Positions 1 to 64,000 of a DNA stretch of 64,000 bases are shown piece after piece. This stretch comes from Streptomyces luteolifulvus (GTDB taxonomy: Bacteria; Actinomycetota; Actinomycetes; Streptomycetales; Streptomycetaceae): assembly GCF_008806595.1 (NCBI RefSeq), contig NZ_VZRB01000004.1:248001-312000 (forward strand), given 5' to 3'. Every line of letters starts with the position of its first letter. Position 1 is the first letter of the stretch. Below the pieces are notes generated by a model that made no database searches, was not told the origin of the DNA, and saw nothing but the letters and a program-made list of their open reading frames with translations. The position numbers were made by a program, and so were the translations under genes.

Positions 1-425
<425 letters not shown>

Positions 426-527
426 TCATTCCGGGGGCTTGTGAAGGAGGGTGTGGAGGAGGTCTGGATAATCTCTGGAGTTCGTCGGGGGAAGGACGGA
501 CACGTGAGCGAGGGGAGGGATGGACGC

Positions 528-1556
528 ATGAGCGAGACGCAGGGGCACGTGTGCCCGGAATGCGGCGCGCCGCGGGGGGTCGACAACACGCCGTCGTGCG
601 CATGCACGGAGCGGGCGTCCGAGGCCCTGCGCGACGCGCGTACGGCGGAAGCGGCAGCGGCGGGTGACTTCAATCCACTGCGGATTCGGCCCTACGTGGA
701 GCTGGACCCGTCGGCGGGAGACGGCGACGGGAGCCCGCAGGGCCCGGAGCCGGAGGTACCCGCGGCCGAGTCCACCATGCCGTTGCGTCCCATCGGGCCC
801 GAAGCGGCCGACGCCGACGCGACCTCCGTGCTGCCCACTCCCCTCTCGCCCCCGCAGACTCCGCCCAGCGCCACCGACCTGCGGCTGTTCGAGGCCGGCT
901 CCGGCTCCTCGGCGCCGGGGTTCCCCGACGGGGGCGGGCGTCCGCGGCGTCGGGGCCGGACCGTGCTGCTCGGCGCGGGCGGAACCGTCGTCACGGTGAT
1001 CGCGGCGGCCGGGTTCGCCGGCGGAATGTTCTCGTACGACGCGCCGTCACGGGACCACGCGCTGCCGGAGGACGTACGGGTGAGCGTGCCGGAGCCGTCG
1101 CGGAGCACGACATCCGCGTCCCCGTCCACCGACGTCACGTCCGCCGCACCGACGTCCGCGTCGCCGTCCCCGGACAGCGCGAGCCCGTCGCCCTCCTCCG
1201 CGTCGCCTTCGGCGTCGAGCGCCTCGCCGAGCGCGTCCCGGTCGGCCTCGCCGACGCCGACGCAGCCGAGCGCGACCGCCACCGGCGAGGATTCCGACGA
1301 GGACAACGACGACGACAACCGCCGCACCGGCGGCGCGGTCCTGCAACGCGGCGACAAGGGGCCCGAGGTCGTCGAACTCCAGTTGCGGCTTCGGCAGCTG
1401 AACCTGTACACGCGCGAGGCGAGCGGCAGCTACAACGAGCACACCGAGGACGCGGTGAGCACGTACCAGTGGTCGCGGGGCATTCGGAGCGATGAGCTCG
1501 GGGTGTACGGGCAGGAGACCCGGGCTCAGCTGGAATCCGAGACGACCGAACCCTAG
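528..1556 (+). CDS. Zinc-ribbon membrane protein with C-terminal peptidoglycan-binding domain
   Basis: 342 residues. I start at the ATG at 528 because GGAGGG lies about eight bases before it; the frame is open upstream but has no ribosome site. Residues 9-26 form a small Cys ribbon (CPECG, then CAC). One transmembrane segment lies at about 144-168 after an RPRRRGR stretch, followed by a Ser/Pro/Ala-rich linker (about 190-250) and an acidic patch. Residues 270-335 look like a PG_binding_1 domain (LQRGDKGPEVVELQLRL). By topology the ribbon is cytoplasmic and the sugar-binding domain sits in the wall. It probably tethers or senses peptidoglycan; no catalytic domain is present. The architecture partly resembles the gene at 53091-54113. 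Confidence 0.8.
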   Translation: MSETQGHVCPECGAPRGVDNTPSCACTERASEALRDARTAEAAAAGDFNPLRIRPYVELDPSAGDGDGSPQGPEPEVPAAESTMPLRPIGPEAADADATSVLPTPLSPPQTPPSATDLRLFEAGSGSSAPGFPDGGGRPRRRGRTVLLGAGGTVVTVIAAAGFAGGMFSYDAPSRDHALPEDVRVSVPEPSRSTTSASPSTDVTSAAPTSASPSPDSASPSPSSASPSASSASPSASRSASPTPTQPSATATGEDSDEDNDDDNRRTGGAVLQRGDKGPEVVELQLRLRQLNLYTREASGSYNEHTEDAVSTYQWSRGIRSDELGVYGQETRAQLESETTEP

Positions 1557-1607
1557 GTTCAGTTCACCCGACCTCGCCGACAGGGCCGGACGCACTCGAT
1601 ATCAAAG

Positions 1608-2276
1608 TCAGCCCACGCAGAGCCGTATCCCGCCGTCCCCCGCCGTCTCCACCCGCACCTCCGTCAGATCCCGCACCAGCAGATCCGGCTCGTGGACGCC
1701 GGCCCGTGGGCCGACCCCCACGACCCGCATCCCGGCGGCGCGGCCCGCCGCGATGCCGGCTGCCGAGTCCTCGAAGACGATGCAGTCCGCGGGTGCGACG
1801 CCCAGCTCCGCGGCGCCCTTGAGGAAGCCTTCCGGGTCGGGCTTGCTGGCACCCACGGACTCTGCGGTGATCCGCACATCGGGGAGGCCGAGACCGGCGG
1901 CAGTCATGCGGGCGGTGGACAGTGCGACGTCGGCGGAGGTCACGAGGGCGTGCGGCAGTCCGCGCAGGGAGGTGAGGAACTCCGGTGCGCCGGGGACGGC
2001 GATGATGCCGTCCAGGTCGGCGGTCTCCTCGGCGAGCATGCGCTCGTTGTCGGCGTGGTTCTGGTCCATGGGCCGGTCGGGCAGCAGCAGCGCCATCGAC
2101 GCGTGTCCCTGCCGTCCGTGGACGACCTTCATGACCTCGTCCGCGTCCAGCGCGTGGCGCTCGGCCCAGCGGCGCCAGCAGCGTTCGACGACGGCGTCGG
2201 AGTTGACGAGCGTGCCGTCCATGTCCAGCAGCAGGGCACGGGCGGTGAGCACGGTGGGCACGGTGGTGGCCGTCAT
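1608..2276 (-). CDS. HAD-superfamily phosphatase (sugar-phosphatase-like)
   Basis: 222 residues from the ATG at 2274-2276, preceded by GGAG. It is a small HAD hydrolase of the beta-phosphoglucomutase/sugar-phosphatase group. Motif I is DMDGTLV with the nucleophilic and acid/base Asp, motif II is VTSA, motif III is the Lys in GASKPDPEG, and motif IV is EDSAAG. The helical cap between residues 20 and 90 is typical of phosphatases acting on hexitol, glycerol or deoxysugar phosphates. The substrate is not deducible. It converges with the wall-binding gene to its left, leaving about 50 bases between the stops. Confidence 0.85.
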   Translation of the reverse strand: MTATTVPTVLTARALLLDMDGTLVNSDAVVERCWRRWAERHALDADEVMKVVHGRQGHASMALLLPDRPMDQNHADNERMLAEETADLDGIIAVPGAPEFLTSLRGLPHALVTSADVALSTARMTAAGLGLPDVRITAESVGASKPDPEGFLKGAAELGVAPADCIVFEDSAAGIAAGRAAGMRVVGVGPRAGVHEPDLLVRDLTEVRVETAGDGGIRLCVG

Positions 2277-2446
2277 CGGCAGCTCCAGGACACAGGGGCG
2301 GGACAAGGTGGTCCCGCCCGCCGGTCAGGGAAAACGGGCGGGAGCCACTTTGTTCCTCCACGGTACAAAACTGAGCGGGGATCGCGCCACCTCGCCCGGC
2401 GACTGTTCATCCGGCGTTCAGCTCGACCGGCGGGACCACCGGGCCG

Positions 2447-3028
2447 CTACCCGGCCACCGCCTCCCACAGACTCCACACCCCGAGCCCCAGCATCAGCAG
2501 CGCCGCGACCTGTGTGATGAGCCGTAGCGGCACCCGCTTCATCAGCGCCTTTCCACCGAGGATGCCCAGTCCGGCCACCGACCACAGCGCGAGGACCGCG
2601 CCGAGGCCGACGGAGAGCGGGTCGTCGTAACGGGCCGCGAGGTTCGCCGTCATGATCTGGGTGAGATCGCCGAACTCGGCGATCAGGATGAGCATGAACC
2701 CGGCCCCGGCGACCTTCCAGAAGGACTGGTTCTCGGGGCGCCGGACCTCCTCCTCGTCCTCGTCCTTCTTGAGGAGCAGCATCGCCGCGCCGCCGAGGAA
2801 GAGCACTCCCGTCAGCGCGTGCACGATCTGCTGCGGAAGGAGCGTGAGCACACTTCCGGCCGCCACGGCCAGTGCCACATGCAGCGCGAAGGCGGCGGCG
2901 ACGCCGGCGAAGACGTACGAGGCGCGGTAGCGGGTGCCGAGGACGAGGCCGGCCAGAGCGGTCTTGTCCGGCAGTTCGGCGAGGAAGACGACGCCGAAGG
3001 CGAGCGTCGTCACGGTGAAGCTGATCAA
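2447..3028 (-). CDS. TMEM165/GDT1 family (UPF0016) cation transporter, probable Mn2+ exporter
   Basis: 193 residues with six predicted membrane segments in two homologous halves, an inverted repeat typical of UPF0016. The family ExGD(K/R)(T/S) signature is seen as AELPDKT near residue 20 and AEFGDLTQ near residue 118, each with one deviation. A charged DEDEEE loop separates the halves. I use the TTG at 3026-3028 because GAGGAA precedes it; no ATG or GTG nearby has a ribosome site. Bacterial and eukaryotic relatives move Mn2+ or Ca2+. The manganese-type riboswitch in its leader (3143-3256) makes manganese export the best assignment. Confidence 0.88.
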   Translation of the reverse strand: MISFTVTTLAFGVVFLAELPDKTALAGLVLGTRYRASYVFAGVAAAFALHVALAVAAGSVLTLLPQQIVHALTGVLFLGGAAMLLLKKDEDEEEVRRPENQSFWKVAGAGFMLILIAEFGDLTQIMTANLAARYDDPLSVGLGAVLALWSVAGLGILGGKALMKRVPLRLITQVAALLMLGLGVWSLWEAVAG

Positions 3029-3064
3029 GGTTCCTCAATCGGTCGGGGCCGCCCCACCGAGAGT

Positions 3065-3134
3065 GTGTGCTGCACTTCACACGACGACACCTCGGCACGG
3101 CAGCACACGTGTCACCCGTGCCGTACGGCACGGG
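3065..3134 (-). promoter_or_regulatory. Hairpins between the riboswitch and its gene (likely expression platform)
   Basis: Just after the aptamer is a fully self-complementary 20-mer, CCCGTGCCGTACGGCACGGG (3115-3134). A 9-bp stem follows, GTGTGCTGC pairing with GCAGCACAC (3100-3108 with 3065-3073). No U-run follows, so a U-tract terminator is not evident. The structures may act as a Streptomyces-style terminator or affect access to the ribosome site about 40 bases downstream. Confidence 0.45.
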
Positions 3135-3142
3135 CGTGCACT

Positions 3143-3256
3143 GCTTGCCGAAGGTCTCGCTGGCAGATCCGTCGAAGGATCCGCCTCCGGGCGCCGGCTC
3201 AGACGAGCTGAGCAGTATGTCGACGGTCCGGCGAAGAGCTACTCCCCTTCTGCGCC
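3143..3256 (-). promoter_or_regulatory. yybP-ykoY (Mn2+) riboswitch upstream of the UPF0016 gene
   Basis: Reading the minus strand, the leader contains AAGGGGAGTAGC (3249 down to 3238), then GTCGACATACTGC (about 3223-3211), then GCGAGACCTTCGGCAAG (about 3160-3144). These are the three conserved blocks of the yybP-ykoY aptamer in the right order. GAAGG of the 5' block pairs perfectly with CCTTC of the 3' block. This class binds Mn2+ and commonly controls UPF0016/TMEM165, MntP and P-type ATPase genes. A TATCAT hexamer at 3261-3266 (minus) could be the -10, which would start the RNA just before the aptamer. I identified it by eye, not with a covariance model. Confidence 0.87.
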
Positions 3257-3288
3257 CTCCATGATACGAGATCGTTCCGCGATAAACC

Positions 3289-3317
3289 TTGTCGTGTCAT
3301 GTACGCGTCACTACCTT
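3289..3317 (+). promoter_or_regulatory. Candidate vegetative promoter of the secreted nuclease
   Basis: TTGTCG at 3289-3294 and TACCTT at 3312-3317 are separated by exactly 17 bases. This fits the Streptomyces sigma-HrdB pattern (TTGACn-17-TAnnnT), about 90 bases before the nuclease start. It diverges from the riboswitch leader. Confidence 0.35.
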
Positions 3318-3405
3318 CTAACCGAGCGCACACCTCCCGGCAATGCGGCGGCGCGAGCATTCCCATGCTTGCACCCCAACACCCCACCCCCACAAGGGAG
3401 TTCGC

Positions 3406-4050
3406 ATGAAGAAATTCTACGCGCGTCGACGAGTCAGCATACTCGCGGCGCTCACCGGTCTCATAGCCTCGGTCGGACTCTTCAACAGCCCGACCGCCTC
3501 CGCCGCACTCCCCACCCCCGTCAGCGCCGCCACCGCCCGCTCCTACCTCGCCACCCTCACCGTGGCGACCGAGGACCGCACCGGCTACAACCGCGACCTC
3601 TTCCCGCACTGGATCACCATCTCCGGCGCCTGCAACACGCGTGAGACGGTGCTCAAGCGGGACGGGTCGAACGTCGTCACCAACTCCTCCTGCGCCGCCG
3701 TCAGCGGCAGTTGGTACTCCCCGTACGACGGCGCCACCTGGACCGCCGCCTCCGATCTCGACATCGACCACCTGGTCCCGCTGGCCGAGGCCTGGGACTC
3801 CGGCGCCGGCCGCTGGACCACCTCCCGGCGCCAGGCCTTCGCCAACGACCTGACCCGCCCGCAGCTCATCGCCGTCACCGACAACGTGAACCAGGCCAAG
3901 GGCGACCAGGACCCGGCCACCTGGATGCCGTCGCGGACCGCGTACCGCTGCACCTACGTCCGCGCCTGGGTCCAGGTGAAGTACTACTACGGCCTCTCCG
4001 TCGACTCCGCCGAGAAGAGCGCCCTGACGAACCACCTCTCCGCCTGCTGA
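3406..4050 (+). CDS. Secreted HNH-family nuclease (DUF1524/GmrSD-type)
   Basis: 214 residues from the ATG at 3406, with AAGGGAG six bases upstream. A classical signal peptide (MKKFYARRR, hydrophobic core, cleavage near TASA/ALP, residues 1-33) predicts export. The mature part carries the beta-beta-alpha metal nuclease signature DIDHLVPLAEAWDSG. It is followed by RPQLIAVTDNVNQAKGD and DPATWMP, the His/Asn arrangement of extracellular Streptomyces HNH (DUF1524) nucleases. A Cys pair near residues 75-95 and another near the C-terminus could be disulfides. It probably degrades extracellular DNA for nutrient recovery. It is transcribed alone. Confidence 0.85.
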   Translation: MKKFYARRRVSILAALTGLIASVGLFNSPTASAALPTPVSAATARSYLATLTVATEDRTGYNRDLFPHWITISGACNTRETVLKRDGSNVVTNSSCAAVSGSWYSPYDGATWTAASDLDIDHLVPLAEAWDSGAGRWTTSRRQAFANDLTRPQLIAVTDNVNQAKGDQDPATWMPSRTAYRCTYVRAWVQVKYYYGLSVDSAEKSALTNHLSAC

Positions 4051-4144
4051 TCCGGCGGACACCGATCCTGCGGATTCCGCGCTGGATCTCGCCACTGACC
4101 TCCGTCGTTCCGTACCGTACGGGGCGACGGAGGAGGGTGATCAC

Positions 4145-5782
4145 GTGGCGGGACTGCGCCTTGGACCACTGCTGAGATACGCCGACGGGTCGACCGCGAC
4201 CGTCTGGGTCGAGGCGAGCCGCCCCTGCACCGCCGAGGTGCGCTGCCCGGACGGCGCCCAGGGCTCGGCCACCACCTTCCAGGTCGCGGGCCACCACTAC
4301 GCCCTGGTGCCGGTGAGCGGCCTCGCACCGGGCACGGCACGGTCGTACGAGGTGTTCCTCGACGGCACCCGTGTGTGGCCGCTGCCGGACTCGCCCCTCC
4401 CGCCGTCGGTGATCCGCACCCCGGGCGAGGGCGACGGCCTGCGGGTGGCCTTCGGCTCCTGCCGCTGGGCGGCGGCGCCCGCCGACGGGCACGACCCGGT
4501 GGGCCCGGACGCCCTGGACACGCTGGCGGCCCGGATCGCGGCCGACCCGGAGGGCGAACGGCCCGACGTCCTGCTGCTGCTCGGCGACCAGGTGTACGCC
4601 GACGAGACCTCCGAGGCCACCCAGCGCTGGCTGGCCGCCCGCCGCGATCTGAGCGACCCGCCCGGCAAGGAGGTCGCCGACTACGAGGAGTACACCCGCC
4701 TCTACTACGAATCGTGGCTCGACCCCGAGGTCCGCTGGCTGCTGTCCACCGTCCCCAGCTGCATGATCTTCGACGACCACGATGTCATCGACGACTGGAA
4801 CACCTCCGCCTCCTGGCTCGCCGACATGCGCGCCACCCCGTGGTGGCGGGAGCGGCTGCTGAGCGGGCTGATGTCGTACTGGGTGCACCAGCACCTCGGC
4901 AACCTCTCCCCCGCCGAACTCTCCGCCGACCCGCTCTACGCGGCCGTCCGCGAGACCCCGGACGGCACGGACGCCGTACGCGCCTTCGCCTGCCGGGCCG
5001 ACTCCGACCCGGCCTCGGTGCGCTGGAGCTACCGACGCGACTTCGGCCGCGTACGCCTGCTGATGGTGGACACCCGGGCGGCCCGCGTCCTCGACGAGGA
5101 AAGCCGCGCGATGCTCGACCCAGGCGAGGCGGACTGGCTGCGCGAACAGGCGCTGGACGCGCCCGGAACCTGCGACCACCTCCTCATCGGCACCTCGCTG
5201 CCCTGGCTGCTGCCGCACCTGGTGCACGACGCCGAGGTGTGGAACGCGGCTCTGTGCCGGGGCGAGAAGGGCGCTCGCTGGGCGCGGTTCGGGGAGGATC
5301 TGCGGCGCGGGGCCGATCTGGAGCACTGGGCGGCGTTCCCGGCATCGTTCGCCGCGCTCACCGAGCTGATCGCCGAGGCCGGTTCGGGGCCCGGGGCACC
5401 GGCGACGGTGTGCGTACTCTCCGGGGACGTCCATCACGCGTACATCGCCGAGCCGCGGTGGCCGGCCCGGACACCGGACGCCCGGGTGGTCCAGCTGACC
5501 TGCTCCCCCGTCCACAACTCCATCCCGCTGTCGATACGGCTCGGCTTCCGCTTCGGCTGGAGCGCGGTGGCCCGCGCCCTCGGCCGGAGCTTCGCCCGTC
5601 ATGCGCGCAGTCCGCGCCCGCCCGTGAAATGGCGCAAGACCGGCGGGCCTTGGTTCGGCAATCAGCTCATGACGCTGACGCTCAGCGGCCGTTCGGCCCG
5701 GCTGCGGCTCGAACAGGCGCAAGCGGCGGACGGCGGTGGGACGCGGCTGACGACCGTGACGGAGTCCGAACTCGCCCCGTAA
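4145..5782 (+). CDS. PhoD-like alkaline phosphatase / metallophosphoesterase
   Basis: 545 residues from the GTG at 4145, with GGAGGG eight bases upstream. An N-terminal beta-sandwich (residues 1-90) is typical of PhoD proteins. The metal-binding core follows: FGSCRW (about 100), LLLGDQVYADE (about 145), IFDDHDVIDDWN (about 210), LIGTSLPWLLP (about 347) and LSGDVHHAYIAE (about 425). No export signal is visible, so this is likely a cytoplasmic family member, unlike classical Tat-exported PhoD. It should hydrolyse phosphomono- or diesters with Fe3+/Ca2+-type metal centres. Confidence 0.87.
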   Translation: MAGLRLGPLLRYADGSTATVWVEASRPCTAEVRCPDGAQGSATTFQVAGHHYALVPVSGLAPGTARSYEVFLDGTRVWPLPDSPLPPSVIRTPGEGDGLRVAFGSCRWAAAPADGHDPVGPDALDTLAARIAADPEGERPDVLLLLGDQVYADETSEATQRWLAARRDLSDPPGKEVADYEEYTRLYYESWLDPEVRWLLSTVPSCMIFDDHDVIDDWNTSASWLADMRATPWWRERLLSGLMSYWVHQHLGNLSPAELSADPLYAAVRETPDGTDAVRAFACRADSDPASVRWSYRRDFGRVRLLMVDTRAARVLDEESRAMLDPGEADWLREQALDAPGTCDHLLIGTSLPWLLPHLVHDAEVWNAALCRGEKGARWARFGEDLRRGADLEHWAAFPASFAALTELIAEAGSGPGAPATVCVLSGDVHHAYIAEPRWPARTPDARVVQLTCSPVHNSIPLSIRLGFRFGWSAVARALGRSFARHARSPRPPVKWRKTGGPWFGNQLMTLTLSGRSARLRLEQAQAADGGGTRLTTVTESELAP

Positions 5783-5973
5783 TCCGCCTGTTGCGCCTGT
5801 GTGTTGTGGCCGGGGATGCTCATGACGCATCCCACACCGGAGCCACCCCGGGCTCTGCCCGCCACCCTCCCGACGGCATGATGAGGCGGACCGTCCGCTT
5901 CCGACGGGCGGTGCGTCCGCTGCCACGCGTCCCCCCACGCCCGGGAGCCTCTGTTTTGTGCTTTTTGCCTGTC

Positions 5974-7926
5974 GTGTCCGCATCGACAACAGACCCTGCA
6001 CCCGTCTCCATAGCCGTGGTCGGTGCCGGGCCGCGCGGCACCAGCGTGCTGGAACGGCTGTGCGCCTCCGCACCCGAACTCCTGTCGCCGGACGGGCAGT
6101 TGACAGTACACGTCATCGATCCGGCGCCGCCCGGCCCCGGCCGTGTCTGGCGCACCGCGCAGCCGGCCGAACTGCTGATGAACACCGTGGCCTGCCAGGT
6201 GACCCTGTTCACCGACGACAGCGTGGACTGCTCGGGCCCGGTCCGGCCGGGCCCCAGCCTGCACGAGTGGGCGGACGGCGAGCTGGGCCCGGACGACTAC
6301 CCGACCCGCGCCCACTACGGCCGCTATCTGGAGTGGGTGTTCGCGAAGACGGCGCGGGAGGCGCCGGCCGGGGTGCGCGTCGAGACGCACGCGGCACGCG
6401 CGGTACGCCTCGACGACGCCCCCGACGGCCGCCAGTCCCTCACCCTCGACGACGGCCGCACCCTGAGCGGCCTCGCGGCCGTCGTCCTCGCGCAGGGGCA
6501 TCTGCCGGTGGCCGCGGACACGGCACAGCTGCGGCCGGCCGCGTACGCCGAACGCCACGGCCTGCGCCATGTCCCGCCCGCCAACCCGGCCGACGTCGAC
6601 CTGTCGGGCATCACGCCGGACGAACCCGTTCTGCTGCGCGGCCTGGGCCTCAACTTCTTCGACCACATGGCCCTGCTGACGACCGGCCGCGGCGGCCGCT
6701 TCGACCGTGCGGACGACGGACGGTTGCGCTATGTGCCCTCCGGTCGGGAGCCCCGCCTGTACGCCGGGTCGCGGCGCGGCGTCCCGTACCAGGCCCGCGG
6801 GGACAACGAGAAGGGCCCCTACGGCCGTCACCTCCCCCATCTGCTCACCGGCGAGACGATCGCCCGCTTCCGCAAGCACGCCGACTCCGGCGAGGCACCG
6901 GACTTCCTCACCGAGATATGGCCGCTGGTGGCGAAGGAGGTGGAGACGGTCTACTACGAGGCCCTGGTCGGGGCCGGAAAGCCGGAGTTCGCCCCACCGT
7001 TCCGGGAGCGCTTCCTCGCCACACCGCACGGCGGCCCCCAAGAGGCCGCCGTGCTGGACGAGTTCGGGGTGGCGCGGGAGGAGCGCTGGTCCTGGGACCG
7101 GATCTCCCGGCCGTACGCGGGCCACAGCTTCCGCGACCGGGACGCCTGGCGGGACTGGCTGCTCGTGCACCTTTGGCAGGACGCAGCGCAAGCGGCCCTC
7201 GGCAATGTCGCCGGCCCCCTCAAGGCGGCCCTCGACGTGCTGCGGGACCTGCGCAACGAACTGCGGCGGATCGTCGACCACGGCGGGCTCGCCGGCCCCT
7301 CCCGCCGGGACCACCTGGACCGCTGGTACACCCCGCTCAACGCCTTCCTGTCCATCGGCCCGCCCCGTCGGCGGATCGAGGAGCTGGCCGCGCTGGTGGA
7401 GGAGGGCGTGCTGGAGGTGCTCGGGCCCCGGCTGGAGGTGCGAGAGGAGCGCGGGGTCTGGGTGGCGTGCTCCCCGGAGGTGCCCGGCTCGGCGGTCCGG
7501 GTGACCACGCTGGTCGAGGCACGGCTGCCGGTACCGGATCTGCGCCGCACCGCCGACCAGCTCCTCGCCCGTCTGCTGGAGGCCGGCCAGTGCCGCCCCC
7601 ACACCGTCGACGGATACGAAACCGGAGGGCTGGACGTGACACGGCGGCCGTACCGTGTGCTCGACCGTCAAGGGCGGGCGCATCCGCGGCGGTTCGCCTT
7701 CGGGGTGCCCACGGAGGGCGTGCACTGGGTGACCGCCGCGGGCGCGCGGCCGGGCGTGGACTCGGTCACGCTGTCCGACGCCGACGCGGTGGCGAGGGCC
7801 GCGCTGCGTACGGCCGCGGGCGGGACGCGGCCTCGGATGCGGCCGCGAGCGGAAGCGGACTGGCTCGCGTTCACACTGAGGGACCGTCTCTCCCCGCTGA
7901 GTGAACACTCCCTGCCGAACACGTGA
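5974..7926 (+). CDS. FAD/NAD(P)-binding oxidoreductase (NAD_binding_9 family)
   Basis: About 650 residues. The N-terminus has a Rossmann dinucleotide fold, VSIAVVGAGPRGTSVLERL. A second conserved block, TRAHYGRYLEWVF, follows near residue 115, and GLGLNFFDHMALLTTGRGG near 230 looks like a second nucleotide site. This matches the large actinobacterial FAD-NAD(P)-binding family related to adenylate-forming gene clusters and ornithine N-oxygenase-like enzymes; the reaction is unknown. The start is uncertain: the GTG at 5974 lies just before the fold but lacks a clear ribosome site, and ATGs at 5878/5881 would add about 32 Arg-rich residues. It stands alone downstream of the PhoD gene. Confidence 0.8.
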   Translation: MSASTTDPAPVSIAVVGAGPRGTSVLERLCASAPELLSPDGQLTVHVIDPAPPGPGRVWRTAQPAELLMNTVACQVTLFTDDSVDCSGPVRPGPSLHEWADGELGPDDYPTRAHYGRYLEWVFAKTAREAPAGVRVETHAARAVRLDDAPDGRQSLTLDDGRTLSGLAAVVLAQGHLPVAADTAQLRPAAYAERHGLRHVPPANPADVDLSGITPDEPVLLRGLGLNFFDHMALLTTGRGGRFDRADDGRLRYVPSGREPRLYAGSRRGVPYQARGDNEKGPYGRHLPHLLTGETIARFRKHADSGEAPDFLTEIWPLVAKEVETVYYEALVGAGKPEFAPPFRERFLATPHGGPQEAAVLDEFGVAREERWSWDRISRPYAGHSFRDRDAWRDWLLVHLWQDAAQAALGNVAGPLKAALDVLRDLRNELRRIVDHGGLAGPSRRDHLDRWYTPLNAFLSIGPPRRRIEELAALVEEGVLEVLGPRLEVREERGVWVACSPEVPGSAVRVTTLVEARLPVPDLRRTADQLLARLLEAGQCRPHTVDGYETGGLDVTRRPYRVLDRQGRAHPRRFAFGVPTEGVHWVTAAGARPGVDSVTLSDADAVARAALRTAAGGTRPRMRPRAEADWLAFTLRDRLSPLSEHSLPNT

Positions 7927-8003
7927 GACACCCGTTAACCTTCTGTCACACCCGCCGCGTACGCTGTATGGCTGTCACGGGGGAAACACGGGGAGTGTTG
8001 AGG

Positions 8004-8624
8004 GTGCTCGAGAGTCTCGAGAGCGTGGGGTCGCTGACCGGCAGCCCATGGATCTACGCCATGGTCGCACTGTCGGTCCTTTTGGATGTCTTCCTTCCGG
8101 TGCTGCCGAGCGGTGTGCTCGTCATCACCGCCGCCACGGCGGCGGCCGCGGGCTCCGGCGCGGCGACCGGCCGGGTCCCCCACGAGGTCCCCGACATCAT
8201 GGCCCTGATCTTCTGCGCCGCGACCGCCTCGGTACTGGGCGACCTGGTGGCCTACCGGCTGGCCTGGCGCGGCGGGAAACGTCTGGACCGGGCGATAGCG
8301 CGCTCCCGTCGGCTGACCACCGCGCAGGAACGTCTCGGCGGTGCGCTGTCCCAGGGCGGCGGCGCGCTGGTCGTCCTCGCCCGCTTCGCGCCGGCCGGGC
8401 GCTCGGTCGTCTCCCTGGTGGCGGGCGCCGCGCACCGCCGCGTTCGTGAGTTCCTGCCCTGGTCCGCGCTCGCGGGCATCGCCTGGGCGGCGTACAGCGT
8501 CGCCCTCGGCTACTTCGGCGCGCAGTGGCTCGGGGCGACGTGGCTGGCGACGGGGGTGTCGCTGGTGGCGCTGTTCGGGGCGGGGGCGGGGGCGGCGTAC
8601 GTGGTGCGGCGGCAGCCGGCGTAG
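8004..8624 (+). CDS. DedA-family membrane protein
   Basis: About 206 residues with four to five hydrophobic segments. Family hallmarks are an N-terminal re-entrant region (PVLPSGVLVITAATAAA), a GDLVAYRLA segment and ARFAPAGRSVVSLVAGAA, the conserved Arg/Gly motif of DedA (SNARE-associated Golgi/VTT) proteins. DedA proteins act in membrane lipid, notably undecaprenyl-phosphate, recycling and proton-driven homeostasis. The start is ambiguous: the GTG at 8004 has GGGGA at a good distance, while GTG 7995 and ATG 7968 are in frame too. The gene follows the FAD enzyme by about 80 bases. Confidence 0.82.
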   Translation: MLESLESVGSLTGSPWIYAMVALSVLLDVFLPVLPSGVLVITAATAAAAGSGAATGRVPHEVPDIMALIFCAATASVLGDLVAYRLAWRGGKRLDRAIARSRRLTTAQERLGGALSQGGGALVVLARFAPAGRSVVSLVAGAAHRRVREFLPWSALAGIAWAAYSVALGYFGAQWLGATWLATGVSLVALFGAGAGAAYVVRRQPA

Positions 8625-8752
8625 CCGCCCGGCTGCGGGCAGTCGTGCCGCCGGGGCGGCTCCCGTCCCGAGGGAGGCGGCATCCCGTCAGCGCCGGGCA
8701 GCGGGACCCGGCCCCCGGCAGCACAGCGGGACCGGACGCAACGCGCCGCGCG

Positions 8753-8983
8753 CTAACTGGCCCGCCGCGCGGCCTGACCCCGTACCTCCAGCCCCGCCAG
8801 CAGCTCCGCCGTGGCCTCCGCGATCACCTCCACCGCACGGTCGAAAACCTCCCGGTTGTGCGCGGCGGGCGCCCGGAACCCGGACACCTTCCGCACGTAC
8901 TGCAACGCAGCGGCCCGAATCTCCGCTTCCGTCGCCTCCTCGGGCAGGACGGGCGGACGAAGTGTCTTGATGCTCCGGCACAT
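8753..8983 (-). CDS. DUF2277 family small protein
   Basis: 76 residues from the ATG at 8981-8983, preceded by a GGGGG run. The N-terminus MCRSIKTLRPP and the helical block ATEAEIRAAALQYVRKVSGF are the recognisable DUF2277 signature, a small, mostly helical bacterial family of unknown role. A conserved Cys at position 2 and the basic N-terminus hint at metal or nucleic-acid contact, but no function is established. It converges with dedA, which ends 128 bases away in a GC-rich spacer without clear features. Confidence 0.85.
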   Translation of the reverse strand: MCRSIKTLRPPVLPEEATEAEIRAAALQYVRKVSGFRAPAAHNREVFDRAVEVIAEATAELLAGLEVRGQAARRAS

Positions 8984-9068
8984 ACCCCCAGTCTCACACC
9001 AACGCCTGCGATGATCGATCCTCAGGCGGCCACCGTCCCGGGGCCGACCGACGAAAGGGAACGAACCC

Positions 9069-9974
9069 ATGACGGCGAACGACGCACTCACGGTGGCGAT
9101 ACTGGGGCCCGGCGGCACGGGCGGCCTGCTCGCCGCGCTGCTCGCCCGGTCCGGGCACCGGGTGATCTGCCTGGCCGGCGAAGAGACGGCCCGCACGCTG
9201 CGTGCATCAGGCGTCCGCGTCCGCAGCGGGCAGTTCGGCGACTTCACGGCCCGTGTCGAGGCGGACACCGAGCTGCGCGAACCGGTCGACGCGTGCCTGG
9301 TCGCGGTCAAGCAGACGTCCCTCGACGCCGCCCTCGACCGCGTCCCGCCGGCAGCTCTGGGCGACGGCCTCGTCGTACCGCTGCTGAACGGAGTCGAGCA
9401 TCCGGCGGCCCTGCGCGCCCGTTACCGTCCCGACCGGGTGGCCCCGGCCGTCATCCGGGTGGAGTCCACTCGGGTGGCTCCGGGAGTGATCGAACACGGC
9501 AGTCCCTTCGTCGAGGTCGACCTGACGGGCGATGCGGTCCCCCGGAAGCGTCTCGACGCCCTGGCGCAGGTCCTGGCGGACGCCGGCCCGGTCACCCGAG
9601 TGCTGGCGGACGAGACCGCGGCGCTGTGGGCGAAGATGTCCTTCCTCGCGCCCTTCGCGCTGCTGACGACGCGCCATGCGCTTGCGCTGGGTGACGTACG
9701 GACGCTGTACCGCGAGGAGTTGACGGCCCTGGTGGCGGAGGCCGCCGTGGTGAGCTCCGCGTGCGGCGCCCCCGCGGACCCGGCACAGGCACTCGCCCGC
9801 TACGACGCGTTCCCGGCCCACACGAAGTCCTCGATGCAGCGCGATGCGGAGGCGGGTCGCCCCCTCGAACTCGACGCGATCGGCGGGGCGTTGCTGCGGG
9901 CGGCCGAACGGCACGGGGTGGCGGTGCCCGTCACGGCGCGCCTGGTACGGGAGTTGAGGACCGCCGGCCACTGA
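9069..9974 (+). CDS. panE: 2-dehydropantoate 2-reductase family enzyme
   Basis: 301 residues from the ATG at 9069 with AAGGGA upstream. The N-terminal Rossmann motif is GPGGTGGLLAALLA. The hinge AVKQTSLDAAL, the LLNGVEH segment and the C-terminal helical block WAKMSFLAPFAL with the conserved catalytic Lys match PanE/ApbA ketopantoate reductases. Those enzymes reduce 2-dehydropantoate to pantoate with NADPH in coenzyme A synthesis. Actinobacteria have several paralogues and IlvC can replace the activity, so the pantothenate role is likely but not certain. It is a single gene followed by a strong hairpin. Confidence 0.82.
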   Translation: MTANDALTVAILGPGGTGGLLAALLARSGHRVICLAGEETARTLRASGVRVRSGQFGDFTARVEADTELREPVDACLVAVKQTSLDAALDRVPPAALGDGLVVPLLNGVEHPAALRARYRPDRVAPAVIRVESTRVAPGVIEHGSPFVEVDLTGDAVPRKRLDALAQVLADAGPVTRVLADETAALWAKMSFLAPFALLTTRHALALGDVRTLYREELTALVAEAAVVSSACGAPADPAQALARYDAFPAHTKSSMQRDAEAGRPLELDAIGGALLRAAERHGVAVPVTARLVRELRTAGH

Positions 9975-9986
9975 CGGCCCGGCGAC

Positions 9987-10023
9987 GGGCGGCCCCGGCC
10001 GGTTCCCTCGGCCGGGTCCGCCC
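9987..10023. terminator. Hairpin terminator between convergent panE and VOC genes
   Basis: GGGCGGCCCCGGCCG (9987-10001) pairs with CGGCCGGGTCCGCCC (10009-10023) over a 7-base loop. The 15-bp stem has one mismatch. It sits between two convergent stops and can serve both strands; as usual in Streptomyces there is no U-tract. Confidence 0.65.
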
Positions 10024-10033
10024 AGGGACTGTC

Positions 10034-10459
10034 TCAGCGGACCGGCTCGCCGATGCCCAGCAGGTTCCCCTCGCTGTCGCGGAACCAGGCGGCGCGTTCC
10101 CCCCGCGCTCCCTTGCTGGGGTAGTTGCCTTCGATGTCGGCGATCCCGTCCTTCGTCCGCAACCCGGGCAGATCGACCTCCTCGAACACCACGCCGCGCT
10201 GCTGGAGCTGCGAGACGACCGTCTCGATGTCGTCGACCTCCCACCCCATCTGGGTGAAGGTGCCGGGCGAGGCTCCCACCGACCGGAACAGCGCGAAGTC
10301 CACCCCTCCGCACCGGTACAGCAGCCCACCGGGCCGTTCGTCGACGGGCTCAAGGCCGAGCGTCTCGGAGTAGAAGCGCCGCGCCCGGTCCAGGTCCTGG
10401 GCGGGAAGCCTGGTCGCCACGCGTCCCCTGGCCAGCGTGTTCCTGCCGTCTGCGTCCAT
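10034..10459 (-). CDS. VOC (glyoxalase/dioxygenase-fold) protein
   Basis: 141 residues. One VOC domain with two beta-alpha-beta-beta-beta modules: GRVATRLPAQDLDRARRFY at the start, then GVDFALF, the VDDIETVVSQLQQRGVVFE linker and WFRDSEGNLLGI at the end. A Glu metal ligand is visible near the C-terminus (DSEGN). Such proteins bind metals or sequester antibiotics; the substrate is unknown. The start is uncertain. The ATG at 10457-10459 has GGAGG only about two bases away, too close, and a GTG at 10523-10525 would add 22 residues and overlap the promoter region of the divergent gene at 10555. Confidence 0.75.
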   Translation of the reverse strand: MDADGRNTLARGRVATRLPAQDLDRARRFYSETLGLEPVDERPGGLLYRCGGVDFALFRSVGASPGTFTQMGWEVDDIETVVSQLQQRGVVFEEVDLPGLRTKDGIADIEGNYPSKGARGERAAWFRDSEGNLLGIGEPVR

Positions 10460-10554
10460 GCCTCCACTGTGCCGCGCACCGGAGAGACGCGCGTTTCGCA
10501 GGAACCCCGGGAAGGAACTCGCCACCCAAAATCGAACAGGCGTAGCATTGCCTC

Positions 10555-10881
10555 GTGGCTACGACCCATGACTTTCCGAGTGACCTCCTCGCCGGTCAGG
10601 AGGAGCTGCATCAGGTCCGGGCCGAGCTGTCGGCCCTGCTCAAACGGCTGCCCTGGTCGGTCGAGCCCCTGGACGGCTTCAGCGACGACAACGGCTGGCG
10701 CAAGGTGGAACGCCCCGCCTCCCCCGGTTGGACCACCGACGAGCAGGCCGAGGTGGAGAAGCTGCGGCAGCGGGAGCACGAGCTCGCCGTCTTCGTCAGC
10801 ACGCACCGTTTCTGGGCGGAGGTCGCGACCGCGGAGCGCGCGGATGCCCGTATGCAGGTGAAGCACGCGCGGGAGAGCTGA
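10555..10881 (+). CDS. Conserved hypothetical protein, charged helical
   Basis: 108 residues from the GTG at 10555. It is soluble, rich in Glu/Arg/Leu and largely helical, with a heptad-like stretch ELHQVRAELSALLKRLP near the start and DEQAEVEKLRQREHELAVFV later. An aromatic patch, STHRFWAEV, follows. I recognise no named domain; the look is that of an actinobacterial lineage-conserved protein. It is followed within 16 bases by a perfect hairpin terminator and then tRNA-Val on the other strand. Confidence 0.7.
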   Translation: MATTHDFPSDLLAGQEELHQVRAELSALLKRLPWSVEPLDGFSDDNGWRKVERPASPGWTTDEQAEVEKLRQREHELAVFVSTHRFWAEVATAERADARMQVKHARES

Positions 10882-10896
10882 AGGAGAACCGAACGT

Positions 10897-10930
10897 GGAA
10901 GACCCCGGCCGTGATCGGCCGGGGTCTTCC
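10897..10930. terminator. Perfect 14-bp hairpin terminator
   Basis: GGAAGACCCCGGCC (10897-10910) pairs perfectly with GGCCGGGGTCTTCC (10917-10930) around the loop GTGATC. It lies between the stop of the gene at 10881 and the 3' end of the minus-strand tRNA at 10935, so it probably ends both transcripts. Confidence 0.85.
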
Positions 10931-10934
10931 GATG

Positions 10935-11006
<72 letters not shown>

Positions 11007-11026
11007 GAGACGAGTCGACAGCCTAC

Positions 11027-11197
11027 ATGGCCCGGCCCCCTGTCCTGCAAACCCGTATCGCACCCCCCATCGCACCCCGTATCGCGGGCGGCGTACAGGG
11101 GCTCGAACTCGGTGCCGTACCGGACCTCGAGGCCGGCTCACCCATCGTGTCCGCGCACACCCGCGACGGCAAAGTCACCGGCCGGACGACGAACTGA
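11027..11197 (+). CDS. Doubtful 56-residue reading frame, possibly a gene remnant
   Basis: The 270-base gap between tRNA-Val and the next gene holds one short frame with reasonable third-position GC. It starts at the ATG at 11027 and ends with the segment LEAGSPIVSAHTRDGKVTG. No ribosome site is visible and I recognise no family. The C-terminal half reads like the end of a larger protein, so it may be a decayed 3' fragment. Confidence 0.25.
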   Translation: MARPPVLQTRIAPPIAPRIAGGVQGLELGAVPDLEAGSPIVSAHTRDGKVTGRTTN

Positions 11198-11277
11198 CCG
11201 GCCCGTGTGTTCGTCCTTATCCGGTGGGAGAATGACACTGGCACCGGCCGGGACGGATGACAGCACGGGAGAGGGAT

Positions 11278-12666
11278 GTGACGGCGACACCTTCGCAGCC
11301 GAATTCGCCGTTGGTGCCGCGCGCACACCACCGTCCCGGACGTCACGCGCTCCGCGACACCCTCACCCTGATCGGCCTGCCCCTCGTCGCCGCGCTCGCG
11401 CTGCCCGTCGCGTTCGCCGGCGGCGGCACCCGGCGCTGGTTCGGCGGGCGGGCCGACAGCCAGCGGGCCGAGGCGCAGGCCGCGAAGGACGCCGCCGCGG
11501 CCGCGTTCTACGAGCTGGACACCGCCCAGCGCGATCTGCGGATCTCGGTGGAGACGATCACGGCCGTGGACGACTCCCCGGCCGCCCGCCGGGCGGTCGC
11601 CGACTTCGAGGCGCTCGGCAGGCGCATCGACGAGGTCAGCCACCAGTACATCAACGCCGTGGACGCGCACGATCTCGACCGCGACGACCTGGACGCACAC
11701 ACTGCGGCGCGGGCCCGCGCCGAGCTGACCGCCGCCAAGGACGAGCTGGGTCGCGTCAAACAGGAGCTGGACCGTTTCGCCCAGGGGCTGGAGCCGCTGC
11801 TCGGCAAGGCCGAGACGCAGCTCGCCCGGCTGGCGCCCGCCGTCGAGCGGGCCCGGCAGGGGCTGCTGGCCGCCTCGAACGCGCTGGGCGCGGTCCGCGG
11901 TTCGGGCCTGAGGGCGGACGATCTCGCCGCCCGGCTCGCCGCCCTCGGGCCGGAGCTCACCCGGCTCAACCAGGGCGCCGGGCAACACGGCGTGCCGCAG
12001 ACGCTGGAGCGTGCCGAGCGGGTGGCCCGGGAGGCCGGGGCGGTCCGGGCGGAGGCCGAGCGGCTGCCGGAGCGGGCCGCCGAGATCGACCACCGGCTCG
12101 TCTCGCTGCGCACCCGCGCCGAGGCGCTGACGACCCGCGCGGGTCAGGTCGAGCCGGTGCTGAGCGAGCTGCGGCGGCGGTTCACGGCCGCCTGCTGGCA
12201 GGACCTCCAGCATGTGCCGGAGCAGGCCGCGGACGCCGTACGGCAGGCCGAGCTGAAGCTGAAGGAGGCGCAGGCCGCGCGGGACGCGCAGCGCTGGCCG
12301 GACGCGACCGCGCTGCTGTCGACGGTGCGGGCGCTGCTCAACACGACCGACGAGGCCGTGTCGGCGGCCGGGGACCGGCTGCGGCGGCTCAACGCCGTGC
12401 AGAAGGACCCGCGGCAGGAGATCGACCGGACCCGGTTCGCGATCCGGGACGCGCAGCGGCTGGCGATGGCCGGCCGCAACACGCCCGATCCGCGGGACGC
12501 GCGCCCGCTGGACGACGCGGTCGCCCGGCTGGAACGCGCCATCGGCACGCTGGAGGAGGGCCGCCACCCCGACTACTGGCACTTCCTCACGGAGACGGAG
12601 GCGGTACGCCGGACGGTGGCCGGGGTGGTCTCCCGGATCCGGGAAGAGCGGGGAGCCGGCCACTAG
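11278..12666 (+). CDS. Membrane-anchored coiled-coil protein of unknown function
   Basis: 462 residues. I prefer the GTG at 11278, with GGAGAGGG immediately upstream, over the in-frame ATG at 11257. One hydrophobic segment near residues 25-48 (LTLIGLPLVAALALPVAFAGGG) is followed by about 400 residues of almost continuous Ala/Glu/Arg/Leu helix with coiled-coil heptads and no enzymatic motif. The likely topology is a membrane anchor with a long cytoplasmic or extracytoplasmic rod. This shape suits a scaffold or spacer in the envelope or in polar-growth machinery, but nothing in the sequence fixes a role. No operon partner is apparent; the next gene is convergent. Confidence 0.75.
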   Translation: MTATPSQPNSPLVPRAHHRPGRHALRDTLTLIGLPLVAALALPVAFAGGGTRRWFGGRADSQRAEAQAAKDAAAAAFYELDTAQRDLRISVETITAVDDSPAARRAVADFEALGRRIDEVSHQYINAVDAHDLDRDDLDAHTAARARAELTAAKDELGRVKQELDRFAQGLEPLLGKAETQLARLAPAVERARQGLLAASNALGAVRGSGLRADDLAARLAALGPELTRLNQGAGQHGVPQTLERAERVAREAGAVRAEAERLPERAAEIDHRLVSLRTRAEALTTRAGQVEPVLSELRRRFTAACWQDLQHVPEQAADAVRQAELKLKEAQAARDAQRWPDATALLSTVRALLNTTDEAVSAAGDRLRRLNAVQKDPRQEIDRTRFAIRDAQRLAMAGRNTPDPRDARPLDDAVARLERAIGTLEEGRHPDYWHFLTETEAVRRTVAGVVSRIREERGAGH

Positions 12667-12715
12667 GGCCCACCGTTTGGATCACGCCTGGGCCGGCCCC
12701 CGCCGAGGACACCCG

Positions 12716-13888
12716 TCAGGTGCGGTAGGCGTAGTACGCCGCGTTCGGGTACGACGCGACGATGCTCGCCACCGACCTGCGGAAGGTGTTGTTGGAGTGG
12801 TAGGTCACATACGGCACGCCCGACGGGCTGCGGTACGTGACGATCATCGTGTGGTCCTTGGACCCGTCCTTGTCGAAGTCCACCTGGAGCACGTCACCGA
12901 CGGCCAGCTGGTAGACGTTGGTGAGGGGGGTGGTCCGCTTGGAGTTCTGAGCGAACCAGGACCACTCGTTGACGCCGACGAACGAGTGCGACTGGATGCT
13001 CGCGTTGCCGAACCACTTGGTGTAGTCGTACACATACCCCGGCACATGCTTCCAACCGCCCGCCTTCAGCGACTGACTGACGAAGTTGGTGCAGTCACCG
13101 CCCGCGCCCTGACCGTTGTAGTCCGGGTACTCCGGGTTGTAGTTGCGCCAGTACTTCTCCGCGTACGTCGCCATGGCCTTGTAGTCCAGCGCGGCGCCGG
13201 TCAGCGTCTTGGGCTTGGACGGTGCCGGCCAGGAGGTCGCCGCGCGGGGGGCGTTCGGCATCGTGTCGTCCGTCGTCGTCGCCCTGACGGACGGCTTGGA
13301 CAGCGTGTTCACCGCGAGGCCCTGGTCGGTGTCACGGATACCGGTCAGCTGCCAGTTGCCCTGCCGGTCGGCGGTGAACGTCAGCTCGTGGTGGGCCTGG
13401 AACCCGGTGGTCCTCGGCTCGTTGCCGCGGACCTTCGCATAGGTCAGGGTCGTGGTCTCGGTGACCGCGGCCTTGGCCGTACGACCCGTCACACGCGTGG
13501 CGTCCAGGGTGACGGAGGTGCTGGCCTTGCTGTACTGCTCGCCGAGTTTGGCGAGACGTGCCTTGCGCCGGTCCAGCGAGGACAGGCCGGTGTCCTCCCG
13601 GTCGGCCACGCCGGACGACACTCGGACATCCCCGGAGAAACCGCCGGTCAGCGGCTTCTCACGGTTGCCCTGCCCTCCGGTCACCAGGGCGTCCGTGCGG
13701 TCGGTGAAGACCGCGTCCGCCAGACGCTGAAAGGTCGCCTTGGTCTGCGCGTCCACCGTCGGGTCGTCGACGACGGAGGCGCCCGCGCTCCAGTTGGGCA
13801 GCAGCGCCGCTCCCGCGACGACCGAGGCGGCGGCTGCCCCGAGTATGGTGGCGCGGCGCCGCGTACGGCTCAATTTCCTTGACTTCAC
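12716..13888 (-). CDS. Secreted amidase-domain (Amidase_6) protein
   Basis: 390 residues. The start is the GTG at 13886-13888, with AGGGGA at a suitable distance. The N-terminus KLSRTRRRATILGAAAASV has an Arg-rich, Tat-like signal, with cleavage near SAGASV. The first half (to about residue 230) is a beta-rich region of unknown type. The second half holds YAEKYWRNYNPEYPDY followed by GGDCTNFVSQSLKAGGW, the nucleophilic Cys of Amidase_6. DHTMIVTYRS near residue 340 carries the likely catalytic His. The family is thought to cleave amide bonds, possibly in wall peptides. It neighbours a deacetylase-like gene and a PBP on the same strand, consistent with envelope work. Confidence 0.82.
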   Translation of the reverse strand: MKSRKLSRTRRRATILGAAAASVVAGAALLPNWSAGASVVDDPTVDAQTKATFQRLADAVFTDRTDALVTGGQGNREKPLTGGFSGDVRVSSGVADREDTGLSSLDRRKARLAKLGEQYSKASTSVTLDATRVTGRTAKAAVTETTTLTYAKVRGNEPRTTGFQAHHELTFTADRQGNWQLTGIRDTDQGLAVNTLSKPSVRATTTDDTMPNAPRAATSWPAPSKPKTLTGAALDYKAMATYAEKYWRNYNPEYPDYNGQGAGGDCTNFVSQSLKAGGWKHVPGYVYDYTKWFGNASIQSHSFVGVNEWSWFAQNSKRTTPLTNVYQLAVGDVLQVDFDKDGSKDHTMIVTYRSPSGVPYVTYHSNNTFRRSVASIVASYPNAAYYAYRT

Positions 13889-14014
13889 TGAAGATTCCCC
13901 TCTGTCCCGGCACTGGGGAAGCCGGGAAGCGAATCTTCCCACGCACTGTGTGCATGATGTGAAGAGGGCTGCGGTTGAGGTTTGGTTACTCCTTCGTACG
14001 CTCCTGAGGTCCGG

Positions 14015-15310
14015 TCACTTCACCACCGTCGACCAGTCGGGGTTCTGTGCCGGGTCCAGGCTGCGCAACCGCTCCAAGGTGTCCGGTTTCTGCGCGTCCA
14101 TCCAGTCGGCAAGTTCCTTGAAGGACACGCACTTGACGTCCTTCTTGGTGCACACGTTCTTGATGACCTGGTCGACGGCGTTCATGTAGATGCCGCCGTT
14201 CCATTCCTCGAAGTGGTTGCCGATGAACAGCGGGGCCCGGCTGCCGAAGTACACGCGGTTGAAGCCGGCCATGTAGGCGTCGAGGGTCTGCTGCTGCCAC
14301 TCGGGGTACTTGGCCGGGTCGCCGTTGGTCTCGCCCTCGGACTGGTTGTAGAGGAAGTTGAAGTCCATGGACAGGCCCTGGTAGCTGCCGCCCTCGTACG
14401 GGAGCATCTGCAGCGGGAAGTCCCAGATGCCGTTCCTCTTCACCGGCCATATCTGGTAGTCGCCCGGAGAACTGGCGTCGTAGCGCCAGCCGTAGCTCTT
14501 CATGGCCTTCAGCAGGTTCTGCTGGCCCTCCAGACAGGGCGCCCGGCCGCCCGTGACCTCCTTCTTGAAGTCGAAGGGCAGCGGGTCGACGTCCTCGTAA
14601 CCGGTGTTGGTCTTCCAGTTCTCCACGATCGAGAAGAACTGGTCGATCTCGCTCTTCCACTCCGCGACGCTCCATTCGCCGCCGCCCTTCTTCTCGCAGA
14701 AGTGGCCGTTGAAGTGGGTGCCGATCTCGTTGCCGTCGTCGTACGCCTTGCCGAGTTGCTCCAGCGTGGTGCGTATGTGCTCGTCGGTGGGGAAGCTGAT
14801 GGCCGCGGAGCCCTTGGGGTGCTGCGGGGGCTGGTAGAGGTCCTTCTTGCTCTTGGGCAGCAGATAGATGCCTGTGAGGAAGAAGGTCATATGGGCGTTG
14901 TACTCCTTGGCCAGCTCCCGGTAGTGCGAGAAGAGGTTGTCGTCGCCCGCCAGCGCGCCGTCCCAGGAGAAGACGACGAACTGGGGCGGCTTCTGGCCCG
15001 ACTTGAGCCGCTCCGGCTTCAACTGGCCTTCCTGGGGGCCCGTGTACGAGGTGGAGCCGTCCCCCAGCACCTGCGTCTCACCGTCCCACTCAGGTTCCTT
15101 GCTTGCCCCCGGCGAGGGGTTCTTGCCGGGGTCCTTGCCGGAGGACGCGGTCGGTGCGGTGTTGTCCGAGCGGTTCAGGGCCAGATAGCCCGCGACGAGC
15201 GAGGCCACGACGAGAAGGGCGGCCAGGGTCAGAAACCCGGGCCGGGTGGTACGGCGGGGAGCGGGGGCTTTTCGACGGCGGCCGGATGCCGACTGGGTGC
15301 GGGGCTTCAT
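14015..15310 (-). CDS. Membrane-anchored polysaccharide deacetylase-like protein
   Basis: 431 residues. The basic N-terminus (RRRKAPAPRRTTRP) and one hydrophobic segment at about 27-46 form a signal anchor, followed by a Pro/Ser/Lys-rich linker. The catalytic region begins FVVFSWDGALAGDD, where the Asp aligns with the NodB base, and continues with AHMTFFLTGIYLLP. GNEIGTHFNGHFC matches the H-(S/T)-x-x-x-H metal motif of family 4 carbohydrate esterases. Later motifs are divergent and the domain is longer than a classical NodB fold. It probably deacetylates wall glycan or another surface polymer. It lies 38 bases downstream of the PBP gene's stop in the same orientation. Confidence 0.82.
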   Translation of the reverse strand: MKPRTQSASGRRRKAPAPRRTTRPGFLTLAALLVVASLVAGYLALNRSDNTAPTASSGKDPGKNPSPGASKEPEWDGETQVLGDGSTSYTGPQEGQLKPERLKSGQKPPQFVVFSWDGALAGDDNLFSHYRELAKEYNAHMTFFLTGIYLLPKSKKDLYQPPQHPKGSAAISFPTDEHIRTTLEQLGKAYDDGNEIGTHFNGHFCEKKGGGEWSVAEWKSEIDQFFSIVENWKTNTGYEDVDPLPFDFKKEVTGGRAPCLEGQQNLLKAMKSYGWRYDASSPGDYQIWPVKRNGIWDFPLQMLPYEGGSYQGLSMDFNFLYNQSEGETNGDPAKYPEWQQQTLDAYMAGFNRVYFGSRAPLFIGNHFEEWNGGIYMNAVDQVIKNVCTKKDVKCVSFKELADWMDAQKPDTLERLRSLDPAQNPDWSTVVK

Positions 15311-15347
15311 GGGCGGCTCATTCTTCGGGGTTGCGGGTGCGCTGCGT

Positions 15348-18300
15348 TCAGCCGAGGGGGCTCATGGCTCTGAACCAGATGTCGTAGGGGGCGTCGGTGG
15401 CGTTCGGGCCGGCGACTCCCTTGAGCGGCAAAGGTTCCAGGCTCTTGGTCAGGTCGATGCGGTAGACGACGACGGCGGTCGACACGGACTTGTTCGTGCC
15501 GACGTACCAGGCGGCCGTGTCGTCCTGCGTGGTACCGGCCTTGCCCGCCACGGTCGCCGTGCCGGGGGCGTCGGTGTCATGGGCCAGGCGGTACGACTCC
15601 GTGAGCCCCTCGGTGACCGCGCGGGCGGTTTCGGCGCTCATCGCGGTGCGCGGCTTCGGCCGGTCCAGTGCGACCTTGGAGCCGTTGCGGGTGATCCGGC
15701 TGACCGAGTACGGCTCGGTGTGCTTGCCGTCGGCGTCGAACGTGGCGTAGCCGGTCGCCATGCGCAGCGCGCTGGGTGTCGCGCTGCCCAGGGACAGTTC
15801 GGGCACCTGCCGGCCGAAGCTGGACGGGAGGAACCCGGCCGCCTCGGCGGTCTTGCGCACATTGGGCAGGCCGGTGTCCATGCCGAGCTGCATGAACGTC
15901 GTGTTCACCGACTGGGCGAGCGCGGTGCGCAGACTGATCTGCCCCCAGTCCTTCTCGCCGTCGTTGCGGGCTTTGACCTGCTTGCCGCTGCGGTCCCAGT
16001 AGGGACCCTCGGGCGTCGTGACCGCAATGGCGTTGTCGCCGTTGTAGACCGTGTCCGGGGTGACGGGCGCCGCGATTCCGTCGCGGGTCTTGGTGACCCC
16101 GTGCTCCAGGGCCGCGGCATAGACGAAGGGGACGAACGCCGTGCCCGCCGGGACGGTGGTGGCGTTGGACTCGTTGAAGCCCTGGATACGGTGGTCCGGG
16201 CCGCCGTAGATCGCGAGGATCCTGCCGTCGGCGGTGACCGAGGCGGCGCCGTAGTGGGCGGTCTTCGCCCTGGCCGGGCTGTCCCGCTTGGCCTCCTTGC
16301 GTGCCTTGGCCACGGCGGCGGTGAGCTCGGCCTCCCGGGTGCGGTCGAAGGTGGTGTAGATCTGGTAGCCGCCCAGGTCGAACTCCTTGTCCGATATGTG
16401 TGCGGTCTTCTTGGCGTACTGGGTTGCGAGTTCGACGAGGTAGTCGGACTGCTTGCCGGTGTCGTAGGTGCGGGACTGCTTGAGGGGCTCCGGGAAGGAC
16501 TTGTACGTGGCGCGCTCGGTGGGCGACAGCTTGCCGAGGTCCACCATGCGGTCGAGGATCCACTCCCAGCGCTCGACGGCCCGGTCGTGGTTCTCCTGGC
16601 TGCGTACGGGGTCGTAGAGGCCGGCGCCCTTCAGCAGGGAGGCGAGGAAGGCGGCCTCACTGGCGTTGAGCTGGCGCACGTCCTTGCCGTAGTAGGCCTG
16701 GGCGGCGCGCTGGATGCCGTAGGTGCCGCGGCCGAACCAGCTGGTGTTGAGGTAGTTTTCGAGGATCTTGTCCTTGCTCATCTTGTTGTCGAGCTTGAGG
16801 GCGATCATCGCCTCGGTGAACTTACGGCCGACCGAGCGGTCCTGGCTCAGATAGACGTTCTTCACGTACTGCTGGGTGATGGTGGAGCCGCCCTGGGTGT
16901 CGCCCTCGCCGACGGTGCGCCACAGGGCGCGGCCGATGCCGCTGACGGAGATGCCCGGGTCGGAGTAGAAGCTCGCGTTCTCCGCGGCCAGCACCGCCCA
17001 GCGGACGTCGTCCGGGATGTCCTTCAGCGGCATCTCCTGCCGCTGCACCCAGCCGGTACGGGCCATCGGGGTGCCGTCGGACCAGAAGAAGACGTTGTCC
17101 TGCTGGGTGGCGTACGTGTTCAGGTTGTCCGGTATGTCGGTGGCGGCGTAGGCGATGGTCAGCAGCAGGCTGGTCAGCCCCAGGGAGGACAGCACGGCTC
17201 CCAGCGACTGCCGCCAGGAGGGTATCCAGCGGCGCCAGCCGGTGCGGCCGGGACGCGGGTACAGCGGCCGCAGCTTGCGGGCGTACGGCGTGACCCCTTC
17301 GACGAGCGGGGCCAGCCGGGCGGCCGCCGGGGCGAGGAGCGGCCTGAGGACAGCGGCGATACGCACGAGCACGGACGGCGGCGCCTTGCGACGCCGGGCC
17401 GACCGGGCGGGCAGGTCCGGCATGCCCGACTTGGAGGCATGCCCGGCCCGCAGCGAGTCGACCTTCAGCTGCATGGTCTCGTCCGCCGGCGGGGGCGCCT
17501 CCGCGTCGGCACGCAACGAGTCGACCTTGAGCTGCATGGTCTCGTCGGCCGGGGGGTGGGCCTTGGCAGCGCGCCCGGACTTCGGGGTCGGGTCGGCTTT
17601 CGGGGTGCCGGGCTCGGGAGTACCGGGCTTGGCGGCACCGGGCTTGGCGGCACCAGGCTTGGCGGTACCGGGCTTGGCGGTACCGGGCTTGGCGGTACCG
17701 GGCTTCGGAGTCCGGGTGTTCGGGGTTCCGGGCCGCGGAGGCGTGGCCTTCGGAGTGCCGGGTCTCGGCGCCCCGGCCGCCGGAGTCCCCGCCTTCGGGG
17801 TTGTGGATGTCGGGGTCGCGGACGTCGGGGTTGTGGACCTCGGGGTCCCGGCCTTCCCGGTCCGGCCCGCCTCGGCATCGCGGTCGGCCTTCTGCGCGTG
17901 GCCGGCCCGCAGTTGGTCGACCTTCAGCTGCATGGTCTCGTCGGCCGGCGGCGGGACCTTGGGAGCCGAGGGGTCGGCCTCGGGGGTCCGGCCGGCCTTC
18001 GGAGCGGCCGGCTGGGCAGGGCGGCCGGGATGCTGGTTGCGGTCGGACTGCTGGCCCCGGCCGGACTGCTGGGTCCGGTCGGACTGGGGAAGCCGACCGG
18101 TCCGCGGAGCCCCGGCCTTCGGAGCTCCGCCGGTCCCCGGAGCTCCAGCTCTCGGAGCCCCGCCGGTTCTCGAACCCTCGTCGGCCCCCGGAGCTCCACC
18201 TCTCGGGGCTCCGCCGGTTCTCGAACCGCCGTCGGTCCCCGGAGCCCCGGCTCTCTGAGTCCCGTCGCTCCCCGGAGTCCCCGCTCTGGGCGTCCGGTCG

Positions 18301-18599
18301 TTCTGCTGGTTCCGGGCGGCGTTCTGCTGGTTCCGCGCAGTCCGGTCCGCCTTCGCGGGCCGGCCCTCCTCCGCGCGGTCTGCCTGCAGCGCATGGTCGG
18401 CCCGCAGCTCGTCGACCTTCAGCTGCATGGTCTCGTCCGCCGGCGGGGGCGCCTCCGCCTCCCCGGCGGGAGCCTCTTCGGTCGCCTCCGCCCGCGCGTC
18501 GTCCTGCCCGCGTCGGCGGAAGGAACGCCACGGCGTCTCCCGGGGACCACGCGGCCCGCGGCCTCCCTCGACGCCTTCCCCCTGTCCTGCCTCGGTCAC
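15348..18599 (-). CDS. Class A penicillin-binding protein with long repeat-rich N-terminus and altered transpeptidase site
   Basis: 1083 residues from the GTG at 18597-18599, which follows GGAGGGAGAGGC. Residues 1-465 are a disordered, presumably cytoplasmic tail with four copies of ADETMQLKVD (about 54-63, 219-228, 351-360, 372-381) and PGT(A/P)KPG-type repeats. The TM segment is at about 466-486. The glycosyltransferase 51 domain has catalytic Glu540 in AENASFYSDPG, GGSTITQQYVKN and KILENYLNTSWFG. The transpeptidase domain keeps SVN (897-899) and KAGT (1020-1023). Where the SxxK box should be, PAGTAFVPF reads TAFV (820-823), so both catalytic Ser and Lys are missing. It should still polymerise glycan; cross-linking is doubtful. 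First gene of a three-gene envelope cluster. Confidence 0.93.
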   Translation of the reverse strand: MTEAGQGEGVEGGRGPRGPRETPWRSFRRRGQDDARAEATEEAPAGEAEAPPPADETMQLKVDELRADHALQADRAEEGRPAKADRTARNQQNAARNQQNDRTPRAGTPGSDGTQRAGAPGTDGGSRTGGAPRGGAPGADEGSRTGGAPRAGAPGTGGAPKAGAPRTGRLPQSDRTQQSGRGQQSDRNQHPGRPAQPAAPKAGRTPEADPSAPKVPPPADETMQLKVDQLRAGHAQKADRDAEAGRTGKAGTPRSTTPTSATPTSTTPKAGTPAAGAPRPGTPKATPPRPGTPNTRTPKPGTAKPGTAKPGTAKPGAAKPGAAKPGTPEPGTPKADPTPKSGRAAKAHPPADETMQLKVDSLRADAEAPPPADETMQLKVDSLRAGHASKSGMPDLPARSARRRKAPPSVLVRIAAVLRPLLAPAAARLAPLVEGVTPYARKLRPLYPRPGRTGWRRWIPSWRQSLGAVLSSLGLTSLLLTIAYAATDIPDNLNTYATQQDNVFFWSDGTPMARTGWVQRQEMPLKDIPDDVRWAVLAAENASFYSDPGISVSGIGRALWRTVGEGDTQGGSTITQQYVKNVYLSQDRSVGRKFTEAMIALKLDNKMSKDKILENYLNTSWFGRGTYGIQRAAQAYYGKDVRQLNASEAAFLASLLKGAGLYDPVRSQENHDRAVERWEWILDRMVDLGKLSPTERATYKSFPEPLKQSRTYDTGKQSDYLVELATQYAKKTAHISDKEFDLGGYQIYTTFDRTREAELTAAVAKARKEAKRDSPARAKTAHYGAASVTADGRILAIYGGPDHRIQGFNESNATTVPAGTAFVPFVYAAALEHGVTKTRDGIAAPVTPDTVYNGDNAIAVTTPEGPYWDRSGKQVKARNDGEKDWGQISLRTALAQSVNTTFMQLGMDTGLPNVRKTAEAAGFLPSSFGRQVPELSLGSATPSALRMATGYATFDADGKHTEPYSVSRITRNGSKVALDRPKPRTAMSAETARAVTEGLTESYRLAHDTDAPGTATVAGKAGTTQDDTAAWYVGTNKSVSTAVVVYRIDLTKSLEPLPLKGVAGPNATDAPYDIWFRAMSPLG

Positions 18600-18813
18600 G
18601 CCTCTCCCTCCGCACACAGTCTTGCTCGCGCGGGTAGATGCAGCGGCCGACCTCTCGGCTGCGAGCCCCCCAGTTCCCCCGGCCGTATGGCCTCCTCGCG
18701 GCATCCACAAATTACCAGCGATTTTTTCGAATTGTTCGACCCGCGATCGGACAGAAGTGGAAGCTGTGAGCCACGCAACTCTCCGAGCGTGCCGCTCCCG
18801 TTAACCTGAGCGC

Positions 18814-19035
18814 ATGCCTCGCTACGAATACCGCTGCCGGACCTGCGGCGACACCTTCGAACTGAGCCGCCCGATGGCGGAGTCCTCCGCCCCGGCGACC
18901 TGCCCTTCCGGGCATGGCGACACGGTCAAACTGCTGTCGACCGTGGCCGTCGGCGGCGCGGCGAAGGCCCCGGCGGCCGCGCCCCGCACGGGCGGCGGGG
19001 GCGGCTGCTGCGGAGGCGGCTGCTGCGGAGGCTGA
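18814..19035 (+). CDS. FmdB-family zinc-ribbon protein
   Basis: 73 residues. The N-terminus MPRYEYRCRTCGDTFELSRP is the FmdB/CxxC_CXXC_SSSS regulatory zinc ribbon, with the first Cys pair in CRTC and a single later Cys in CPSGH. The FmdB family is implicated in regulation of formamidase/amidase genes in some bacteria, but in actinomycetes its function is unproven. The tail is unusual, Gly-rich with two CC pairs (GCCGGGCCGG), which could bind metal. It is divergent from the PBP cluster, with about 200 bases between. Confidence 0.87.
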   Translation: MPRYEYRCRTCGDTFELSRPMAESSAPATCPSGHGDTVKLLSTVAVGGAAKAPAAAPRTGGGGGCCGGGCCGG

Positions 19036-19064
19036 CCCGCCGTCCGCCTATCTTCAGCAGATCT

Positions 19065-19892
19065 TCAGCTTCCGCTCCCGGCGGCCTCGCCGCGCGTCGC
19101 CTTCAGGAACTCCCGCAGGATGCGCTCCCCGGCCAGCACGCCTCGCTCCGGCAGTGCGCTGACCGCCGGTGCCGTCCACGCACTGTCGGCCAGCTCGCCG
19201 TGGCCCGGACGCCAGCCCCGGTCCGCCGCAAGCAGCAGGTCGGCGTCGAGGAGGGAGTCCCCGGCGGCGAGCGTGAGGTCGGCGCCGGTGCGGCGGGCAA
19301 CCTCGTGCAGGGCGGCGCTCTTGGTGAGCGGTTTGGGCACGGCGTAGACCTTGCGGCCCTGCAACGACACGGTCCAGCCGCGGTTCTCCGCCCACACCGC
19401 GAGCTCCTTCACCCACTCGTCGGGCAGCAGTTCGCGCTCGACGACGAGGTAGGCGAAGAGGTCCTCGGCGATCCGGTGCTTGCGCACCCACAGCGGGTCC
19501 GCCGCCGCCATCAGGTGCTCACGCACCTCATCGAGCGGCGCGCACTCGTCGTCCAGCCGGGCCTTCACGCGCGCGTGCCAGTCCAGGTCGGTCACGCCGT
19601 CCACCAGCAGGTGCCCGCCGTTGGCGCAGATCGCGTACGCGGGTGCCGGGCCCGGCAGGTTGATGCGCTGGTACTGCTTACGGGTGCGGGTCGTCGTCGG
19701 CACGAACACCGCGGCGTCCCCGAGGTCCGTCAGCAGCGCCGCGGCCGTCTCGGTCATGTAGGACAGCGGCCTGCTCTCGTGCACCTCGACGCACAGCAGC
19801 CGGGGCGCCCGCGCGTCCGGCATGGTCAGCGCGAGGGCCGCGGCCGAGTAGATGAGCGTACGGTCGAGGTCGCTCGCCACCAGCACCGGCAT
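19065..19892 (-). CDS. HAD-type phosphatase of the ter biosynthetic operon
   Basis: 275 residues from the ATG at 19890-19892, which overlaps the preceding gene's stop (TGATG), so the two are translationally coupled. HAD motif I is SDLDRTLIYS, a Thr-rich motif II lies in VPTTTRTRKQY, the Lys of motif III is in VPKPLTKSAALHEV and motif IV is LAAGDSLLDADLL. A Cof/sucrose-phosphatase-like C2 cap is inserted. In ter gene neighbourhoods this HAD travels with phosphoribosyltransferase/TRSP and CitE-like aldolase genes. These were proposed (Anantharaman, Iyer and Aravind) to make a nucleoside-like metabolite, with the HAD removing a phosphate. Substrate unproven. Confidence 0.85.
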   Translation of the reverse strand: MPVLVASDLDRTLIYSAAALALTMPDARAPRLLCVEVHESRPLSYMTETAAALLTDLGDAAVFVPTTTRTRKQYQRINLPGPAPAYAICANGGHLLVDGVTDLDWHARVKARLDDECAPLDEVREHLMAAADPLWVRKHRIAEDLFAYLVVERELLPDEWVKELAVWAENRGWTVSLQGRKVYAVPKPLTKSAALHEVARRTGADLTLAAGDSLLDADLLLAADRGWRPGHGELADSAWTAPAVSALPERGVLAGERILREFLKATRGEAAGSGS

Positions 19893-22414
19893 CAGACCGT
19901 CACCGCCTTGCCGTCGGCGCCCGTCGCACCGCGCGTGTACTTGGGGTGGATCAGTCCCACACAGGTGTACGGCAGTTCGTCGACCTCCTCGACCGGTACG
20001 CCTCTCTGCTCGGCGAGGAGGCGTACGTGGTCCAGGTCGGCGCCCGCTCCGGCCCGCGCCAGGATCTTCCACGGCACCCGGCGCAGCAGCACCCGGGTGG
20101 TCTCGCCGACGCCCGGCTTGACGAGGTTCACATCGTGGATGCCGTACTCCTCGCTGATGCGCTCGACGGCCTTCCAGCCCGCCCAGGTCGGGCTGCGGTC
20201 GGCGGACAGCAGTTCCTTGGCCTGCGCGTCGACCGCGTCGGCGACCTCCGGGAAGCGGGCGGTGACCGCGTCCAGGAATTCCAGCGACACATCGGCGCCG
20301 GCGAGTTCGCGGTAGAACTTCGCGCCGTGGTAGTCGTCCGGGCCGACGAGGTCCGCGCGCAGCACGGTCCGCGAGATCAGGCCCGAGACGGTGGAGTTGA
20401 GGCAGGCCGAGGGGATGAGGTAGTCCTCGCGGGTGCCGTAGGTCCGCACGCAGGAGCCCGGGTCGGCGAGCACCGCGATCTCCGGGTCGAAGCCGGTGAT
20501 GCCCTCGGCCGCCTCGAACTCCTTCAGGGCGTCGGCGAGTTCGCGGGTGATGGCGCCCTTGCCGGTCCAGCCGTCGACGAAGACGACCTCGGAGGGGTCG
20601 TGGTGGGTGGCCAGCCAGCGCAGCGCGTTGGCGTCGATGCCGCGGCCCCGCACGATCGACACGGCGTAGTGCGGCAGGTCGAGCCCGTACCGGAACCGGG
20701 CCCAGCGGCGCATCAGGACGCCGACGGGCGTGCCCGCGCGGGCCAGGGAGACCAGGACGGGCCGGGGCGACCGCTCGGCGAGCACGATCTCCGTCACGGC
20801 ACCGACGGCCTGCGCGAGCCGCGCCGCGGTCTCCTCCAGTGCCGCGTGGAACAGCTCCTGGTACTGCTCGGTCGGCTGGTACTCCACCGGCAGCGACTCC
20901 GCGTAGTGCGCGCCGCCGCTCTGGATCGCCTCCTCGCGCTCCTCGGTCGGCGCCTCCAGCGTCACGTCCGAGAGGTCCTGGAGAAGCCAGCCGACCTCCT
21001 CGGGCGGATACGAGGAGAAGGCGGGGCCGCGAAGGGGCTCGGGCAGCATGGAGGGCCTTTCGGGTGCGGACGGCGGCTCGGGGACGTAGGACGGGACGAC
21101 GGTGAGCAGGACGTGCGGGACATGTGCGGCGAGCTGGGCCAGCAGGCCGTCCGGCGCGTGCAGTGCGGGCGTGTCGGCGGTCGAGTCGACGACGGCGACC
21201 ACGGCGTCGAAGTCGGCGCCCGCGACGTTGTAGGCGTAGCGCTCGCCGGGGCCGTCGCCGGGGTCGTCGTGGGCGGGGAAGACGAGGCGGCTGCGTATCG
21301 CGTAGCCGGGGTCGTCGACCGCGAGGACGGGAGAGCGGGTGGTGGTGGAGTAGCGGACCTCGGCGCGCGCGACCCGCTCCAGCTCACGGGCGAGCCGCAG
21401 CGGCGCGTACATCAGTTCCTCGAAGCCGAGCACGAGCACGCTCCGCGTGTCAGCGGGGAGCGCCTCGGCCAAGCGGGCGGCCATGGCGGGGAGGGCGCCT
21501 TCCAGACGGGTGCGGTGTGCGGGCGTGAACCCGTGGCGGCCGCCATCAGGGAGGCCGGCGGGCCAGCACAGATCGACGCGTTGGACAGGTCCGTGGGGCA
21601 TGCCGTGGTCGTCCGAGTGCGGGTCGCCCTGGGCGGGTCGCGCAGTTCCCCGCGCCCCTGCGGAGTCGATCGGACCGTCGGCTTCAAGGCTGTCGGCCTC
21701 GTACCGCGCCACCAGCTCCTGCCCCTTCTCCAACACCCCGTCCGGCAGCCGTACCGTCCCCGAGGCCGCCGCCACCAAATCGACCCGCGCGCCGATCTCC
21801 CGCGCGAAGTCCTCCAGTTGCCCGGCATCCGCCGGCGACCGCATATCGATCAACGCCACCACGACATACCGCCGCCGCGGATACCGCTGATGAAGATCCC
21901 GGACGGTGTTCAGCACCGTGTTCCCGGTGGAGAACTCGTCGTCGACGAGGACCAGCGGGCCGTCCCCCGCGAGCAGCGCGGGATCCTCCGGCAGCAGCAG
22001 ATGGGAGGTGGCGTGGGAGTGGGACTCCTCGAAGCCGCCCGCCGTGGTGACACCGGGGACCGGGCGGCGGGTGGAGTGCAGATAGGGGGCGAGGCCCAGC
22101 CCGTCGGCGACCGAGTGCCCGAGACCGGTGGCGGTCTCCGCATAGCCGACGACGACCGCTCTGCCCGCCTGCTCGGCGCCGAGCAGCTCGCGCACCCGGC
22201 GGCCGAGCGCGAACCCGTGGCCGTACACGACGGACGGCGACTGCGGTACGTGCTTGCCGAGCACGTTGGACACGAGCAGATGCGCCCGCTTCGGGTTGCG
22301 GCGCAGCGCAAGCCCCACCAGTTCGGTCAGCCTGCCGTCCCCGGCGAGCTCGACACCGAGCCGCTCGGCGACCCAGCTGCCCGACCAGACCCCGTTGTTC
22401 ACTGCCTTGTTCAT
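19892..22414 (-). CDS. Fused phosphoribosyltransferase-TRSP-StiP protein of the ter system
   Basis: 840 residues. Part one (about 1-240) is a phosphoribosyltransferase with the PRPP loop LVLVDDEFSTGNT (155-167). Part two (about 275-440) is the TRSP domain that normally follows it, with SVLVLGFEELMYAPL and DFDAVVAVVDST. Part three (about 466-840) begins FSSYPPEEVGWLLQDL and matches StiP/PRTase_1 proteins, with a second PRPP-loop-like sequence, EVVFVDGWTGKGA (609-621). In many bacteria parts one-two and part three are, to my recollection, separate genes. The start ATG at 22412-22414 lies 14 bases after the upstream aldolase stop; its own stop overlaps the HAD start. All three gene products probably act on one metabolite. 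Confidence 0.85.
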   Translation of the reverse strand: MNKAVNNGVWSGSWVAERLGVELAGDGRLTELVGLALRRNPKRAHLLVSNVLGKHVPQSPSVVYGHGFALGRRVRELLGAEQAGRAVVVGYAETATGLGHSVADGLGLAPYLHSTRRPVPGVTTAGGFEESHSHATSHLLLPEDPALLAGDGPLVLVDDEFSTGNTVLNTVRDLHQRYPRRRYVVVALIDMRSPADAGQLEDFAREIGARVDLVAAASGTVRLPDGVLEKGQELVARYEADSLEADGPIDSAGARGTARPAQGDPHSDDHGMPHGPVQRVDLCWPAGLPDGGRHGFTPAHRTRLEGALPAMAARLAEALPADTRSVLVLGFEELMYAPLRLARELERVARAEVRYSTTTRSPVLAVDDPGYAIRSRLVFPAHDDPGDGPGERYAYNVAGADFDAVVAVVDSTADTPALHAPDGLLAQLAAHVPHVLLTVVPSYVPEPPSAPERPSMLPEPLRGPAFSSYPPEEVGWLLQDLSDVTLEAPTEEREEAIQSGGAHYAESLPVEYQPTEQYQELFHAALEETAARLAQAVGAVTEIVLAERSPRPVLVSLARAGTPVGVLMRRWARFRYGLDLPHYAVSIVRGRGIDANALRWLATHHDPSEVVFVDGWTGKGAITRELADALKEFEAAEGITGFDPEIAVLADPGSCVRTYGTREDYLIPSACLNSTVSGLISRTVLRADLVGPDDYHGAKFYRELAGADVSLEFLDAVTARFPEVADAVDAQAKELLSADRSPTWAGWKAVERISEEYGIHDVNLVKPGVGETTRVLLRRVPWKILARAGAGADLDHVRLLAEQRGVPVEEVDELPYTCVGLIHPKYTRGATGADGKAVTV

Positions 22415-22428
22415 GCGTCCCTTGCTAG

Positions 22429-23613
22429 TCAGCGGTTGTCGGCCGGTATGCCGGCCGCGAGGAGCTCCACGAAGCCGATGTCCTCGTTCGCCACACCGAA
22501 GACCTCGGCGCGCAGCACGGTCCGCTCCGCCCAGGCGCGGTGCGGCTTCACTTCATTCATTTTGTTCGTGTACGCCGATCTGAGCACACCCCCGCCGCCG
22601 CTTTCGGGCCGCAGGATGTCCTGCGCGTCGCTGAACTCCTCGTGACTGACCACGGACAGGGCGTGCACGGGGAGCACATGGGAGGGGTGGATGCAGGTCT
22701 TGCCGAGCAGGCCGTTGGCCTGGTCGAGGGCGATCTCGCGCAGCAGCCCGTCCATCGCGTGCTCGATCAGCGCCTCGCGCAGTTCCTCGGCCTGCCCCTC
22801 CAGGAAGGGGCTGCGCCGCAGCTGTGGCTTGAACATGCGCTCCTGGACGCGGAAGTACTCCCACACCGGCCCGGTCACCGTGAAGCCGGTGCCGTCGGCC
22901 CGCCCCAGCATGTTCACCACGTCGGCGATGACGGAGGCGACGATCTGGACGTCGTACGCCGTCATGTCGGGCGCCCGGCGCAGCCCGTAGGAGGAGCAGA
23001 AGTCGGTCACGCCGAGGCGCAGCGCGAGCACCCGGTCGCGGTACTTGCCGACCGCGCGGGAGATGCCCTCCAGGGTGTCCACACGGGACTCCCGGTACAG
23101 CAGCTCGGGCGACTCCAGCACCGGCATGGCGAACAGCCGCCGGCCACTGTCCGCCTCGGCCGTCGCCAGGGCCTCCAGGAACGGGATGCCGCGCTCCTCG
23201 GTGAACTTCGGCAGCACGAATCCGGACAGCAGCCGGACGGCGGGGCCGAGACGCCGTACCAGATCGGGGATCTGCTCGGGCACCCGCACCCGGATGAACA
23301 GCAGCGGCAGGTCCACGCCGTCCCGTCCGGCGAGATCGGCGAGATCGGCGAACTGGCGTACGAGGTTCTCCTCACCGTCCGCGACGTCCTCGTCGCCGAT
23401 CGAGTCCTCCAGGCACAGCACCATCGAGACGACGCCGCGCCCGGTCTGCTTGACGATGTCCTCGGCCAGCCGCGGCCGGGTGGCCGGACTGTAGAGCGTG
23501 GCCCCGAGGGCCGCGGACAGCAGCCGGGCCGGGGAGTCCGCGGTGAACCCGCACGGTTCCCGGTGGAACAGACGCTGCCGCACCTCAGGGGCGATGTGCC
23601 CGAAATGACGCAT
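22429..23613 (-). CDS. HpcH/HpaI aldolase / citrate-lyase-beta-like TIM-barrel enzyme of the ter operon
   Basis: 394 residues from the ATG at 23611-23613, with GGGAG five bases upstream. It is a CitE/HpaI-type barrel. SMVLCLEDSIGDEDV carries the Glu/Asp expected for Mg2+ binding, LLFIRVRVPEQ has the substrate Arg, VLPKFTEERG has a Lys, and AMPVLESPELLY supplies the second acidic ligand. GLLGKTCIHPSHV matches the conserved CIHP end motif. In ter operons this protein is predicted to perform a retro-aldol or C-C condensation step in metabolite synthesis. It is the first gene of the three-gene operon and is divergent from a TerD gene. Confidence 0.87.
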   Translation of the reverse strand: MRHFGHIAPEVRQRLFHREPCGFTADSPARLLSAALGATLYSPATRPRLAEDIVKQTGRGVVSMVLCLEDSIGDEDVADGEENLVRQFADLADLAGRDGVDLPLLFIRVRVPEQIPDLVRRLGPAVRLLSGFVLPKFTEERGIPFLEALATAEADSGRRLFAMPVLESPELLYRESRVDTLEGISRAVGKYRDRVLALRLGVTDFCSSYGLRRAPDMTAYDVQIVASVIADVVNMLGRADGTGFTVTGPVWEYFRVQERMFKPQLRRSPFLEGQAEELREALIEHAMDGLLREIALDQANGLLGKTCIHPSHVLPVHALSVVSHEEFSDAQDILRPESGGGGVLRSAYTNKMNEVKPHRAWAERTVLRAEVFGVANEDIGFVELLAAGIPADNR

Positions 23614-23786
23614 AGAACTCCCCCGTGGTGACTGAGCGGCCCCTGTGCTTTTTACAGGTGGCCGGTAATAGTACGTAGGGATCCATGTCAGACGTTCCCG
23701 CCGGGCATGAATTCCAGGTAACCCGGCTCTGTCGGAGCGAGTACCCCGCATTGTCGTGATCAGGACCGAGAGGGCAGGATGATCGC

Positions 23787-24620
23787 ATGACGCACGCGAT
23801 GCTGAAGGGGTCGAACGTCCCGATCGAAGCCGCCACGGTGCGCGCCGTGCTGCGCTGGACGCCCGGGCAGGGGGTTCCGGACGTCGACGCCTCGGCACTG
23901 CTCCTCGGTCCCGACGGCCGTGTGCGCTCCGACGAGGACTTCGTCTTCTACAACCAGCCCCGGCACCCCTCCGGGAAGGTCTGGCGGCTCGGCAAGAAAC
24001 GCATCGCCGAGGGCCTGACCGACACGATCCAGACAGACCTGGCCGGCGTCGAGTCCGGAGTCGGCCAGATCCTGCTGGTCGCCTCGGCGGACGGCACCAC
24101 GTTCGACCGCGTACGGGCCCTGCGCATCCTGCTGTACGACGCCTCGGTCGCCGACGGCGAACCGCTGGCCCACTTCGACATCAAGCCGGAGACGGGCGCG
24201 GAGACCGCGCTGATCTGCGGCGAGCTGTACCGCCGCGGGGAGGGCTGGAAGTTCCGCGCGCTGGGCGAGGGCTACTCGAACGGCCTGAAGGGCCTGGCCA
24301 CGGACTTCGGCATCTCGGTCGACGAGTCGGAGACGACGGAGGAGCCGGCCGAACCCGCGGCCCCGCAGTGGACGGCTCCGGCACAGACGGCACCCGAGGT
24401 GTCCCGCCCCCTGCCTCCGGAACAGCCGACGGCAGTCCCGCCCCAGTCGGCGTACGGCTACCCCCAGCCGACCACACAGCCGGCATACGGCTACCCGCAG
24501 CCGGCGGCACCCGCGGTGACGGCCGCACAGTCCGGCTACGGCTACCCGCCGGCCGCGACGACGCTACCGAACCCGGACTTCCGCCTGCCGCCGCAGGGCC
24601 CCCAGTTCATCGGGCGTTAG
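23787..24620 (+). CDS. TerD-family stress protein with Tyr/Pro repeat tail
   Basis: 277 residues. Residues 1-180 are a TerD domain: [19 protein letters not shown] for calcium binding, [14 protein letters not shown]-like [25 protein letters not shown] and [11 protein letters not shown]. The rest is a Pro/Gln/Thr-rich tail with repeats of AYGYPQP, the kind of low-complexity Tyr-rich segment that can self-associate. TerD proteins bind Ca2+ at the inner membrane and give tellurite, phage and oxidative stress tolerance. It is divergent from the aldolase-PRTase-HAD operon and convergent with the TerA-like gene. Confidence 0.88.
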
Positions 24621-24668
24621 CAGCAGCCCACCCTCCGAGTTCTTGGGCGAACCAGCCAGGACACAGCG

Positions 24669-25406
24669 TCAGCGTTCCGCCTTCGCCTTGTACCCCCGCC
24701 CCCACTGCAACCCCCACCCGTACAACCGGTCGATCTCCGCCTGGAACCCGTACACGAACTTCACCTCGCGCCGCACCACCATCTCGCCCTTCACGTTCTC
24801 GATCATCACCACCGCACAGGACCGAGCCTGCGGATGCCGCTCGTCGAGACCGATCTCGATCCGGGGCCCGTTGCTGGGGAAGAGCGTGACGATCGCGTGC
24901 GTACGGTCGAACGCCGGCGTCTGGTCATAGATGTAGACAAAGACCAGCAGTCGCTTGATGGCGTCACGATGGTCGAGGTTGACGTACATCGTCTCCCCCG
25001 ACGCCGACCCGAACCGGTCGTCCCCGCTCAGCTTGACGAACGGCGGAGCATTGACGTCCCCGAAGTACCCCCCGAGCGGCTGGACGACCCCCTTCGTGCC
25101 GTCCGTCAGCTCGTACAGGCACCCCAGGTCGAGGTCGACATTGACCATGCTCTGGCTGTGCCCGAGCACCTCCGGAGGCTTGAGTGCCTTGAAGGGGTGC
25201 CGCAGCAGACTCTCCCGCTGGGAGCCGCCGATGTCGGACGTCCGCATCCGCCAGTTCAGGTTGATGCGCAGATGCCCGGTGGCCGCGCCCTGCTTGGTGA
25301 GGGAGACCTGGTGATGCCGTTTGGTCAGCTCGATCGCGTTGGTCGCCGCGCTGCCCGAGTCGAAGTCGGCGGCCCGCCCGGGCCACAGTCCGTCCAAGAA
25401 CCCCAT
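24669..25406 (-). CDS. TerA-like tellurium-resistance family protein
   Basis: 245 residues from the ATG at 25404-25406, preceded by GGGGGCGGGA. The sequence has the TerD-superfamily calcium-binding pattern, with NVDLDLGCLYELTDG in place of DLDASA, then KLSGDDRFGSASGETMYV, RLLVFVYIYDQTPAF, and a C-terminal EVKFVYGFQAEIDRLYGWGL. This layout fits TerA-like members rather than TerD itself. TerA/TerD/TerC proteins are thought to form membrane-associated, metal-sensing complexes. It lies about 100 bases after the DUF475 stop in the same direction. Confidence 0.8.
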   Translation of the reverse strand: MGFLDGLWPGRAADFDSGSAATNAIELTKRHHQVSLTKQGAATGHLRINLNWRMRTSDIGGSQRESLLRHPFKALKPPEVLGHSQSMVNVDLDLGCLYELTDGTKGVVQPLGGYFGDVNAPPFVKLSGDDRFGSASGETMYVNLDHRDAIKRLLVFVYIYDQTPAFDRTHAIVTLFPSNGPRIEIGLDERHPQARSCAVVMIENVKGEMVVRREVKFVYGFQAEIDRLYGWGLQWGRGYKAKAER

Positions 25407-25503
25407 TCCCGCCCCCACGTCCACGGATAAACCGGCGGGGCGGCCGGAGGACCCGTGTCCTCACCGACCGCCCCGCCCAGAGCGTTCCTCGCCCAGAGGG
25501 CCA

Positions 25504-26652
25504 TCACACCCCGGACGAGACCTCAGTCTTCTCGTCCGAAGGCTTCGCTTTTCCCTCGGCCGCGGCCAGGGCACGGTTGCGGCGCACGGAGGACCAGAAG
25601 GACCAGGCGATCAGGACGACCCCGATGAGGCCGGTGATCACCTCGTTGATCTCGTACTGGATGGTGACCATGAGGATCACGGCCAGCGCGCCGATCGCGT
25701 AGTGGGCGCCGTGCTCCAGGTAGACGTAGTCGTCGAGGGTGCCCTGGCGCACGAGGTAGACGGTCAGCGAACGGACGTACATCGCGCCGATGCCCAGACC
25801 CAGCGCCATCATGACGATGTCGTTGGTGATGGCGAACGCGCCGATCACGCCGTCGAAGGAGAAGGACGCGTCCAGGACCTCCAGGTAGAGGAACATGAAG
25901 AACGCGGCCTTGCCGGCGAGGGCGACGGCCGAGCGTTGCTTGCCGCTGCGCCTGGCCTCTTCCTCCTCCTCGTGCTCGCGTTCCTCCTCCTCTTCGAGTT
26001 TGTCCTCGAAGTAGCCGGAGAGGCCGCCGACGACCATGTAGGTGATCAGGCCCGCGATGCCGGAGATCAGGACCGTCGATGCCTTGTCGACATGCGCTCC
26101 GCCGTGCTGGTGGGCGTGGGTCGCGAAGGTGAAGGACGTGATCAGCAGGACGGTCAGGGCGATGCAGACCGACAGCATGTCGACCTTGCCGAGCTTGGCC
26201 AGCGGGCGCTCCAGCCAGGCGAGCCACTTGATCTCCCGGTCCTCGAAGATGAAGTCGAGGAAGATCATCAGAAGGAACATGCCACCGAACGCGGCGATCG
26301 ACGGGTGGGCGTCCGTCACCAGTTCCTGGTAGCGGTCCTTGTTGTTGAGCGCGAGGTCGACGGCCTCGATGGGCCCCATCTTGGCGCTGACGGCGACGAT
26401 GACGACGGGGAAGACCAGCCGCATGCCGAAGACGGCGATGAGAACACCGATGGTGAGGAAGATCTTCTGCCAGAAGGCATTCATCTTCTTCAGGATTCCG
26501 GCGTTGACCACCGCGTTGTCGAACGACAGCGAGATCTCGAGGATGGAGAGGATCGCGACGATGCCGAAGGCCTCCCACCCCCCGTAGAAGACCGCTGCGA
26601 CCAGGCCGAGCGCGGTGACCGCGAACGACCAGCCGAAGGTTTTCAGAAGCAC
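25504..26652 (-). CDS. DUF475 integral membrane protein (TerC superfamily)
   Basis: 382 residues with about nine to ten membrane segments. The TerC-like acidic membrane motif occurs twice: LEISLSFDNAVVNAGIL near residue 40 and LEVLDASFSFDGVIGAFAI near residue 258, each with Glu/Asp inside the membrane, suited to metal or cation transport. A cytoplasmic loop at about 205-225 is nearly all Glu (EEEEEREHEEEEEARR), and a His-rich THAHQHGGAH loop is on the other face; both could bind metal. The start is the GTG at 26650-26652 with a weak ribosome site. TerC-type proteins have been linked to Mn2+ efflux and to anchoring TerD. Confidence 0.87.
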   Translation of the reverse strand: MLLKTFGWSFAVTALGLVAAVFYGGWEAFGIVAILSILEISLSFDNAVVNAGILKKMNAFWQKIFLTIGVLIAVFGMRLVFPVVIVAVSAKMGPIEAVDLALNNKDRYQELVTDAHPSIAAFGGMFLLMIFLDFIFEDREIKWLAWLERPLAKLGKVDMLSVCIALTVLLITSFTFATHAHQHGGAHVDKASTVLISGIAGLITYMVVGGLSGYFEDKLEEEEEREHEEEEEARRSGKQRSAVALAGKAAFFMFLYLEVLDASFSFDGVIGAFAITNDIVMMALGLGIGAMYVRSLTVYLVRQGTLDDYVYLEHGAHYAIGALAVILMVTIQYEINEVITGLIGVVLIAWSFWSSVRRNRALAAAEGKAKPSDEKTEVSSGV

Positions 26653-26701
26653 TGGCTACCCAATCGTGTGTGTACGGGTCTCCCCCGCGCCGTACTCGGC
26701 T

Positions 26702-27277
26702 TTACGAAACGTTGACCCCAAAGTCTAGAGCGATGCCCCGCAGCCCCGACGCGTACCCCTGCCCCACGGCTCGGAACTTCCATTCGCCCTGGTAGCGGTA
26801 GAGCTCACCGAAAATCATGGCCGTCTCGGTGGAGGCGTCCTCGCTGAGGTCGTAGCGCGCGAGCTCCTGGCCGTCGGCCTGGTTGACGACCCGGATGAAG
26901 GCGTTGCTCACCTGTCCGAAGGTCTGGCCGCGCTCGTCGGCCTGATGGATGGAGACCGGAAAGACGATCTTGTCGCACTGGGCGGGCACCTTGGAGAGAG
27001 CGACGAGCAGCGACTCGTCGTCGCCCTCCCCCTCGCCGGTCAGGTTGTCGCCGGTGTGCTCCACCGAGCCGTCCGGGCTCTTGAGCTGGTTGTAGAAGAC
27101 GAACCACTCATCCCCCAGAACCCGTCCGCCGTTGCACAGCAGTGCGCTGGCGTCCAGGTCGAAGGGGGCTCCGGTGGTGGAGCGCGCGTCCCAGCCCAGC
27201 CCGATCATCACCTGCGTGAGATTCGGAGCGGCCTTGGACAGGGAGACATTGCCTCCCTTGGCGAGCGTGACGCCCAT
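26702..27277 (-). CDS. TerD-family calcium-binding stress protein (copy 1)
   Basis: 191 residues from the ATG at 27275-27277, with AGGGGAGGGACCC upstream. Canonical single TerD domain: [77 protein letters not shown] and [19 protein letters not shown]. The acidic EGEGDDE and DLDAS residues form the two Ca2+ sites known for TerD. It is a close paralogue of the gene upstream at 27376-27951; the pair is a tandem duplication separated by a hairpin. Confidence 0.93.
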
Positions 27278-27320
27278 GATGGGTCCCTCCCCTAGGGTGC
27301 TTCTCTGGTTGTCCTGCGCG

Positions 27321-27353
27321 TCCGGCGCCGCACGCAAACGGTGCGGCGCCGGA
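27321..27353 (-). terminator. Perfect hairpin between the two terD genes
   Basis: TCCGGCGCCGCAC (27321-27333) pairs perfectly with GTGCGGCGCCGGA (27341-27353) around a 7-base loop. It lies in the 98-base gap between two same-strand genes. It may partially terminate or stabilise the upstream message and so set unequal expression of the two paralogues. Confidence 0.6.
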
Positions 27354-27375
27354 CGGCGAGACCTTTCGGACGAAC

Positions 27376-27951
27376 TCAGACGTTCACGCCGAAGTCCTGC
27401 GCGATGCCGCGCAGGCCCGAAGCGTAGCCCTGACCGATCGCGCGGAACTTCCATTCCGCACCGTGCCGGTACAGCTCACCGAAGACCATGGCGGTCTCGG
27501 TGGAGGCGTCCTCGGAGAGGTCGTAGCGTGCGATCTCGGCGCCGCCGGCCTGGTTCACCACGCGGATGAACGCGTTGCGGACCTGGCCGAAGGACTGCTG
27601 CCGGTTCTCGGCGTCGTAGATCGACACCGGGAAGACGATCTTCTCGATGTCGGCCGGGACGCCCGCGAGGTTGACCTTGATCTGCTCGTCGTCGCCCTCG
27701 CCCTCACCGGTGAGGTTGTCACCGGTGTGCTCGACCGAGCCGTCCGGGCTCTTGAGGTTGTTGAAGAAGACGAAGTTCGCGTCGTTGCCGACCTTGCCCT
27801 CGGCATTCGTCAGCAGTGCGCTGGCGTCGAGGTCGAAGTCGGTGCCGGTCGTGGTGCGGACGTCCCACCCCAGACCGACGATGACCGCGGTCAGGCCAGG
27901 GGCCTCCTTGGTCAGCGATACGTTGCCGCCCTTGCTGAGGCTGACTCCCAC
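27376..27951 (-). CDS. TerD-family calcium-binding stress protein (copy 2)
   Basis: 191 residues. All TerD features are intact: [97 protein letters not shown] and [18 protein letters not shown]. It is the same length as the neighbouring TerD and very similar throughout, so the two arose by duplication. It is probably first in a leftward run: terD, terD, DUF475, terA-like. Likely induced by envelope or oxidative stress, but no specific operator is recognised in the 113-base gap upstream. Confidence 0.93.
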
Positions 27952-28064
27952 GAGTCCTCCATTGGTGTCCAGGGGCGGGGAGCCCCGCCATGCGATTTCT
28001 ATCGGATCAACGAGTCGATCCTAGTGACGGGTTCCCGTACTACGCAGGCCTTGGACCTGAAGAA

Positions 28065-28523
28065 TCACAGGGTGTCGAGCGCCTTGACGTACTCGTCGAG
28101 GTCACGCGCGTCCGGCAGACCGTTGACGACGGTCCAGCGCACGACGCCCTCCTTGTCGATGACGAAGGTCCCGCGCACCGCGCAGCCCTTGTCCTCGTCG
28201 AACACTCCGTACGCGCGCGAGGTCTCGCCGTGCGGCCAGAAGTCGGACAGCAGCGGGTACTCCAGGCCCTCCTGCTCGGCGAAGACCCGCAGGGTGTGGA
28301 TGGAGTCGTTGGAGACGGCGAGCACCTGGGTGTCACGGTCGGAGAACTTCGGCAGGTTGTCGCGCACCTCGCACAGCTCACCCGTGCACACGCCGGTGAA
28401 GGCGAAGGGGTAGAAGAGCAGCACGACGTTCTGGTCACCGCGGAAGTCCGACAGCTTCACGGTCCGGCCGTGGTTGTCCTTGAGTTCGAAGTCGGGGGCC
28501 TTGTCGCCGACCTGGATCGCCAT
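28065..28523 (-). CDS. Peroxiredoxin (AhpE/BCP-like thiol peroxidase)
   Basis: 152 residues. N-terminal [19 protein letters not shown], then the peroxidatic site [13 protein letters not shown] with Cys46 and a second Cys51 five residues later. Cys114 in DKGCAVRG could also resolve. The conserved Arg near [11 protein letters not shown] and the GVVR-like VVRWTVVN strand are present. It reduces hydroperoxides with a thiol donor. The spacing resembles actinobacterial AhpE, which acts as a one-Cys enzyme using mycothiol. It sits between the terD genes and DUF3052 on the same strand, suiting an oxidative-stress neighbourhood beside aceE. Confidence 0.92.
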
Positions 28524-28641
28524 GGTCCTGAATGTCCCTTCGGTGAGGCCGTTCGGGTGGTGGGACCACCCTACGCAGCGATCACCCAGAACCCACGGAC
28601 GGGCCGACCGAAGCCGGCCCGTCGGGCGGTTCGCAGGAGGG

Positions 28642-29079
28642 TCACCTCTTGGACTTGGCCGCCTTCGGCGTCACCAGCCGGCTGCCGCTCCAGTCCTTGC
28701 CGACGCTGACACTCTTGGACGCGGACAGCCCCGCCGTCGTCGCGGCTTCGGAGATGTCACTCGGCTCGACATAGCCGTCGCGGCCGGTCTTCGGCGTCAG
28801 CAGCAGGATCGAGCCGCCCTCTTCGATGTACGTGATGGCGTCCACCAGCACATCGGTCAGATCGCCGTCCTCATCGCGGAACCACAGCACAACGGCGTCG
28901 GCGACGTCGTCGTATTCCTCGTCCACGAGGTCGCTGCCGATGACTTCCTCAATGGCCTCGCGGAGTTCCTGGTCTACGTCGTCGTCGTAGCCGATCTCCT
29001 GGACCACCTGCTCGGGCTGGAACCCCAGCCTGACGGCAGGGTTCGTCCGCTCCTCCGCGTGGTCCGCGGTCGCGCTCAC
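28642..29079 (-). CDS. DUF3052 family protein
   Basis: 145 residues. The start is the GTG at 29077-29079, preceded by AGGAGG six bases upstream; an ATG 18 bases earlier lacks such a site. It is very acidic ([36 protein letters not shown]) with a C-terminal [18 protein letters not shown] motif diagnostic of DUF3052. The family is actinobacterial and repeatedly sits next to the pyruvate dehydrogenase E1 gene aceE, including in mycobacteria, but its role is unknown. It may be an RNA-polymerase- or PDH-associated regulator; that is only inference. Confidence 0.87.
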
Positions 29080-29443
29080 GGGTTGCCTCCTGATCATGTC
29101 TTGGTGAGTATCTCAGCCACGCGCGTGCGCGAAGCATTGGCCGTAGTCCACACGGGCGGGGCGGATCGCGCAAGTACCCGGCCGTTCAGACCGCCGAAAC
29201 GGTGACGATCCCGGCCGTGTCGCCGCAACTCCAGGCACGTTGCCCCGTTCCAGGGTGATGCACACCACACCTTTCTGCCCTGTTTGTGTGTTTGGGAACC
29301 AGGAGTCCCGGCGCAGATCCTGGTTACCCCGCAGTAGAGATGACGTTTGACCTCCCGAGGTACACGATGGGGAACGGCGCAGGCATATCGAATCCCTCTG
29401 GGGAAACCTCGCAAAAGCAGCCCTCTGACAGGTAAGGAACAGC
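29080..29443. promoter_or_regulatory. Divergent promoter region of DUF3052 and aceE with an inverted repeat
   Basis: This 364-base gap holds no credible gene. It contains AACCAGGA (29297-29304) and TCCTGGTT (29318-29325), perfect 8-base inverted arms 13 bases apart, about 120 bases before the aceE start. A TTTGACC hexamer-like site lies near 29346. The arms could be an operator or an RNA hairpin controlling aceE. No ribosome-switch class is recognised. Confidence 0.45.
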
Positions 29444-32176
29444 GTGGCTTCCGGATCCGATCGCAACCCGATCATCATTGGCGGCCTTCCGAGTCAGGTT
29501 CCTGACTTCGATCCCGAAGAGACGCAGGAGTGGCTCGACTCCCTCGACGCCGCCGTGGACGAGCGCGGCCGGGAGCGGGCCCGCTATCTGATGCTGCGGC
29601 TGATCGAGCGGGCCCGCGAGAAGCGTGTGGCCGTGCCCGAGATGCGCAGCACGGACTACGTCAACACGATCCCCACCAAGAGCGAGCCGTTCTTCCCCGG
29701 CAACGAGGAGATCGAGCGGAGGATCCTCAACGCGACCCGCTGGAACGCGGCCGTGATGGTCTCGCGCGCCCAGCGGCCGGGGATCGGCGTCGGCGGTCAC
29801 ATCGCCACCTTCGCCTCCTCCGCCTCCCTCTACGACGTGGGCTTCAACCATTTCTTCCGGGGCAAGGACGAGGGCGACGGCGGCGACCAGGTCTTCTTCC
29901 AGGGCCATGCCTCGCCGGGCATCTACGCGCGCGCGTTCCTGCTGGACCGGCTGAGCGAGCAGAACCTGGACGCGTTCCGCCAGGAGAAGTCGAAGGCGCC
30001 GCACGGGCTGTCCTCGTACCCGCACCCGCGGCTGATGCCGGAGTTCTGGGAGTTCCCCACCGTGTCGATGGGCCTCGGGCCGATCGGCGCGATCTACCAG
30101 GCGCGGATGAACCGCTACATGAACGCGCGCGGGATCGCGGACACCTCCAGGTCGCATGTGTGGGCGTTCCTCGGCGACGGCGAGATGGACGAGCCCGAGT
30201 CGCTCGGCCAGCTGTCCATCGCCGCGCGCGAGGGCCTGGACAACCTCACCTTCGTCGTCAACTGCAACCTGCAGCGGCTCGACGGCCCGGTGCGCGGCAA
30301 CGGCAAGGTCATCCAGGAGCTGGAGTCGATCTTCCGGGGCGCCGGCTGGAACGTGATCAAGCTGATCTGGGACCGCTCCTGGGACCCGCTGCTGGCGCAG
30401 GACCGGGACGGAATCCTGGTCAACAAGATGAACACCACGCCGGACGGCCAGTTCCAGACGTACGCCACCGAGACCGGCGCCTACATCCGGCAGCACTTCT
30501 TCGGCGACGACCACCGGCTGCGCACGATGGTCGAGCACATGACCGACGACCAGATCCTGCACCTGGGCCGCGGCGGTCACGACCACCGGAAGATCTACGC
30601 GGCGTTCAAGGCGGCCAAGGAGCACAAGGGCCAGCCGACGGTCATCCTGGCCAAGACCATCAAGGGCTGGACGCTGGGCCCGAACTTCGAGGGCCGTAAC
30701 GCGACCCATCAGATGAAGAAGCTGACGGTCGACGACCTCAAGGGCTTCCGGGACCGTCTGCACCTGCCGATCTCCGACAAGGAGCTGGAGTCCGGCGCGC
30801 CGCCGTACTACCACCCGGGCCGGGACACCGAGGAGATCCAGTACATGCACGACCGGCGCAAGGGGCTCGGCGGGTACGTCCCGACGCGTGTCGTGCGCGC
30901 CAAGCCGCTCGCGCTGCCCGAGGACAAGACGTACGCGACCGTGAAGAAGGGGACGGGCCAGCAGTCGATCGCGACGACCATGGCCTTTGTGCGCCTGCTC
31001 AAGGACCTCATGCGGGACAAGGAGCTCGGCAAGCGGTTCGTGCTGATCGCGCCGGACGAGTACCGCACGTTCGGCATGGACTCCTTCTTCCCGAGCGCGA
31101 AGATCTACAACCCGCTGGGCCAGCAGTACGAGGCCGTGGACCGGGATCTACTGCTCGCCTACAAGGAGTCGCCGACCGGGCAGATGCTGCACGACGGCAT
31201 CTCGGAGGCCGGCTGCACGGCCTCGCTGATCGCGGCGGGCTCGGCGTACGCCACGCACGGCGAGCCGCTGATCCCGGTGTACGTCTTCTACTCGATGTTC
31301 GGTTTCCAGCGCACGGGCGACCAGTTCTGGCAGATGTCCGACCAGCTGGCGCGCGGTTTCGTCCTTGGTGCGACCGCCGGCCGTACGACGCTGACCGGTG
31401 AGGGTCTCCAGCACGCGGACGGCCACTCGCAGCTGCTCGCCTCGACCAACCCGGGCTGTGTGGCGTACGACCCGGCGTTCGCGTTCGAGATCGCCCACAT
31501 CGTGAAGGACGGGCTGCGCCGGATGTACGGGCCGGACAGCGAGGACGTCTTCTACTACCTCACCGTCTACAACGAGCCCATCCAGCACCCGGCCGAGCCG
31601 GAGAACGTGGACGCCGAGGGCATCGTCAAGGGCCTGTACCGGTACAGCGAGGGCACCTCGGGGTCGATCCCCGCACAGGTCATGGCCTCGGGCGTGGCCG
31701 TGCCGTGGGCGATCGAGGCGCAGCGGATCCTCGCCGAGGAGTGGAACGTACGCGCCGACGTGTGGTCGGCGACCTCGTGGAACGAGCTGCGGCGCGAGGC
31801 GGTCGCGGTGGAGCAGCACAATCTGCTCCACCCCGAGGAGGAGCAGCGCGTGCCCTATGTGACGCGCAAGCTCAGCGGGGTCCAGGGGCCGTTCGTCGCC
31901 GTGTCCGACTGGATGCGGTCGGTGCCGGACCAGATCGCGCGGTGGGTGCCGGGCACGTACCAATCGCTCGGCGCCGACGGGTTCGGGTTCGCGGACACCC
32001 GCGGTGCGGCGCGGCGCTTCTTCCACATCGACGCGCAGTCGATCGTGGTCGCGGTGCTGACCGAACTGGCGAAGGAGGGGAAGGTGGACCGGTCCGTGCT
32101 GAAGCAGGCGATCGACCGGTACCAGCTCCTCGACGTCTCCGCGGCCGATCCGGGAGCCGCGGGCGGCGACGCGTAG
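29444..32176 (+). CDS. aceE: Pyruvate dehydrogenase E1 component, homodimeric type
   Basis: 910 residues from the GTG at 29444, with AGGTAAGGAA upstream. It is a full-length AceE that decarboxylates pyruvate with thiamine diphosphate and passes the acetyl group to E2 lipoyl domains. The ThDP/Mg2+ motif is [10 protein letters not shown] (about 244-253) continuing to [20 protein letters not shown]. Active-site His residues lie in [17 protein letters not shown] and FFQGHASPG. The C-terminal domain has [16 protein letters not shown]-like sequence ([19 protein letters not shown]). The gene is monocistronic, followed by a hairpin; E2 and E3 are not in this window. Confidence 0.97.
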
Positions 32177-32201
32177 CGCGCGGTACACCGGTGCGCCGAC
32201 C

Positions 32202-32230
32202 GGCGGCGGGGCTCTCTGGGCTCCGCCGCC
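32202..32230 (+). terminator. Hairpin after aceE
   Basis: GGCGGCGGGGC (32202-32212) pairs with GCTCCGCCGCC (32220-32230), 11 pairs with one G-T, around a 7-base loop, 26 bases after the aceE stop. It is a probable terminator without U-tract. Confidence 0.6.
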
Positions 32231-32256
32231 CTTCACACGTTCCTTACGATGCGGGC

Positions 32257-32994
32257 ATGGAGGAACAATCGGCGCAGGCCCGGTGGGAGCAGCGCACCCA
32301 ACGGCCTCTGATGGCACTCGCCGTGGCGTTCGCGGTCGCGTACGCGGTGCCGATCGTGGACAGTTCGGCGGGCAAGACGCTGACGGTCGGGTGCACGGCG
32401 GTCGAGTGGGTGGTGTGGGCGGCGTTCGCCGTGGACTACATGGTGCGGCTCGCTCTCGCGGAGCAGCGCAAGGAGTTCGTACGGACGCACTGGCTGGACC
32501 TGTGTGCGGTGGTGCTGCCGCTGCTTCAGCCGTTGCGGCTGCTGCGGCTGGTCTCCACGCTGCTGCTGGTGCAGCGGAGGGCACGGATGGCCTCGCAGAT
32601 CCGGCTGACCACGTATGTCGCCGGGGCGGTGGTGGGGCTGCTGATGTTCGGGTCGCTGGCGGTGCTGTCCGTGGAGCGGGAGTCGCCGGACGGGAACATC
32701 CGGACGCTGGGTGACGCGGTGTGGTGGTCGTTTACGACGATGACGACCGTGGGGTACGGGGATCATGCGCCGACCACCGGGCTGGGGCGGATGATCGCGG
32801 TGGGGCTGATGCTCTCCGGGATCGCGCTGCTGGGTGTGGTGACCGCGAACATCGCCGCATGGTTCATCGCGCGGTTCGAGAAGGACGATGTGGAGGAGCG
32901 GCGCCAGACGGAGGCGATCCGGGTGCTGACGGAGGAGGTCCGGGCCCTCCGGGCGGAGGTGGCGGCCTTGCGGGAGGGCTCGGTCAGCCGCTGA
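32257..32994 (+). CDS. Small voltage-gated-type potassium channel
   Basis: 245 residues from the ATG at 32257. It has six membrane segments like a Kv subunit: S1 at about 18-36, S2 near 48-66, S3 near 80-90, then QPLRLLRLVSTLLL (91-104), a short, weakly charged S4. The pore helix and selectivity filter are WWSFTTMTTVGYGD, with TVGYG at 164-168, then S6. The C-terminal cytoplasmic helix EAIRVLTEEVRALRAEVAALRE is a coiled coil that probably tetramerises the channel. Having only three Arg in S4, it may sense voltage poorly. It conducts K+ across the cell membrane. Alone, 80 bases after aceE. Confidence 0.9.
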   Translation: MEEQSAQARWEQRTQRPLMALAVAFAVAYAVPIVDSSAGKTLTVGCTAVEWVVWAAFAVDYMVRLALAEQRKEFVRTHWLDLCAVVLPLLQPLRLLRLVSTLLLVQRRARMASQIRLTTYVAGAVVGLLMFGSLAVLSVERESPDGNIRTLGDAVWWSFTTMTTVGYGDHAPTTGLGRMIAVGLMLSGIALLGVVTANIAAWFIARFEKDDVEERRQTEAIRVLTEEVRALRAEVAALREGSVSR

Positions 32995-32999
32995 GCCCG

Positions 33000-33735
33000 G
33001 GTTGGTTCGGGGCGTGCGTTGGGGCCCGGGGGCACTTCTGGGGTGGGTGGGTCGTGGCCCGGGGGGCGCTGCTGAGGTGGGTGGCTGATGCCCCGGGGCG
33101 CTGCCGGGGGTGGGTCGCGCGGCGCGGCGCCGACGGGGCGCCGCCCACCCTTGGGAGGGGGCCGCCCCAGCGGCACGACTGCCTGCGGTGTACGGCCCTC
33201 CCCGGTCGCCGACGTCGGCCCCTCGGCTTGCGGCGCCTCCGGCCCGCATCCGCGGGCCCCGGCCCGGGCACGGTCACCGGACTCCAACCCTCCCCGGCCC
33301 GCGCCATCGCCCCGCGGCCCGCGGCACCTCCCGCCGACCCGCGGCCCACGTCATCACAAGCACGGCTGACCCGCGGCCTGCGGCATCGCCAACGTCGGCG
33401 TCGCCTTGCCGCGCCTCCGGCCCCCATCCCGGCATCCGCGGGCCCCGGCCCGGACACGGTCACCGGACTGCAGCCGTCCCCGGCCCGCGCCATCCATCCC
33501 TCAGCCCACCCTCGGTCCACCCTCGACCCGCGGCGCCTCCCGCCTGCCCGCGGCCCACGTCACCGCAAGCACGGTCGGCCCGCGGCCCGCGGATTTCGCT
33601 GACGGCGCGCCGCCCCCCTCCGGCAGCGCGCCGTAGCGTCGGGCGTCACTGTGGCCCGCGGCGTGTGCCGGAGGGGAGGGATCTTTAGCGTTGTCACCCT
33701 GATAGGCGAACTCCGCTTCCCTCGGCCGGTGTTCG
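33000..33735. repeat. GC-rich non-coding gap with an imperfect ~190-bp direct duplication
   Basis: No credible gene. From about 33225 to 33405 and again from about 33408 to 33600 the same order of blocks recurs: CGCCTCCGGCCC, ATCCGCGGGCCCCGGCCCGG, CACGGTCACCGGACT, CCCCGGCCCGCGCCATC, then CCGCGGCCCACGTCA and CACAAGCACGG or CGCAAGCACGG. The 60-base core around CACGGTCACCGGACT is almost identical (33251-33310 and 33437-33497). Long open frames here come from the base composition. Confidence 0.6.
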
Positions 33736-34180
33736 TCAGATGTACGCGGCGCCCGCGCCCGCCTCCGCGTTCTTGCCGCGCTTGGTGAGCAGCGCGACCC
33801 CGACCGCGACGACCGCGACCGCGGCGGCGACCAGGGACGCCAGGCTCATGCCGGAGATGAACGTGCCGTGGGCGACGTCCGTGATCTTCGCGGCGATCGC
33901 CTCGGGCGTGCCCTTGGCCACCGGTGCCACACCGACCTGGACGGCCTCCGAGGCCTGGCCGAGCTGGGCGGGGGTGAGCTGAGGGAGACCCGCTTCGTTC
34001 CAGTTGCCCGGGAGGTCGCTGTCGACCTTGGAGGCCATCACGGCGCCCAGGACGGCCGTGCCGAGGCTGCCGCCGATCTGCATCGCGGCCTGCTGGAGAC
34101 CGCCGGCGACACCGGAGAGCTCCATCGGGGCGTTGCCGACGATGACCTCGGTGGCGCCGACCATGACGGGCGCGAGGCCG
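33736..34180 (-). pseudogene. C-terminal remnant of a DHA2 MFS exporter
   Basis: On the minus strand the last ~150 residues of a DHA2 drug exporter are intact: APVMVGATEVIVGN, SGVAGGLQQAAMQIGGSLG, TAVLGAVMASKVDSDLP and a final membrane helix before KRGKNAEAGAG. Everything before GLAPVMVG (about ten membrane segments) is missing. The frame continues upstream only as the unrelated stretch MASTLKSSPTDHIRSVTRI up to 34266, which lies antisense to a second gene fragment. A translated product would lack the transport core, so I call it a pseudogene. Confidence 0.8.
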
Positions 34181-34336
34181 CGGCTGGTGGTGGCCGTCTT
34201 CAGTGGCGTGATCCGGGTCACCGAGCGGATGTGGTCCGTGGGGGACGACTTCAGCGTCGAGGCCATGCGCGAGCTGACGAAGTCGTACCTCGACCAGGTG
34301 AGTCCGCCCCTTCTGGGGAACTGGCGTACGACTTGA
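34181..34336 (+). pseudogene. C-terminal fragment of an unidentified gene, 5' end lost
   Basis: The plus strand here has strong third-position GC coding signal and reads VFSGVIRVTERMWSVGDD, then SVEAMRELTKSYLDQV, to a stop at 34336. No start belongs to it, and upstream the frame enters the antisense of the exporter fragment. I cannot name the family. The orientation, back-to-back with an exporter whose 5' end is also gone, suggests the exporter's divergent regulator, but this is inference. Confidence 0.5.
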
Positions 34337-34418
34337 GGGCATTGTCACCTGAACTCAAACGTGATCCCCGTCACTTGGTTAACGCGAGACCCGGCCGTTC
34401 TCCTAGTGTGTCCTTTCA

Positions 34419-35639
34419 GTGACTTCCTTCGACTCCTCCCCGCAACTGAGCGTCTGGCGCGCACTGCTCGCACTGGCCGTCGTCTTCGTGATGCTGGCGA
34501 CCACCGGATGGACCGCGCTGCGCCATCAACGCGGCGCGACCGCGCTGCAGGCCTCGCTCACCGCATGGGAGCACGGGCACATCAACGGGCACCGGCTGCC
34601 GGACCCGCACGCGACGCCCGCTGTGCTCACCCGGTTCTTCGCCTCGCTCACCGCCGAGGAGCGCGCCCGGCTGGCGCGCCGCTACCCGCTCGCGGTCGGC
34701 AATATGAACGGCGCGCCCGTCTCCCTGCGCTACCGCGCCAACCGCCTCGCGCTCGCCGAGGCACGCAAGGTCGAGCGGGGGCGCATGCACGACAGCCGCC
34801 TCACCCCGGACGGACAGCGGGCGGCGGCCCGCCGTATGGAGCGGTTCGGGTCGCTGATGAGCGGGAACCGCAAGATCCTCGCGCTCGACCCCACCGGCTC
34901 GGGACGGGTCGCCGAGGTCTTCGGCGACCTGGCCGAGGCCGAGCGGATCTCCGTCGTCGTGCCCGGCGTCGACACCGACCTGCTCACCTTCCAGCGCACG
35001 GACCGCAAGAAGTACTCGGCACCCGTCGGCATGGCCAAGGCCCTGTACGCGGCCGAGCGCGACGCGAGCCCCACCACGCGTACGGCCGTGATCGCCTGGG
35101 CCGACTACACGGCACCCGACGGACTCGGCATCGACTCGGCGACCGCGATGCGCGCCGAGGACGGTGCCGTCCGTCTGACGGCGCTGCTGCGCGGCCTGCC
35201 CGGCAGCTCGCCCGTCGCACTGTTCTGCCACAGCTACGGCTCCGTGGTGTGCGGCCTCGCCGCACGGACCCTGCCGGACCGGGTCGAGGACGTGGCGGTG
35301 GCGGCCAGCCCCGGCATGCGTGTCGAGAACGCCTCGCAGCTGCACACCTCCGCGCAGGTGTGGGCGATGCGGGACGCCACCGACTGGGTCCAGGACGTGC
35401 CGTATCTGGAGGTCGGCGGGCTGGGCCACGGCGCCGACCCGATGTCCTCGGCGTTCGGCGCGCGTGTGCTGTCGGCGGAGGGCGCGCGGGGACACAGCGG
35501 CTATTTCGAGCCGGGCACGGCGAGCCTGCTCAACTTCGCGGAGATCGGGGTAGGCGCATATGGCGCGGTCGTGTGCGCCGACGAGGACGACACCTGCTGG
35601 AAGGGTATGTCCGGTCCGTCGGCGGCCGGACGCGCGTAG
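34419..35639 (+). CDS. Membrane-anchored alpha/beta hydrolase (DUF1023)
   Basis: 406 residues from the GTG at 34419. One N-terminal membrane segment (about 12-30) is followed by a helical region and a DUF1023 alpha/beta-hydrolase fold. Landmarks are ERISVVVPGVDTDLLTF, then ALFCHSYGSVVCGL with the nucleophile Ser in CHSYGS, AASPGMRVENA, ATDWVQDVPYLEVGGLGHG and a C-terminal His in ARGHSGYFEPGT. The triad Ser-Asp-His is complete. The substrate is unknown; actinobacterial DUF1023 proteins are often secreted esterase-like enzymes. It starts about 80 bases after the gene fragment. Confidence 0.86.
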   Translation: MTSFDSSPQLSVWRALLALAVVFVMLATTGWTALRHQRGATALQASLTAWEHGHINGHRLPDPHATPAVLTRFFASLTAEERARLARRYPLAVGNMNGAPVSLRYRANRLALAEARKVERGRMHDSRLTPDGQRAAARRMERFGSLMSGNRKILALDPTGSGRVAEVFGDLAEAERISVVVPGVDTDLLTFQRTDRKKYSAPVGMAKALYAAERDASPTTRTAVIAWADYTAPDGLGIDSATAMRAEDGAVRLTALLRGLPGSSPVALFCHSYGSVVCGLAARTLPDRVEDVAVAASPGMRVENASQLHTSAQVWAMRDATDWVQDVPYLEVGGLGHGADPMSSAFGARVLSAEGARGHSGYFEPGTASLLNFAEIGVGAYGAVVCADEDDTCWKGMSGPSAAGRA

Positions 35640-35684
35640 AGCCGCAGAAACTGCGGTGTGCGCGGGGAGGGGACGGAGGAGCTC

Positions 35685-36560
35685 GTGCCGCATACGATGA
35701 GCCGCATGGGTGACGTACTGGCCGGATTTCATGCCGCCTGGGAGTTCGAGTCCGACTCCGTGCTCATCCGTTACGAAAGGGGGATTCGAACACCCAAGCT
35801 CTTCCAGGCGCTCGGGGAACGCCGGATCCCGCTGCAGGCGATCGCCGGGGTGACCCTCACCCCCGGAAAACGCGGCACCGTGGTCCTGCGGGCAGAACCC
35901 AGGCCCGGCGCCGATCCGCTGATGGAGGCGGCCGCGGGACAGCTCAAGGAAGGGTGCGATCCTTATCGGCTGGTGCTGCCCCGCGACAGGGAGACGCTCG
36001 CCGAGTATTACGCGGACGAACTGCGGGCCCGGCTGCCGGAGGACGACAGAGGGCCGACCGATCGCTTCCTGGTGCCGGCTCCTGACGTGCCGATGAACTT
36101 CAAGGCTTACGACGGCAAGGCGTCCTTCGACGGCAAGACCGTGCACTTCCGCTGGTTCTGGACCGGGGCGTCCTCGGCGAAGTGGAAGGCCGGTGACCAG
36201 AGCTTCGCCGTGTCCGAGCTGAGCGGCGTCGAGTGGCGGTCGCCGGAGGTGTTCGAGGGGCATCTGCGCCTGCTGCGCGGTACGGCCGCGCCGGTGCAGG
36301 CCGATCAGGATCCGGCGGCGGTGGTGTTCGGGCTCGGATACGGTCCGGTGCACGAGTCACTGCCGTTCGCAGCGGCGGTGCTGGACGCGGTGCGTGTGCG
36401 CGGCGGTGTGGCGGCGGTCCCGGCTCCGTCCGCGCCGCAACGCCGGGACCCCGCGGACATCGCCGAACGGATCCGGCACCTGGGGGAACTCCACCAGGCC
36501 GGCCTGGTGACCGACGAGGAGTTCTCCGTGAAGAAGGCGGAGTTGCTGGCGGAGCTCTAG
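35685..36560 (+). CDS. DUF4429 protein with C-terminal SHOCT motif
   Basis: 291 residues. I start at the GTG at 35685 because GGAGGA lies five bases upstream; ATGs at 35697 and 35706 have no site. It has two related beta-rich modules: residues 8-110 (FHAAWEFESDSVLIRYERG, PLQAIAGVTLTPG) and about 130-230 (GKASFDGKTVHFRWFWTG, AVSELSGVEWRSPE), the PH-like DUF4429 repeat. It ends in a SHOCT helix pair, IRHLGELHQAGLVTDEEFSV and KKAELLAEL. SHOCT segments mediate oligomerisation or membrane association. Probably a stress or envelope adaptor; no enzyme motif. Confidence 0.85.
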   Translation: MPHTMSRMGDVLAGFHAAWEFESDSVLIRYERGIRTPKLFQALGERRIPLQAIAGVTLTPGKRGTVVLRAEPRPGADPLMEAAAGQLKEGCDPYRLVLPRDRETLAEYYADELRARLPEDDRGPTDRFLVPAPDVPMNFKAYDGKASFDGKTVHFRWFWTGASSAKWKAGDQSFAVSELSGVEWRSPEVFEGHLRLLRGTAAPVQADQDPAAVVFGLGYGPVHESLPFAAAVLDAVRVRGGVAAVPAPSAPQRRDPADIAERIRHLGELHQAGLVTDEEFSVKKAELLAEL

Positions 36561-36582
36561 TAGCGCTTCGTCAGGTTCTGGG

Positions 36583-37041
36583 CTAGCGCCCCTGAGCCGA
36601 CACCGCTCCCGCCTCCGAGTAGTGGGTGATCTTCCGGTCCAGGACGGCCAGCGTGTCCTGGAGCTCGGCGATGCGGTCCAGAACGTCCCGGCGAGTCTGT
36701 TCGAGGAGTTCGAAGCGGGCGGCAAAGGTGTGGTCACCCTCGCGCACCAGCTCCGCGTACCGGACCATGTCGGCGACCGGCATCCCGGTGAGCCTCAGCT
36801 TGCCGACGAGGTCCAGCCAGTCCAGATCGCGGTTGCTGTAACGGCGCTGGCCGGTGTGCGACCGGTCGATGTGCGGCATCAGGCCGATCCGCTCGTACCA
36901 GCGCAAGGTGTGGGCCGTCAGGCCGGTGAAGGCGACGACCTCGCTGATCGTGTAGCTGTCCTGGCCTTCGGGGCGCCGGTGGGGTTGCGGCGGTGCCGCG
37001 CAGGTGTCGGTCCTGGTACCCGTGGTCTCCATCACCGTCAT
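36583..37041 (-). CDS. MerR-family transcriptional regulator
   Basis: 152 residues from the ATG at 37039-37041 (the ATG at 37032 is an alternative with better spacing from GGGAG). Winged-helix DNA-binding domain: YTISEVVAFTGLTAHTLRWY, ERIGLMPHIDRSHTGQRRYS, then DLDWLDLVGKLRLTGMPVADM. A coiled-coil helix, QTRRDVLDRIAELQDTLAVL, provides dimerisation. There are no effector Cys residues as in metal-sensing MerR; it belongs to the one-domain group that often controls oxidoreductases. It is divergent from the serine hydrolase at 37162 and may regulate it; no palindrome was clear in the 120-base gap. Confidence 0.9.
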   Translation of the reverse strand: MTVMETTGTRTDTCAAPPQPHRRPEGQDSYTISEVVAFTGLTAHTLRWYERIGLMPHIDRSHTGQRRYSNRDLDWLDLVGKLRLTGMPVADMVRYAELVREGDHTFAARFELLEQTRRDVLDRIAELQDTLAVLDRKITHYSEAGAVSAQGR

Positions 37042-37161
37042 GACTCCCACGCTATGGCCTTGGAGTGCACTCGAAGCAAGGAACACCGATGAGAAATGCC
37101 GCGTCCGGGCAAGCCGGACCCCGCGATCGGGCCGACGCTCCCAGCGCTTAGGCTCGACGGC

Positions 37162-37983
37162 ATGTCCTTGCAGAGCCTCGCGTTGATCGAGAACTGGCCG
37201 GTTCCCACCGCGGCGGCGGGTGTCGTCCGGGCGGACGGTACGGTCCTGGGAACCCACGGCCCCGCCACCCGGCGCTTTCCCCTGGCCTCGGTCACCAAGC
37301 CGCTCGCGGCGTACGCGGCACTCGTCGCGTACGAGGAGGGGGCGATCGAGCTCGACGAGCCGGCCGGGCCGCCCGGGGCGACGGTGCGTCATCTGCTCGC
37401 GCACACCTCTGGCCTTGCCTTCGACGAGCACCGGATCACGGCCGCGCCCGGCGAGCGGCGGCTGTACTCCAACGCCGGTTTCGAGCAGCTCGCGGACCAT
37501 ATCGCCAAGGCGGCCGACATCCCGTTCGGCGAGTATCTGCGGCAAGCGGTCCTGGAGCCGCTGGGAATGGCATCGACCTCGCTGGAGGGCTCGCCGGCGA
37601 AGGACGGCGTGTCCACCGTCGAGGACCTGCTGCGTTTCGCGGCGGAGGTGCAGGCGCCCCGTCTCCTCGACCCTCGTACGGTCGCTGCGGCGATGACGGT
37701 CCAGTACCCGGGCACGAAGGGCGTCCTGCCCGGCTACGGCCACCAGAACCCCAACGCCTGGGGCCTCGGCTTCGAGATCCGGGACGCGAAGTCCCCGCAC
37801 TGGACGGGGTCCGCGTCCTCCCCGCGCACCTTCGGCCACTTCGGCCAGTCCGGTACGTTCCTGTGGATCGATCCGGACGCGAGGGCGGCCTGCGTGGCCC
37901 TCACGGACCGCGCGTTCGGTCCGTGGGCGATCGAGGCGTGGCCGACGTTCACGGACGCGGTGCTGGCGGAGCTGCGGCCCTGA
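37162..37983 (+). CDS. Beta-lactamase-fold serine hydrolase
   Basis: 273 residues from the ATG at 37162. Class C beta-lactamase/DD-peptidase fold: PLASVTKPLAAYAALV carries the SxxK nucleophile motif (SVTK), YSNAGFEQLADHI gives YxN, and FGHFGQSGTFLW replaces the KTG triad with HFGQSG. RHLLAHTSGLAFDEH is the second conserved loop. It has no signal peptide, so it is cytoplasmic and more likely an esterase or amidase than an antibiotic-resistance enzyme. It is divergent from MerR. Confidence 0.88.
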   Translation: MSLQSLALIENWPVPTAAAGVVRADGTVLGTHGPATRRFPLASVTKPLAAYAALVAYEEGAIELDEPAGPPGATVRHLLAHTSGLAFDEHRITAAPGERRLYSNAGFEQLADHIAKAADIPFGEYLRQAVLEPLGMASTSLEGSPAKDGVSTVEDLLRFAAEVQAPRLLDPRTVAAAMTVQYPGTKGVLPGYGHQNPNAWGLGFEIRDAKSPHWTGSASSPRTFGHFGQSGTFLWIDPDARAACVALTDRAFGPWAIEAWPTFTDAVLAELRP

Positions 37984-38023
37984 GGCCGGCTGGGTGCGGG
38001 CGGAGGGCCACGACTGCCCGCGG

Positions 38024-38680
38024 CTAGGGCGGCGTCATCTCCCACATCAGCAGCTCCGCCCCCGTCACTCCCACCGCGTCCACGTCCTTCGCGTCCGTGA
38101 TCCGCGCCGAGTCCCCGGCGCCCAGCTGCTCCCCGTCCAGCCGCACTTCACCCCGTACGACATGCACGTAGACGTACGGGCCGTCCGGCACGGCTGTCCG
38201 CTCCCCCACCGCCAGCCGCCGTACATGGAGCATCGCGCCCGCCTCCGGGACGGCGTACGGCGTCTGGTCGGCGATCCCGCGGACGATCTCGTACGACGGT
38301 TCGCCACCCGGTGTCACCGGTGCCAGCCACATCTGGACGAAGGTCAGCGGGGCGGTCCCGCCGTTGCGCTCCACATGGCGCACACCGGCCGCGGAGCTCA
38401 GCCGCTGCACGTCCCCGGGGCGCACGAGCGTCTTGTGCCCCCTCGAGTCCTGGTGGGTCAGCTCACCCTCGACCACCCAGGTCACGATCTCCGTGTGGCT
38501 GTGGGGATGCTCGTCGAAGCCGGCGCCGGGTTCGAGCCGCTCCTCGTTGCAGGCCAGCACCGCGCCGAAGCGGAGGTTGCCGGGGTCGTAATGCGGACCG
38601 AAGGAGAAGGCGTGCCAGGACAGGATTCCGGCCTCAAGGTCGCCGCCGCGGTAGCGCTCGGTGGCGCGCCGTACATCCAT
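38024..38680 (-). CDS. Pirin-family cupin protein
   Basis: 218 residues from the ATG at 38678-38680. Two cupin halves; the N-terminal half has the metal ligands in DEHPHSHTEIVTWVVEG, HQDSRGH and the Glu/His of QRLSSAAGVRHVERN. Pirin signature FGPHYDPGNLRFGAVLACNE. Bacterial pirins bind Fe, act as quercetinase-like dioxygenases in some cases, and interact with pyruvate dehydrogenase E1 in Serratia; aceE is 6 kb away but not linked in an operon. It ends 40 bases from the convergent serine hydrolase. Confidence 0.92.
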   Translation of the reverse strand: MDVRRATERYRGGDLEAGILSWHAFSFGPHYDPGNLRFGAVLACNEERLEPGAGFDEHPHSHTEIVTWVVEGELTHQDSRGHKTLVRPGDVQRLSSAAGVRHVERNGGTAPLTFVQMWLAPVTPGGEPSYEIVRGIADQTPYAVPEAGAMLHVRRLAVGERTAVPDGPYVYVHVVRGEVRLDGEQLGAGDSARITDAKDVDAVGVTGAELLMWEMTPP

Positions 38681-38716
38681 CACGCCCACCACGGTAGCCC
38701 CGCCGGAATGCGGTAA

Positions 38717-38923
38717 GGGCCCACCAACGCCGAGTGTCCCCACGCGCCGGCCGCGAGGGAGCCGCAGGGGGCGCGCCGGTGTCGAGAGGCCGAACGCGCG
38801 GAGGCGCGCAGCGCTGAGCACGATCGGCCACTCGACACCGGCTGAGGCGCCCCCGAAGGCGACCGAGCCGTCCAGCACAGCCGACCGAGCCGTCCAGCAC
38901 AACCCCTGCAGGCGACCGAGCCA
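38717..38923 (+). repeat. Structured intergenic repeat, copy A
   Basis: The element runs from GGGCCCACCAACGCC (38717) to GCGACCGAGCC (to 38870), and the end block GACCGAGCC recurs at 38883 and 38914. The left arm GGGGGCGC-GCCGGTGTCGAG (38767-38786) pairs with CTCGACACCGGC-TGAG-GCGCCCCC (38831-38854): 20 pairs with a 4-base bulge. Inside, GCCGA pairs with TCGGC and GCGC-GCA-GCGC makes the tip. A second copy lies at 51074-51226. No coding sense or transposase. It lies between the pirin start and fasR. Confidence 0.85.
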
Positions 38924-38947
38924 TCCGGATAAGGCAGTCTTGTCCCC

Positions 38948-40153
38948 GTGCCCCATCCCGAAGCCCGTCCTCCCGAAGCCGCAGCGCCCGACGTCCACCC
39001 GCACTCCGCGACCCTGAGGCGGCTGGAGAAGTCGTCCGGAAGTCTCGCCGCGCACGCCATCGCGCGCATGGACGAGACCCTGCCGTGGTACCGGGCCATG
39101 CCCCCGGAGAACCGTTCCTGGATCGGCCTGGTCGCCCAGGCGGGCATCGCCGCGTTCACCGAGTGGTTCCGGCACCCGGACGCCCCCCAGGCCATTTCCA
39201 CCGATGTCTTCGGCACCGCTCCGCGTGAGCTGACCCGGGCCATCACCCTGCGCCAGACCGTCGAGATGGTGCGTACCACCATCGAGGTCATGGAGTCCGC
39301 GATCGACGAGGTCGCGGCCCCGGGCGACGAGGGCGTGCTGCGCGAGGCCCTGCTCGTGTACGCCCGGGAGATCGCCTTCGCCACCGCCCAGGTGTACGCC
39401 CAGGCCGCCGAGGCACGCGGTGCCTGGGACGCGCGTCTGGAGTCGCTGGTCGTCAACGCCGTGCTCAGCGGCGAGGCCGACGAGGGGGCCGTCAGCCGGG
39501 CCGCGGCCCTCGGCTGGAATTCGCCCGAGCATGTGTGCGTGGTGCTGGGCACCGCCCCGGACGGTGACTCGGAGTTGACCGTCGAGGCCATCCGGCGGGC
39601 CGCCCGACACGCCAAACTGCAGGTCCTCACCGGAGTGCTCGGGGACCGGCTCGTCGTCATCGCGGGCGGCAGCGACAACCCGCTCGGGGTGGCCAAGTCG
39701 CTGATCGGACCGTATGCCGCCGGGCCCGTGGTGGCGGGCCCCGTCGTGCCCGATCTGCTCGCGGCGACCCGGTCCGCGCAGGCCGCGGCGGCCGGGCTCA
39801 AGGCGTGTTCTGCCTGGCAGGACGCCCCGCGGCCGGTGCTGGCGGACGATCTGCTGCCGGAGCGCGCGATCGCCGGAGACCCCTCGGCCCGTGAACAGCT
39901 GGTGGAGGAGATCTACAGACCGCTGGAGGAGGCGGGGTCCGCGCTCTTGGAGACGCTCTCCGTCTATCTGGAGCAGGCGAGCAGTCTCGAAGGGGCCGCA
40001 CGGATGCTTTTCGTGCATCCCAACACCGTGCGCTACCGGCTTCGACGTGTGACTGACGTCACCGGTTGGTCGCCGTCTGATGTACGTTCAGCGTTCACGC
40101 TGCGTATCGCGCTGATCCTGGGGCGTCTGGCCGAGGGAGATCTTCAGCTCTAG
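38948..40153 (+). CDS. fasR: FasR, PucR-type activator of the fatty-acid synthase operon
   Basis: 401 residues from the GTG at 38948. The central region (about 130-330) is a divergent GGDEF-like/PucR regulatory domain. The C-terminus carries a PucR-type helix-turn-helix: LETLSVYLEQASSLEGAARM then FVHPNTVRYRLRRVTDVTGW. It lies directly upstream of fabD in the same direction. The orthologue in S. coelicolor (SCO2386) was shown by Arabolaza and colleagues to activate the fabD-fabH-acpP-fabF promoter and to be needed for normal lipid synthesis. Probably senses a long-chain acyl product; no ligand residues can be named from sequence. Confidence 0.93.
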   Translation: MPHPEARPPEAAAPDVHPHSATLRRLEKSSGSLAAHAIARMDETLPWYRAMPPENRSWIGLVAQAGIAAFTEWFRHPDAPQAISTDVFGTAPRELTRAITLRQTVEMVRTTIEVMESAIDEVAAPGDEGVLREALLVYAREIAFATAQVYAQAAEARGAWDARLESLVVNAVLSGEADEGAVSRAAALGWNSPEHVCVVLGTAPDGDSELTVEAIRRAARHAKLQVLTGVLGDRLVVIAGGSDNPLGVAKSLIGPYAAGPVVAGPVVPDLLAATRSAQAAAAGLKACSAWQDAPRPVLADDLLPERAIAGDPSAREQLVEEIYRPLEEAGSALLETLSVYLEQASSLEGAARMLFVHPNTVRYRLRRVTDVTGWSPSDVRSAFTLRIALILGRLAEGDLQL

Positions 40154-40155
40154 GC

Positions 40156-40222
40156 TTTTGTCGGGGGCCCACAAAACCCCCTCGCGTTCTTCGTCCTTGT
40201 CCCCACGGGCGGCCGTGCCCGT
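40156..40222 (+). promoter_or_regulatory. fab operon leader with two inverted repeats, candidate FasR operator
   Basis: The 83-base gap between fasR and fabD holds TTTTGT-n9-ACAAAA (40156-40176), an AT-rich palindrome striking in this GC-rich genome, and ACGGGC-n6-GCCCGT (40205-40222). Either could be the FasR site known to lie upstream of fabD in S. coelicolor; I do not recall its exact sequence. Confidence 0.45.
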
Positions 40223-40236
40223 ACACAAGAGAGAGT

Positions 40237-41154
40237 GTGAGAGTGCTCGTACTCGTCGCTCCCGGCCAGGGTGCCCAGACGCCCGGCTTCCTGACTCCCT
40301 GGCTCGAACTCCCCGGTGCCGCCGACCGTGTCGCCGCGTGGTCGGACGCCATCGGACTCGACCTCGCCCACTACGGCACTGAGGCCGACGCGGACGCGAT
40401 CCGCGACACCGCCGTGGCCCAGCCGCTGCTCGTCGCGGCCGGCATCCTCTCGGCCGCGGCACTCGGTGACATCACTCCGGGTGCCGTGGCGGGCCACAGC
40501 GTCGGTGAGATCACCGCCGCCACGTTCGCGGGAGTCCTCGACGACACCGCCGCGCTGACCCTCGTACGCAAGCGGGGCCTGGCCATGGCCGAGGCCGCCG
40601 CGGTCACCGCGACCGGCATGTCCGCGCTGCTCGGCGGCGAGCCCGAGGCGAGCATCGCGCATCTGGAGAAGCTGGGCCTGACCCCGGCGAACGTCAACGG
40701 CGCGGGCCAGATCGTGGCCGCGGGCACCCTGGAGCAGCTCGCCGCGCTGGAGGCGGACAAGCCGGAGGGTGTGCGCCGGGTCGTCGCGCTGAAGGTGGCC
40801 GGCGCGTTCCACACGCACCACATGGCTCCCGCCGTCGACGCGCTGGCCAAGGCCGCCGAGGCCCTGACGCCCGCCGACCCGAAGGTCACCTACGTCTCGA
40901 ACAAGGACGGGCGGACCGTCGCCGGCGGCGCGGAGGTTCTGGAGCGCCTGGTCGGCCAGGTGGCCAACCCGGTGCGCTGGGACCTGTGCATGGAGACCTT
41001 CAAGGAGCTCGGCGTCACCGCGCTCATCGAGGCGTGCCCCGGCGGCACGCTCACCGGTCTCGCCAAGCGCGCCCTGCCCGGCGTCCAGACGCTCGCGCTG
41101 AAGACCCCCGACGACCTCGACGCGGCCCGCGAGCTCATCGCAGAGCACGCCTGA
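40237..41154 (+). CDS. fabD: Malonyl-CoA:ACP transacylase
   Basis: 305 residues from the GTG at 40237 (GTG 40243 is an alternative). It transfers malonyl from CoA to holo-ACP for type II fatty-acid synthesis and can also supply polyketide ACPs. GQGAQ is at 10-14, the nucleophile Ser88 in GHSVGE, and the catalytic His in AFHTHHM (about 189-195). ANVNGAGQIV and the conserved Arg in VRKRGLAMAE, which binds the malonyl carboxylate, are present. First gene of fabD-fabH-acpP-fabF. Confidence 0.97.
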   Translation: MRVLVLVAPGQGAQTPGFLTPWLELPGAADRVAAWSDAIGLDLAHYGTEADADAIRDTAVAQPLLVAAGILSAAALGDITPGAVAGHSVGEITAATFAGVLDDTAALTLVRKRGLAMAEAAAVTATGMSALLGGEPEASIAHLEKLGLTPANVNGAGQIVAAGTLEQLAALEADKPEGVRRVVALKVAGAFHTHHMAPAVDALAKAAEALTPADPKVTYVSNKDGRTVAGGAEVLERLVGQVANPVRWDLCMETFKELGVTALIEACPGGTLTGLAKRALPGVQTLALKTPDDLDAARELIAEHA

Positions 41155-41178
41155 GCTTGTAAAGGAGCCGACCGACAC

Positions 41179-42180
41179 ATGTCGAAGATCAAGCCCAGCA
41201 GGGGCGCCCCGTACGCGCGCATCCTCGGTGTGGGCGGTTACCGTCCGACCCGGGTCGTGCCCAACGAGGTGATCCTCGAGACGATCGACTCGTCCGACGA
41301 GTGGATCCGATCGCGCTCCGGCATCGAGACCCGCCACTGGGCGTCCGACGAGGAGACCGTCGCCGCGATGTCGATCGAGGCGTCCGGCAAGGCGATCGCC
41401 GACGCCGGGATCTCCGCCGAGCAGATCGGCGGTGTGATCGTCTCGACGGTGTCGCACTTCAAGCAGACGCCGGCCGTCGCCACCGAGATCGCCGACAAGC
41501 TCGGCACCGCCAAGGCCGCGGCCTTCGACATCTCGGCGGGCTGCGCGGGCTTCGTCTACGGCCTGACCCTCGCCAAGGGCATGATCGTCGAGGGTTCCGC
41601 GGAGTACGTCCTCGTCATCGGCGTCGAGCGGCTCTCCGACCTCACCGACCTGGAGGACCGTGCGACGGCGTTCCTCTTCGGCGACGGCGCGGGCGCCGTC
41701 GTCGTGGGCCCGTCGCAGGAGCCGGCGATCGGTCCGACGGTCTGGGGGTCCGAGGGCGACAAGTCCGAGACCATCAAGCAGACCGTGCCGTGGACCGAAT
41801 ACCGGTCCGGCGAGGTCGCCAAGTTCCCTGCGATCACGCAGGAAGGTCAGGCGGTGTTCCGCTGGGCCGTGTTCGAGATGGCGAAGGTCGCCAAGGAGGC
41901 GCTGGACGCCTCCGGACTTTCGCCGGACGATCTGGATGTCTTCATTCCTCACCAGGCCAACGAGCGGATCATCGACTCGATGGTGAAGACACTCAAGCTG
42001 CCGGAGCATGTCACGGTCGCCCGTGATGTGCGCACCACCGGCAACACCTCGGCCGCCTCGATTCCGCTCGCGATGGAGCGGCTCCTGGCGACCGGCGAGG
42101 CGAAGAGCGGCGACACCGCGCTCGTCATCGGATTCGGGGCGGGTCTCGTGTACGCCGCGACGGTCGTTACCCTCCCCTAG
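41179..42180 (+). CDS. fabH: Beta-ketoacyl-ACP synthase III
   Basis: 333 residues from the ATG at 41179, with AAAGGAG upstream and 24 bases after fabD. It condenses an acyl-CoA starter with malonyl-ACP to begin chains; in Streptomyces it accepts branched starters, giving iso/anteiso fatty acids. The triad is complete: Cys122 in ISAGCAGFVYG, His258 in PHQANERI and Asn289 in GNTSAAS. Trp in EWIRSRSGIETR marks the CoA entrance. Full length. Confidence 0.97.
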   Translation: MSKIKPSRGAPYARILGVGGYRPTRVVPNEVILETIDSSDEWIRSRSGIETRHWASDEETVAAMSIEASGKAIADAGISAEQIGGVIVSTVSHFKQTPAVATEIADKLGTAKAAAFDISAGCAGFVYGLTLAKGMIVEGSAEYVLVIGVERLSDLTDLEDRATAFLFGDGAGAVVVGPSQEPAIGPTVWGSEGDKSETIKQTVPWTEYRSGEVAKFPAITQEGQAVFRWAVFEMAKVAKEALDASGLSPDDLDVFIPHQANERIIDSMVKTLKLPEHVTVARDVRTTGNTSAASIPLAMERLLATGEAKSGDTALVIGFGAGLVYAATVVTLP

Positions 42181-42282
42181 GCACTCCGTGCCGGATCATG
42201 TGATCCGGCACGGGAACCGCATCACCTGCCGCTGACGCGGTGGGCGCCAAACCCTCTGGATACACACGAAGGAGCGCCTCAC

Positions 42283-42531
42283 ATGGCCGCCACTCAGGAA
42301 GAGATCGTCGCCGGTCTCGCCGACATCGTGAACGAGATCGCCGGCATCCCGGTCGAGGACGTCCAGCTGGACAAGTCCTTCACCGACGACCTGGACGTCG
42401 ACTCGCTGTCCATGGTCGAGGTCGTCGTCGCCGCCGAGGAGCGCTTCGACGTCAAGATCCCGGACGAGGACGTCAAGAACCTCAAGACCGTCGGCGACGC
42501 GACCGACTACATCCTGAAGCACCAGGGCTGA
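42283..42531 (+). CDS. acpP: Acyl carrier protein of fatty-acid synthesis
   Basis: 82 residues, acidic four-helix ACP. The phosphopantetheine site is Ser41 in DLDVDSLSMVE. It starts at the ATG at 42283 with AAGGAG upstream. It carries growing acyl chains between FabD, FabH, FabF and the reductases elsewhere in the genome. The 100-base gap from fabH contains no obvious terminator, so it is likely cotranscribed. Confidence 0.98.
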   Translation: MAATQEEIVAGLADIVNEIAGIPVEDVQLDKSFTDDLDVDSLSMVEVVVAAEERFDVKIPDEDVKNLKTVGDATDYILKHQG

Positions 42532-42630
42532 TCCCAGGATCGGTCCGCCTGCCCCGCCACCCGGCGGTGGCGCCGTAGTCCCCGCCTACGCGGGGGTTGT
42601 CCCCCTCGTACCGATGGAGAAAGAATTCCC

Positions 42631-43902
42631 GTGAGCCCGACCAATCGCACCGTGGTCGTCACCGGTATCGGCGCAACCACACCGCTGGGTGGCGACGCAG
42701 CCTCAACCTGGGAGGGCCTGATCGCCGGCAAGTCCGGTGTGAAGCCCCTGGAGCAGGAGTGGGCGGCCGAGCAGGCCGTCCGTATCGCGGCCCCGGTCGC
42801 CGTGGAGCCCACCGAGGTCATTCCGCGGCCGCAGGCCCGCCGTCTGGACCGCTCGGCGCAGTTCGCGCTGATCGCCGCCAAGGAGGCGTGGGCCGACGCC
42901 GGTTTCACCGCCCCGGCCGGCGAGGACAGCAGCATCGACCCCGACCGTCTGGGTGCGGTCATCGCCTCCGGCATCGGCGGCGTGACGACGTTGCTCGACC
43001 AGTACGACGTGCTCAAGGAGAAGGGCGTCCGCCGTGTCTCCCCGCACACCGTGCCGATGCTGATGCCGAACGGCCCCTCCGCCAACGTGGGTCTGGCCGT
43101 GGGCGCCCGGGCGGGCGTGCACACGCCGGTCTCCGCCTGCGCGTCGGGTGCCGAGGCCATCGGCTACGCCATCGAGATGATCCGCAGCGGCCGCGCCGAC
43201 GTCGTCGTCGCGGGCGGCACGGAGGCGGCCATCCACCCGCTTCCGATCGCCGCGTTCGGCAACATGATGGCGATGTCCAAGAACAACGACGACCCGCAGG
43301 GCGCCTCGCGTCCCTACGACATCGGACGTGACGGCTTCGTCCTCGGCGAGGGCGCGGGCGTCGTCGTCCTGGAGTCCGCCGAGCACGCCGCCAAGCGCGG
43401 TGCCCGCGTCTACGCGGAGGCGGTCGGCCAGGGCATCTCCGCCGACGGCCACGACATCGTGCAGCCGGAGCCGGAGGGGCGCGGCATCTCGCACGCCCTG
43501 CAGAACCTGCTCGACAACACCGACCTGGACCCGGCGGAGATCGTGCACGTCAACGCGCACGCGACGTCGACGCCGGCGGGCGATGTGGCCGAGCTGAAGG
43601 CGCTGCGGAAGGTGTTCGGGGACGACGTGGACCACTTCGCGGTCTCCGCGACCAAGTCGATGACCGGTCATCTGCTGGGCGGCGCGGGCGGCGTGGAGTC
43701 GGTCGCGACGGTGCTGGCCCTGTACCACCGGGTGGCGCCGCCCACCATCAACCTCGAGAACCTCGACCCCGAGGCGGAGTCGAACGCGGACATCGTCCGC
43801 GGGGAGGCGCGCAAGCTGCCCGTCGAGGGCAGGATCGCCGCGCTGAACGACTCGTTCGGGTTCGGCGGGCACAACGTGGTGCTGGCGTTCCGTTCGGTCT
43901 GA
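42631..43902 (+). CDS. fabF: Beta-ketoacyl-ACP synthase II
   Basis: 423 residues from the GTG at 42631. It elongates acyl-ACPs with malonyl-ACP. Cys170 in TPVSACASGAEAI is the nucleophile, His in VNAHATSTPAGD and His in KSMTGHLLGGAGG complete the Cys-His-His triad, and NDSFGFGGHNV is the C-terminal gate loop. Last gene of the fab operon; a 21-bp perfect hairpin follows ten bases after the stop. Confidence 0.97.
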   Translation: MSPTNRTVVVTGIGATTPLGGDAASTWEGLIAGKSGVKPLEQEWAAEQAVRIAAPVAVEPTEVIPRPQARRLDRSAQFALIAAKEAWADAGFTAPAGEDSSIDPDRLGAVIASGIGGVTTLLDQYDVLKEKGVRRVSPHTVPMLMPNGPSANVGLAVGARAGVHTPVSACASGAEAIGYAIEMIRSGRADVVVAGGTEAAIHPLPIAAFGNMMAMSKNNDDPQGASRPYDIGRDGFVLGEGAGVVVLESAEHAAKRGARVYAEAVGQGISADGHDIVQPEPEGRGISHALQNLLDNTDLDPAEIVHVNAHATSTPAGDVAELKALRKVFGDDVDHFAVSATKSMTGHLLGGAGGVESVATVLALYHRVAPPTINLENLDPEAESNADIVRGEARKLPVEGRIAALNDSFGFGGHNVVLAFRSV

Positions 43903-43911
43903 GGCCACGTA

Positions 43912-43957
43912 CATGCATGAAGGGCCCCCACCGACCGGTGGGGGCCCTTCATGCATG
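43912..43957. terminator. Very strong bidirectional terminator hairpin
   Basis: CATGCATGAAGGGCCCCCACC (43912-43932, described here in two parts: CATGCATGAAGG and GCCCCCACC) pairs perfectly with its complement at 43937-43957 around the loop GACC. The 21-bp stem separates the convergent fabF and DUF3145 genes. Confidence 0.9.
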
Positions 43958-43968
43958 CTGGGCAGGAA

Positions 43969-44463
43969 TCAGACCACCTGGTGCAGCCAACGCACCGGAG
44001 CTCCCTCGCCCGCGTATCTGAACGGCTCCAGTTCGTCGTCCCAGGGCTTGCCCAGGAGCTTTGTGAGTTCCGCTTCCAGGTCCGTTTCGCCGCGTTGCGC
44101 CCGGGAGAGCGCCGCGCGCAGGCGGTCCTCGGGGATGAGGATGTCGCCGTGGATGCCGGTGACGGCGTGGAAGATGCCGAGGTCGGGGGTGCAGCTGTAG
44201 CGCTCGCCCTCGGCGGTCGAGGACGGCTCGGCGGTGACCTCGAAGCGGAGCAGGTGCCAGCCGCGCAGCGCGGAGGCGAGCTTGGACGCGGTGCCGGCCT
44301 CGGCCTGCCAGGAGAACTCGGAGCGCCAGGTGCCGGGCGCGGCGGGCTGCCGGATCCAGTCGAGGTTGACGCGCCCGCCGAGCACCCCGGCGACGGCCCA
44401 CTCGACGTGTGGGCACAGCGCGCGCGGCGCGGAGTGCACGTACAGAACTCCACGTGTCGTCAC
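43969..44463 (-). CDS. DUF3145 family protein
   Basis: 164 residues from the GTG at 44461-44463, with GGAGG upstream. The N-terminus TTRGVLYVHSAPRALCPHVE, the block VNLDWIRQPAAPGTWRSEFS and YSCTPDLGIFHAVTGIHGD are characteristic of actinobacterial DUF3145. It is a soluble alpha/beta protein. The family is almost universal in Actinobacteria and often sits near fab genes, but its function is unknown. A Cys-His pair (ALCPHVEW) and a GDILIPEDRLR motif are conserved-looking. Confidence 0.88.
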   Translation of the reverse strand: MTTRGVLYVHSAPRALCPHVEWAVAGVLGGRVNLDWIRQPAAPGTWRSEFSWQAEAGTASKLASALRGWHLLRFEVTAEPSSTAEGERYSCTPDLGIFHAVTGIHGDILIPEDRLRAALSRAQRGETDLEAELTKLLGKPWDDELEPFRYAGEGAPVRWLHQVV

Positions 44464-44744
44464 CGGGACCTCCGGGCAGAGCGGGACATCTTGCGAACTG
44501 GCGGACGGCAGTGGCCGGGGGCCACGTTGATGGCGAGGCTACCGTGCGACGGCGCAAGGAGTGTGACGTACCGTCGGTCCCAGTGCCGTGAAACGCCCGC
44601 CATTCACCCGGCAGGACGCTTGTACGGGCGTGCGCAGTTGCGAGTCGATCGATCGGGAACCCCCGCGCGTTGTTATGGGGGAGAGCACGCACCCACCGGA
44701 TGACGCACCGTTCCGTGCACGACGACCGAGGGGATCACCAAGGG

Positions 44745-45641
44745 ATGCGGAAGCCACACCGCTCACGGACCGTACTCGCCGTTCTGGCCGCGGCCGTGCT
44801 GGGCGTGTCGGGCTGTGACGCCGTCGGTGGCGACTCCTCCGCGCCCGACGGCACCGCGGCGCAGAAGGCCAGGCCGTCGCCGAGCCCCACCCCGTCCTGG
44901 GACCGCACCCCCGCTTCGATCGCGGCCGTGGGCGACTCGATCACGCGCGGTTTCGACGCGTGCGGGGTGCTGTCGGACTGCCCCGAGGTCTCGTGGGCGA
45001 CCGGCAGCAGTGCCAGGGTCGACTCTCTGGCCGTACGGCTGCTGGGGAGGGCGAAGGCGGCCGAGCGGAGCTGGAACTACGCCGTGTCCGGGGCCCGGAT
45101 GGCGGATCTCGCCGGTCAGATGGCACAGGCGGCCACCCGCAGGCCGGAGCTGGTGACGGTGATGGCGGGGGCGAACGACGCATGCCGGGACAGCACATCC
45201 GAGATGACCTCGGTGGCCGCATTCCGGACCGAGTTCGAGGACGCGATGAGCACGCTGCGCGATGCCCTGCCCAAGGCGCAGGTGTATGTGGCGAGCGTGC
45301 CGAACCTGAAGCGACTGTGGTCCGAAGGGCGCGCCAACCCGCTGGGCAAGCAGGTGTGGAAGCTGGGGATCTGCCCGTCGATGCTGGGCGACGCGGACGC
45401 CCTGGACTCGGCGGCGACGCTGCGGCGCGACACCGTGCAGCAGCGGGTGGAGGCCTACAACGAGGTGCTGGAGAAGGTCTGTGCGAAGGACGAGCGGTGC
45501 CGCTTCGACGGCGGCGCGGTCCACGACTACCGCTTCGGCACCGAGCAGCTCAGCCACTGGGACTGGTTCCATCCGAGCGTGAACGGGCAGGCCAGGCTGG
45601 CGGAGATCGCCTATCGGACGGTCACGGCCAGGAAGGCATGA
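44745..45641 (+). CDS. Secreted SGNH/GDSL hydrolase lipoprotein
   Basis: 298 residues. ATG at 44745; signal peptide with lipobox LGVSGC (Cys about residue 24), so lipid-anchored outside the membrane. A Ser/Pro linker follows, then the SGNH blocks: AAVGDSITRGFDACG (Ser nucleophile), NYAVSGARM (Gly), MAGANDAC (Asn) and DWFHPSVNGQ (Asp and His). Several Cys may form disulfides. It should be an extracellular esterase or lipase. The 281-base gap upstream (44464-44744) has no recognisable gene; a short frame there overlaps this start in another phase and looks spurious. Confidence 0.87.
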   Translation: MRKPHRSRTVLAVLAAAVLGVSGCDAVGGDSSAPDGTAAQKARPSPSPTPSWDRTPASIAAVGDSITRGFDACGVLSDCPEVSWATGSSARVDSLAVRLLGRAKAAERSWNYAVSGARMADLAGQMAQAATRRPELVTVMAGANDACRDSTSEMTSVAAFRTEFEDAMSTLRDALPKAQVYVASVPNLKRLWSEGRANPLGKQVWKLGICPSMLGDADALDSAATLRRDTVQQRVEAYNEVLEKVCAKDERCRFDGGAVHDYRFGTEQLSHWDWFHPSVNGQARLAEIAYRTVTARKA

Positions 45642-45692
45642 CACCGGCACGTGACTTATGGGGGCCGGGGTTCCGGCCTCTCCGTGCGCTGA

Positions 45693-45732
45693 CAAGCCCC
45701 GGCCCGGGTGTCAGGTCCCGGGCCGGGGCTTG
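45693..45732. terminator. Perfect 16-bp hairpin terminator
   Basis: CAAGCCCCGGCCCGGG (45693-45708) pairs perfectly with CCCGGGCCGGGGCTTG (45717-45732) around an 8-base loop, 52 bases after the lipoprotein stop and 22 bases from the minus-strand stop at 45754. It is placed as a shared terminator for convergent genes. Confidence 0.85.
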
Positions 45733-45753
45733 CCGCAGGGAGCCTGTCCCGGA

Positions 45754-45906
45754 TCAGACGTTAATCGTCACGGTCGGCCGACGGTCGGCGATCGAGCGTC
45801 CCACCTGAATTTCGTACGAACCTTTCACACCTCGGCACTCCAGGCGCCCCATGGCGTGGACCACGTCCGTCACGCGATACTGCGGACCGTCCGCAGCACG
45901 CACCCC
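45754..45906 (-). pseudogene. Remnant of a minus-strand gene ending in a beta-sandwich motif
   Basis: In the ~290-base gap a minus-strand frame ends GSYEIQVGRSIADRRPTVTI then NV and stop (45754-45756). It looks like the last strands of the fibronectin-like C-terminal domain of family 3 glycoside hydrolases (YEIQVGRSS.. type). About 50 residues can be followed back to a GTG at 45906, then homology is lost. The hairpin just downstream would terminate this strand too. I read it as the 3' stump of a lost glycosidase. Confidence 0.4.
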
Positions 45907-45932
45907 ACGGCGACGGAAGGGCCTGAGCCTCC

Positions 45933-47186
45933 TTGAATTCCTTACGTGTTCGGATCGGCGTACTCGGACTGACCCTGCTGGCGGGACTCACGACACCCGC
46001 CACGACGGCCGTCGCCGAGACCGCTCCCTCTCCCACCGTCGAGGAGCAGCGGCTCGACGGGGCCGCGCCCCGGGAGATCCTGCGGCGCTCCGGATTCGAC
46101 ACCGTGGCCACGGATTTCGCGCGGTCGCTCGGCTCGGCCCGCTCCTACGCCCAGGCCCGCCACATCGTCGTACGCGAAGGGTCCGCGCTGTGGCGGCGGG
46201 CCGTCGACCGGGCGCAGGGGCGGGGACCGGCGGGCGGCGACCTCAGCCGGGACGACGACCGGCCCCTGTACTGGGCGCGGCTCGGGATGACCCGGGAAGT
46301 ACGGGCCTTCGAGCCGGAGTTCGGGCTGAGCGCCGAACAGCGGACCGCCCTGCTCGGCGAGTTGGAGCGGACCTCGCGCGGGCAGACCGCAGTCCGGTAT
46401 CCGCGCGGCAAGGGGGTGAAGCGCATCCTGGTCACCGGCTTCGACCCGTTCACGCTGGACCGGGACGTCCGGATCTCCAACCCGTCCGGGGCGACCGCGC
46501 TCGCGCTCGACGGCACGGTGATCGAGACGGCCGACGGACCCGCGCGCATCGAGACCGCCGTGTTCCCGGTGCGCTGGAGGGACTTCGCGGACCTGACCGT
46601 GGAGCGGACGCTGCGGCCGTATCTGCCGACGGTGGATCTGTTCGCCACCGTGAGCCAGGGGCGGGCCGGCCGGTTCGACGTGGAGCGGACCAACGGGGCC
46701 TGGCGGGGCGGCTTCCCCGACAACGAGAACATCGGCACGACCGGGACGATCCCGGTCTCCGACCCGGCCTCGCAGCCGCAGTGGACGACGACGACCCTGC
46801 CGTACCGGGCGATCGTGGCGGCGGACACCGGGCGTTTCCCCGTGTACGACAACACGAGCGTGACCGAGATCCCGGCGGGCGGCACCGGGCCCGTCGTCCG
46901 GCCGGACGGGCCGAGCGAGGGATCGACCGCCCGTGCCGGGGGCGGCGGGAACTACCTCTCCAACGAGATCGCCTACCGGGCGACGCTGCTGCGGGACCGG
47001 CTGGGGCTGCACGAGGTGCTGCCGGGCGGGCATGTGCACACGCCGGTGCTGCAGTTCGGGGCCGGAAACACCGATCCGGCGACCGGGACCGTGACCGACC
47101 CGGAGTTCGTGCGCAACCGGCTGGACATCATCGACCAGGTGCGGGCGATCCTGAACGTGGCGGCGAGCACCACGGTCACCAGGTGA
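45933..47186 (+). CDS. Secreted pyroglutamyl-peptidase-I-like protein with Ser at the catalytic Cys position
   Basis: 417 residues from a TTG at 45933 (GGAAGGG about 12 bases upstream). A signal peptide (cleavage near AVAET, residue 28) and a helical prodomain-like region to about 155 precede a C15 peptidase fold. Landmarks are KRILVTGFDPF (164-173), ISNPSGATAL, VSQGRAGRFDVERTN with the family Glu (251) and PDNEN. The family GTYVCN box appears as GGNYLSNEIAYR, with Ser343 for the nucleophilic Cys. The His of GGHVHTPVLQ is kept. Classical enzymes are cytoplasmic and 215 residues, so this is a longer, exported variant. Its 3' end overlaps the next convergent gene by 11 bases. Confidence 0.82.
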   Translation: MNSLRVRIGVLGLTLLAGLTTPATTAVAETAPSPTVEEQRLDGAAPREILRRSGFDTVATDFARSLGSARSYAQARHIVVREGSALWRRAVDRAQGRGPAGGDLSRDDDRPLYWARLGMTREVRAFEPEFGLSAEQRTALLGELERTSRGQTAVRYPRGKGVKRILVTGFDPFTLDRDVRISNPSGATALALDGTVIETADGPARIETAVFPVRWRDFADLTVERTLRPYLPTVDLFATVSQGRAGRFDVERTNGAWRGGFPDNENIGTTGTIPVSDPASQPQWTTTTLPYRAIVAADTGRFPVYDNTSVTEIPAGGTGPVVRPDGPSEGSTARAGGGGNYLSNEIAYRATLLRDRLGLHEVLPGGHVHTPVLQFGAGNTDPATGTVTDPEFVRNRLDIIDQVRAILNVAASTTVTR

Positions 47187-47991
47187 CGTGCGGTGCGCCC
47201 GAGGAGGCCCCGTTCTCCTTGGTGTTCTCGGTGTCCTCCTCCACGGTCTCCTCGCCCAGCAGCTCCCGGGCCATGAGGGTGGCGCCCGCGACCGCCCCCG
47301 GCATCAGGAACACCGCGACGAACGGCACCAGGAACGCCAGGGCCAGGGGCGTCCCGAAGCCCCACACCAGGGTCTTGCGGGAGCGCAGCAGGGTGAGTCG
47401 CTCGCGCAGTTCGACGCGGCGGCGCTGCAGGGCGACGGCGGTGAGTTCCTCGGTGAGGAAGAAGCCGGTGACCATGAAGCCGAGCACCGGGACGGCCGTC
47501 TGGCCGAGGACCGGGACGAAGCCGAGGGCGAAGAGCAGCACGCCCCACAGCAGGGCGCGCACGATGATACGGAGGCTGTCGCGGGCGGAGATCCACAGCT
47601 CGCGCCACAGCGGCAGACCCGACTCGGGCGCGGTGCCGTCCGGGGAGACGTCACGGTCGACCTTCTCGGAGAGGTTCTCGTAGAAGGGCTGCCCGACCAG
47701 CAGGGTGACCGCGGTGAAGGTGACGACGGACAGCAGCAGGGCGAGGGCGAACAGCACGGCGGTGAGGAAGCCGCGGAACAGTCCCGGCCAGGGGCTCGAC
47801 CAGTCGTCGGCGAACGGGGTCGCCCAGGCGACGAAGTCCTCGCCCCACACCGCCAGCACGACCAGCGCCGCCGCGTAGAGGACCAGGGTGATCAGGCCCG
47901 GGAGCAGTCCGAAACCGTACTGCCTGCCGTGCCGTGCCACCCATCGCTGGCCCTTGAGTAGGTGCTTGAAGCCCGCCCCGAGATCGCGCAT
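47176..47991 (-). CDS. EI24/CysZ-family integral membrane protein
   Basis: 271 residues, start ATG at 47989-47991. Four to six membrane segments with an amphipathic N-terminus MRDLGAGFKHLLKGQRWVAR, the loop LVGQPFYENLSEKVDRDVS, then RALLWGVLLFALGFVPVLGQ, the typical EI24/CysZ layout. CysZ imports sulfate in enterobacteria; the actinobacterial members are not characterised and no cys genes are nearby, so I leave the substrate open. Acidic C-terminal tail EEDTENTKEN. Confidence 0.83.
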   Translation of the reverse strand: MRDLGAGFKHLLKGQRWVARHGRQYGFGLLPGLITLVLYAAALVVLAVWGEDFVAWATPFADDWSSPWPGLFRGFLTAVLFALALLLSVVTFTAVTLLVGQPFYENLSEKVDRDVSPDGTAPESGLPLWRELWISARDSLRIIVRALLWGVLLFALGFVPVLGQTAVPVLGFMVTGFFLTEELTAVALQRRRVELRERLTLLRSRKTLVWGFGTPLALAFLVPFVAVFLMPGAVAGATLMARELLGEETVEEDTENTKENGASSGAPHVTW

Positions 47992-48040
47992 GGGAAAACT
48001 CTATCCGGGGCGGTTCCGCGGCCGTGGAGGCGCCCGTCGC

Positions 48041-48904
48041 TCACCCCGGCGTGACCGCCACCACCACCCCGGGCTCGGCTGCCGGAGACACTGCCGCCGA
48101 CACCCGCACCGCCGCCGCCCGCGCCACGCGTCCCGCGCGGGAGGCGGCCGCCAGCGCCACGGGCTGGAGCTGTTCCAGACCCGAGACGAGGATCTCCTCC
48201 CCGGCGACCAGCAGCGGCCGCGCCGCCTTCGCCGTGGCCGCGGCCGCCTCCGTCAGGTCGGCCAGCGGCGGCAGGCTCGCGCGGGCCACGCCCGCCCCCG
48301 CGGCGGCCGCGCGTTCGGCCAGGGTCACTTGGAGCGGCATCAGCGGGGCCAGCGCGGCGGTCAGCGCGTCGGCGATACGGCGCAGTTCGGGGGCGGAGTC
48401 GCGCAGCACCTCAGTGGCGGCCTGCAGAAGGGGGGTGAGGGCGAGGAGCGCGCCCGCTGCCGCGCCCGCCGTCGCCGGCAGCAGCGGTGACATCGCCTCG
48501 ACCAGCTCGCCGAGCGCCGCCGCGCACTCCTCGACGGCCGGTTCCACCGCGTCCAGCACCGGCAGAAGGCTGTCGCCCAGCGCCGTCAGCAGCGCCTGGG
48601 CCGGTTCGCTCACCGGGTGCACCGCCAGCGGTGCCCCGCTCGTGCCGAGCCGCGTGAGGGTGTCGACCATCCGGTAGAACGCCTCCTGGGCCTGCGGAGA
48701 CGCGCTCGCCTCGGCCAGCTCCGCGGTCGTCCGGCGCAGTACGCGCAGCACCTCCGCGCCGGAGCCGTCTCTCGGGTCCAAGGTGTTGATCGCGATTCGG
48801 GTGATGTTCCCGGCCGTGTCCAGGAGCTGGCCGGTGATGTCGGTGGTGCTGCGTGCCATGCGCAGCACGTCGTCCCTGCTGGGAAACGTAGGAATCGTCG
48901 CCAT
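48041..48904 (-). CDS. Ala-rich helical protein of unknown function
   Basis: 287 residues from the ATG at 48902-48904. It is almost entirely helical, with many Ala/Leu/Glu heptads (e.g. LLPATAGAAAGALLALTPLL) and no enzymatic motif, signal or strong membrane segment. The N-terminus PSRDDVLRMARSTTDITGQL followed by repeated amphipathic helices resembles phasin-like or apolipoprotein-like surface proteins, but I cannot assign a family. It is transcribed towards the EI24 gene with a ~50-base gap, so they may share a transcript. Confidence 0.65.
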   Translation of the reverse strand: MATIPTFPSRDDVLRMARSTTDITGQLLDTAGNITRIAINTLDPRDGSGAEVLRVLRRTTAELAEASASPQAQEAFYRMVDTLTRLGTSGAPLAVHPVSEPAQALLTALGDSLLPVLDAVEPAVEECAAALGELVEAMSPLLPATAGAAAGALLALTPLLQAATEVLRDSAPELRRIADALTAALAPLMPLQVTLAERAAAAGAGVARASLPPLADLTEAAAATAKAARPLLVAGEEILVSGLEQLQPVALAAASRAGRVARAAAVRVSAAVSPAAEPGVVVAVTPG

Positions 48905-49123
48905 GGGCTCTCACCGCCTCGCCTTCGTCGGCGCCCGAGCCTGACGTCCGTCGGCGCCCCTCCTCCAGCATGCCCCGTCCGGGCCCGGTTTTCCGCCCAC
49001 TCCCGAATGCGCGAACTCCGCTCCGCCGCGGTTGAGTCGAACGTGCACAGCCCGCCGTACCGATCTCTGAAACCCCCGCAGGAGGCACGCGTGCACAGCA
49101 AGCGGTTCAGGGGAGGAGAGCTC

Positions 49124-50269
49124 ATGACGCAGGAGATCCACGGCACGGTCGCGGACGGCTTCGAGGCGGTGCGCGAGGAGTTCGCCGCGTTCGTGTCACA
49201 GGAACGCCCCGACTACGAGGGGCAGTTGTGCGCGTTTGTGCACGGCCGCCGGGTGGTCGACCTGTGGGCGGGCGGGAGCGGCGACTCCCTCTACGGCGTG
49301 TTCTCGTCGACCAAGGGCGCGGCCCATCTCGTGGCCGCCCTCCTCGTCCAGGACGGCACGCTCGAACTGGAACGCAAGGTCACCTACTACTGGCCGGAGT
49401 TCGGGGTCGAGGGCAAGGGCTCGCTCACCCTGCGCGATCTGCTCTCCCACCGGGCGGGTGTGGTCGGCCTCGACGCCGGGTTCACCCCTCAGGAGCTGGC
49501 CGACGACCGGGCCGTCGCCGAACGGCTCGCGGACCAGCGCCCGTTCTGGCGCCCCGGCACGGCCTTCGGCTATCACGCCCTCGTCATCGGCGCGCTGACC
49601 GGCGAGGTGATACGCCGCGCCACCGGCCGTACGCTCCAGGAGGTGTACGAGGAACGGGTGCGCGCCCCGTACGGGCTGGACTTCTTCCTGGGGCTGCCGG
49701 AGGCGCTGGAGCCCCGCTTCCGCAGCGTGCAGCCGATGGCCCCGACGGCCAGGCAGCAGGCCCTGCTGGACACGCAGCCGACAGGGCCGCACACCCTGTC
49801 CGCGATCGCGTTCAACCAGCATGTACCGGGCTCGGGCGACCTGGTGGACTACGCCAACTCCCGTGCCGTACGCGCCAAGGGACCGGCGTCGGCGGGCGGC
49901 GTGGCCGCCGCGCGGGGGCTCGCCGGGATGTACGCGGCCGCGATCAGCGAAGTGGACGGGCGTCCGCCGCTGCTGAAGCCGGACACCGTCGCCGAGGTCG
50001 GACAGATCCAATCCGTCGGCTACGACCTGGTGGCCCGGGCACACAAGGCGTACGGCCTCGGTTTCCAGGCGACGGCCGACACCTGGTACCCGTTCCTGGG
50101 CGCCGGAGCGTTCGGGCACAGCGGCGCGGGCGGCGCCCAGGCCTTCGCCGATCCCCGCAGCGGCCTCGCCTACGGCTACACACGCCGCCGCATGGCGTTC
50201 CCGGTCGGGGCGGCCCCGGAGAACGAGCGACTGGCGCGGGCGATCCACGCGGTGGCGTCGATGAGGTGA
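49124..50269 (+). CDS. Beta-lactamase-fold serine hydrolase (EstB-like)
   Basis: 381 residues from the ATG at 49124, with GGGGAGGAG upstream. Class C fold: LYGVFSSTKGAAHLVAALLV holds SxxK (SSTK), GYHALVIGALTGEVI gives a YxN variant (YHA), and AFGHSGAGGAQAFADP is the third motif. LRDLLSHRAGVVGLD is the family loop. It has no signal peptide. Relatives include EstB-type esterases and 6-aminohexanoate-dimer hydrolases, so an esterase or amidase of small substrates is likely. The following ~1 kb is repetitive and non-coding. Confidence 0.88.
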   Translation: MTQEIHGTVADGFEAVREEFAAFVSQERPDYEGQLCAFVHGRRVVDLWAGGSGDSLYGVFSSTKGAAHLVAALLVQDGTLELERKVTYYWPEFGVEGKGSLTLRDLLSHRAGVVGLDAGFTPQELADDRAVAERLADQRPFWRPGTAFGYHALVIGALTGEVIRRATGRTLQEVYEERVRAPYGLDFFLGLPEALEPRFRSVQPMAPTARQQALLDTQPTGPHTLSAIAFNQHVPGSGDLVDYANSRAVRAKGPASAGGVAAARGLAGMYAAAISEVDGRPPLLKPDTVAEVGQIQSVGYDLVARAHKAYGLGFQATADTWYPFLGAGAFGHSGAGGAQAFADPRSGLAYGYTRRRMAFPVGAAPENERLARAIHAVASMR

Positions 50270-50376
50270 TGGAGGGCGGGGGGTAGGCGGGCGATGGTGA
50301 GGGCGGGGCGCGGGAGGCCCCCCGGGCGAGGGCGCGGTGGGGGCTGGGCGGGGCGCGGGAGGCCCCCCGGGCGAGG
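50270..50376. repeat. Short GC-rich repeats before the 54-bp array
   Basis: Two copies of a ~45-base unit containing GGGGCGCGGGAGGCCCCCCG and GGGCGAGGGCGCGGTGGGGG occur back to back (about 50306 and 50349). The unit is hairpin-prone and no gene is apparent. Confidence 0.55.
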
Positions 50377-50646
50377 GCGCGGTGGGGGCACGGTGGGTCC
50401 GGCGAAGGCACGGTGAGGGCCCGGGCCAGGGCGCGGTGGGGGCACGGTGGGTCCGGCGAAGGCACGGTGAGGGCCGGGGCCAGGGCGCGGTGGGGGCACG
50501 GTGGGTCCGGCGAAGGCACGGTGAGGGCCGGGGCCAGGGCGCGGTGGGGGCACGGTGGGTCCGGCGAAGGCACGGTGAGGGCCCGGGCGAGGGCGCGGTG
50601 GGGGCACGGTGGGTCCGGCGAAGGCACGGTGAGGGCCCGGGCGAGG
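50377..50646. repeat. Five-copy 54-bp tandem repeat
   Basis: A unit beginning GCGCGGTGGGGGCACGGTGG and continuing GTCCGGCGAAGGCACGGTGA recurs at 50377, 50431, 50485, 50539 and 50593, exactly every 54 bases, with only C/G changes near GGGCC(C/G)GGGC. The next unit at 50647 is truncated. 54 is a multiple of three, so all frames stay open, but codon use is that of random GC-rich DNA and no start with a ribosome site exists. Degenerate GGCGAGGGCACGGTGAGG fragments continue to about 51070. Confidence 0.9.
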
Positions 50647-51073
50647 GCGCGGTGGGGGCCAGCGAGGGCGCGGTGGGGGCCGGCGAGGCCACGGCGAGGG
50701 CCCGAGCGAGGCACGGTGAGGTCTCCTGGGCGAGGCCACGGGGGGCTCTGGGTGAGGGCGCGGTATGGCCCGGCGAGGCCAACGCGAGGGCCCGAGCGCG
50801 GGCACGGTGAGGTCTCGGGCGGGGCACGGTGAGGCCCGGCGAGGCCTGGCTAGACACGGCGAGGGCACGGTGAGGCCCGGCGAGGCTAGTGAGGGCGCGG
50901 TGACGGCCCGGGCCAGGGCACGGTGAGAGCACGCGAGGCTCGGCTGGACACGGCGAGGGCACGGCGAGGCCCGGCGACGGTGCGGTGAGGCCCCGGGCCA
51001 GGGCGCGGGCGAAGCCCGGCTAGGGCACGCGAGGCCCGGCTAGACACGGTGAGGCCCAGTGAAGGCACGGTGA
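50647..51073. other. Degenerate continuation of the repeat array
   Basis: About 430 bases built from scrambled variants of CACGGTGAGGCCCGGCGAGG and GGGCCAGGGCGCGG. No gene, terminator or promoter is recognised. It ends where structured repeat copy B begins. Confidence 0.55.
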
Positions 51074-51226
51074 GGGCCCACCAACGCCCGCTTTCCCCAC
51101 GCGTCGGCCGCGAGGGAGCCGAAGGGGCGCGCCGGTGTCGAGAGGCCGAACGCGCGGAGGCCCGAAGGGCTGAGCACGATCGGCGTCTCGACACCGGCTG
51201 AGGCGCCCCGTAGGCGACCGAGCCAT
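51074..51226 (+). repeat. Structured intergenic repeat, copy B
   Basis: It matches copy A (38717-38871) over about 150 bases in the same orientation, from GGGCCCACCAACGCC to GCGACCGAGCCAT. The left arm GGGGCGCGCCGGTGTCGAG (51124-51142) pairs with CTCGACACCGGC-TGAG-GCGCCCC (51187-51209). The 44-base interior has GCCGA/TCGGC and a tip GCCC-GAA-GGGC. Compared with copy A the tip pair 51162/51168 is C-G instead of G-C. It ends four bases before the stop codon of the convergent reductase gene. Confidence 0.85.
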
Positions 51227-51229
51227 ATG

Positions 51230-52252
51230 TCACAGCTTGACGATCATCTTGCCCGTGTTGTCGCCGCGCAGAACCCCGAGGAAAGCCTCCAGGTTGTTCT
51301 CGATGCCCTCGACCACGGTCTCGCGGTACTTCAGCTCGCCGGAGCGGATCCACGGACCGACCTCGGCGACGAACTGCGGCTGGAGGTCGTAGTGGTCGCC
51401 GACGAGGAAGCCCTCGATCCGGCCGCGGGTCTGGATGAGACGGGTGAGGTTCTTCGGGCCGGGGGCTGGCTCGGTGTTGTTGTAGACGGAGATCATGCCG
51501 CAGACGGCGATCCGGCCGCCCTGGTTGAGCTGACCGATCGCGGCCTCCAGGTGGTCGCCGCCGACGTTGTCGAAGTAGACGTCCACACCGTCCGGAGCGG
51601 CGTCGCGCAGCTGCTCGCTCACCGGGCCGTTCTTGTAGTTGAAGGCGGCGTCGAAGCCGTACTCCTCCACCAGCAGCTTGACCTTCTCGTCGGACCCGGC
51701 GGACCCGATGACCCGCGAGGCGCCCTTGAGCCTGGCGATCTGGCCGACCTGGCTGCCCACGGCACCGGCGGCGCCGGACACGAAGACGCTGTCGCCCTCC
51801 TTGAAGGAGGCGGTGCGCAGGAGTCCGGCGTAGGCGGTGAGGCCGGTCATGCCGAGGACGCCGAGGTAGGTCGACAGGGGCGCGGCATCGGGGTCGACCT
51901 TGACCGCATGCTGGGCGTCGATCGTGGCGTACTCGCGCCAGCCGCCGAAGTGCAGCACATGGTCGCCGGGCGCCATGCCCTCCGCGCCGGAGGCGATGAC
52001 CTCGCCGACCGCGCCGCCCTGCATGGCCTTGCCCAGCTCGAAGGGGGCGGCGTACGACTTGGCGGCGCTCATCCGGCCGCGCATGTACGGGTCGACGGAG
52101 AGGTACTTGTTCCGCACCAGGACCTCACCGGGGCCGGGCTGCCGGATCTCCGCGTCGACCAGGGCGAAGTCGTCGGGCTTCGGCCAGCCGACCGGGCGGG
52201 ACAGGAGGTGCCACTCGCGGCTGACGGCGGGGAGTGCGGGGGTGTCGGACAT
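51230..52252 (-). CDS. NADP-dependent medium-chain reductase (quinone/enone type)
   Basis: 340 residues from the ATG at 52250-52252, with GAGGAAG upstream. Zinc-independent MDR of the leukotriene B4 12-hydroxydehydrogenase/curcumin-reductase group: SVDPYMRGRM, LGVLGMTGLTAYAGLL, the nucleotide site SGAAGAVGSQVGQIARLKGA, and DVYFDNVGGDHLEAAIGQL. It reduces double bonds of enones or quinones with NADPH. It is divergent from MarR, which probably represses it and itself through the intergenic palindrome at 52285. Confidence 0.92.
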   Translation of the reverse strand: MSDTPALPAVSREWHLLSRPVGWPKPDDFALVDAEIRQPGPGEVLVRNKYLSVDPYMRGRMSAAKSYAAPFELGKAMQGGAVGEVIASGAEGMAPGDHVLHFGGWREYATIDAQHAVKVDPDAAPLSTYLGVLGMTGLTAYAGLLRTASFKEGDSVFVSGAAGAVGSQVGQIARLKGASRVIGSAGSDEKVKLLVEEYGFDAAFNYKNGPVSEQLRDAAPDGVDVYFDNVGGDHLEAAIGQLNQGGRIAVCGMISVYNNTEPAPGPKNLTRLIQTRGRIEGFLVGDHYDLQPQFVAEVGPWIRSGELKYRETVVEGIENNLEAFLGVLRGDNTGKMIVKL

Positions 52253-52284
52253 GGCTCGCTTCCTCACATGCTGCGGACAAATAC

Positions 52285-52297
52285 TTCAGAACCTGAA
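52285..52297. promoter_or_regulatory. Candidate MarR operator
   Basis: TTCAG-AAC-CTGAA is a perfect 5-base inverted repeat in the 100-base divergent gap. An AT-rich stretch with TGAATATTTCATGA follows at about 52310-52325. Both are unusually AT-rich for this genome and suit a MarR-type dimer. Confidence 0.45.
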
Positions 52298-52352
52298 ACA
52301 ACAATGCTCCTGAATATTTCATGATGTCAAGTAACGGGGTAGGCTGGACCCC

Positions 52353-52790
52353 ATGGCCACACCGCAGCAGACCCATCGCCCCGACGCCCTGACCATGGAA
52401 GTCGTCGAACTCATCGGTGACGTGGTGTCGCGCTTCTACGAGGACTACGAGGAAGCGGCCGCCGAACACGCCCTGACCGGCGCGCAGGCGCGGCTGCTGA
52501 GCCTGTTGTCCCTGGAGCCGCTGCCGATGCGGAAGCTCGCGCAGAAGCTGAAGTGCGAGCCGTCGAACGTCACCGGGATCGTGGACCGGCTGGAGTCACG
52601 CGGCCTGGTCGAGCGCCGCCCGGACCCCGCGGACCGCCGGGTGAAGGTGGCTGCCGCGACGGACGAGGGCAGCCGGGTGGCCCAGGATCTGCGCGAAGGC
52701 CTGCGCTTCGCCCGCGAGCCGCTCGCGGGCCTGTCGGCCGGGGAGCGGGAGTCTTTGCGGAACTTGCTGCGGCGGATGCTGAGCTCCTAG
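52353..52790 (+). CDS. MarR-family transcriptional regulator
   Basis: 145 residues from the ATG at 52353. Winged helix: LTGAQARLLSLLSLEPLPMR, KLAQKLKCEPSNVTGIVDRL, ESRGLVERRPDPADRRVKVA with the wing DPADRR. The N- and C-terminal helices form the dimer interface. A single Cys (KCEPS) lies in the recognition region and could make it thiol- or oxidant-sensitive, though this is inference. Likely represses the divergent enone/quinone reductase, a common detoxification pair. Confidence 0.93.
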   Translation: MATPQQTHRPDALTMEVVELIGDVVSRFYEDYEEAAAEHALTGAQARLLSLLSLEPLPMRKLAQKLKCEPSNVTGIVDRLESRGLVERRPDPADRRVKVAAATDEGSRVAQDLREGLRFAREPLAGLSAGERESLRNLLRRMLSS

Positions 52791-52816
52791 CCGGAGCTCC
52801 CTAGCTTCAGCCGCCA

Positions 52817-53090
52817 CCGCCTGTTCCTGGCCGGAGCTCACCGGCGCCGCGCGGAGGTGCGGCTCTGAGTCCGCGCCGGGGTCGGCTGCGCGGGGCGGCG
52901 CGGGAGCCAGGCCCGGGTCCGCACGGACACCGTCGCCGCCGCCTGTTCCTGGCCGGAGCTCACCGGCGCCGGGCGGAGGAGGGACTCTGGGGCCGCGCCG
53001 GGGCCATCTCCGCGGGGCGGCGCGAGGGAAGTCTCCAGGCCCGGGTCCTCACGGACACCGTCGCCAGCGCCCGGTCGGAGCAGAACGGCC
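52817..53090. repeat. ~122-bp tandem duplication derived from the 3' end of the neighbouring gene
   Basis: CTGTTCCTGGCCGGAGCTCA occurs at 52821 and 52943, with the following ~120 bases alike (GCGCCGGGG, GCGGGGCGGCGCG, CCAGGCCCGGGTCC, CACGGACACCGTCGCC). Both copies resemble the coding 3' end of the minus-strand gene at about 53155-53240 (GAGGTGGGGCTCTGGGGCTG and GCGCCGGGGTCGTCTGCGCG). So the gene's end has been copied twice downstream and is no longer in frame. No other gene is present in this 300-base gap. Confidence 0.7.
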
Positions 53091-54113
53091 TCAGGTGCAC
53101 CACCACAAGAAGCGGTTGCAGGTCTCCGTCGGCTTCGGGCCCGGCGTCGGGACCGACGTCGTCGGGGCCGAGGTGGGGCTCTGGGGCTGCGCCGGGGTCG
53201 TCTGCGCGGGGGCCGCGGGGGGCGTTTCCGGGTCCGCGCCGCCCGCCGTCGCCGACTGGGAGCTCTTCTCCGAGTCGTCCGCGTCCTTCTGGGACTTCTT
53301 GTCCTTCGCGGATTTCGAGGCCGACGGGGAGGCGGACGGGGAGGCCGAGTCCGAAGCGGCTCCCGTGCCACCGGCCTTGTCGTCGAGTGGCTCGGCCGTC
53401 TCTCCGACCTCCGACGTCGCCCCGCCGTCCACGGACTCGTCCCCGGCGGCCGCCGGGTGGGGGGCAGAGCCGGGTGCGTCCATGCCGAGCTCGGCGAGAC
53501 TCAGACCGCCGGCCGCCAGGACGAACCCGGCGGTCATCAGCAGGGTCCGGCGCCGACGGCGCCGGTGCGCCGCGGCTTTGCGGTCGCGGCGGCTTGTGCC
53601 GGCCGCCCCGGCTGCGGAATCACCGGACTCGTCGTGGTCTCCGGGTTTTTCGGAGTGCGCGGTACCCGAGCCATCTTGCGCGGTGTCCGAGCCATCCACG
53701 GAATCCGCAGAGTCCGCGGAACCCGCGGAATCCGCGGATTCCGCAGGGCTGTTGACCGACCGCCCGCCACGCCTCCGGCCGCGCCGGCCTCCGCGGGTCC
53801 CGCTCCGCTCGGCCGCCACCGCCACACCCACCGCGCCCGCGTCGTCGCCGACGAGCCCGTACCCGGCCTCGGCCGCGTCGTCGTACGCCCGCTCGTGATC
53901 GGCACCGTCGACAGCGGCCGTACGCTCGTCGCCGTACACAGCCGACCCGTATCCACCCGCATACCCGTCACCGGCGTACCCCCCGTACGCACCCCCGTGC
54001 GCCCCTCCCGTCTGCGCGAGGGCAGGTGCGGGGAGTTGCTGGGCCGGAGCGCCGCACCCGGGGCAGGCGAGGGCGCCGTTGAGGTGCCGTCGGCACGGGT
54101 CGCAGTAGTCCAT
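53091..54113 (-). CDS. Zinc-ribbon, single-TM low-complexity protein (SCO2400-like)
   Basis: 340 residues from the ATG at 54111-54113. N-terminal ribbon MDYCDPCRRHLNGALACPGC with two CxxC pairs; a Gly/Tyr-rich stretch (GGAYGGYAGDGYAGGYG); an acidic Ser/Asp region with SADSAGSADSADS repeats; Arg-rich RRDRKAAAHRRRRRR before a TM segment (about 190-208). A long Ser/Ala/Pro linker ends with the odd motif CNRFLWWCT, where two Cys may form a loop. I recall similar Streptomyces proteins near SCO2400; function unknown. Its 3' end is the source of tandem repeats downstream. Confidence 0.75.
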   Translation of the reverse strand: MDYCDPCRRHLNGALACPGCGAPAQQLPAPALAQTGGAHGGAYGGYAGDGYAGGYGSAVYGDERTAAVDGADHERAYDDAAEAGYGLVGDDAGAVGVAVAAERSGTRGGRRGRRRGGRSVNSPAESADSAGSADSADSVDGSDTAQDGSGTAHSEKPGDHDESGDSAAGAAGTSRRDRKAAAHRRRRRRTLLMTAGFVLAAGGLSLAELGMDAPGSAPHPAAAGDESVDGGATSEVGETAEPLDDKAGGTGAASDSASPSASPSASKSAKDKKSQKDADDSEKSSQSATAGGADPETPPAAPAQTTPAQPQSPTSAPTTSVPTPGPKPTETCNRFLWWCT

Positions 54114-54264
54114 GACGCCGGAAGACTAGATTCCGCACCGGTAACGTTCCTAGTCACGGCTGTGAAAGTTGTGTAGGGAACGGGTGCGGCAGCCACTCCT
54201 CGACACCGTTGTGCAGACGACCCATTGACACCCCCCTCACACCATCTTTACTGTCACGCCCAGC

Positions 54265-54293
54265 ATTTCGAACGTGTGACGAAATTTCGAACA
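54265..54293 (+). promoter_or_regulatory. Repeated ATTTCGAAC boxes upstream of the sugar dehydratase
   Basis: ATTTCGAACG (54265-54274) and ATTTCGAACA (54284-54293) are direct repeats 19 bases apart, about 45 bases before the start at 54336, with CGAAATTTCG forming a palindrome inside. Similar boxes precede the gene at 56637. They look like binding sites of a sugar-responsive regulator. Confidence 0.55.
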
Positions 54294-54335
54294 GCTCGAC
54301 CGACTGAGCCGACGAAGCAGCAAGGGGCAACTGCC

Positions 54336-55499
54336 GTGCGCATCACCGGAATCAGCACACACGTGGTCGGTACGCCGTGGCGCAACCTGACCTACGTCCA
54401 GGTGCACACCGACGAAGGGATCACGGGAGTCGGCGAGACCCGGATGCTGGGCCGCACCGACGCGCTGATCGGCTATCTGCGGGAGGCCGAGGCCAACCAC
54501 ATTCTCGGCTCGGACCCGTTCGCTGTCGAGGACCTCGTCCGGAGGATGAAGTACGGCGACTACGGACGCGCCGGCGAGATCGTGATGTCCGGTGTCGCCG
54601 TCGTCGAGATGGCCTGCTGGGACATCAAGGGCAAGGCCCTCGGGGTGCCCGTGTGGCAGCTCCTCGGCGGCAAGGTCACCGACAAGGTGAAGGCGTACGC
54701 CAACGGCTGGTACACGACCGAGCGGACCCCGGAGGCCTATCACAAGGCCGCCCGGGGAGTCATGGAGCGCGGCTACCGCGCCCTGAAGATCGACCCCTTT
54801 GGCACCGGCCACTTCGAGCTCGACCACCAGCGGACCCACTACGCCGTGTCGCTGATCGAGGCCGTGCGCGACGCCATCGGCCCGGACGCCGAGCTGATGC
54901 TGGAGATGCACGGCCGCTTCTCCCCCGCCACCGCCGTCCGCCTCGCCCGCGAGCTCGCCCCCTTCAACCCCGCATGGCTGGAGGAGCCGTGCCCGCCGGA
55001 GAACCTCAAGGCGCTGGAGAAGGTCGCCGCCAAGGTGGACATTCCGCTCGCCACCGGTGAACGCATCCACGACCGGATCGAGTTCCGGGAGCTCTTCGAG
55101 AGCCAGGCCGTGGACATCCTCCAGCCGGACGTCGGCCACATCGGCGGCATCTGGGAGACGCGCAAGCTCGCCGCCACCGCCGAGACCCATTACCTGCTGG
55201 TCGCCCCGCACAATGTCGGCGGTCCGGTCCTGACCTCCGCCTCGCTCCAGGTCGGCTTCACCTCCCCGAACTTCAAGATCCTCGAGCACTTCAACGACTT
55301 CGCGGACGCGGAGATCAAGAAGGTCGTCAGGGGCGCGCCGGAGGTCAACCCGGAGGACGGCTGCTTCCGTCTCTCCGACGCTCCCGGCCTCGGCGTCGAG
55401 CTCGACGTCGACGCGGCCGCCGAATTCCCGCAGCAGCAGGCCCGGTTCGATCTGTGGGCCGAGGGCTGGGAGCAGCGCACGCCGAAGGGCAGCAAGTGA
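54336..55499 (+). CDS. Enolase-superfamily acid-sugar dehydratase (mandelate racemase family)
   Basis: 387 residues from the GTG at 54336, with AAGGGG upstream. The N-terminal capping domain and (beta/alpha)8 barrel are complete. Lys151 (ALKIDPFG), Glu190-x-His192 (MLEMHGRF), Glu216 (WLEEPCPPE), Glu242 (ATGERIH) and His292 (VAPHNVGG) match the metal ligands and general base of the galactonate-dehydratase subgroup, with Glu instead of Asp at the first ligand. It probably dehydrates an aldonic acid to a 2-keto-3-deoxy acid. It is followed at once (GTGA overlap) by a zinc alcohol dehydrogenase, so the two likely act in one oxidative sugar pathway. Confidence 0.88.
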   Translation: MRITGISTHVVGTPWRNLTYVQVHTDEGITGVGETRMLGRTDALIGYLREAEANHILGSDPFAVEDLVRRMKYGDYGRAGEIVMSGVAVVEMACWDIKGKALGVPVWQLLGGKVTDKVKAYANGWYTTERTPEAYHKAARGVMERGYRALKIDPFGTGHFELDHQRTHYAVSLIEAVRDAIGPDAELMLEMHGRFSPATAVRLARELAPFNPAWLEEPCPPENLKALEKVAAKVDIPLATGERIHDRIEFRELFESQAVDILQPDVGHIGGIWETRKLAATAETHYLLVAPHNVGGPVLTSASLQVGFTSPNFKILEHFNDFADAEIKKVVRGAPEVNPEDGCFRLSDAPGLGVELDVDAAAEFPQQQARFDLWAEGWEQRTPKGSK

Positions 55500-56506
55500 G
55501 CACCGCCGCTGCCGTCGTCGTCGAGGAGCCCGGTTCACATCGGCTCGTCCCGCACGAGCCACGGCAGCCGGAGGCCGGCGAGGCTCTGGTCCGGGTGCAC
55601 GCCGTGGGCATCTGCGGCAGTGACCGCGAGGTGTACCAGGGCACCCGGCCCGAGGGGTACGTGCGCTATCCGCTCATTCCCGGTCACGAATGGTCGGGGA
55701 CGGTCGAAGAAGTCGGGGCAGGGGTTCCGCAGTCGCTCGTCGGCCGCAAGGTGGTCGGCGAGGGCTTCCGCAACTGCCAGATCTGCGACCGCTGTCACGC
55801 CGGCGAGACGACCCTGTGCACCGCCGGGTACGAGGAGACCGGCTTCACGCAGCCCGGTGCCATGGCCACCACGCTCACACTCCCGGCCCGTCTGCTGCAC
55901 GTCCTGCGGGACGACGCCGACCTCACGGCCGCCGCCCTGCTGGAGCCGGCCGCCTGTATCGCGGCCGCCGCGATCAAGGCGAACGCGCGGCCGGGTGAGC
56001 GTGTCGCGGTGGTCGGCACGGGCACCCTCGGGATGTTCGCCGTGCAGTTCCTCACGGCGGGGTCTCCGGCGGAGCTGCTCGTCGTGGGGACCCGGAACGA
56101 CCGTCAGGCGCTCTCCCGGCGGTTCGGCGCCCGCGACTTCCGTACGACGGACCAGCAACTCCCGGACGATGTCGACGTCGTGATCGAGACCGCCGGGTCC
56201 GCGTCCGCCGCGCGCACCGCCGCCTCCCTGCTCAGGCGCGGCGGACGCCTGGTCCTGACGGGCATCCCGGCTCCGGGTGCCGAGGGTCTCGACCCCACCG
56301 GTCTCGTCGTACGGCAGCTGGAGGTGCACACCGTCTTCGGGGCGCCGCCGGAGGCCTGGGCGCACACGGTCCGGGTGTTCGGGGCCGGGCTGCTCGATCC
56401 GCTGCCGCTGGTCTCGCACGAGCTGCCGCTCGCCGAGTTCTCGCAGGCCATCGAGTGGGTGGGGCCCGGCGATCCGAAGGCGGGCAAGGTTCTGCTCCGC
56501 CCGTAG
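55496..56506 (+). CDS. Zinc-dependent alcohol/polyol dehydrogenase
   Basis: 336 residues from the GTG at 55496, which overlaps the dehydratase stop (GTGA), so translation is coupled. The catalytic zinc ligands are Cys in GICGSDREVYQG and His-Glu in PGHEWSG. The structural zinc Cys cluster is NCQICDRCHAGETTLC (four Cys). The nucleotide fold is VAVVGTGTLGMFAVQF. This fits threonine/sorbitol-type MDR enzymes that oxidise a sugar or polyol hydroxyl with NAD(P)+. Substrate probably related to that of the neighbouring dehydratase. Confidence 0.92.
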   Translation: MSTAAAVVVEEPGSHRLVPHEPRQPEAGEALVRVHAVGICGSDREVYQGTRPEGYVRYPLIPGHEWSGTVEEVGAGVPQSLVGRKVVGEGFRNCQICDRCHAGETTLCTAGYEETGFTQPGAMATTLTLPARLLHVLRDDADLTAAALLEPAACIAAAAIKANARPGERVAVVGTGTLGMFAVQFLTAGSPAELLVVGTRNDRQALSRRFGARDFRTTDQQLPDDVDVVIETAGSASAARTAASLLRRGGRLVLTGIPAPGAEGLDPTGLVVRQLEVHTVFGAPPEAWAHTVRVFGAGLLDPLPLVSHELPLAEFSQAIEWVGPGDPKAGKVLLRP

Positions 56507-56509
56507 ACA

Positions 56510-56552
56510 TACGCCGGTACGGGGGCGAGCTGACGGCCTCCGTACCGGCGTA
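56510..56552 (+). terminator. Hairpin after the alcohol dehydrogenase
   Basis: TACGCCGGTACGGGGG (56510-56525) pairs with CCTCCGTACCGGCGTA (56537-56552), 16 pairs with one G-T, starting within a few bases of the stop codon. It likely ends the first sugar transcript, so the gene at 56637 has its own promoter. Confidence 0.75.
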
Positions 56553-56599
56553 CTCGCAGACCCACCCCCGTATGCCTTGAGTCGCGAACCTCGTCCGAA

Positions 56600-56623
56600 A
56601 TACCGAACACAGAATATCGAACA
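56600..56623 (+). promoter_or_regulatory. Second pair of CGAAC boxes
   Basis: ATACCGAACA (56600-56609) and ATATCGAACA (56614-56623) lie 14 bases apart, just before the start at 56637. They match the boxes at 54265-54293 (consensus ATWYCGAAC), so both transcripts may answer to one regulator. The second box ends only 13 bases before the start codon, suiting repression. Confidence 0.5.
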
Positions 56624-56636
56624 CGAAGGACAGCTT

Positions 56637-57605
56637 GTGACCGACGCTTCCGCCACTTCGGCCCGCCGACCGGGTGAGCAGGCGCTCACCGCGTTGGGTC
56701 TGGGTGCGCCCGCACTCGACCCCGCCGACACCTCGCCGCACACGTTCCCCGGCGGCGGCCGCTGGCGCACCGAACTTCCCTCGTGCGAAGGCCCCGAAGC
56801 GCTGGCCGTCGTACTGAAGGAGGCTTCACGCCTCGACGTCCCGATCCACCGCATCAGCCAGGGCTCCGGTGTGTGGATGCTGACCGACGCCGAGATCACC
56901 GAGATGGTCGAGGCCACGGGTGAACGCGACATCGAGCTCTGCCTGTTCACCGGCCCGCGGGGCACCTGGGACATCGGCGGCTCGACCCGTACCGACTCGC
57001 GGGGCGGCGGCCTCAGGGCCCGCGGCCACGACGCGGTCGCCGGGTGCGTCGAGGACGCCGTCCGGGCCACGGAACTGGGCGTCCAATGCCTCCTTGTCGC
57101 CGACGAGGGCGTGCTGTGGACAATGCACCGGGCGCGCCTGGCCGGCATCATCCCGGCCGACACCACTCTGAAGGTCTCGGCCCTGATCGGCCCGGTCAAC
57201 CCGGCCGCGTACGCCGTCCACGAGCGTCTGGGCGCCGACTCCGTCAATGTGCCCGGCGATCTCACACTCGATCACCTCACCGAGATCCGCCGGGTGTCCA
57301 GCGCCCCCATGGACCTGTACGTCGAGGCCCCCGACGATCTCGGCGGCTATGTGCGGATGTACGAAGTCGCCGAGTTCATCCGGCGCGGCGCACCGCTCTA
57401 TCTGAAGTTCGGTCTGTCCAGGGCTCCCGGCCTCTACCCGTACGGGCACCACCTGCGGGAGCTGACCCTGTCCACCGCCCGGGAGCGCGTGCGGCGCGGC
57501 CGGCTCGTACTGGACCTGCTCGCACGGCATGGAGCGGACGGCGACATGGCTCCGCTCGGTTCACGTCTGCCGGGCGAACTCAACAGGTTCGACCTTCCGT
57601 CATAA
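56637..57605 (+). CDS. Unidentified barrel-like enzyme of the sugar cluster
   Basis: 322 residues from the GTG at 56637, with AAGGA upstream. The pattern of alternating strands and helices suggests a TIM barrel: [58 protein letters not shown]-like [52 protein letters not shown] and [19 protein letters not shown]. The layout recalls U32-peptidase-like or aldolase-type barrels, but I see no diagnostic motif. Its place between the dehydratase/dehydrogenase pair and the importer points to sugar catabolism, perhaps cleaving the 2-keto-3-deoxy product. That is inference. Confidence 0.7.
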
Positions 57606-57744
57606 CGTTCCGGAAACCTCGCTTCACAAAAGCCTACACAGTCGACCACAATCCCACACACCTGTTCTCGGTCCTTCCGGCGCCACCCTCGGGAGCGTCT
57701 TCGCATCGCGGGACCGAGCCCTGCCCACATCGAGGATGATGATC

Positions 57745-58851
57745 ATGCGAAACCGCAGAGCCGCACTCGCCGCCATAGCCGGAGCCGCCTCCCTCGCCCT
57801 CGCCCTGACCGCCTGCGGCCAGGACAGCGAGGGCGGCAGCAAGGAGAACACGGGCAGCGCCGAGGGGGGCACGATCGGCATCGCGATGCCGACCAAGTCG
57901 TCCGAGCGCTGGATCGCCGACGGCAACAACGTCGTCAAGGACCTTCGGTCCAAGGGCTACAAGACCAAGCTGGTCTACGGCGAGGACGACCCGGACCAGC
58001 AGGTCTCGCAGATCGAGAACCTCATCACGCAGGGCGTCAAGGCGCTGATCGTCGCCGCGATCGACAACAAGTCGCTCAACAACGTTCTCCAGCAGGCCAA
58101 GGACGCCAACATCCCGGTCATCGCCTACGACCGTCTGATCCTCGGCACGGCGAACGTCGACTACTACGCCTCCTTCGACAACACCAAGGTCGGCGAGCTC
58201 CAGGCCACCTACATCGTCGACAAGCTCGGTCTGAAGGACGGCAAGGGCCCGTTCAACATCGAGCTGTTCGCCGGCTCCAACGACGACAACAACACCAAGT
58301 ACTTCTTCAACGGCGCGATGAGCGTCCTCAAGCCGTACATCGACAGCAAGAAGCTGGTCGTCCAGTCCGGCCAGACGGGTCTGACCCAGGTCACCACCCT
58401 GCGCTGGGACGGCGCCACCGCCCAGAAGCGCATGGACGACATCCTCACCAAGTCGTACAAGAGCAAGAAGGTCGACGCGGTCCTCTCGCCGTACGACGGC
58501 ATCTCGATCGGCATCCTGTCGGCGCTGAAGTCGGACGACTACGGCTCCAAGAGCAAGCCGCTGCCGGTTCTCACCGGCCAGGACGCCGAGCTGGCCTCGG
58601 TGAAGTCGATCATCGCGGGCCAGCAGACGCAGACCGTCTACAAGGACACCCGTGAGCTGGCCAAGATCGCCTCGAACATGGTGGACGCGGTTCTGGGCGG
58701 CAAGAAGCCGGAGACCAACGACACCACGACGTACGACAACGGCTCGAAGGTCGTTCCCGCCTACCTGCTGGAGCCGGTGAACGTCGACAAGACCAACTAC
58801 CAGCAGGTCCTGGTCGACGGCGGCTACTACAAGGAAAGCGACCTCGGCTGA
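57745..58851 (+). CDS. Sugar ABC transporter periplasmic-type binding lipoprotein (ChvE-like)
   Basis: 368 residues from the ATG at 57745 (GAGG at the best spacing; ATGs 57736 and 57739 are alternatives). Signal peptide with lipobox LALTAC, then a Periplasmic-binding type 2 sugar fold: [79 protein letters not shown]. Closest in kind to ChvE/GbpR-type multiple-sugar receptors that bind galactose, arabinose, xylose or glucose. First gene of the importer operon with the ATPase and permease. Confidence 0.92.
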
Positions 58852-58883
58852 CCAGCGGTTCCCACGGACTGAAAGGCACGACC

Positions 58884-60434
58884 ATGGCGGGACCCGTCCT
58901 GGAAATGCGCTCGATCGTCAAGACCTTTCCCGGTGTCAAAGCGCTGTCGGACGTCACACTGACCGTCCGTCAGGGCGAGGTCCACGCCATCTGCGGTGAG
59001 AACGGCGCCGGGAAGTCGACCCTGATGAAGGTGCTCTCCGGCGTCCATCCGCACGGCAGTTACGAGGGCGAGATCCTCTTCGAGCAGGAGGTCTGCCGGT
59101 TCAAGGACATCCGGGCGAGCGAGCAGCACGGCATCGTCATCATCCACCAGGAGCTGGCGCTGGTGCCGTTCCTCTCCCTCGCGGAGAACATCTTCCTCGG
59201 CAACGAGCACGCCACGCGCGGGTTCATCAACTGGAACGACACGCTCAGGCACGCCACCGCACTGCTGCGCCGGGTCGGTCTCGACGACCACCCGGAGACC
59301 CGGGTCGCCGACATCGGCGTGGGCAAGCAGCAGCTGGTGGAGATCGCGAAGGCGCTGTCGAAGAAGGTCAAGCTGCTCATCCTGGACGAGCCGACCGCGG
59401 CCCTCAACGACGAGGACAGCGGCAAACTCCTCGATCTCATCCTGGAGTTGAAGAAGCAGGGCATCACCTCGATCATCATCTCCCACAAACTCAACGAGAT
59501 CCGCAGGGTCGCCGACTCGGTGACGATCATCCGCGACGGCAAGTCCATCGAGACCCTCGATGTGAAGGCGCCGGAGACCACCGAGGACCGGATCATCAGC
59601 GGCATGGTCGGCCGCGACCTCGACCACCGCTTCCCCGAGCGCACCCCGCACCAGGCGGAGGTGGGCGCGGCGCCGGCCCTGGAGATCCGCAACTGGACCG
59701 TGCACCACCCGATCGACCAGCAGCGCACGGTCGTCGACGACGTGTCCCTCCAGGTGCGGCGCGGGGAGATCGTCGGTGTGGCGGGCCTGATGGGCGCCGG
59801 CCGCACCGAGCTCGCGATGAGCGTGTTCGGGCGGACGTACGGCCGGTACGCCGGCGGCACGGTCCTCAAGGACGGCAAGGAGATCCGGACGAAGACCGTC
59901 GCGGAGGCGGTCGGCCACGGCATCGCCTACGTCACCGAGGACCGCAAGCACTACGGCCTCAACCTCATCGACACGATCAACCGGAACATCTCGCTGACCG
60001 CGCTCGGCAAGGTCGCCAAGCGGGGGATCGTCGACGAGCACGAGGAGCGCCAGGTCTCCGAGGGCTACCGCACGTCCATGAACATCAAGGCGCCGACCGT
60101 CTTCGAGCCGGTGGGCAAGCTGTCCGGCGGCAACCAGCAGAAGGTCGTCCTCAGCAAGTGGATCTTCGCGGGTCCGGACGTGCTGATCCTGGACGAGCCG
60201 ACACGCGGCATCGACGTCGGCGCCAAGTACGAGATCTACACGGTCATCGACCAGCTGGCCGCCCAGGGCAAGGCGGTCGTCTTCATCTCCTCCGAGCTGC
60301 CCGAACTGCTCGGCATGTGCGACCGCATCTACACCATGGCCGCCGGGCGGCTCACGGGCGAGGTCCCGAGGGCCGAGGCCACGCAGGAAGTGCTGATGCG
60401 CCAGATGACGAAGGACAAAGAGGTGACCCGATGA
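58884..60434 (+). CDS. gguA: Sugar ABC transporter ATPase with two nucleotide-binding domains (GguA type)
   Basis: 516 residues from the ATG at 58884, 32 bases after the receptor gene. Domain 1 has Walker [10 protein letters not shown]-loop region, a degenerate signature [13 protein letters not shown] and Walker [12 protein letters not shown]. Domain 2 has a degenerate Walker A ([11 protein letters not shown]) and a clear signature LSGGNQQKV and [13 protein letters not shown]. This is the standard CUT2 (ribose/xylose/galactose) ATPase, with one strong ATP site. The GguA-type name follows its ChvE-like receptor and permease; exact sugar unknown. Confidence 0.93.
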
Positions 60435-61678
60435 GCACCGAACTGACGGACCAGGTCCCGGCCGCGGCGCCGCCCGGGAAGAGCGGGGGTTCGGCCTCCG
60501 GCGGCGGACTGCTCCAGCTGATGCTGGACGGCCTGCGCCGCAACATGCGCCAGTACGGCATGCTGATCGCGCTCGGCCTGATCGTCGCCCTCTTCGCCGT
60601 CTGGACCGACGGCGACCTGCTGCTGCCGCGGAACGTCTCCAACCTGGTCCTGCAGAACAGCTACATCCTGATCCTCGCGATCGGCATGATGCTGGTGATC
60701 ATCGCCGGCCATATCGACCTGTCGGTCGGCTCGCTGACCGCGTTCGTGGGCGCCTTCGCCGCCGTGCTGACGGTGCAGCACAGCGTGGCGTGGCCGTTCG
60801 CCGTGGCGCTGTGTCTGCTGGTGGGCGCGGTGGCGGGCTCCGTACAGGGCTTCCTGATCGCGTATCTCGGCATACCGTCGTTCATCGTCACCCTCGCGGG
60901 CATGCTGCTCTTCCGCGGTCTGACGGAGATCTTCCTGGAGGGCCAGACCCTCGGCCCGTTCCCGGACGGTCTGCAGAAGATGGGCAACGGCTTCCTGCCG
61001 GAGACCGGGCCCGAGACCAACTACCACAACATCACGCTGCTGCTGGGCCTCGCGCTGATCGTCTTCGCGGTCCTCCAGGAGGTCCGCGACCGCAGGCGGC
61101 AGCAGGAGTTCTCGCTGGACGTGCTGCCCAGGAACATCTTCCTGCTCAAGCTCACCGCCATCGTCGCCGCGATCCTCGTCGTCACGATGCTGCTCGCCAG
61201 CTACAAGGGCGCGCCGATCGTGCTGATCATCCTCGGCGTGCTGGTGGTCGGCTACGGCTACGTCATGCGCAACGCGGTCTTCGGCCGTCATATCTACGCG
61301 ATCGGCGGCAATCTGCCGGCGGCGAAGCTGTCCGGCGTCAAGGACAAGAAGGTCACCTTCCATGTCTTCCTGAACATGGGCGTGCTCGCGGCCCTGGCGG
61401 GTCTGGTGGTCGCCGCCCGTCTGAACGCGGCCTCGCCGAAGGCGGGCCTGAACTTCGAACTCGAGGCGATCGCCTCGTCGTTCATCGGTGGCGCGTCCAT
61501 GAGCGGCGGTGTGGGCACCGTCCTCGGCGCGATCATCGGTGGTCTCGTCCTCGGTGTGCTGAACAACGGCATGAACCTCCTCAGCGTCGGCACCGACTGG
61601 CAGCAGGTCATCAAGGGCCTGGCCCTGTTGGCCGCGGTCGGCTTCGACGTGTGGAACAAGCGCAAGTCCGGTTCGTAA
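60431..61678 (+). CDS. gguB: Sugar ABC transporter permease (GguB type)
   Basis: 415 residues from the ATG at 60431, overlapping the ATPase stop (ATGA), so coupled. A Gly/Ser-rich N-terminus precedes about ten to eleven membrane segments; the family box is [20 protein letters not shown], later [20 protein letters not shown]. An unusually long central region ([20 protein letters not shown], then [17 protein letters not shown]) is typical of XylH/GguB-size permeases. Forms the channel with the ATPase; sugar import at the membrane. Confidence 0.93.
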
Positions 61679-61679
61679 G

Positions 61680-61711
61680 AGTTCCCCGCGCTCTTTGGGG
61701 CGCGGGGAACT
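61680..61711 (+). terminator. Hairpin after the permease gene
   Basis: AGTTCCCCGCGC (61680-61691) pairs perfectly with GCGCGGGGAACT (61700-61711) around CTCTTTGG-type loop bases. It starts right after the stop and may partly separate the importer from the mutarotase. Confidence 0.7.
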
Positions 61712-61749
61712 GCGGGCACCCTTTCAACTCACTCCACGGGAGCCGCTCC

Positions 61750-62901
61750 ATGGAACTGAACAGACGCACGGTCATCGCGGGAGCCGCGGCGGCGGGGCTC
61801 GCCGCGACCACCCTCGGCGGCACCGCCGAGGCCGCCACCGGCGGCCGGGCGCCGTCGAAGAAGCTCTTCGGCAGGCTCGCCGACGGCACGAAGATCTACC
61901 GCTGGTCCCTGGCCAACGGCGCCACGAGGCTCAAGGTCCTCTCCTACGGCGGCATCGTCCAGTCCCTGGAGATCCCCGACCGGCACGGCCGCTACAGGAA
62001 CGTGTCCCTGGGCTTCGACACCATCGAGGAGTACGTCGCGAAGAGCCCGTACTTCGGAGCGCTGATCGGCCGCTACGGCAACCGCATAGCAAATGGGCAG
62101 TTCACCCTCGACGGCAAGAGCTACCAGCTCTCCGTCAACGACGGCGTCAACAGCCTGCACGGCGGCGTCAAGGGCTTCGACAAGCGCGTGTGGGACATCG
62201 AGCCGTTCACCAAGGGCTCCGACGTGGGCCTCTGCCTGTACCGCACGAGCCTCGACGGGGAGATGGGCTACCCGGGCACGCTCAAGGTGAAGGTCACCTA
62301 CACCCTCACCCGGCACGGCGACTGGCGCATCGACTACGAGGCCACCACCGACAAGGCCACCGTCGTCAACCTGACCAGCCACGTCTACTGGAACCTCGCC
62401 GGCGAGGGCAGCGGCTCGATCTACGACCACGAGCTGAAGATCGCCGCCTCCCGTTACACGCCCGTCGACCCGGGGCTGATCCCCACGGGCGAGCTCGCCG
62501 GGGTCGCGGGCACCCCCTTCGACTTCCGCAAGGCCAGGACCATCGGCCGGGACATCCGCGTCGCGGACCAGCAGCTCCTCCACGGCAAGGGATTCGACCA
62601 CAACTGGGTCCTCGACAAGGGGATCACGGGCCGGCCCGAGTGGATCGCCACACTGAAGGACCGCGCCTTCGGCCGCACCCTGAAGATGGCCACGACGGAG
62701 CCCGGGCTGCAGTTCTACTCCGGCAACTTCCTCGACGGCACCCTCGTCGGCACCGGCGGCCACATCTACCGCCAGGGTGACGCGCTCTGCCTGGAGACGC
62801 AGCACTTCCCGGACTCGCCGAACCACGCGTCCTTCCCGTCGACGGTGCTGCGGCCGGGGCAGACCTACAGGTCGACGACGATTCACTCGTTCAGCGCGTA
62901 G
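61750..62901 (+). CDS. galM: Tat-exported aldose 1-epimerase (mutarotase)
   Basis: 383 residues from the ATG at 61750, with CACGGGAG upstream. Twin-arginine signal NRRTVIAGAAAAGLAATTLG, cleavage near AEA/AT. Mutarotase fold: LKVLSYGGIVQSLEIPDRHG, LIGRYGNRIANGQF, SLHGGVKGFDKRVWD, the catalytic His in NLTSHVYWNLAG, GLQFYSGNFLDG and a Glu in LCLETQHFPDSPNH. It interconverts alpha and beta anomers of sugars outside the cell, feeding the preceding importer. Export of GalM-type enzymes is common in Streptomyces. Confidence 0.92.
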   Translation: MELNRRTVIAGAAAAGLAATTLGGTAEAATGGRAPSKKLFGRLADGTKIYRWSLANGATRLKVLSYGGIVQSLEIPDRHGRYRNVSLGFDTIEEYVAKSPYFGALIGRYGNRIANGQFTLDGKSYQLSVNDGVNSLHGGVKGFDKRVWDIEPFTKGSDVGLCLYRTSLDGEMGYPGTLKVKVTYTLTRHGDWRIDYEATTDKATVVNLTSHVYWNLAGEGSGSIYDHELKIAASRYTPVDPGLIPTGELAGVAGTPFDFRKARTIGRDIRVADQQLLHGKGFDHNWVLDKGITGRPEWIATLKDRAFGRTLKMATTEPGLQFYSGNFLDGTLVGTGGHIYRQGDALCLETQHFPDSPNHASFPSTVLRPGQTYRSTTIHSFSA

Positions 62902-63025
62902 GGGCTCCACCTGGTGTGCTGCGCGTCACCCGGCCCCGGACGCTGGAAGCGGGCCCTCGGTTCCCGAACTCACACCTCTTTCACACGCGTTGAACAACGC
63001 CACCCCAGTAGCCGTACCTAAGGGC

Positions 63026-63087
63026 GGCCCGTGCTCCCCCGCACGGGCCACCCAGACGACGGGCCCGGTCGTTCCCCACCGGGCCCG
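63026..63087 (+). promoter_or_regulatory. Two tandem hairpins in the aminotransferase leader
   Basis: GGCCCGTGC-TCCCCC-GCACGGGCC (63026-63049) and CGGGCCCGGT-n8-ACCGGGCCCG (63060-63087) are perfect stems of 9 and 10 bp directly before the ribosome site at 63096. A possible promoter (TTGAAC at 62990) lies upstream. They could terminate the mutarotase transcript or control the aminotransferase. Confidence 0.55.
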
Positions 63088-63106
63088 CCACATACGGAGG
63101 CTCCCC

Positions 63107-64000
63107 TTGGCTGACAACGTCACCTCGCTGTTCCGCAGCACCGCGGCGCACAGCCCGTCGATGGCTGCGTTGACGCGAGAAGGCGACGGCTCGGGCCCAG
63201 TGGACTTCTGTATCCCGTGCAACCCGTACTTCCCCACGCCGGCCATGTTCGACGAGATGTCGTCCAGGCTGCGCGACATCATCACGTACTACCCGAGCAG
63301 CGCCGACACCATCACGGCCGAGCTGTGCAGTCTGCTCCAGCTGCCGCCGCAGTGCGTGGCGATGGGGAACGGCTCCACGGAGCTGATCACCTGGATCGAC
63401 CATCTGCTGGTCCGTGAGTCCCTCGCCATCCCCGTCCCCACCTTCGGCCGCTGGACCGACCAGCCGATGGAGACCGGCAAGCGGGTCGACATGTTCCCGC
63501 TCCAGGAGTCCAGCGGCTTCGCCCTCGACCTCGCGCAGTACGCCGAGTTCATCCGGGCGCGCGGCACCCGCGTCGCCGTCATCTGCAACCCGAACAACCC
63601 CGACGGCGGTTTTCTGCACAAGCACGCCATCGTGCAGTTCATGGACGCGATGGCCGACCTGGACCTGGTGGTCATCGACGAGTCGTTCCTGGAGTTCGCG
63701 GACGCCGAGGTCGAGCCCAGCGTCGTCCAGGAGGCCATGCTGCGGCCGAACGTCGTCGTGCTGCGCAGCCTGGGCAAGAACTTCGGCCTGCACGGCATCC
63801 GCTTCGGCTATCTGGTGGCCAACCCGGCGCTCGCCGGCCGGGTCCGTTCCATGCTGCCGAAGTGGAACCTCAACTCCTTCGCTGAGTACGTGGTGTTCAT
63901 GCTCAAGGAGCACGGCGCCGAGTACGCGTCGAGCCTGCGCCAGGTGCACCGTGACCGCCTGGACATGGCGAGCCAGCTCTCCGCGCTGCCCGGACTGACG
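63107..64000 (+). CDS. PLP-dependent aminotransferase (class I/II, HisC/CobD-like), N-terminal part
   Basis: 298 codons to the right edge, from a TTG at 63107 with GGAGG six bases upstream. Fold-type I aminotransferase: IITYYPSSADTITAELCSLL, AMGNGSTELITWID for phosphate binding, VICNPNNPDGG, VVIDESFLEFAD with the PLP Asp, and the Schiff-base Lys in LRSLGKNFGLHGIRFGYL. This layout is that of histidinol-phosphate/threonine-phosphate-type enzymes, but the substrate cannot be fixed and the C-terminus is missing. Confidence 0.9.
   Translation, partial: MADNVTSLFRSTAAHSPSMAALTREGDGSGPVDFCIPCNPYFPTPAMFDEMSSRLRDIITYYPSSADTITAELCSLLQLPPQCVAMGNGSTELITWIDHLLVRESLAIPVPTFGRWTDQPMETGKRVDMFPLQESSGFALDLAQYAEFIRARGTRVAVICNPNNPDGGFLHKHAIVQFMDAMADLDLVVIDESFLEFADAEVEPSVVQEAMLRPNVVVLRSLGKNFGLHGIRFGYLVANPALAGRVRSMLPKWNLNSFAEYVVFMLKEHGAEYASSLRQVHRDRLDMASQLSALPGLT

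Follow-up and report, generated by a model that had tools for sequence, protein, structure and literature searches.

A family of probably mobile palindromic hairpins in Streptomyces with a fold constrained on one strand

Two long hairpins in the window, the 64,000-nucleotide stretch of Streptomyces luteolifulvus DNA analysed here, belong to a family that we think is probably one of non-autonomous mobile palindromic elements of Streptomyces and a second genus of its family, possibly Kitasatospora, with the fold of one strand under constraint. Copies of this hairpin are dispersed among genomes, the same sites are filled in some species and empty in others, including sites within reading frames, copies decay by losing their centre, and the fold of one strand is constrained.

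The hairpin and its conserved strand

The earlier note described a repeat of about 155 bp at 38717 and 51074, in the same orientation and with each copy forming one long hairpin; orientation and fold are as it described them. When copy A is used to search the 9.03-Mb genome by BLAST, copy B aligns at 91% identity over query positions 1–153 of 155 (E 1.4e-53). Minimum free energies are -100.2 kcal/mol for copy A and -97.1 kcal/mol for copy B, with folding z values of -5.85 and -5.46, and for each copy none of 200 dinucleotide shuffles folded equally well. The hairpin proper is shorter than the repeat, and the two copies and their surroundings are arranged as follows.

38024–38692, − strand: pirin-family gene to the left of copy A, divergent (Pfam PF02678; home-made gene caller)
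38717–38752, + strand: optional 5′ extension of copy A, long form (GGGCCCACCAACGCC...), alignable to copy B and to further long-form copies
38753–38869, + strand: copy A, hairpin proper (covariance model R1, 106.8 bits)
38806–38812, + strand: copy A, tip pair G-C around a GNA triloop (C-G in copy B)
38850–38926, + strand: right end (GGCGACCGAGCC) in three direct repeats, at and past the end of copy A
38948–40153, + strand: PucR-type regulator to the right of copy A, on the element's strand (Pfam PF13556, PF17853)
51074–51109, + strand: optional 5′ extension of copy B (BLAST and alignment)
51110–51224, + strand: copy B, hairpin proper (R1, 120.6 bits)
51162–51168, + strand: copy B, tip pair C-G
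51230–52252, − strand: zinc-binding oxidoreductase adjoining copy B (Pfam PF16884, PF00107)

The GTG start of the PucR-type regulator at 38948 is our reading, the gene caller having put it at 39068. The stop codon of the oxidoreductase lies 5 nt from the copy B hairpin, and the region after copy A, up to 38923, consists of extra copies of the element's right end. An additional right end also follows the element in L038. Between a beta-lactamase-fold gene and copy B, the window holds a degenerate GC-rich tandem array (50301–51079) with a 54-nt unit, 5.4 copies of it at 98%, merging into periods of 43–94 nt.

In nearly all full matches the hairpin measures 111–128 nt; a 5′ extension may precede it, and a short A-rich tail follows on the 3′ side. 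The long form, to which both window copies belong, has about 36 nt more on its 5′ side; many copies are without this extension (for example the short forms L004, L006 and L047). The consensus begins with GCGAGTGAGCC... and ends with ...GGCGAACCGAGCC and the A-rich tail, although these ends are not placed to single-base precision. Drawn up by eye, the short form reads GCGAGNGAGCCGNAGGGGCGC-GCCGGTGTCGAG-variable stem-CGANCGCGCGGAGGC-S-CGNAG-S in its 5′ half and GYYGAGCACGNTCG-variable stem-CTCGACACCGGC-bulge of 4 to 6 nt-GCGCCCCNNAGGCGANCGAGCC in its 3′ half, followed by the tail. Its near-invariant core is CGCGCGGAGGC...GAGCACG, and the rod is broken by purine loops (GA/GA and GNA/GNA types), by a GGA/GA loop and, at the tip, by a GNA loop. 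The sequence of the TGAG bulge, which the two window copies had suggested to be conserved, varies among copies. Copies of the second genus have the same ends, core and tail and differ in the tip and middle stem; in 40 of them, tail positions 4–9 past the hairpin are 69% A, and such a tail is visible in many Streptomyces copies.

Several copies have further features. Just inside the middle stem there is a 1x1 mismatch in which, by eye, both bases tend to be identical (A•A, G•G or T•T), which may be subfamily history. Within two copies (L052, 1501–1654; L043, 1501–1618) lies a second palindromic sequence of the CTCCCCCA...TCGA...GGGGGAG type; the hairpin appears to be targeted by another family of repeats. 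In the window's own genome, C11:26643–26927 has one full and one 5′ partial copy in tandem, and in L037 two further partial left halves lie upstream of a full copy.

Between copies A and B the tip pair differs on both sides, from G38806-C38812 to C51162-G51168, and selection on structure, which had been proposed from this change, is borne out in larger alignments. In an alignment of 88 rows fitted to R1 (87 copies, with that of L088 counted on both strands), 97.3% of cells pair and two-sided changes are found at 20 of 39 pairs, in 229 cells; the shuffled mean is 61.6 cells, none of 500 shuffles is as high, and slid versions reach at most 38. The tip pair itself is C-G in 72 of these 88 rows and G-C in 16. 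A MAFFT alignment of 32 copies, whose structure was derived by RNAalifold from the same rows, has two-sided changes at 17 of 39 pairs (78 cells versus 24.5), and 40 copies from the second genus have them at 16 of 29 pairs.

The mismatches carry information about the strand. Were only double-stranded DNA of importance, a transition would be as likely to give G•T as A•C, whichever arm it struck. In Streptomyces, G•T occurs 63 times and A•C 14 times (102 rows, tip and outermost helix excluded; 3 of 105 rows, minus-strand matches of copies already present, were dropped), and in the second genus the counts are 32 and 4 (40 copies, outside the tip); the binomial p values, 1.4e-8 and 1.9e-6, are calculated over cells that are not independent. 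Counted by site and pair, the numbers are 36 versus 7 (p 9e-6). By this excess it is the + strand whose single-stranded fold is conserved, and as read from these patterns both RNA and single-stranded DNA fit. The earlier suggestion of a family of small structured RNAs would be compatible with a fold conserved on one strand in this way.

Distribution and insertion sites

The covariance model R1 (115 positions, 39 pairs, built from 32 copies) finds 7 full-length copies above 90 bits in the window's genome (9.03 Mb, 105 contigs), and the same scan gives weaker, partial and opposite-strand matches. BLAST with copy A matches 92 of 199 Streptomyces genomes at E ≤ 1e-3, and 38 of these, hereafter the strong-hit genomes, at E ≤ 1e-15; the highest match count, 7, is reached by G117, G183 and the window's own genome. 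Across the family, R1 at E ≤ 1e-6 matches 82 of 297 genomes; 54 are of the window's genus, 27 of the second genus and 1 of a third, out of 17 genera covered. Across the phylum, at E ≤ 1e-3, it matches 6 of 296 genomes, five of them in the window's genus. The sixth is a weak match of 38 bits in another actinobacterial family (L079, 1501–1614), with a related core, CGCAGGCGCACAGCGCCGAGGACG, and a core-like tip, a hint that the motif may predate the family Streptomycetaceae. A pattern scan of named genomes found at least 115 stretches, and among the matches listed all are from Streptomyces except one 'Actinobacteria bacterium' record.

Searches of plasmid and phage records by blastn and of IMG/VR contigs with the exact pattern gave no match. 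Against 4227 Rfam families at the gathering score, the element is unmatched and the window yields only a tRNA; permissive Rfam scans of copy A and L117 returned sub-threshold matches only, many of them to microRNA hairpin models. No description of this hairpin family appears among the matches listed from open-licence PubMed Central papers, and the portions of PMC2635572 and PMC4681348 that we consulted contain nothing on this element.

A non-autonomous mobile hairpin was one of the options raised by the earlier note, and it gains direct support from empty sites, three of which lie in protein genes compared with several species. The egtC gene of S. muensis (L165), whose product has a PDB match to EgtC (4zfj), is 120 nt longer than its counterparts: the same coding context is without the insert in 24 of 24 aligned loci (30 were fetched). 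The hen1 gene of S. spiralis (L153) likewise has an extra 120 nt, absent in all 15 aligned loci of 25, and a GDSL-hydrolase gene of the window's genome (L007) has an extra 117 nt, absent in all 5 aligned loci of 9. Two further inserts, each of 126 nt, were compared with a single locus: one in a PARG-domain gene of S. bluensis (L090), empty in L165, and one in a glycosyltransferase gene in L188, empty in L156. All five insert lengths (117–126 nt) are multiples of 3, and most copies leave two of their three sense frames open from end to end, with a TGA in the third. Because the gene caller finds in-frame copies more easily, this regularity reflects tolerance of the insert and not an insertion preference. 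From the alignments, the GDSL hydrolase, EgtC and Hen1 appear to carry about 40 residues derived from a mobile element. In an AlphaFold2 model of the insert-bearing EgtC, the insert is only tentatively placed, between helices 141–156 and 195–213 at pLDDT below 50, since much of the N-terminal half is low too.

In total 11 copies were called inside genes: 6 are read through in sense, 4 end the frame within the element (one of these, L129, adjoins masked bases) and 1 is antisense. Besides the five genes compared with empty sites, read-through copies are found in L098 (MurJ), L099 (LuxR type) and L134, whose site is common to L054 and L059. The element is gene-less, as the earlier note said, but its description as intergenic fails for these copies; equally, the family as a whole does not lie inside genes or insertion sequences.

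The window has an empty site of its own.

4053–4148, + strand: empty site (span between aligned flanks), with the element at the orthologous place in L149, L160 and L199

This site resembles a ribosome-binding site, and at its filled counterparts the A-rich tail lies inside the inserted DNA (in L149, AGAGAAAGGGC). A 6-nt GGGYGA repeat is possible there; no constant target-site duplication was seen at three in-gene sites or in the better four of six other alignments, the remaining two being too poor to judge. In the 65 loci that served as empty sites, BLAST queries with four copies turned up no further element. At the site of copy B, 20 of 21 other orthologous loci are without the element, with spacers that align too poorly to place the junction; L245 has a diverged copy (75–78% identity) about 0.6 kb upstream in the orthologous locus, which the pattern missed. 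Judged by flanks, L119, L127, L170 and L195 have a copy at copy B's site. Because the filled state is rare at aligned sites, gain is favoured over loss, and these comparisons indicate that the element is, or was, mobile.

Once inserted, copies continue to change. At 25 sites common to at least two species, 134 pairs vary, 80 of them with at least two different Watson-Crick pairs. These two-sided changes at fixed sites may reflect selection in place; selection for mobility alone does not explain them, and gene conversion may. Identity is 85% within a site and 79% between sites, and 24 of 75 copies have their nearest relative at their own site, versus 2 expected. Copies in two places on one contig of S. 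lanatus (L115 and L197) are 99.2% identical, and two copies of S. prunicolor (L144 and L193) 97.4%. Both S. lanatus sites seem by their flanks to be common to other species, which makes gene conversion likelier than a fresh jump; the site cluster of L115 is, however, mixed. Copies also decay through loss of the hairpin centre: the C51 copy of the window's genome has lost its centre and kept its two ends, at a place where L091, L114 and L186 have a full copy. In S. cyaneus (L088, 7060–7174), the centre is inverted relative to the ends, so R1 scores both strands nearly alike (90.2 and 80.9 bits); this copy is the product of an inversion between the arms.

Context, orientation and the route of spread

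We sorted 112 Streptomyces copies from 121 sources into 59 independent sites; L009 had no pattern match, and we left out copies less than 300 nt from the end of a locus and those lacking a called neighbour on one side. Both neighbours are on the element's strand at 24 sites and on the opposite strand at 6, while 10 sites are divergent, 9 convergent, 9 inside a gene on the same strand and 1 inside a gene on the opposite strand. The 40 tandem or in-gene sites are thus sense in 33 cases and antisense in 7 (p 4e-5), each site cluster being entered under its prevailing arrangement; some of the clusters are mixed and possibly joined by repeated flanks. Where a sense gene lies downstream (34 independent sites), its called start is 0–50 nt past the element in 24 and overlaps it in 2. 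In the second genus, 22 independent sites, with a 13-member cluster likely joined by repeated flanks counted once, give 8 sense and 8 antisense tandem arrangements. Sense orientation is therefore not needed for the element as such. Replication strand was rejected as the cause of the Streptomyces bias: 46 hand-picked BLAST hits in 19 nearly complete chromosomes, with oriC assumed to be mid-chromosome, divide into 22 leading and 24 lagging. No shared function was seen among the named neighbouring genes.

The sense bias and the closeness to start codons are what would be expected of a host-selected mRNA element, a leader or trailer hairpin bound or cut by a host factor such as RNase III (AbsB in Streptomyces) and tuning mRNA decay or translation, whose copies spread once and were kept for their function on the adjoining gene. 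The two-sided changes at fixed orthologous sites fit such an element, and it has a precedent in the NEMIS hairpins, which are proposed RNase III substrates in the part of PMC2229807 that we cite. However, the even split in the second genus, the copies within reading frames, the lack of a common theme among named neighbours and the absence of the element from every aligned egtC, hen1 and GDSL locus (24, 15 and 5) all speak against it, and we regard this explanation as possible but rather unlikely.

We favour instead the reading of the family as mobile palindromes, and propose the following route. The folded + strand, as a transcript or as single-stranded DNA, would be recognised by an enzyme supplied in trans, and copies would spread in this way. 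Selection for recognition by this enzyme would keep the rod-like hairpin, its purine-rich internal loops and its near-invariant core. Inserted copies would then ride in leaders, trailers and reading frames, mostly in sense in Streptomyces, and may be partly homogenised by gene conversion.

Two candidates for an obligatory helper were rejected. Y1_Tnp (IS200/IS605, RAYT) is found in 64 of 199 Streptomyces genomes and RVT_1 in 79, and among the 38 strong-hit genomes 19 are without Y1, 18 without RVT_1 and 12 without both, including G117 and G032, each with several matches. The Y1 transposase retains a weak enrichment (19 of 38 strong-hit genomes versus 45 of 161 others, Fisher p 0.012); that of the RVT_1 reverse transcriptase is not clear (p 0.096), and both may perhaps arise through genome size.

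The Y1 enrichment is consistent with a REP-like product of IS200/IS605-type (Y1, RAYT) transposases acting on single-stranded DNA, as is the hairpin's C(GNA)G triloop, a stable DNA loop. Yet half of the strong-hit genomes do without Y1_Tnp, among them G117 and G183, there is no GTAG tag, the hairpin has about 3–6 times the length of a REP, and no replication-strand bias accompanies it, which makes such an origin distinctly improbable. Less probable again, in our estimate, is a SINE-like element of bacteria: a small structured RNA, A-rich in its 3′ tail, from which a reverse transcriptase provided in trans would make new DNA copies. Such a route would explain the one-strand fold, the tail within the insert and the variable 5′ end, and also why no constant target duplication is seen and why Streptomyces transcripts receive the element in sense.

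The elements could also be palindromes of DNA only, with arms kept complementary by template switching or inter-arm gene conversion and no selected single-stranded fold. The centre deletion in C51 is of the kind that palindromes would show, the inverted centre of L088 is a DNA event between arms, and identity reaches 97–99% between some copies from separate sites in one genome. Repair, though, is strand-neutral and does not account for G•T over A•C at 63:14 and 32:4; it would also erase mismatched internal loops, which are conserved and, by eye, change two-sidedly from GA/GA to GAA/GAA in L033 and L037. We hold this explanation to be slightly weaker than the SINE-like one. Least probable is an intrinsic terminator or the transcript-end element of the earlier note: in its favour 9 of 59 independent sites lie between convergent genes, but 10 are divergent and 10 inside genes, many copies lie just before a start codon or in reading frames, and the 3′ tail, in 40 second-genus copies and many Streptomyces copies, is A-rich with no T run.

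Comparison with known palindromic elements

Small palindromic elements in frame in protein genes are best known from Rickettsia; to our knowledge their mobiliser is unknown and the way they move is unsolved. In the sections of PMC2229807 and PMC10969869 that we draw on, they are 105–150 bp long, form a long stem-loop and occur both between genes and in frame in conserved protein genes. The hairpins described here resemble them, as those sections portray them, in size and in their long stem-loop (111–128 nt), and in in-frame insertion, which was found in five genes, two of the five being compared with one other species only. For R. conorii, the cited part of PMC3733652 gives CGTC at one end, a feature not seen in the Streptomycetaceae hairpins, whose ends are not fixed to the base. 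Compared by description, these hairpins also differ in being GC-rich, in having an A-rich 3′ tail and in belonging to free-living Streptomycetaceae, and covariation and strand asymmetry are measured for them.

The NEMIS or Correia elements of Neisseria, as described in the excerpt of PMC2229807, are hairpin repeats of 107–155 bp adjoining genes, with transcripts proposed to be RNase III substrates; they carry terminal inverted repeats, end in TA and duplicate their target site. Like those, our hairpins are repeats of similar size beside genes; unlike those so described, they have neither TA ends nor a constant duplication. REPs share with them the character of dispersed palindromes and possibly of single-strand substrates, but in the passage of PMC3733652 they are 20–40 bp long and end in GTAG or CGTC, whereas the hairpins here are 111–128 nt long, have no such tag and occur in 19 of 38 strong-hit genomes without Y1_Tnp. 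MITEs are likewise short, gene-less and dispersed; the present elements differ from them in having no clear terminal inverted repeat with a constant target-site duplication, no TA at both ends, and one strand of the hairpin conserved as a fold.

At least one tag, end or duplication of the Rickettsia elements, NEMIS and REPs is thus missing from these hairpins, and we therefore treat them as a separate, new family. By analogy, its mode of working appears to be like that of the Rickettsia palindromic elements and NEMIS. The family offers filled and empty sites, a structure supported by covariation, a defined functional strand and a conserved core, and it does so in large, free-living, cultivable and genetically tractable bacteria, where movement and upkeep of the fold are directly testable.
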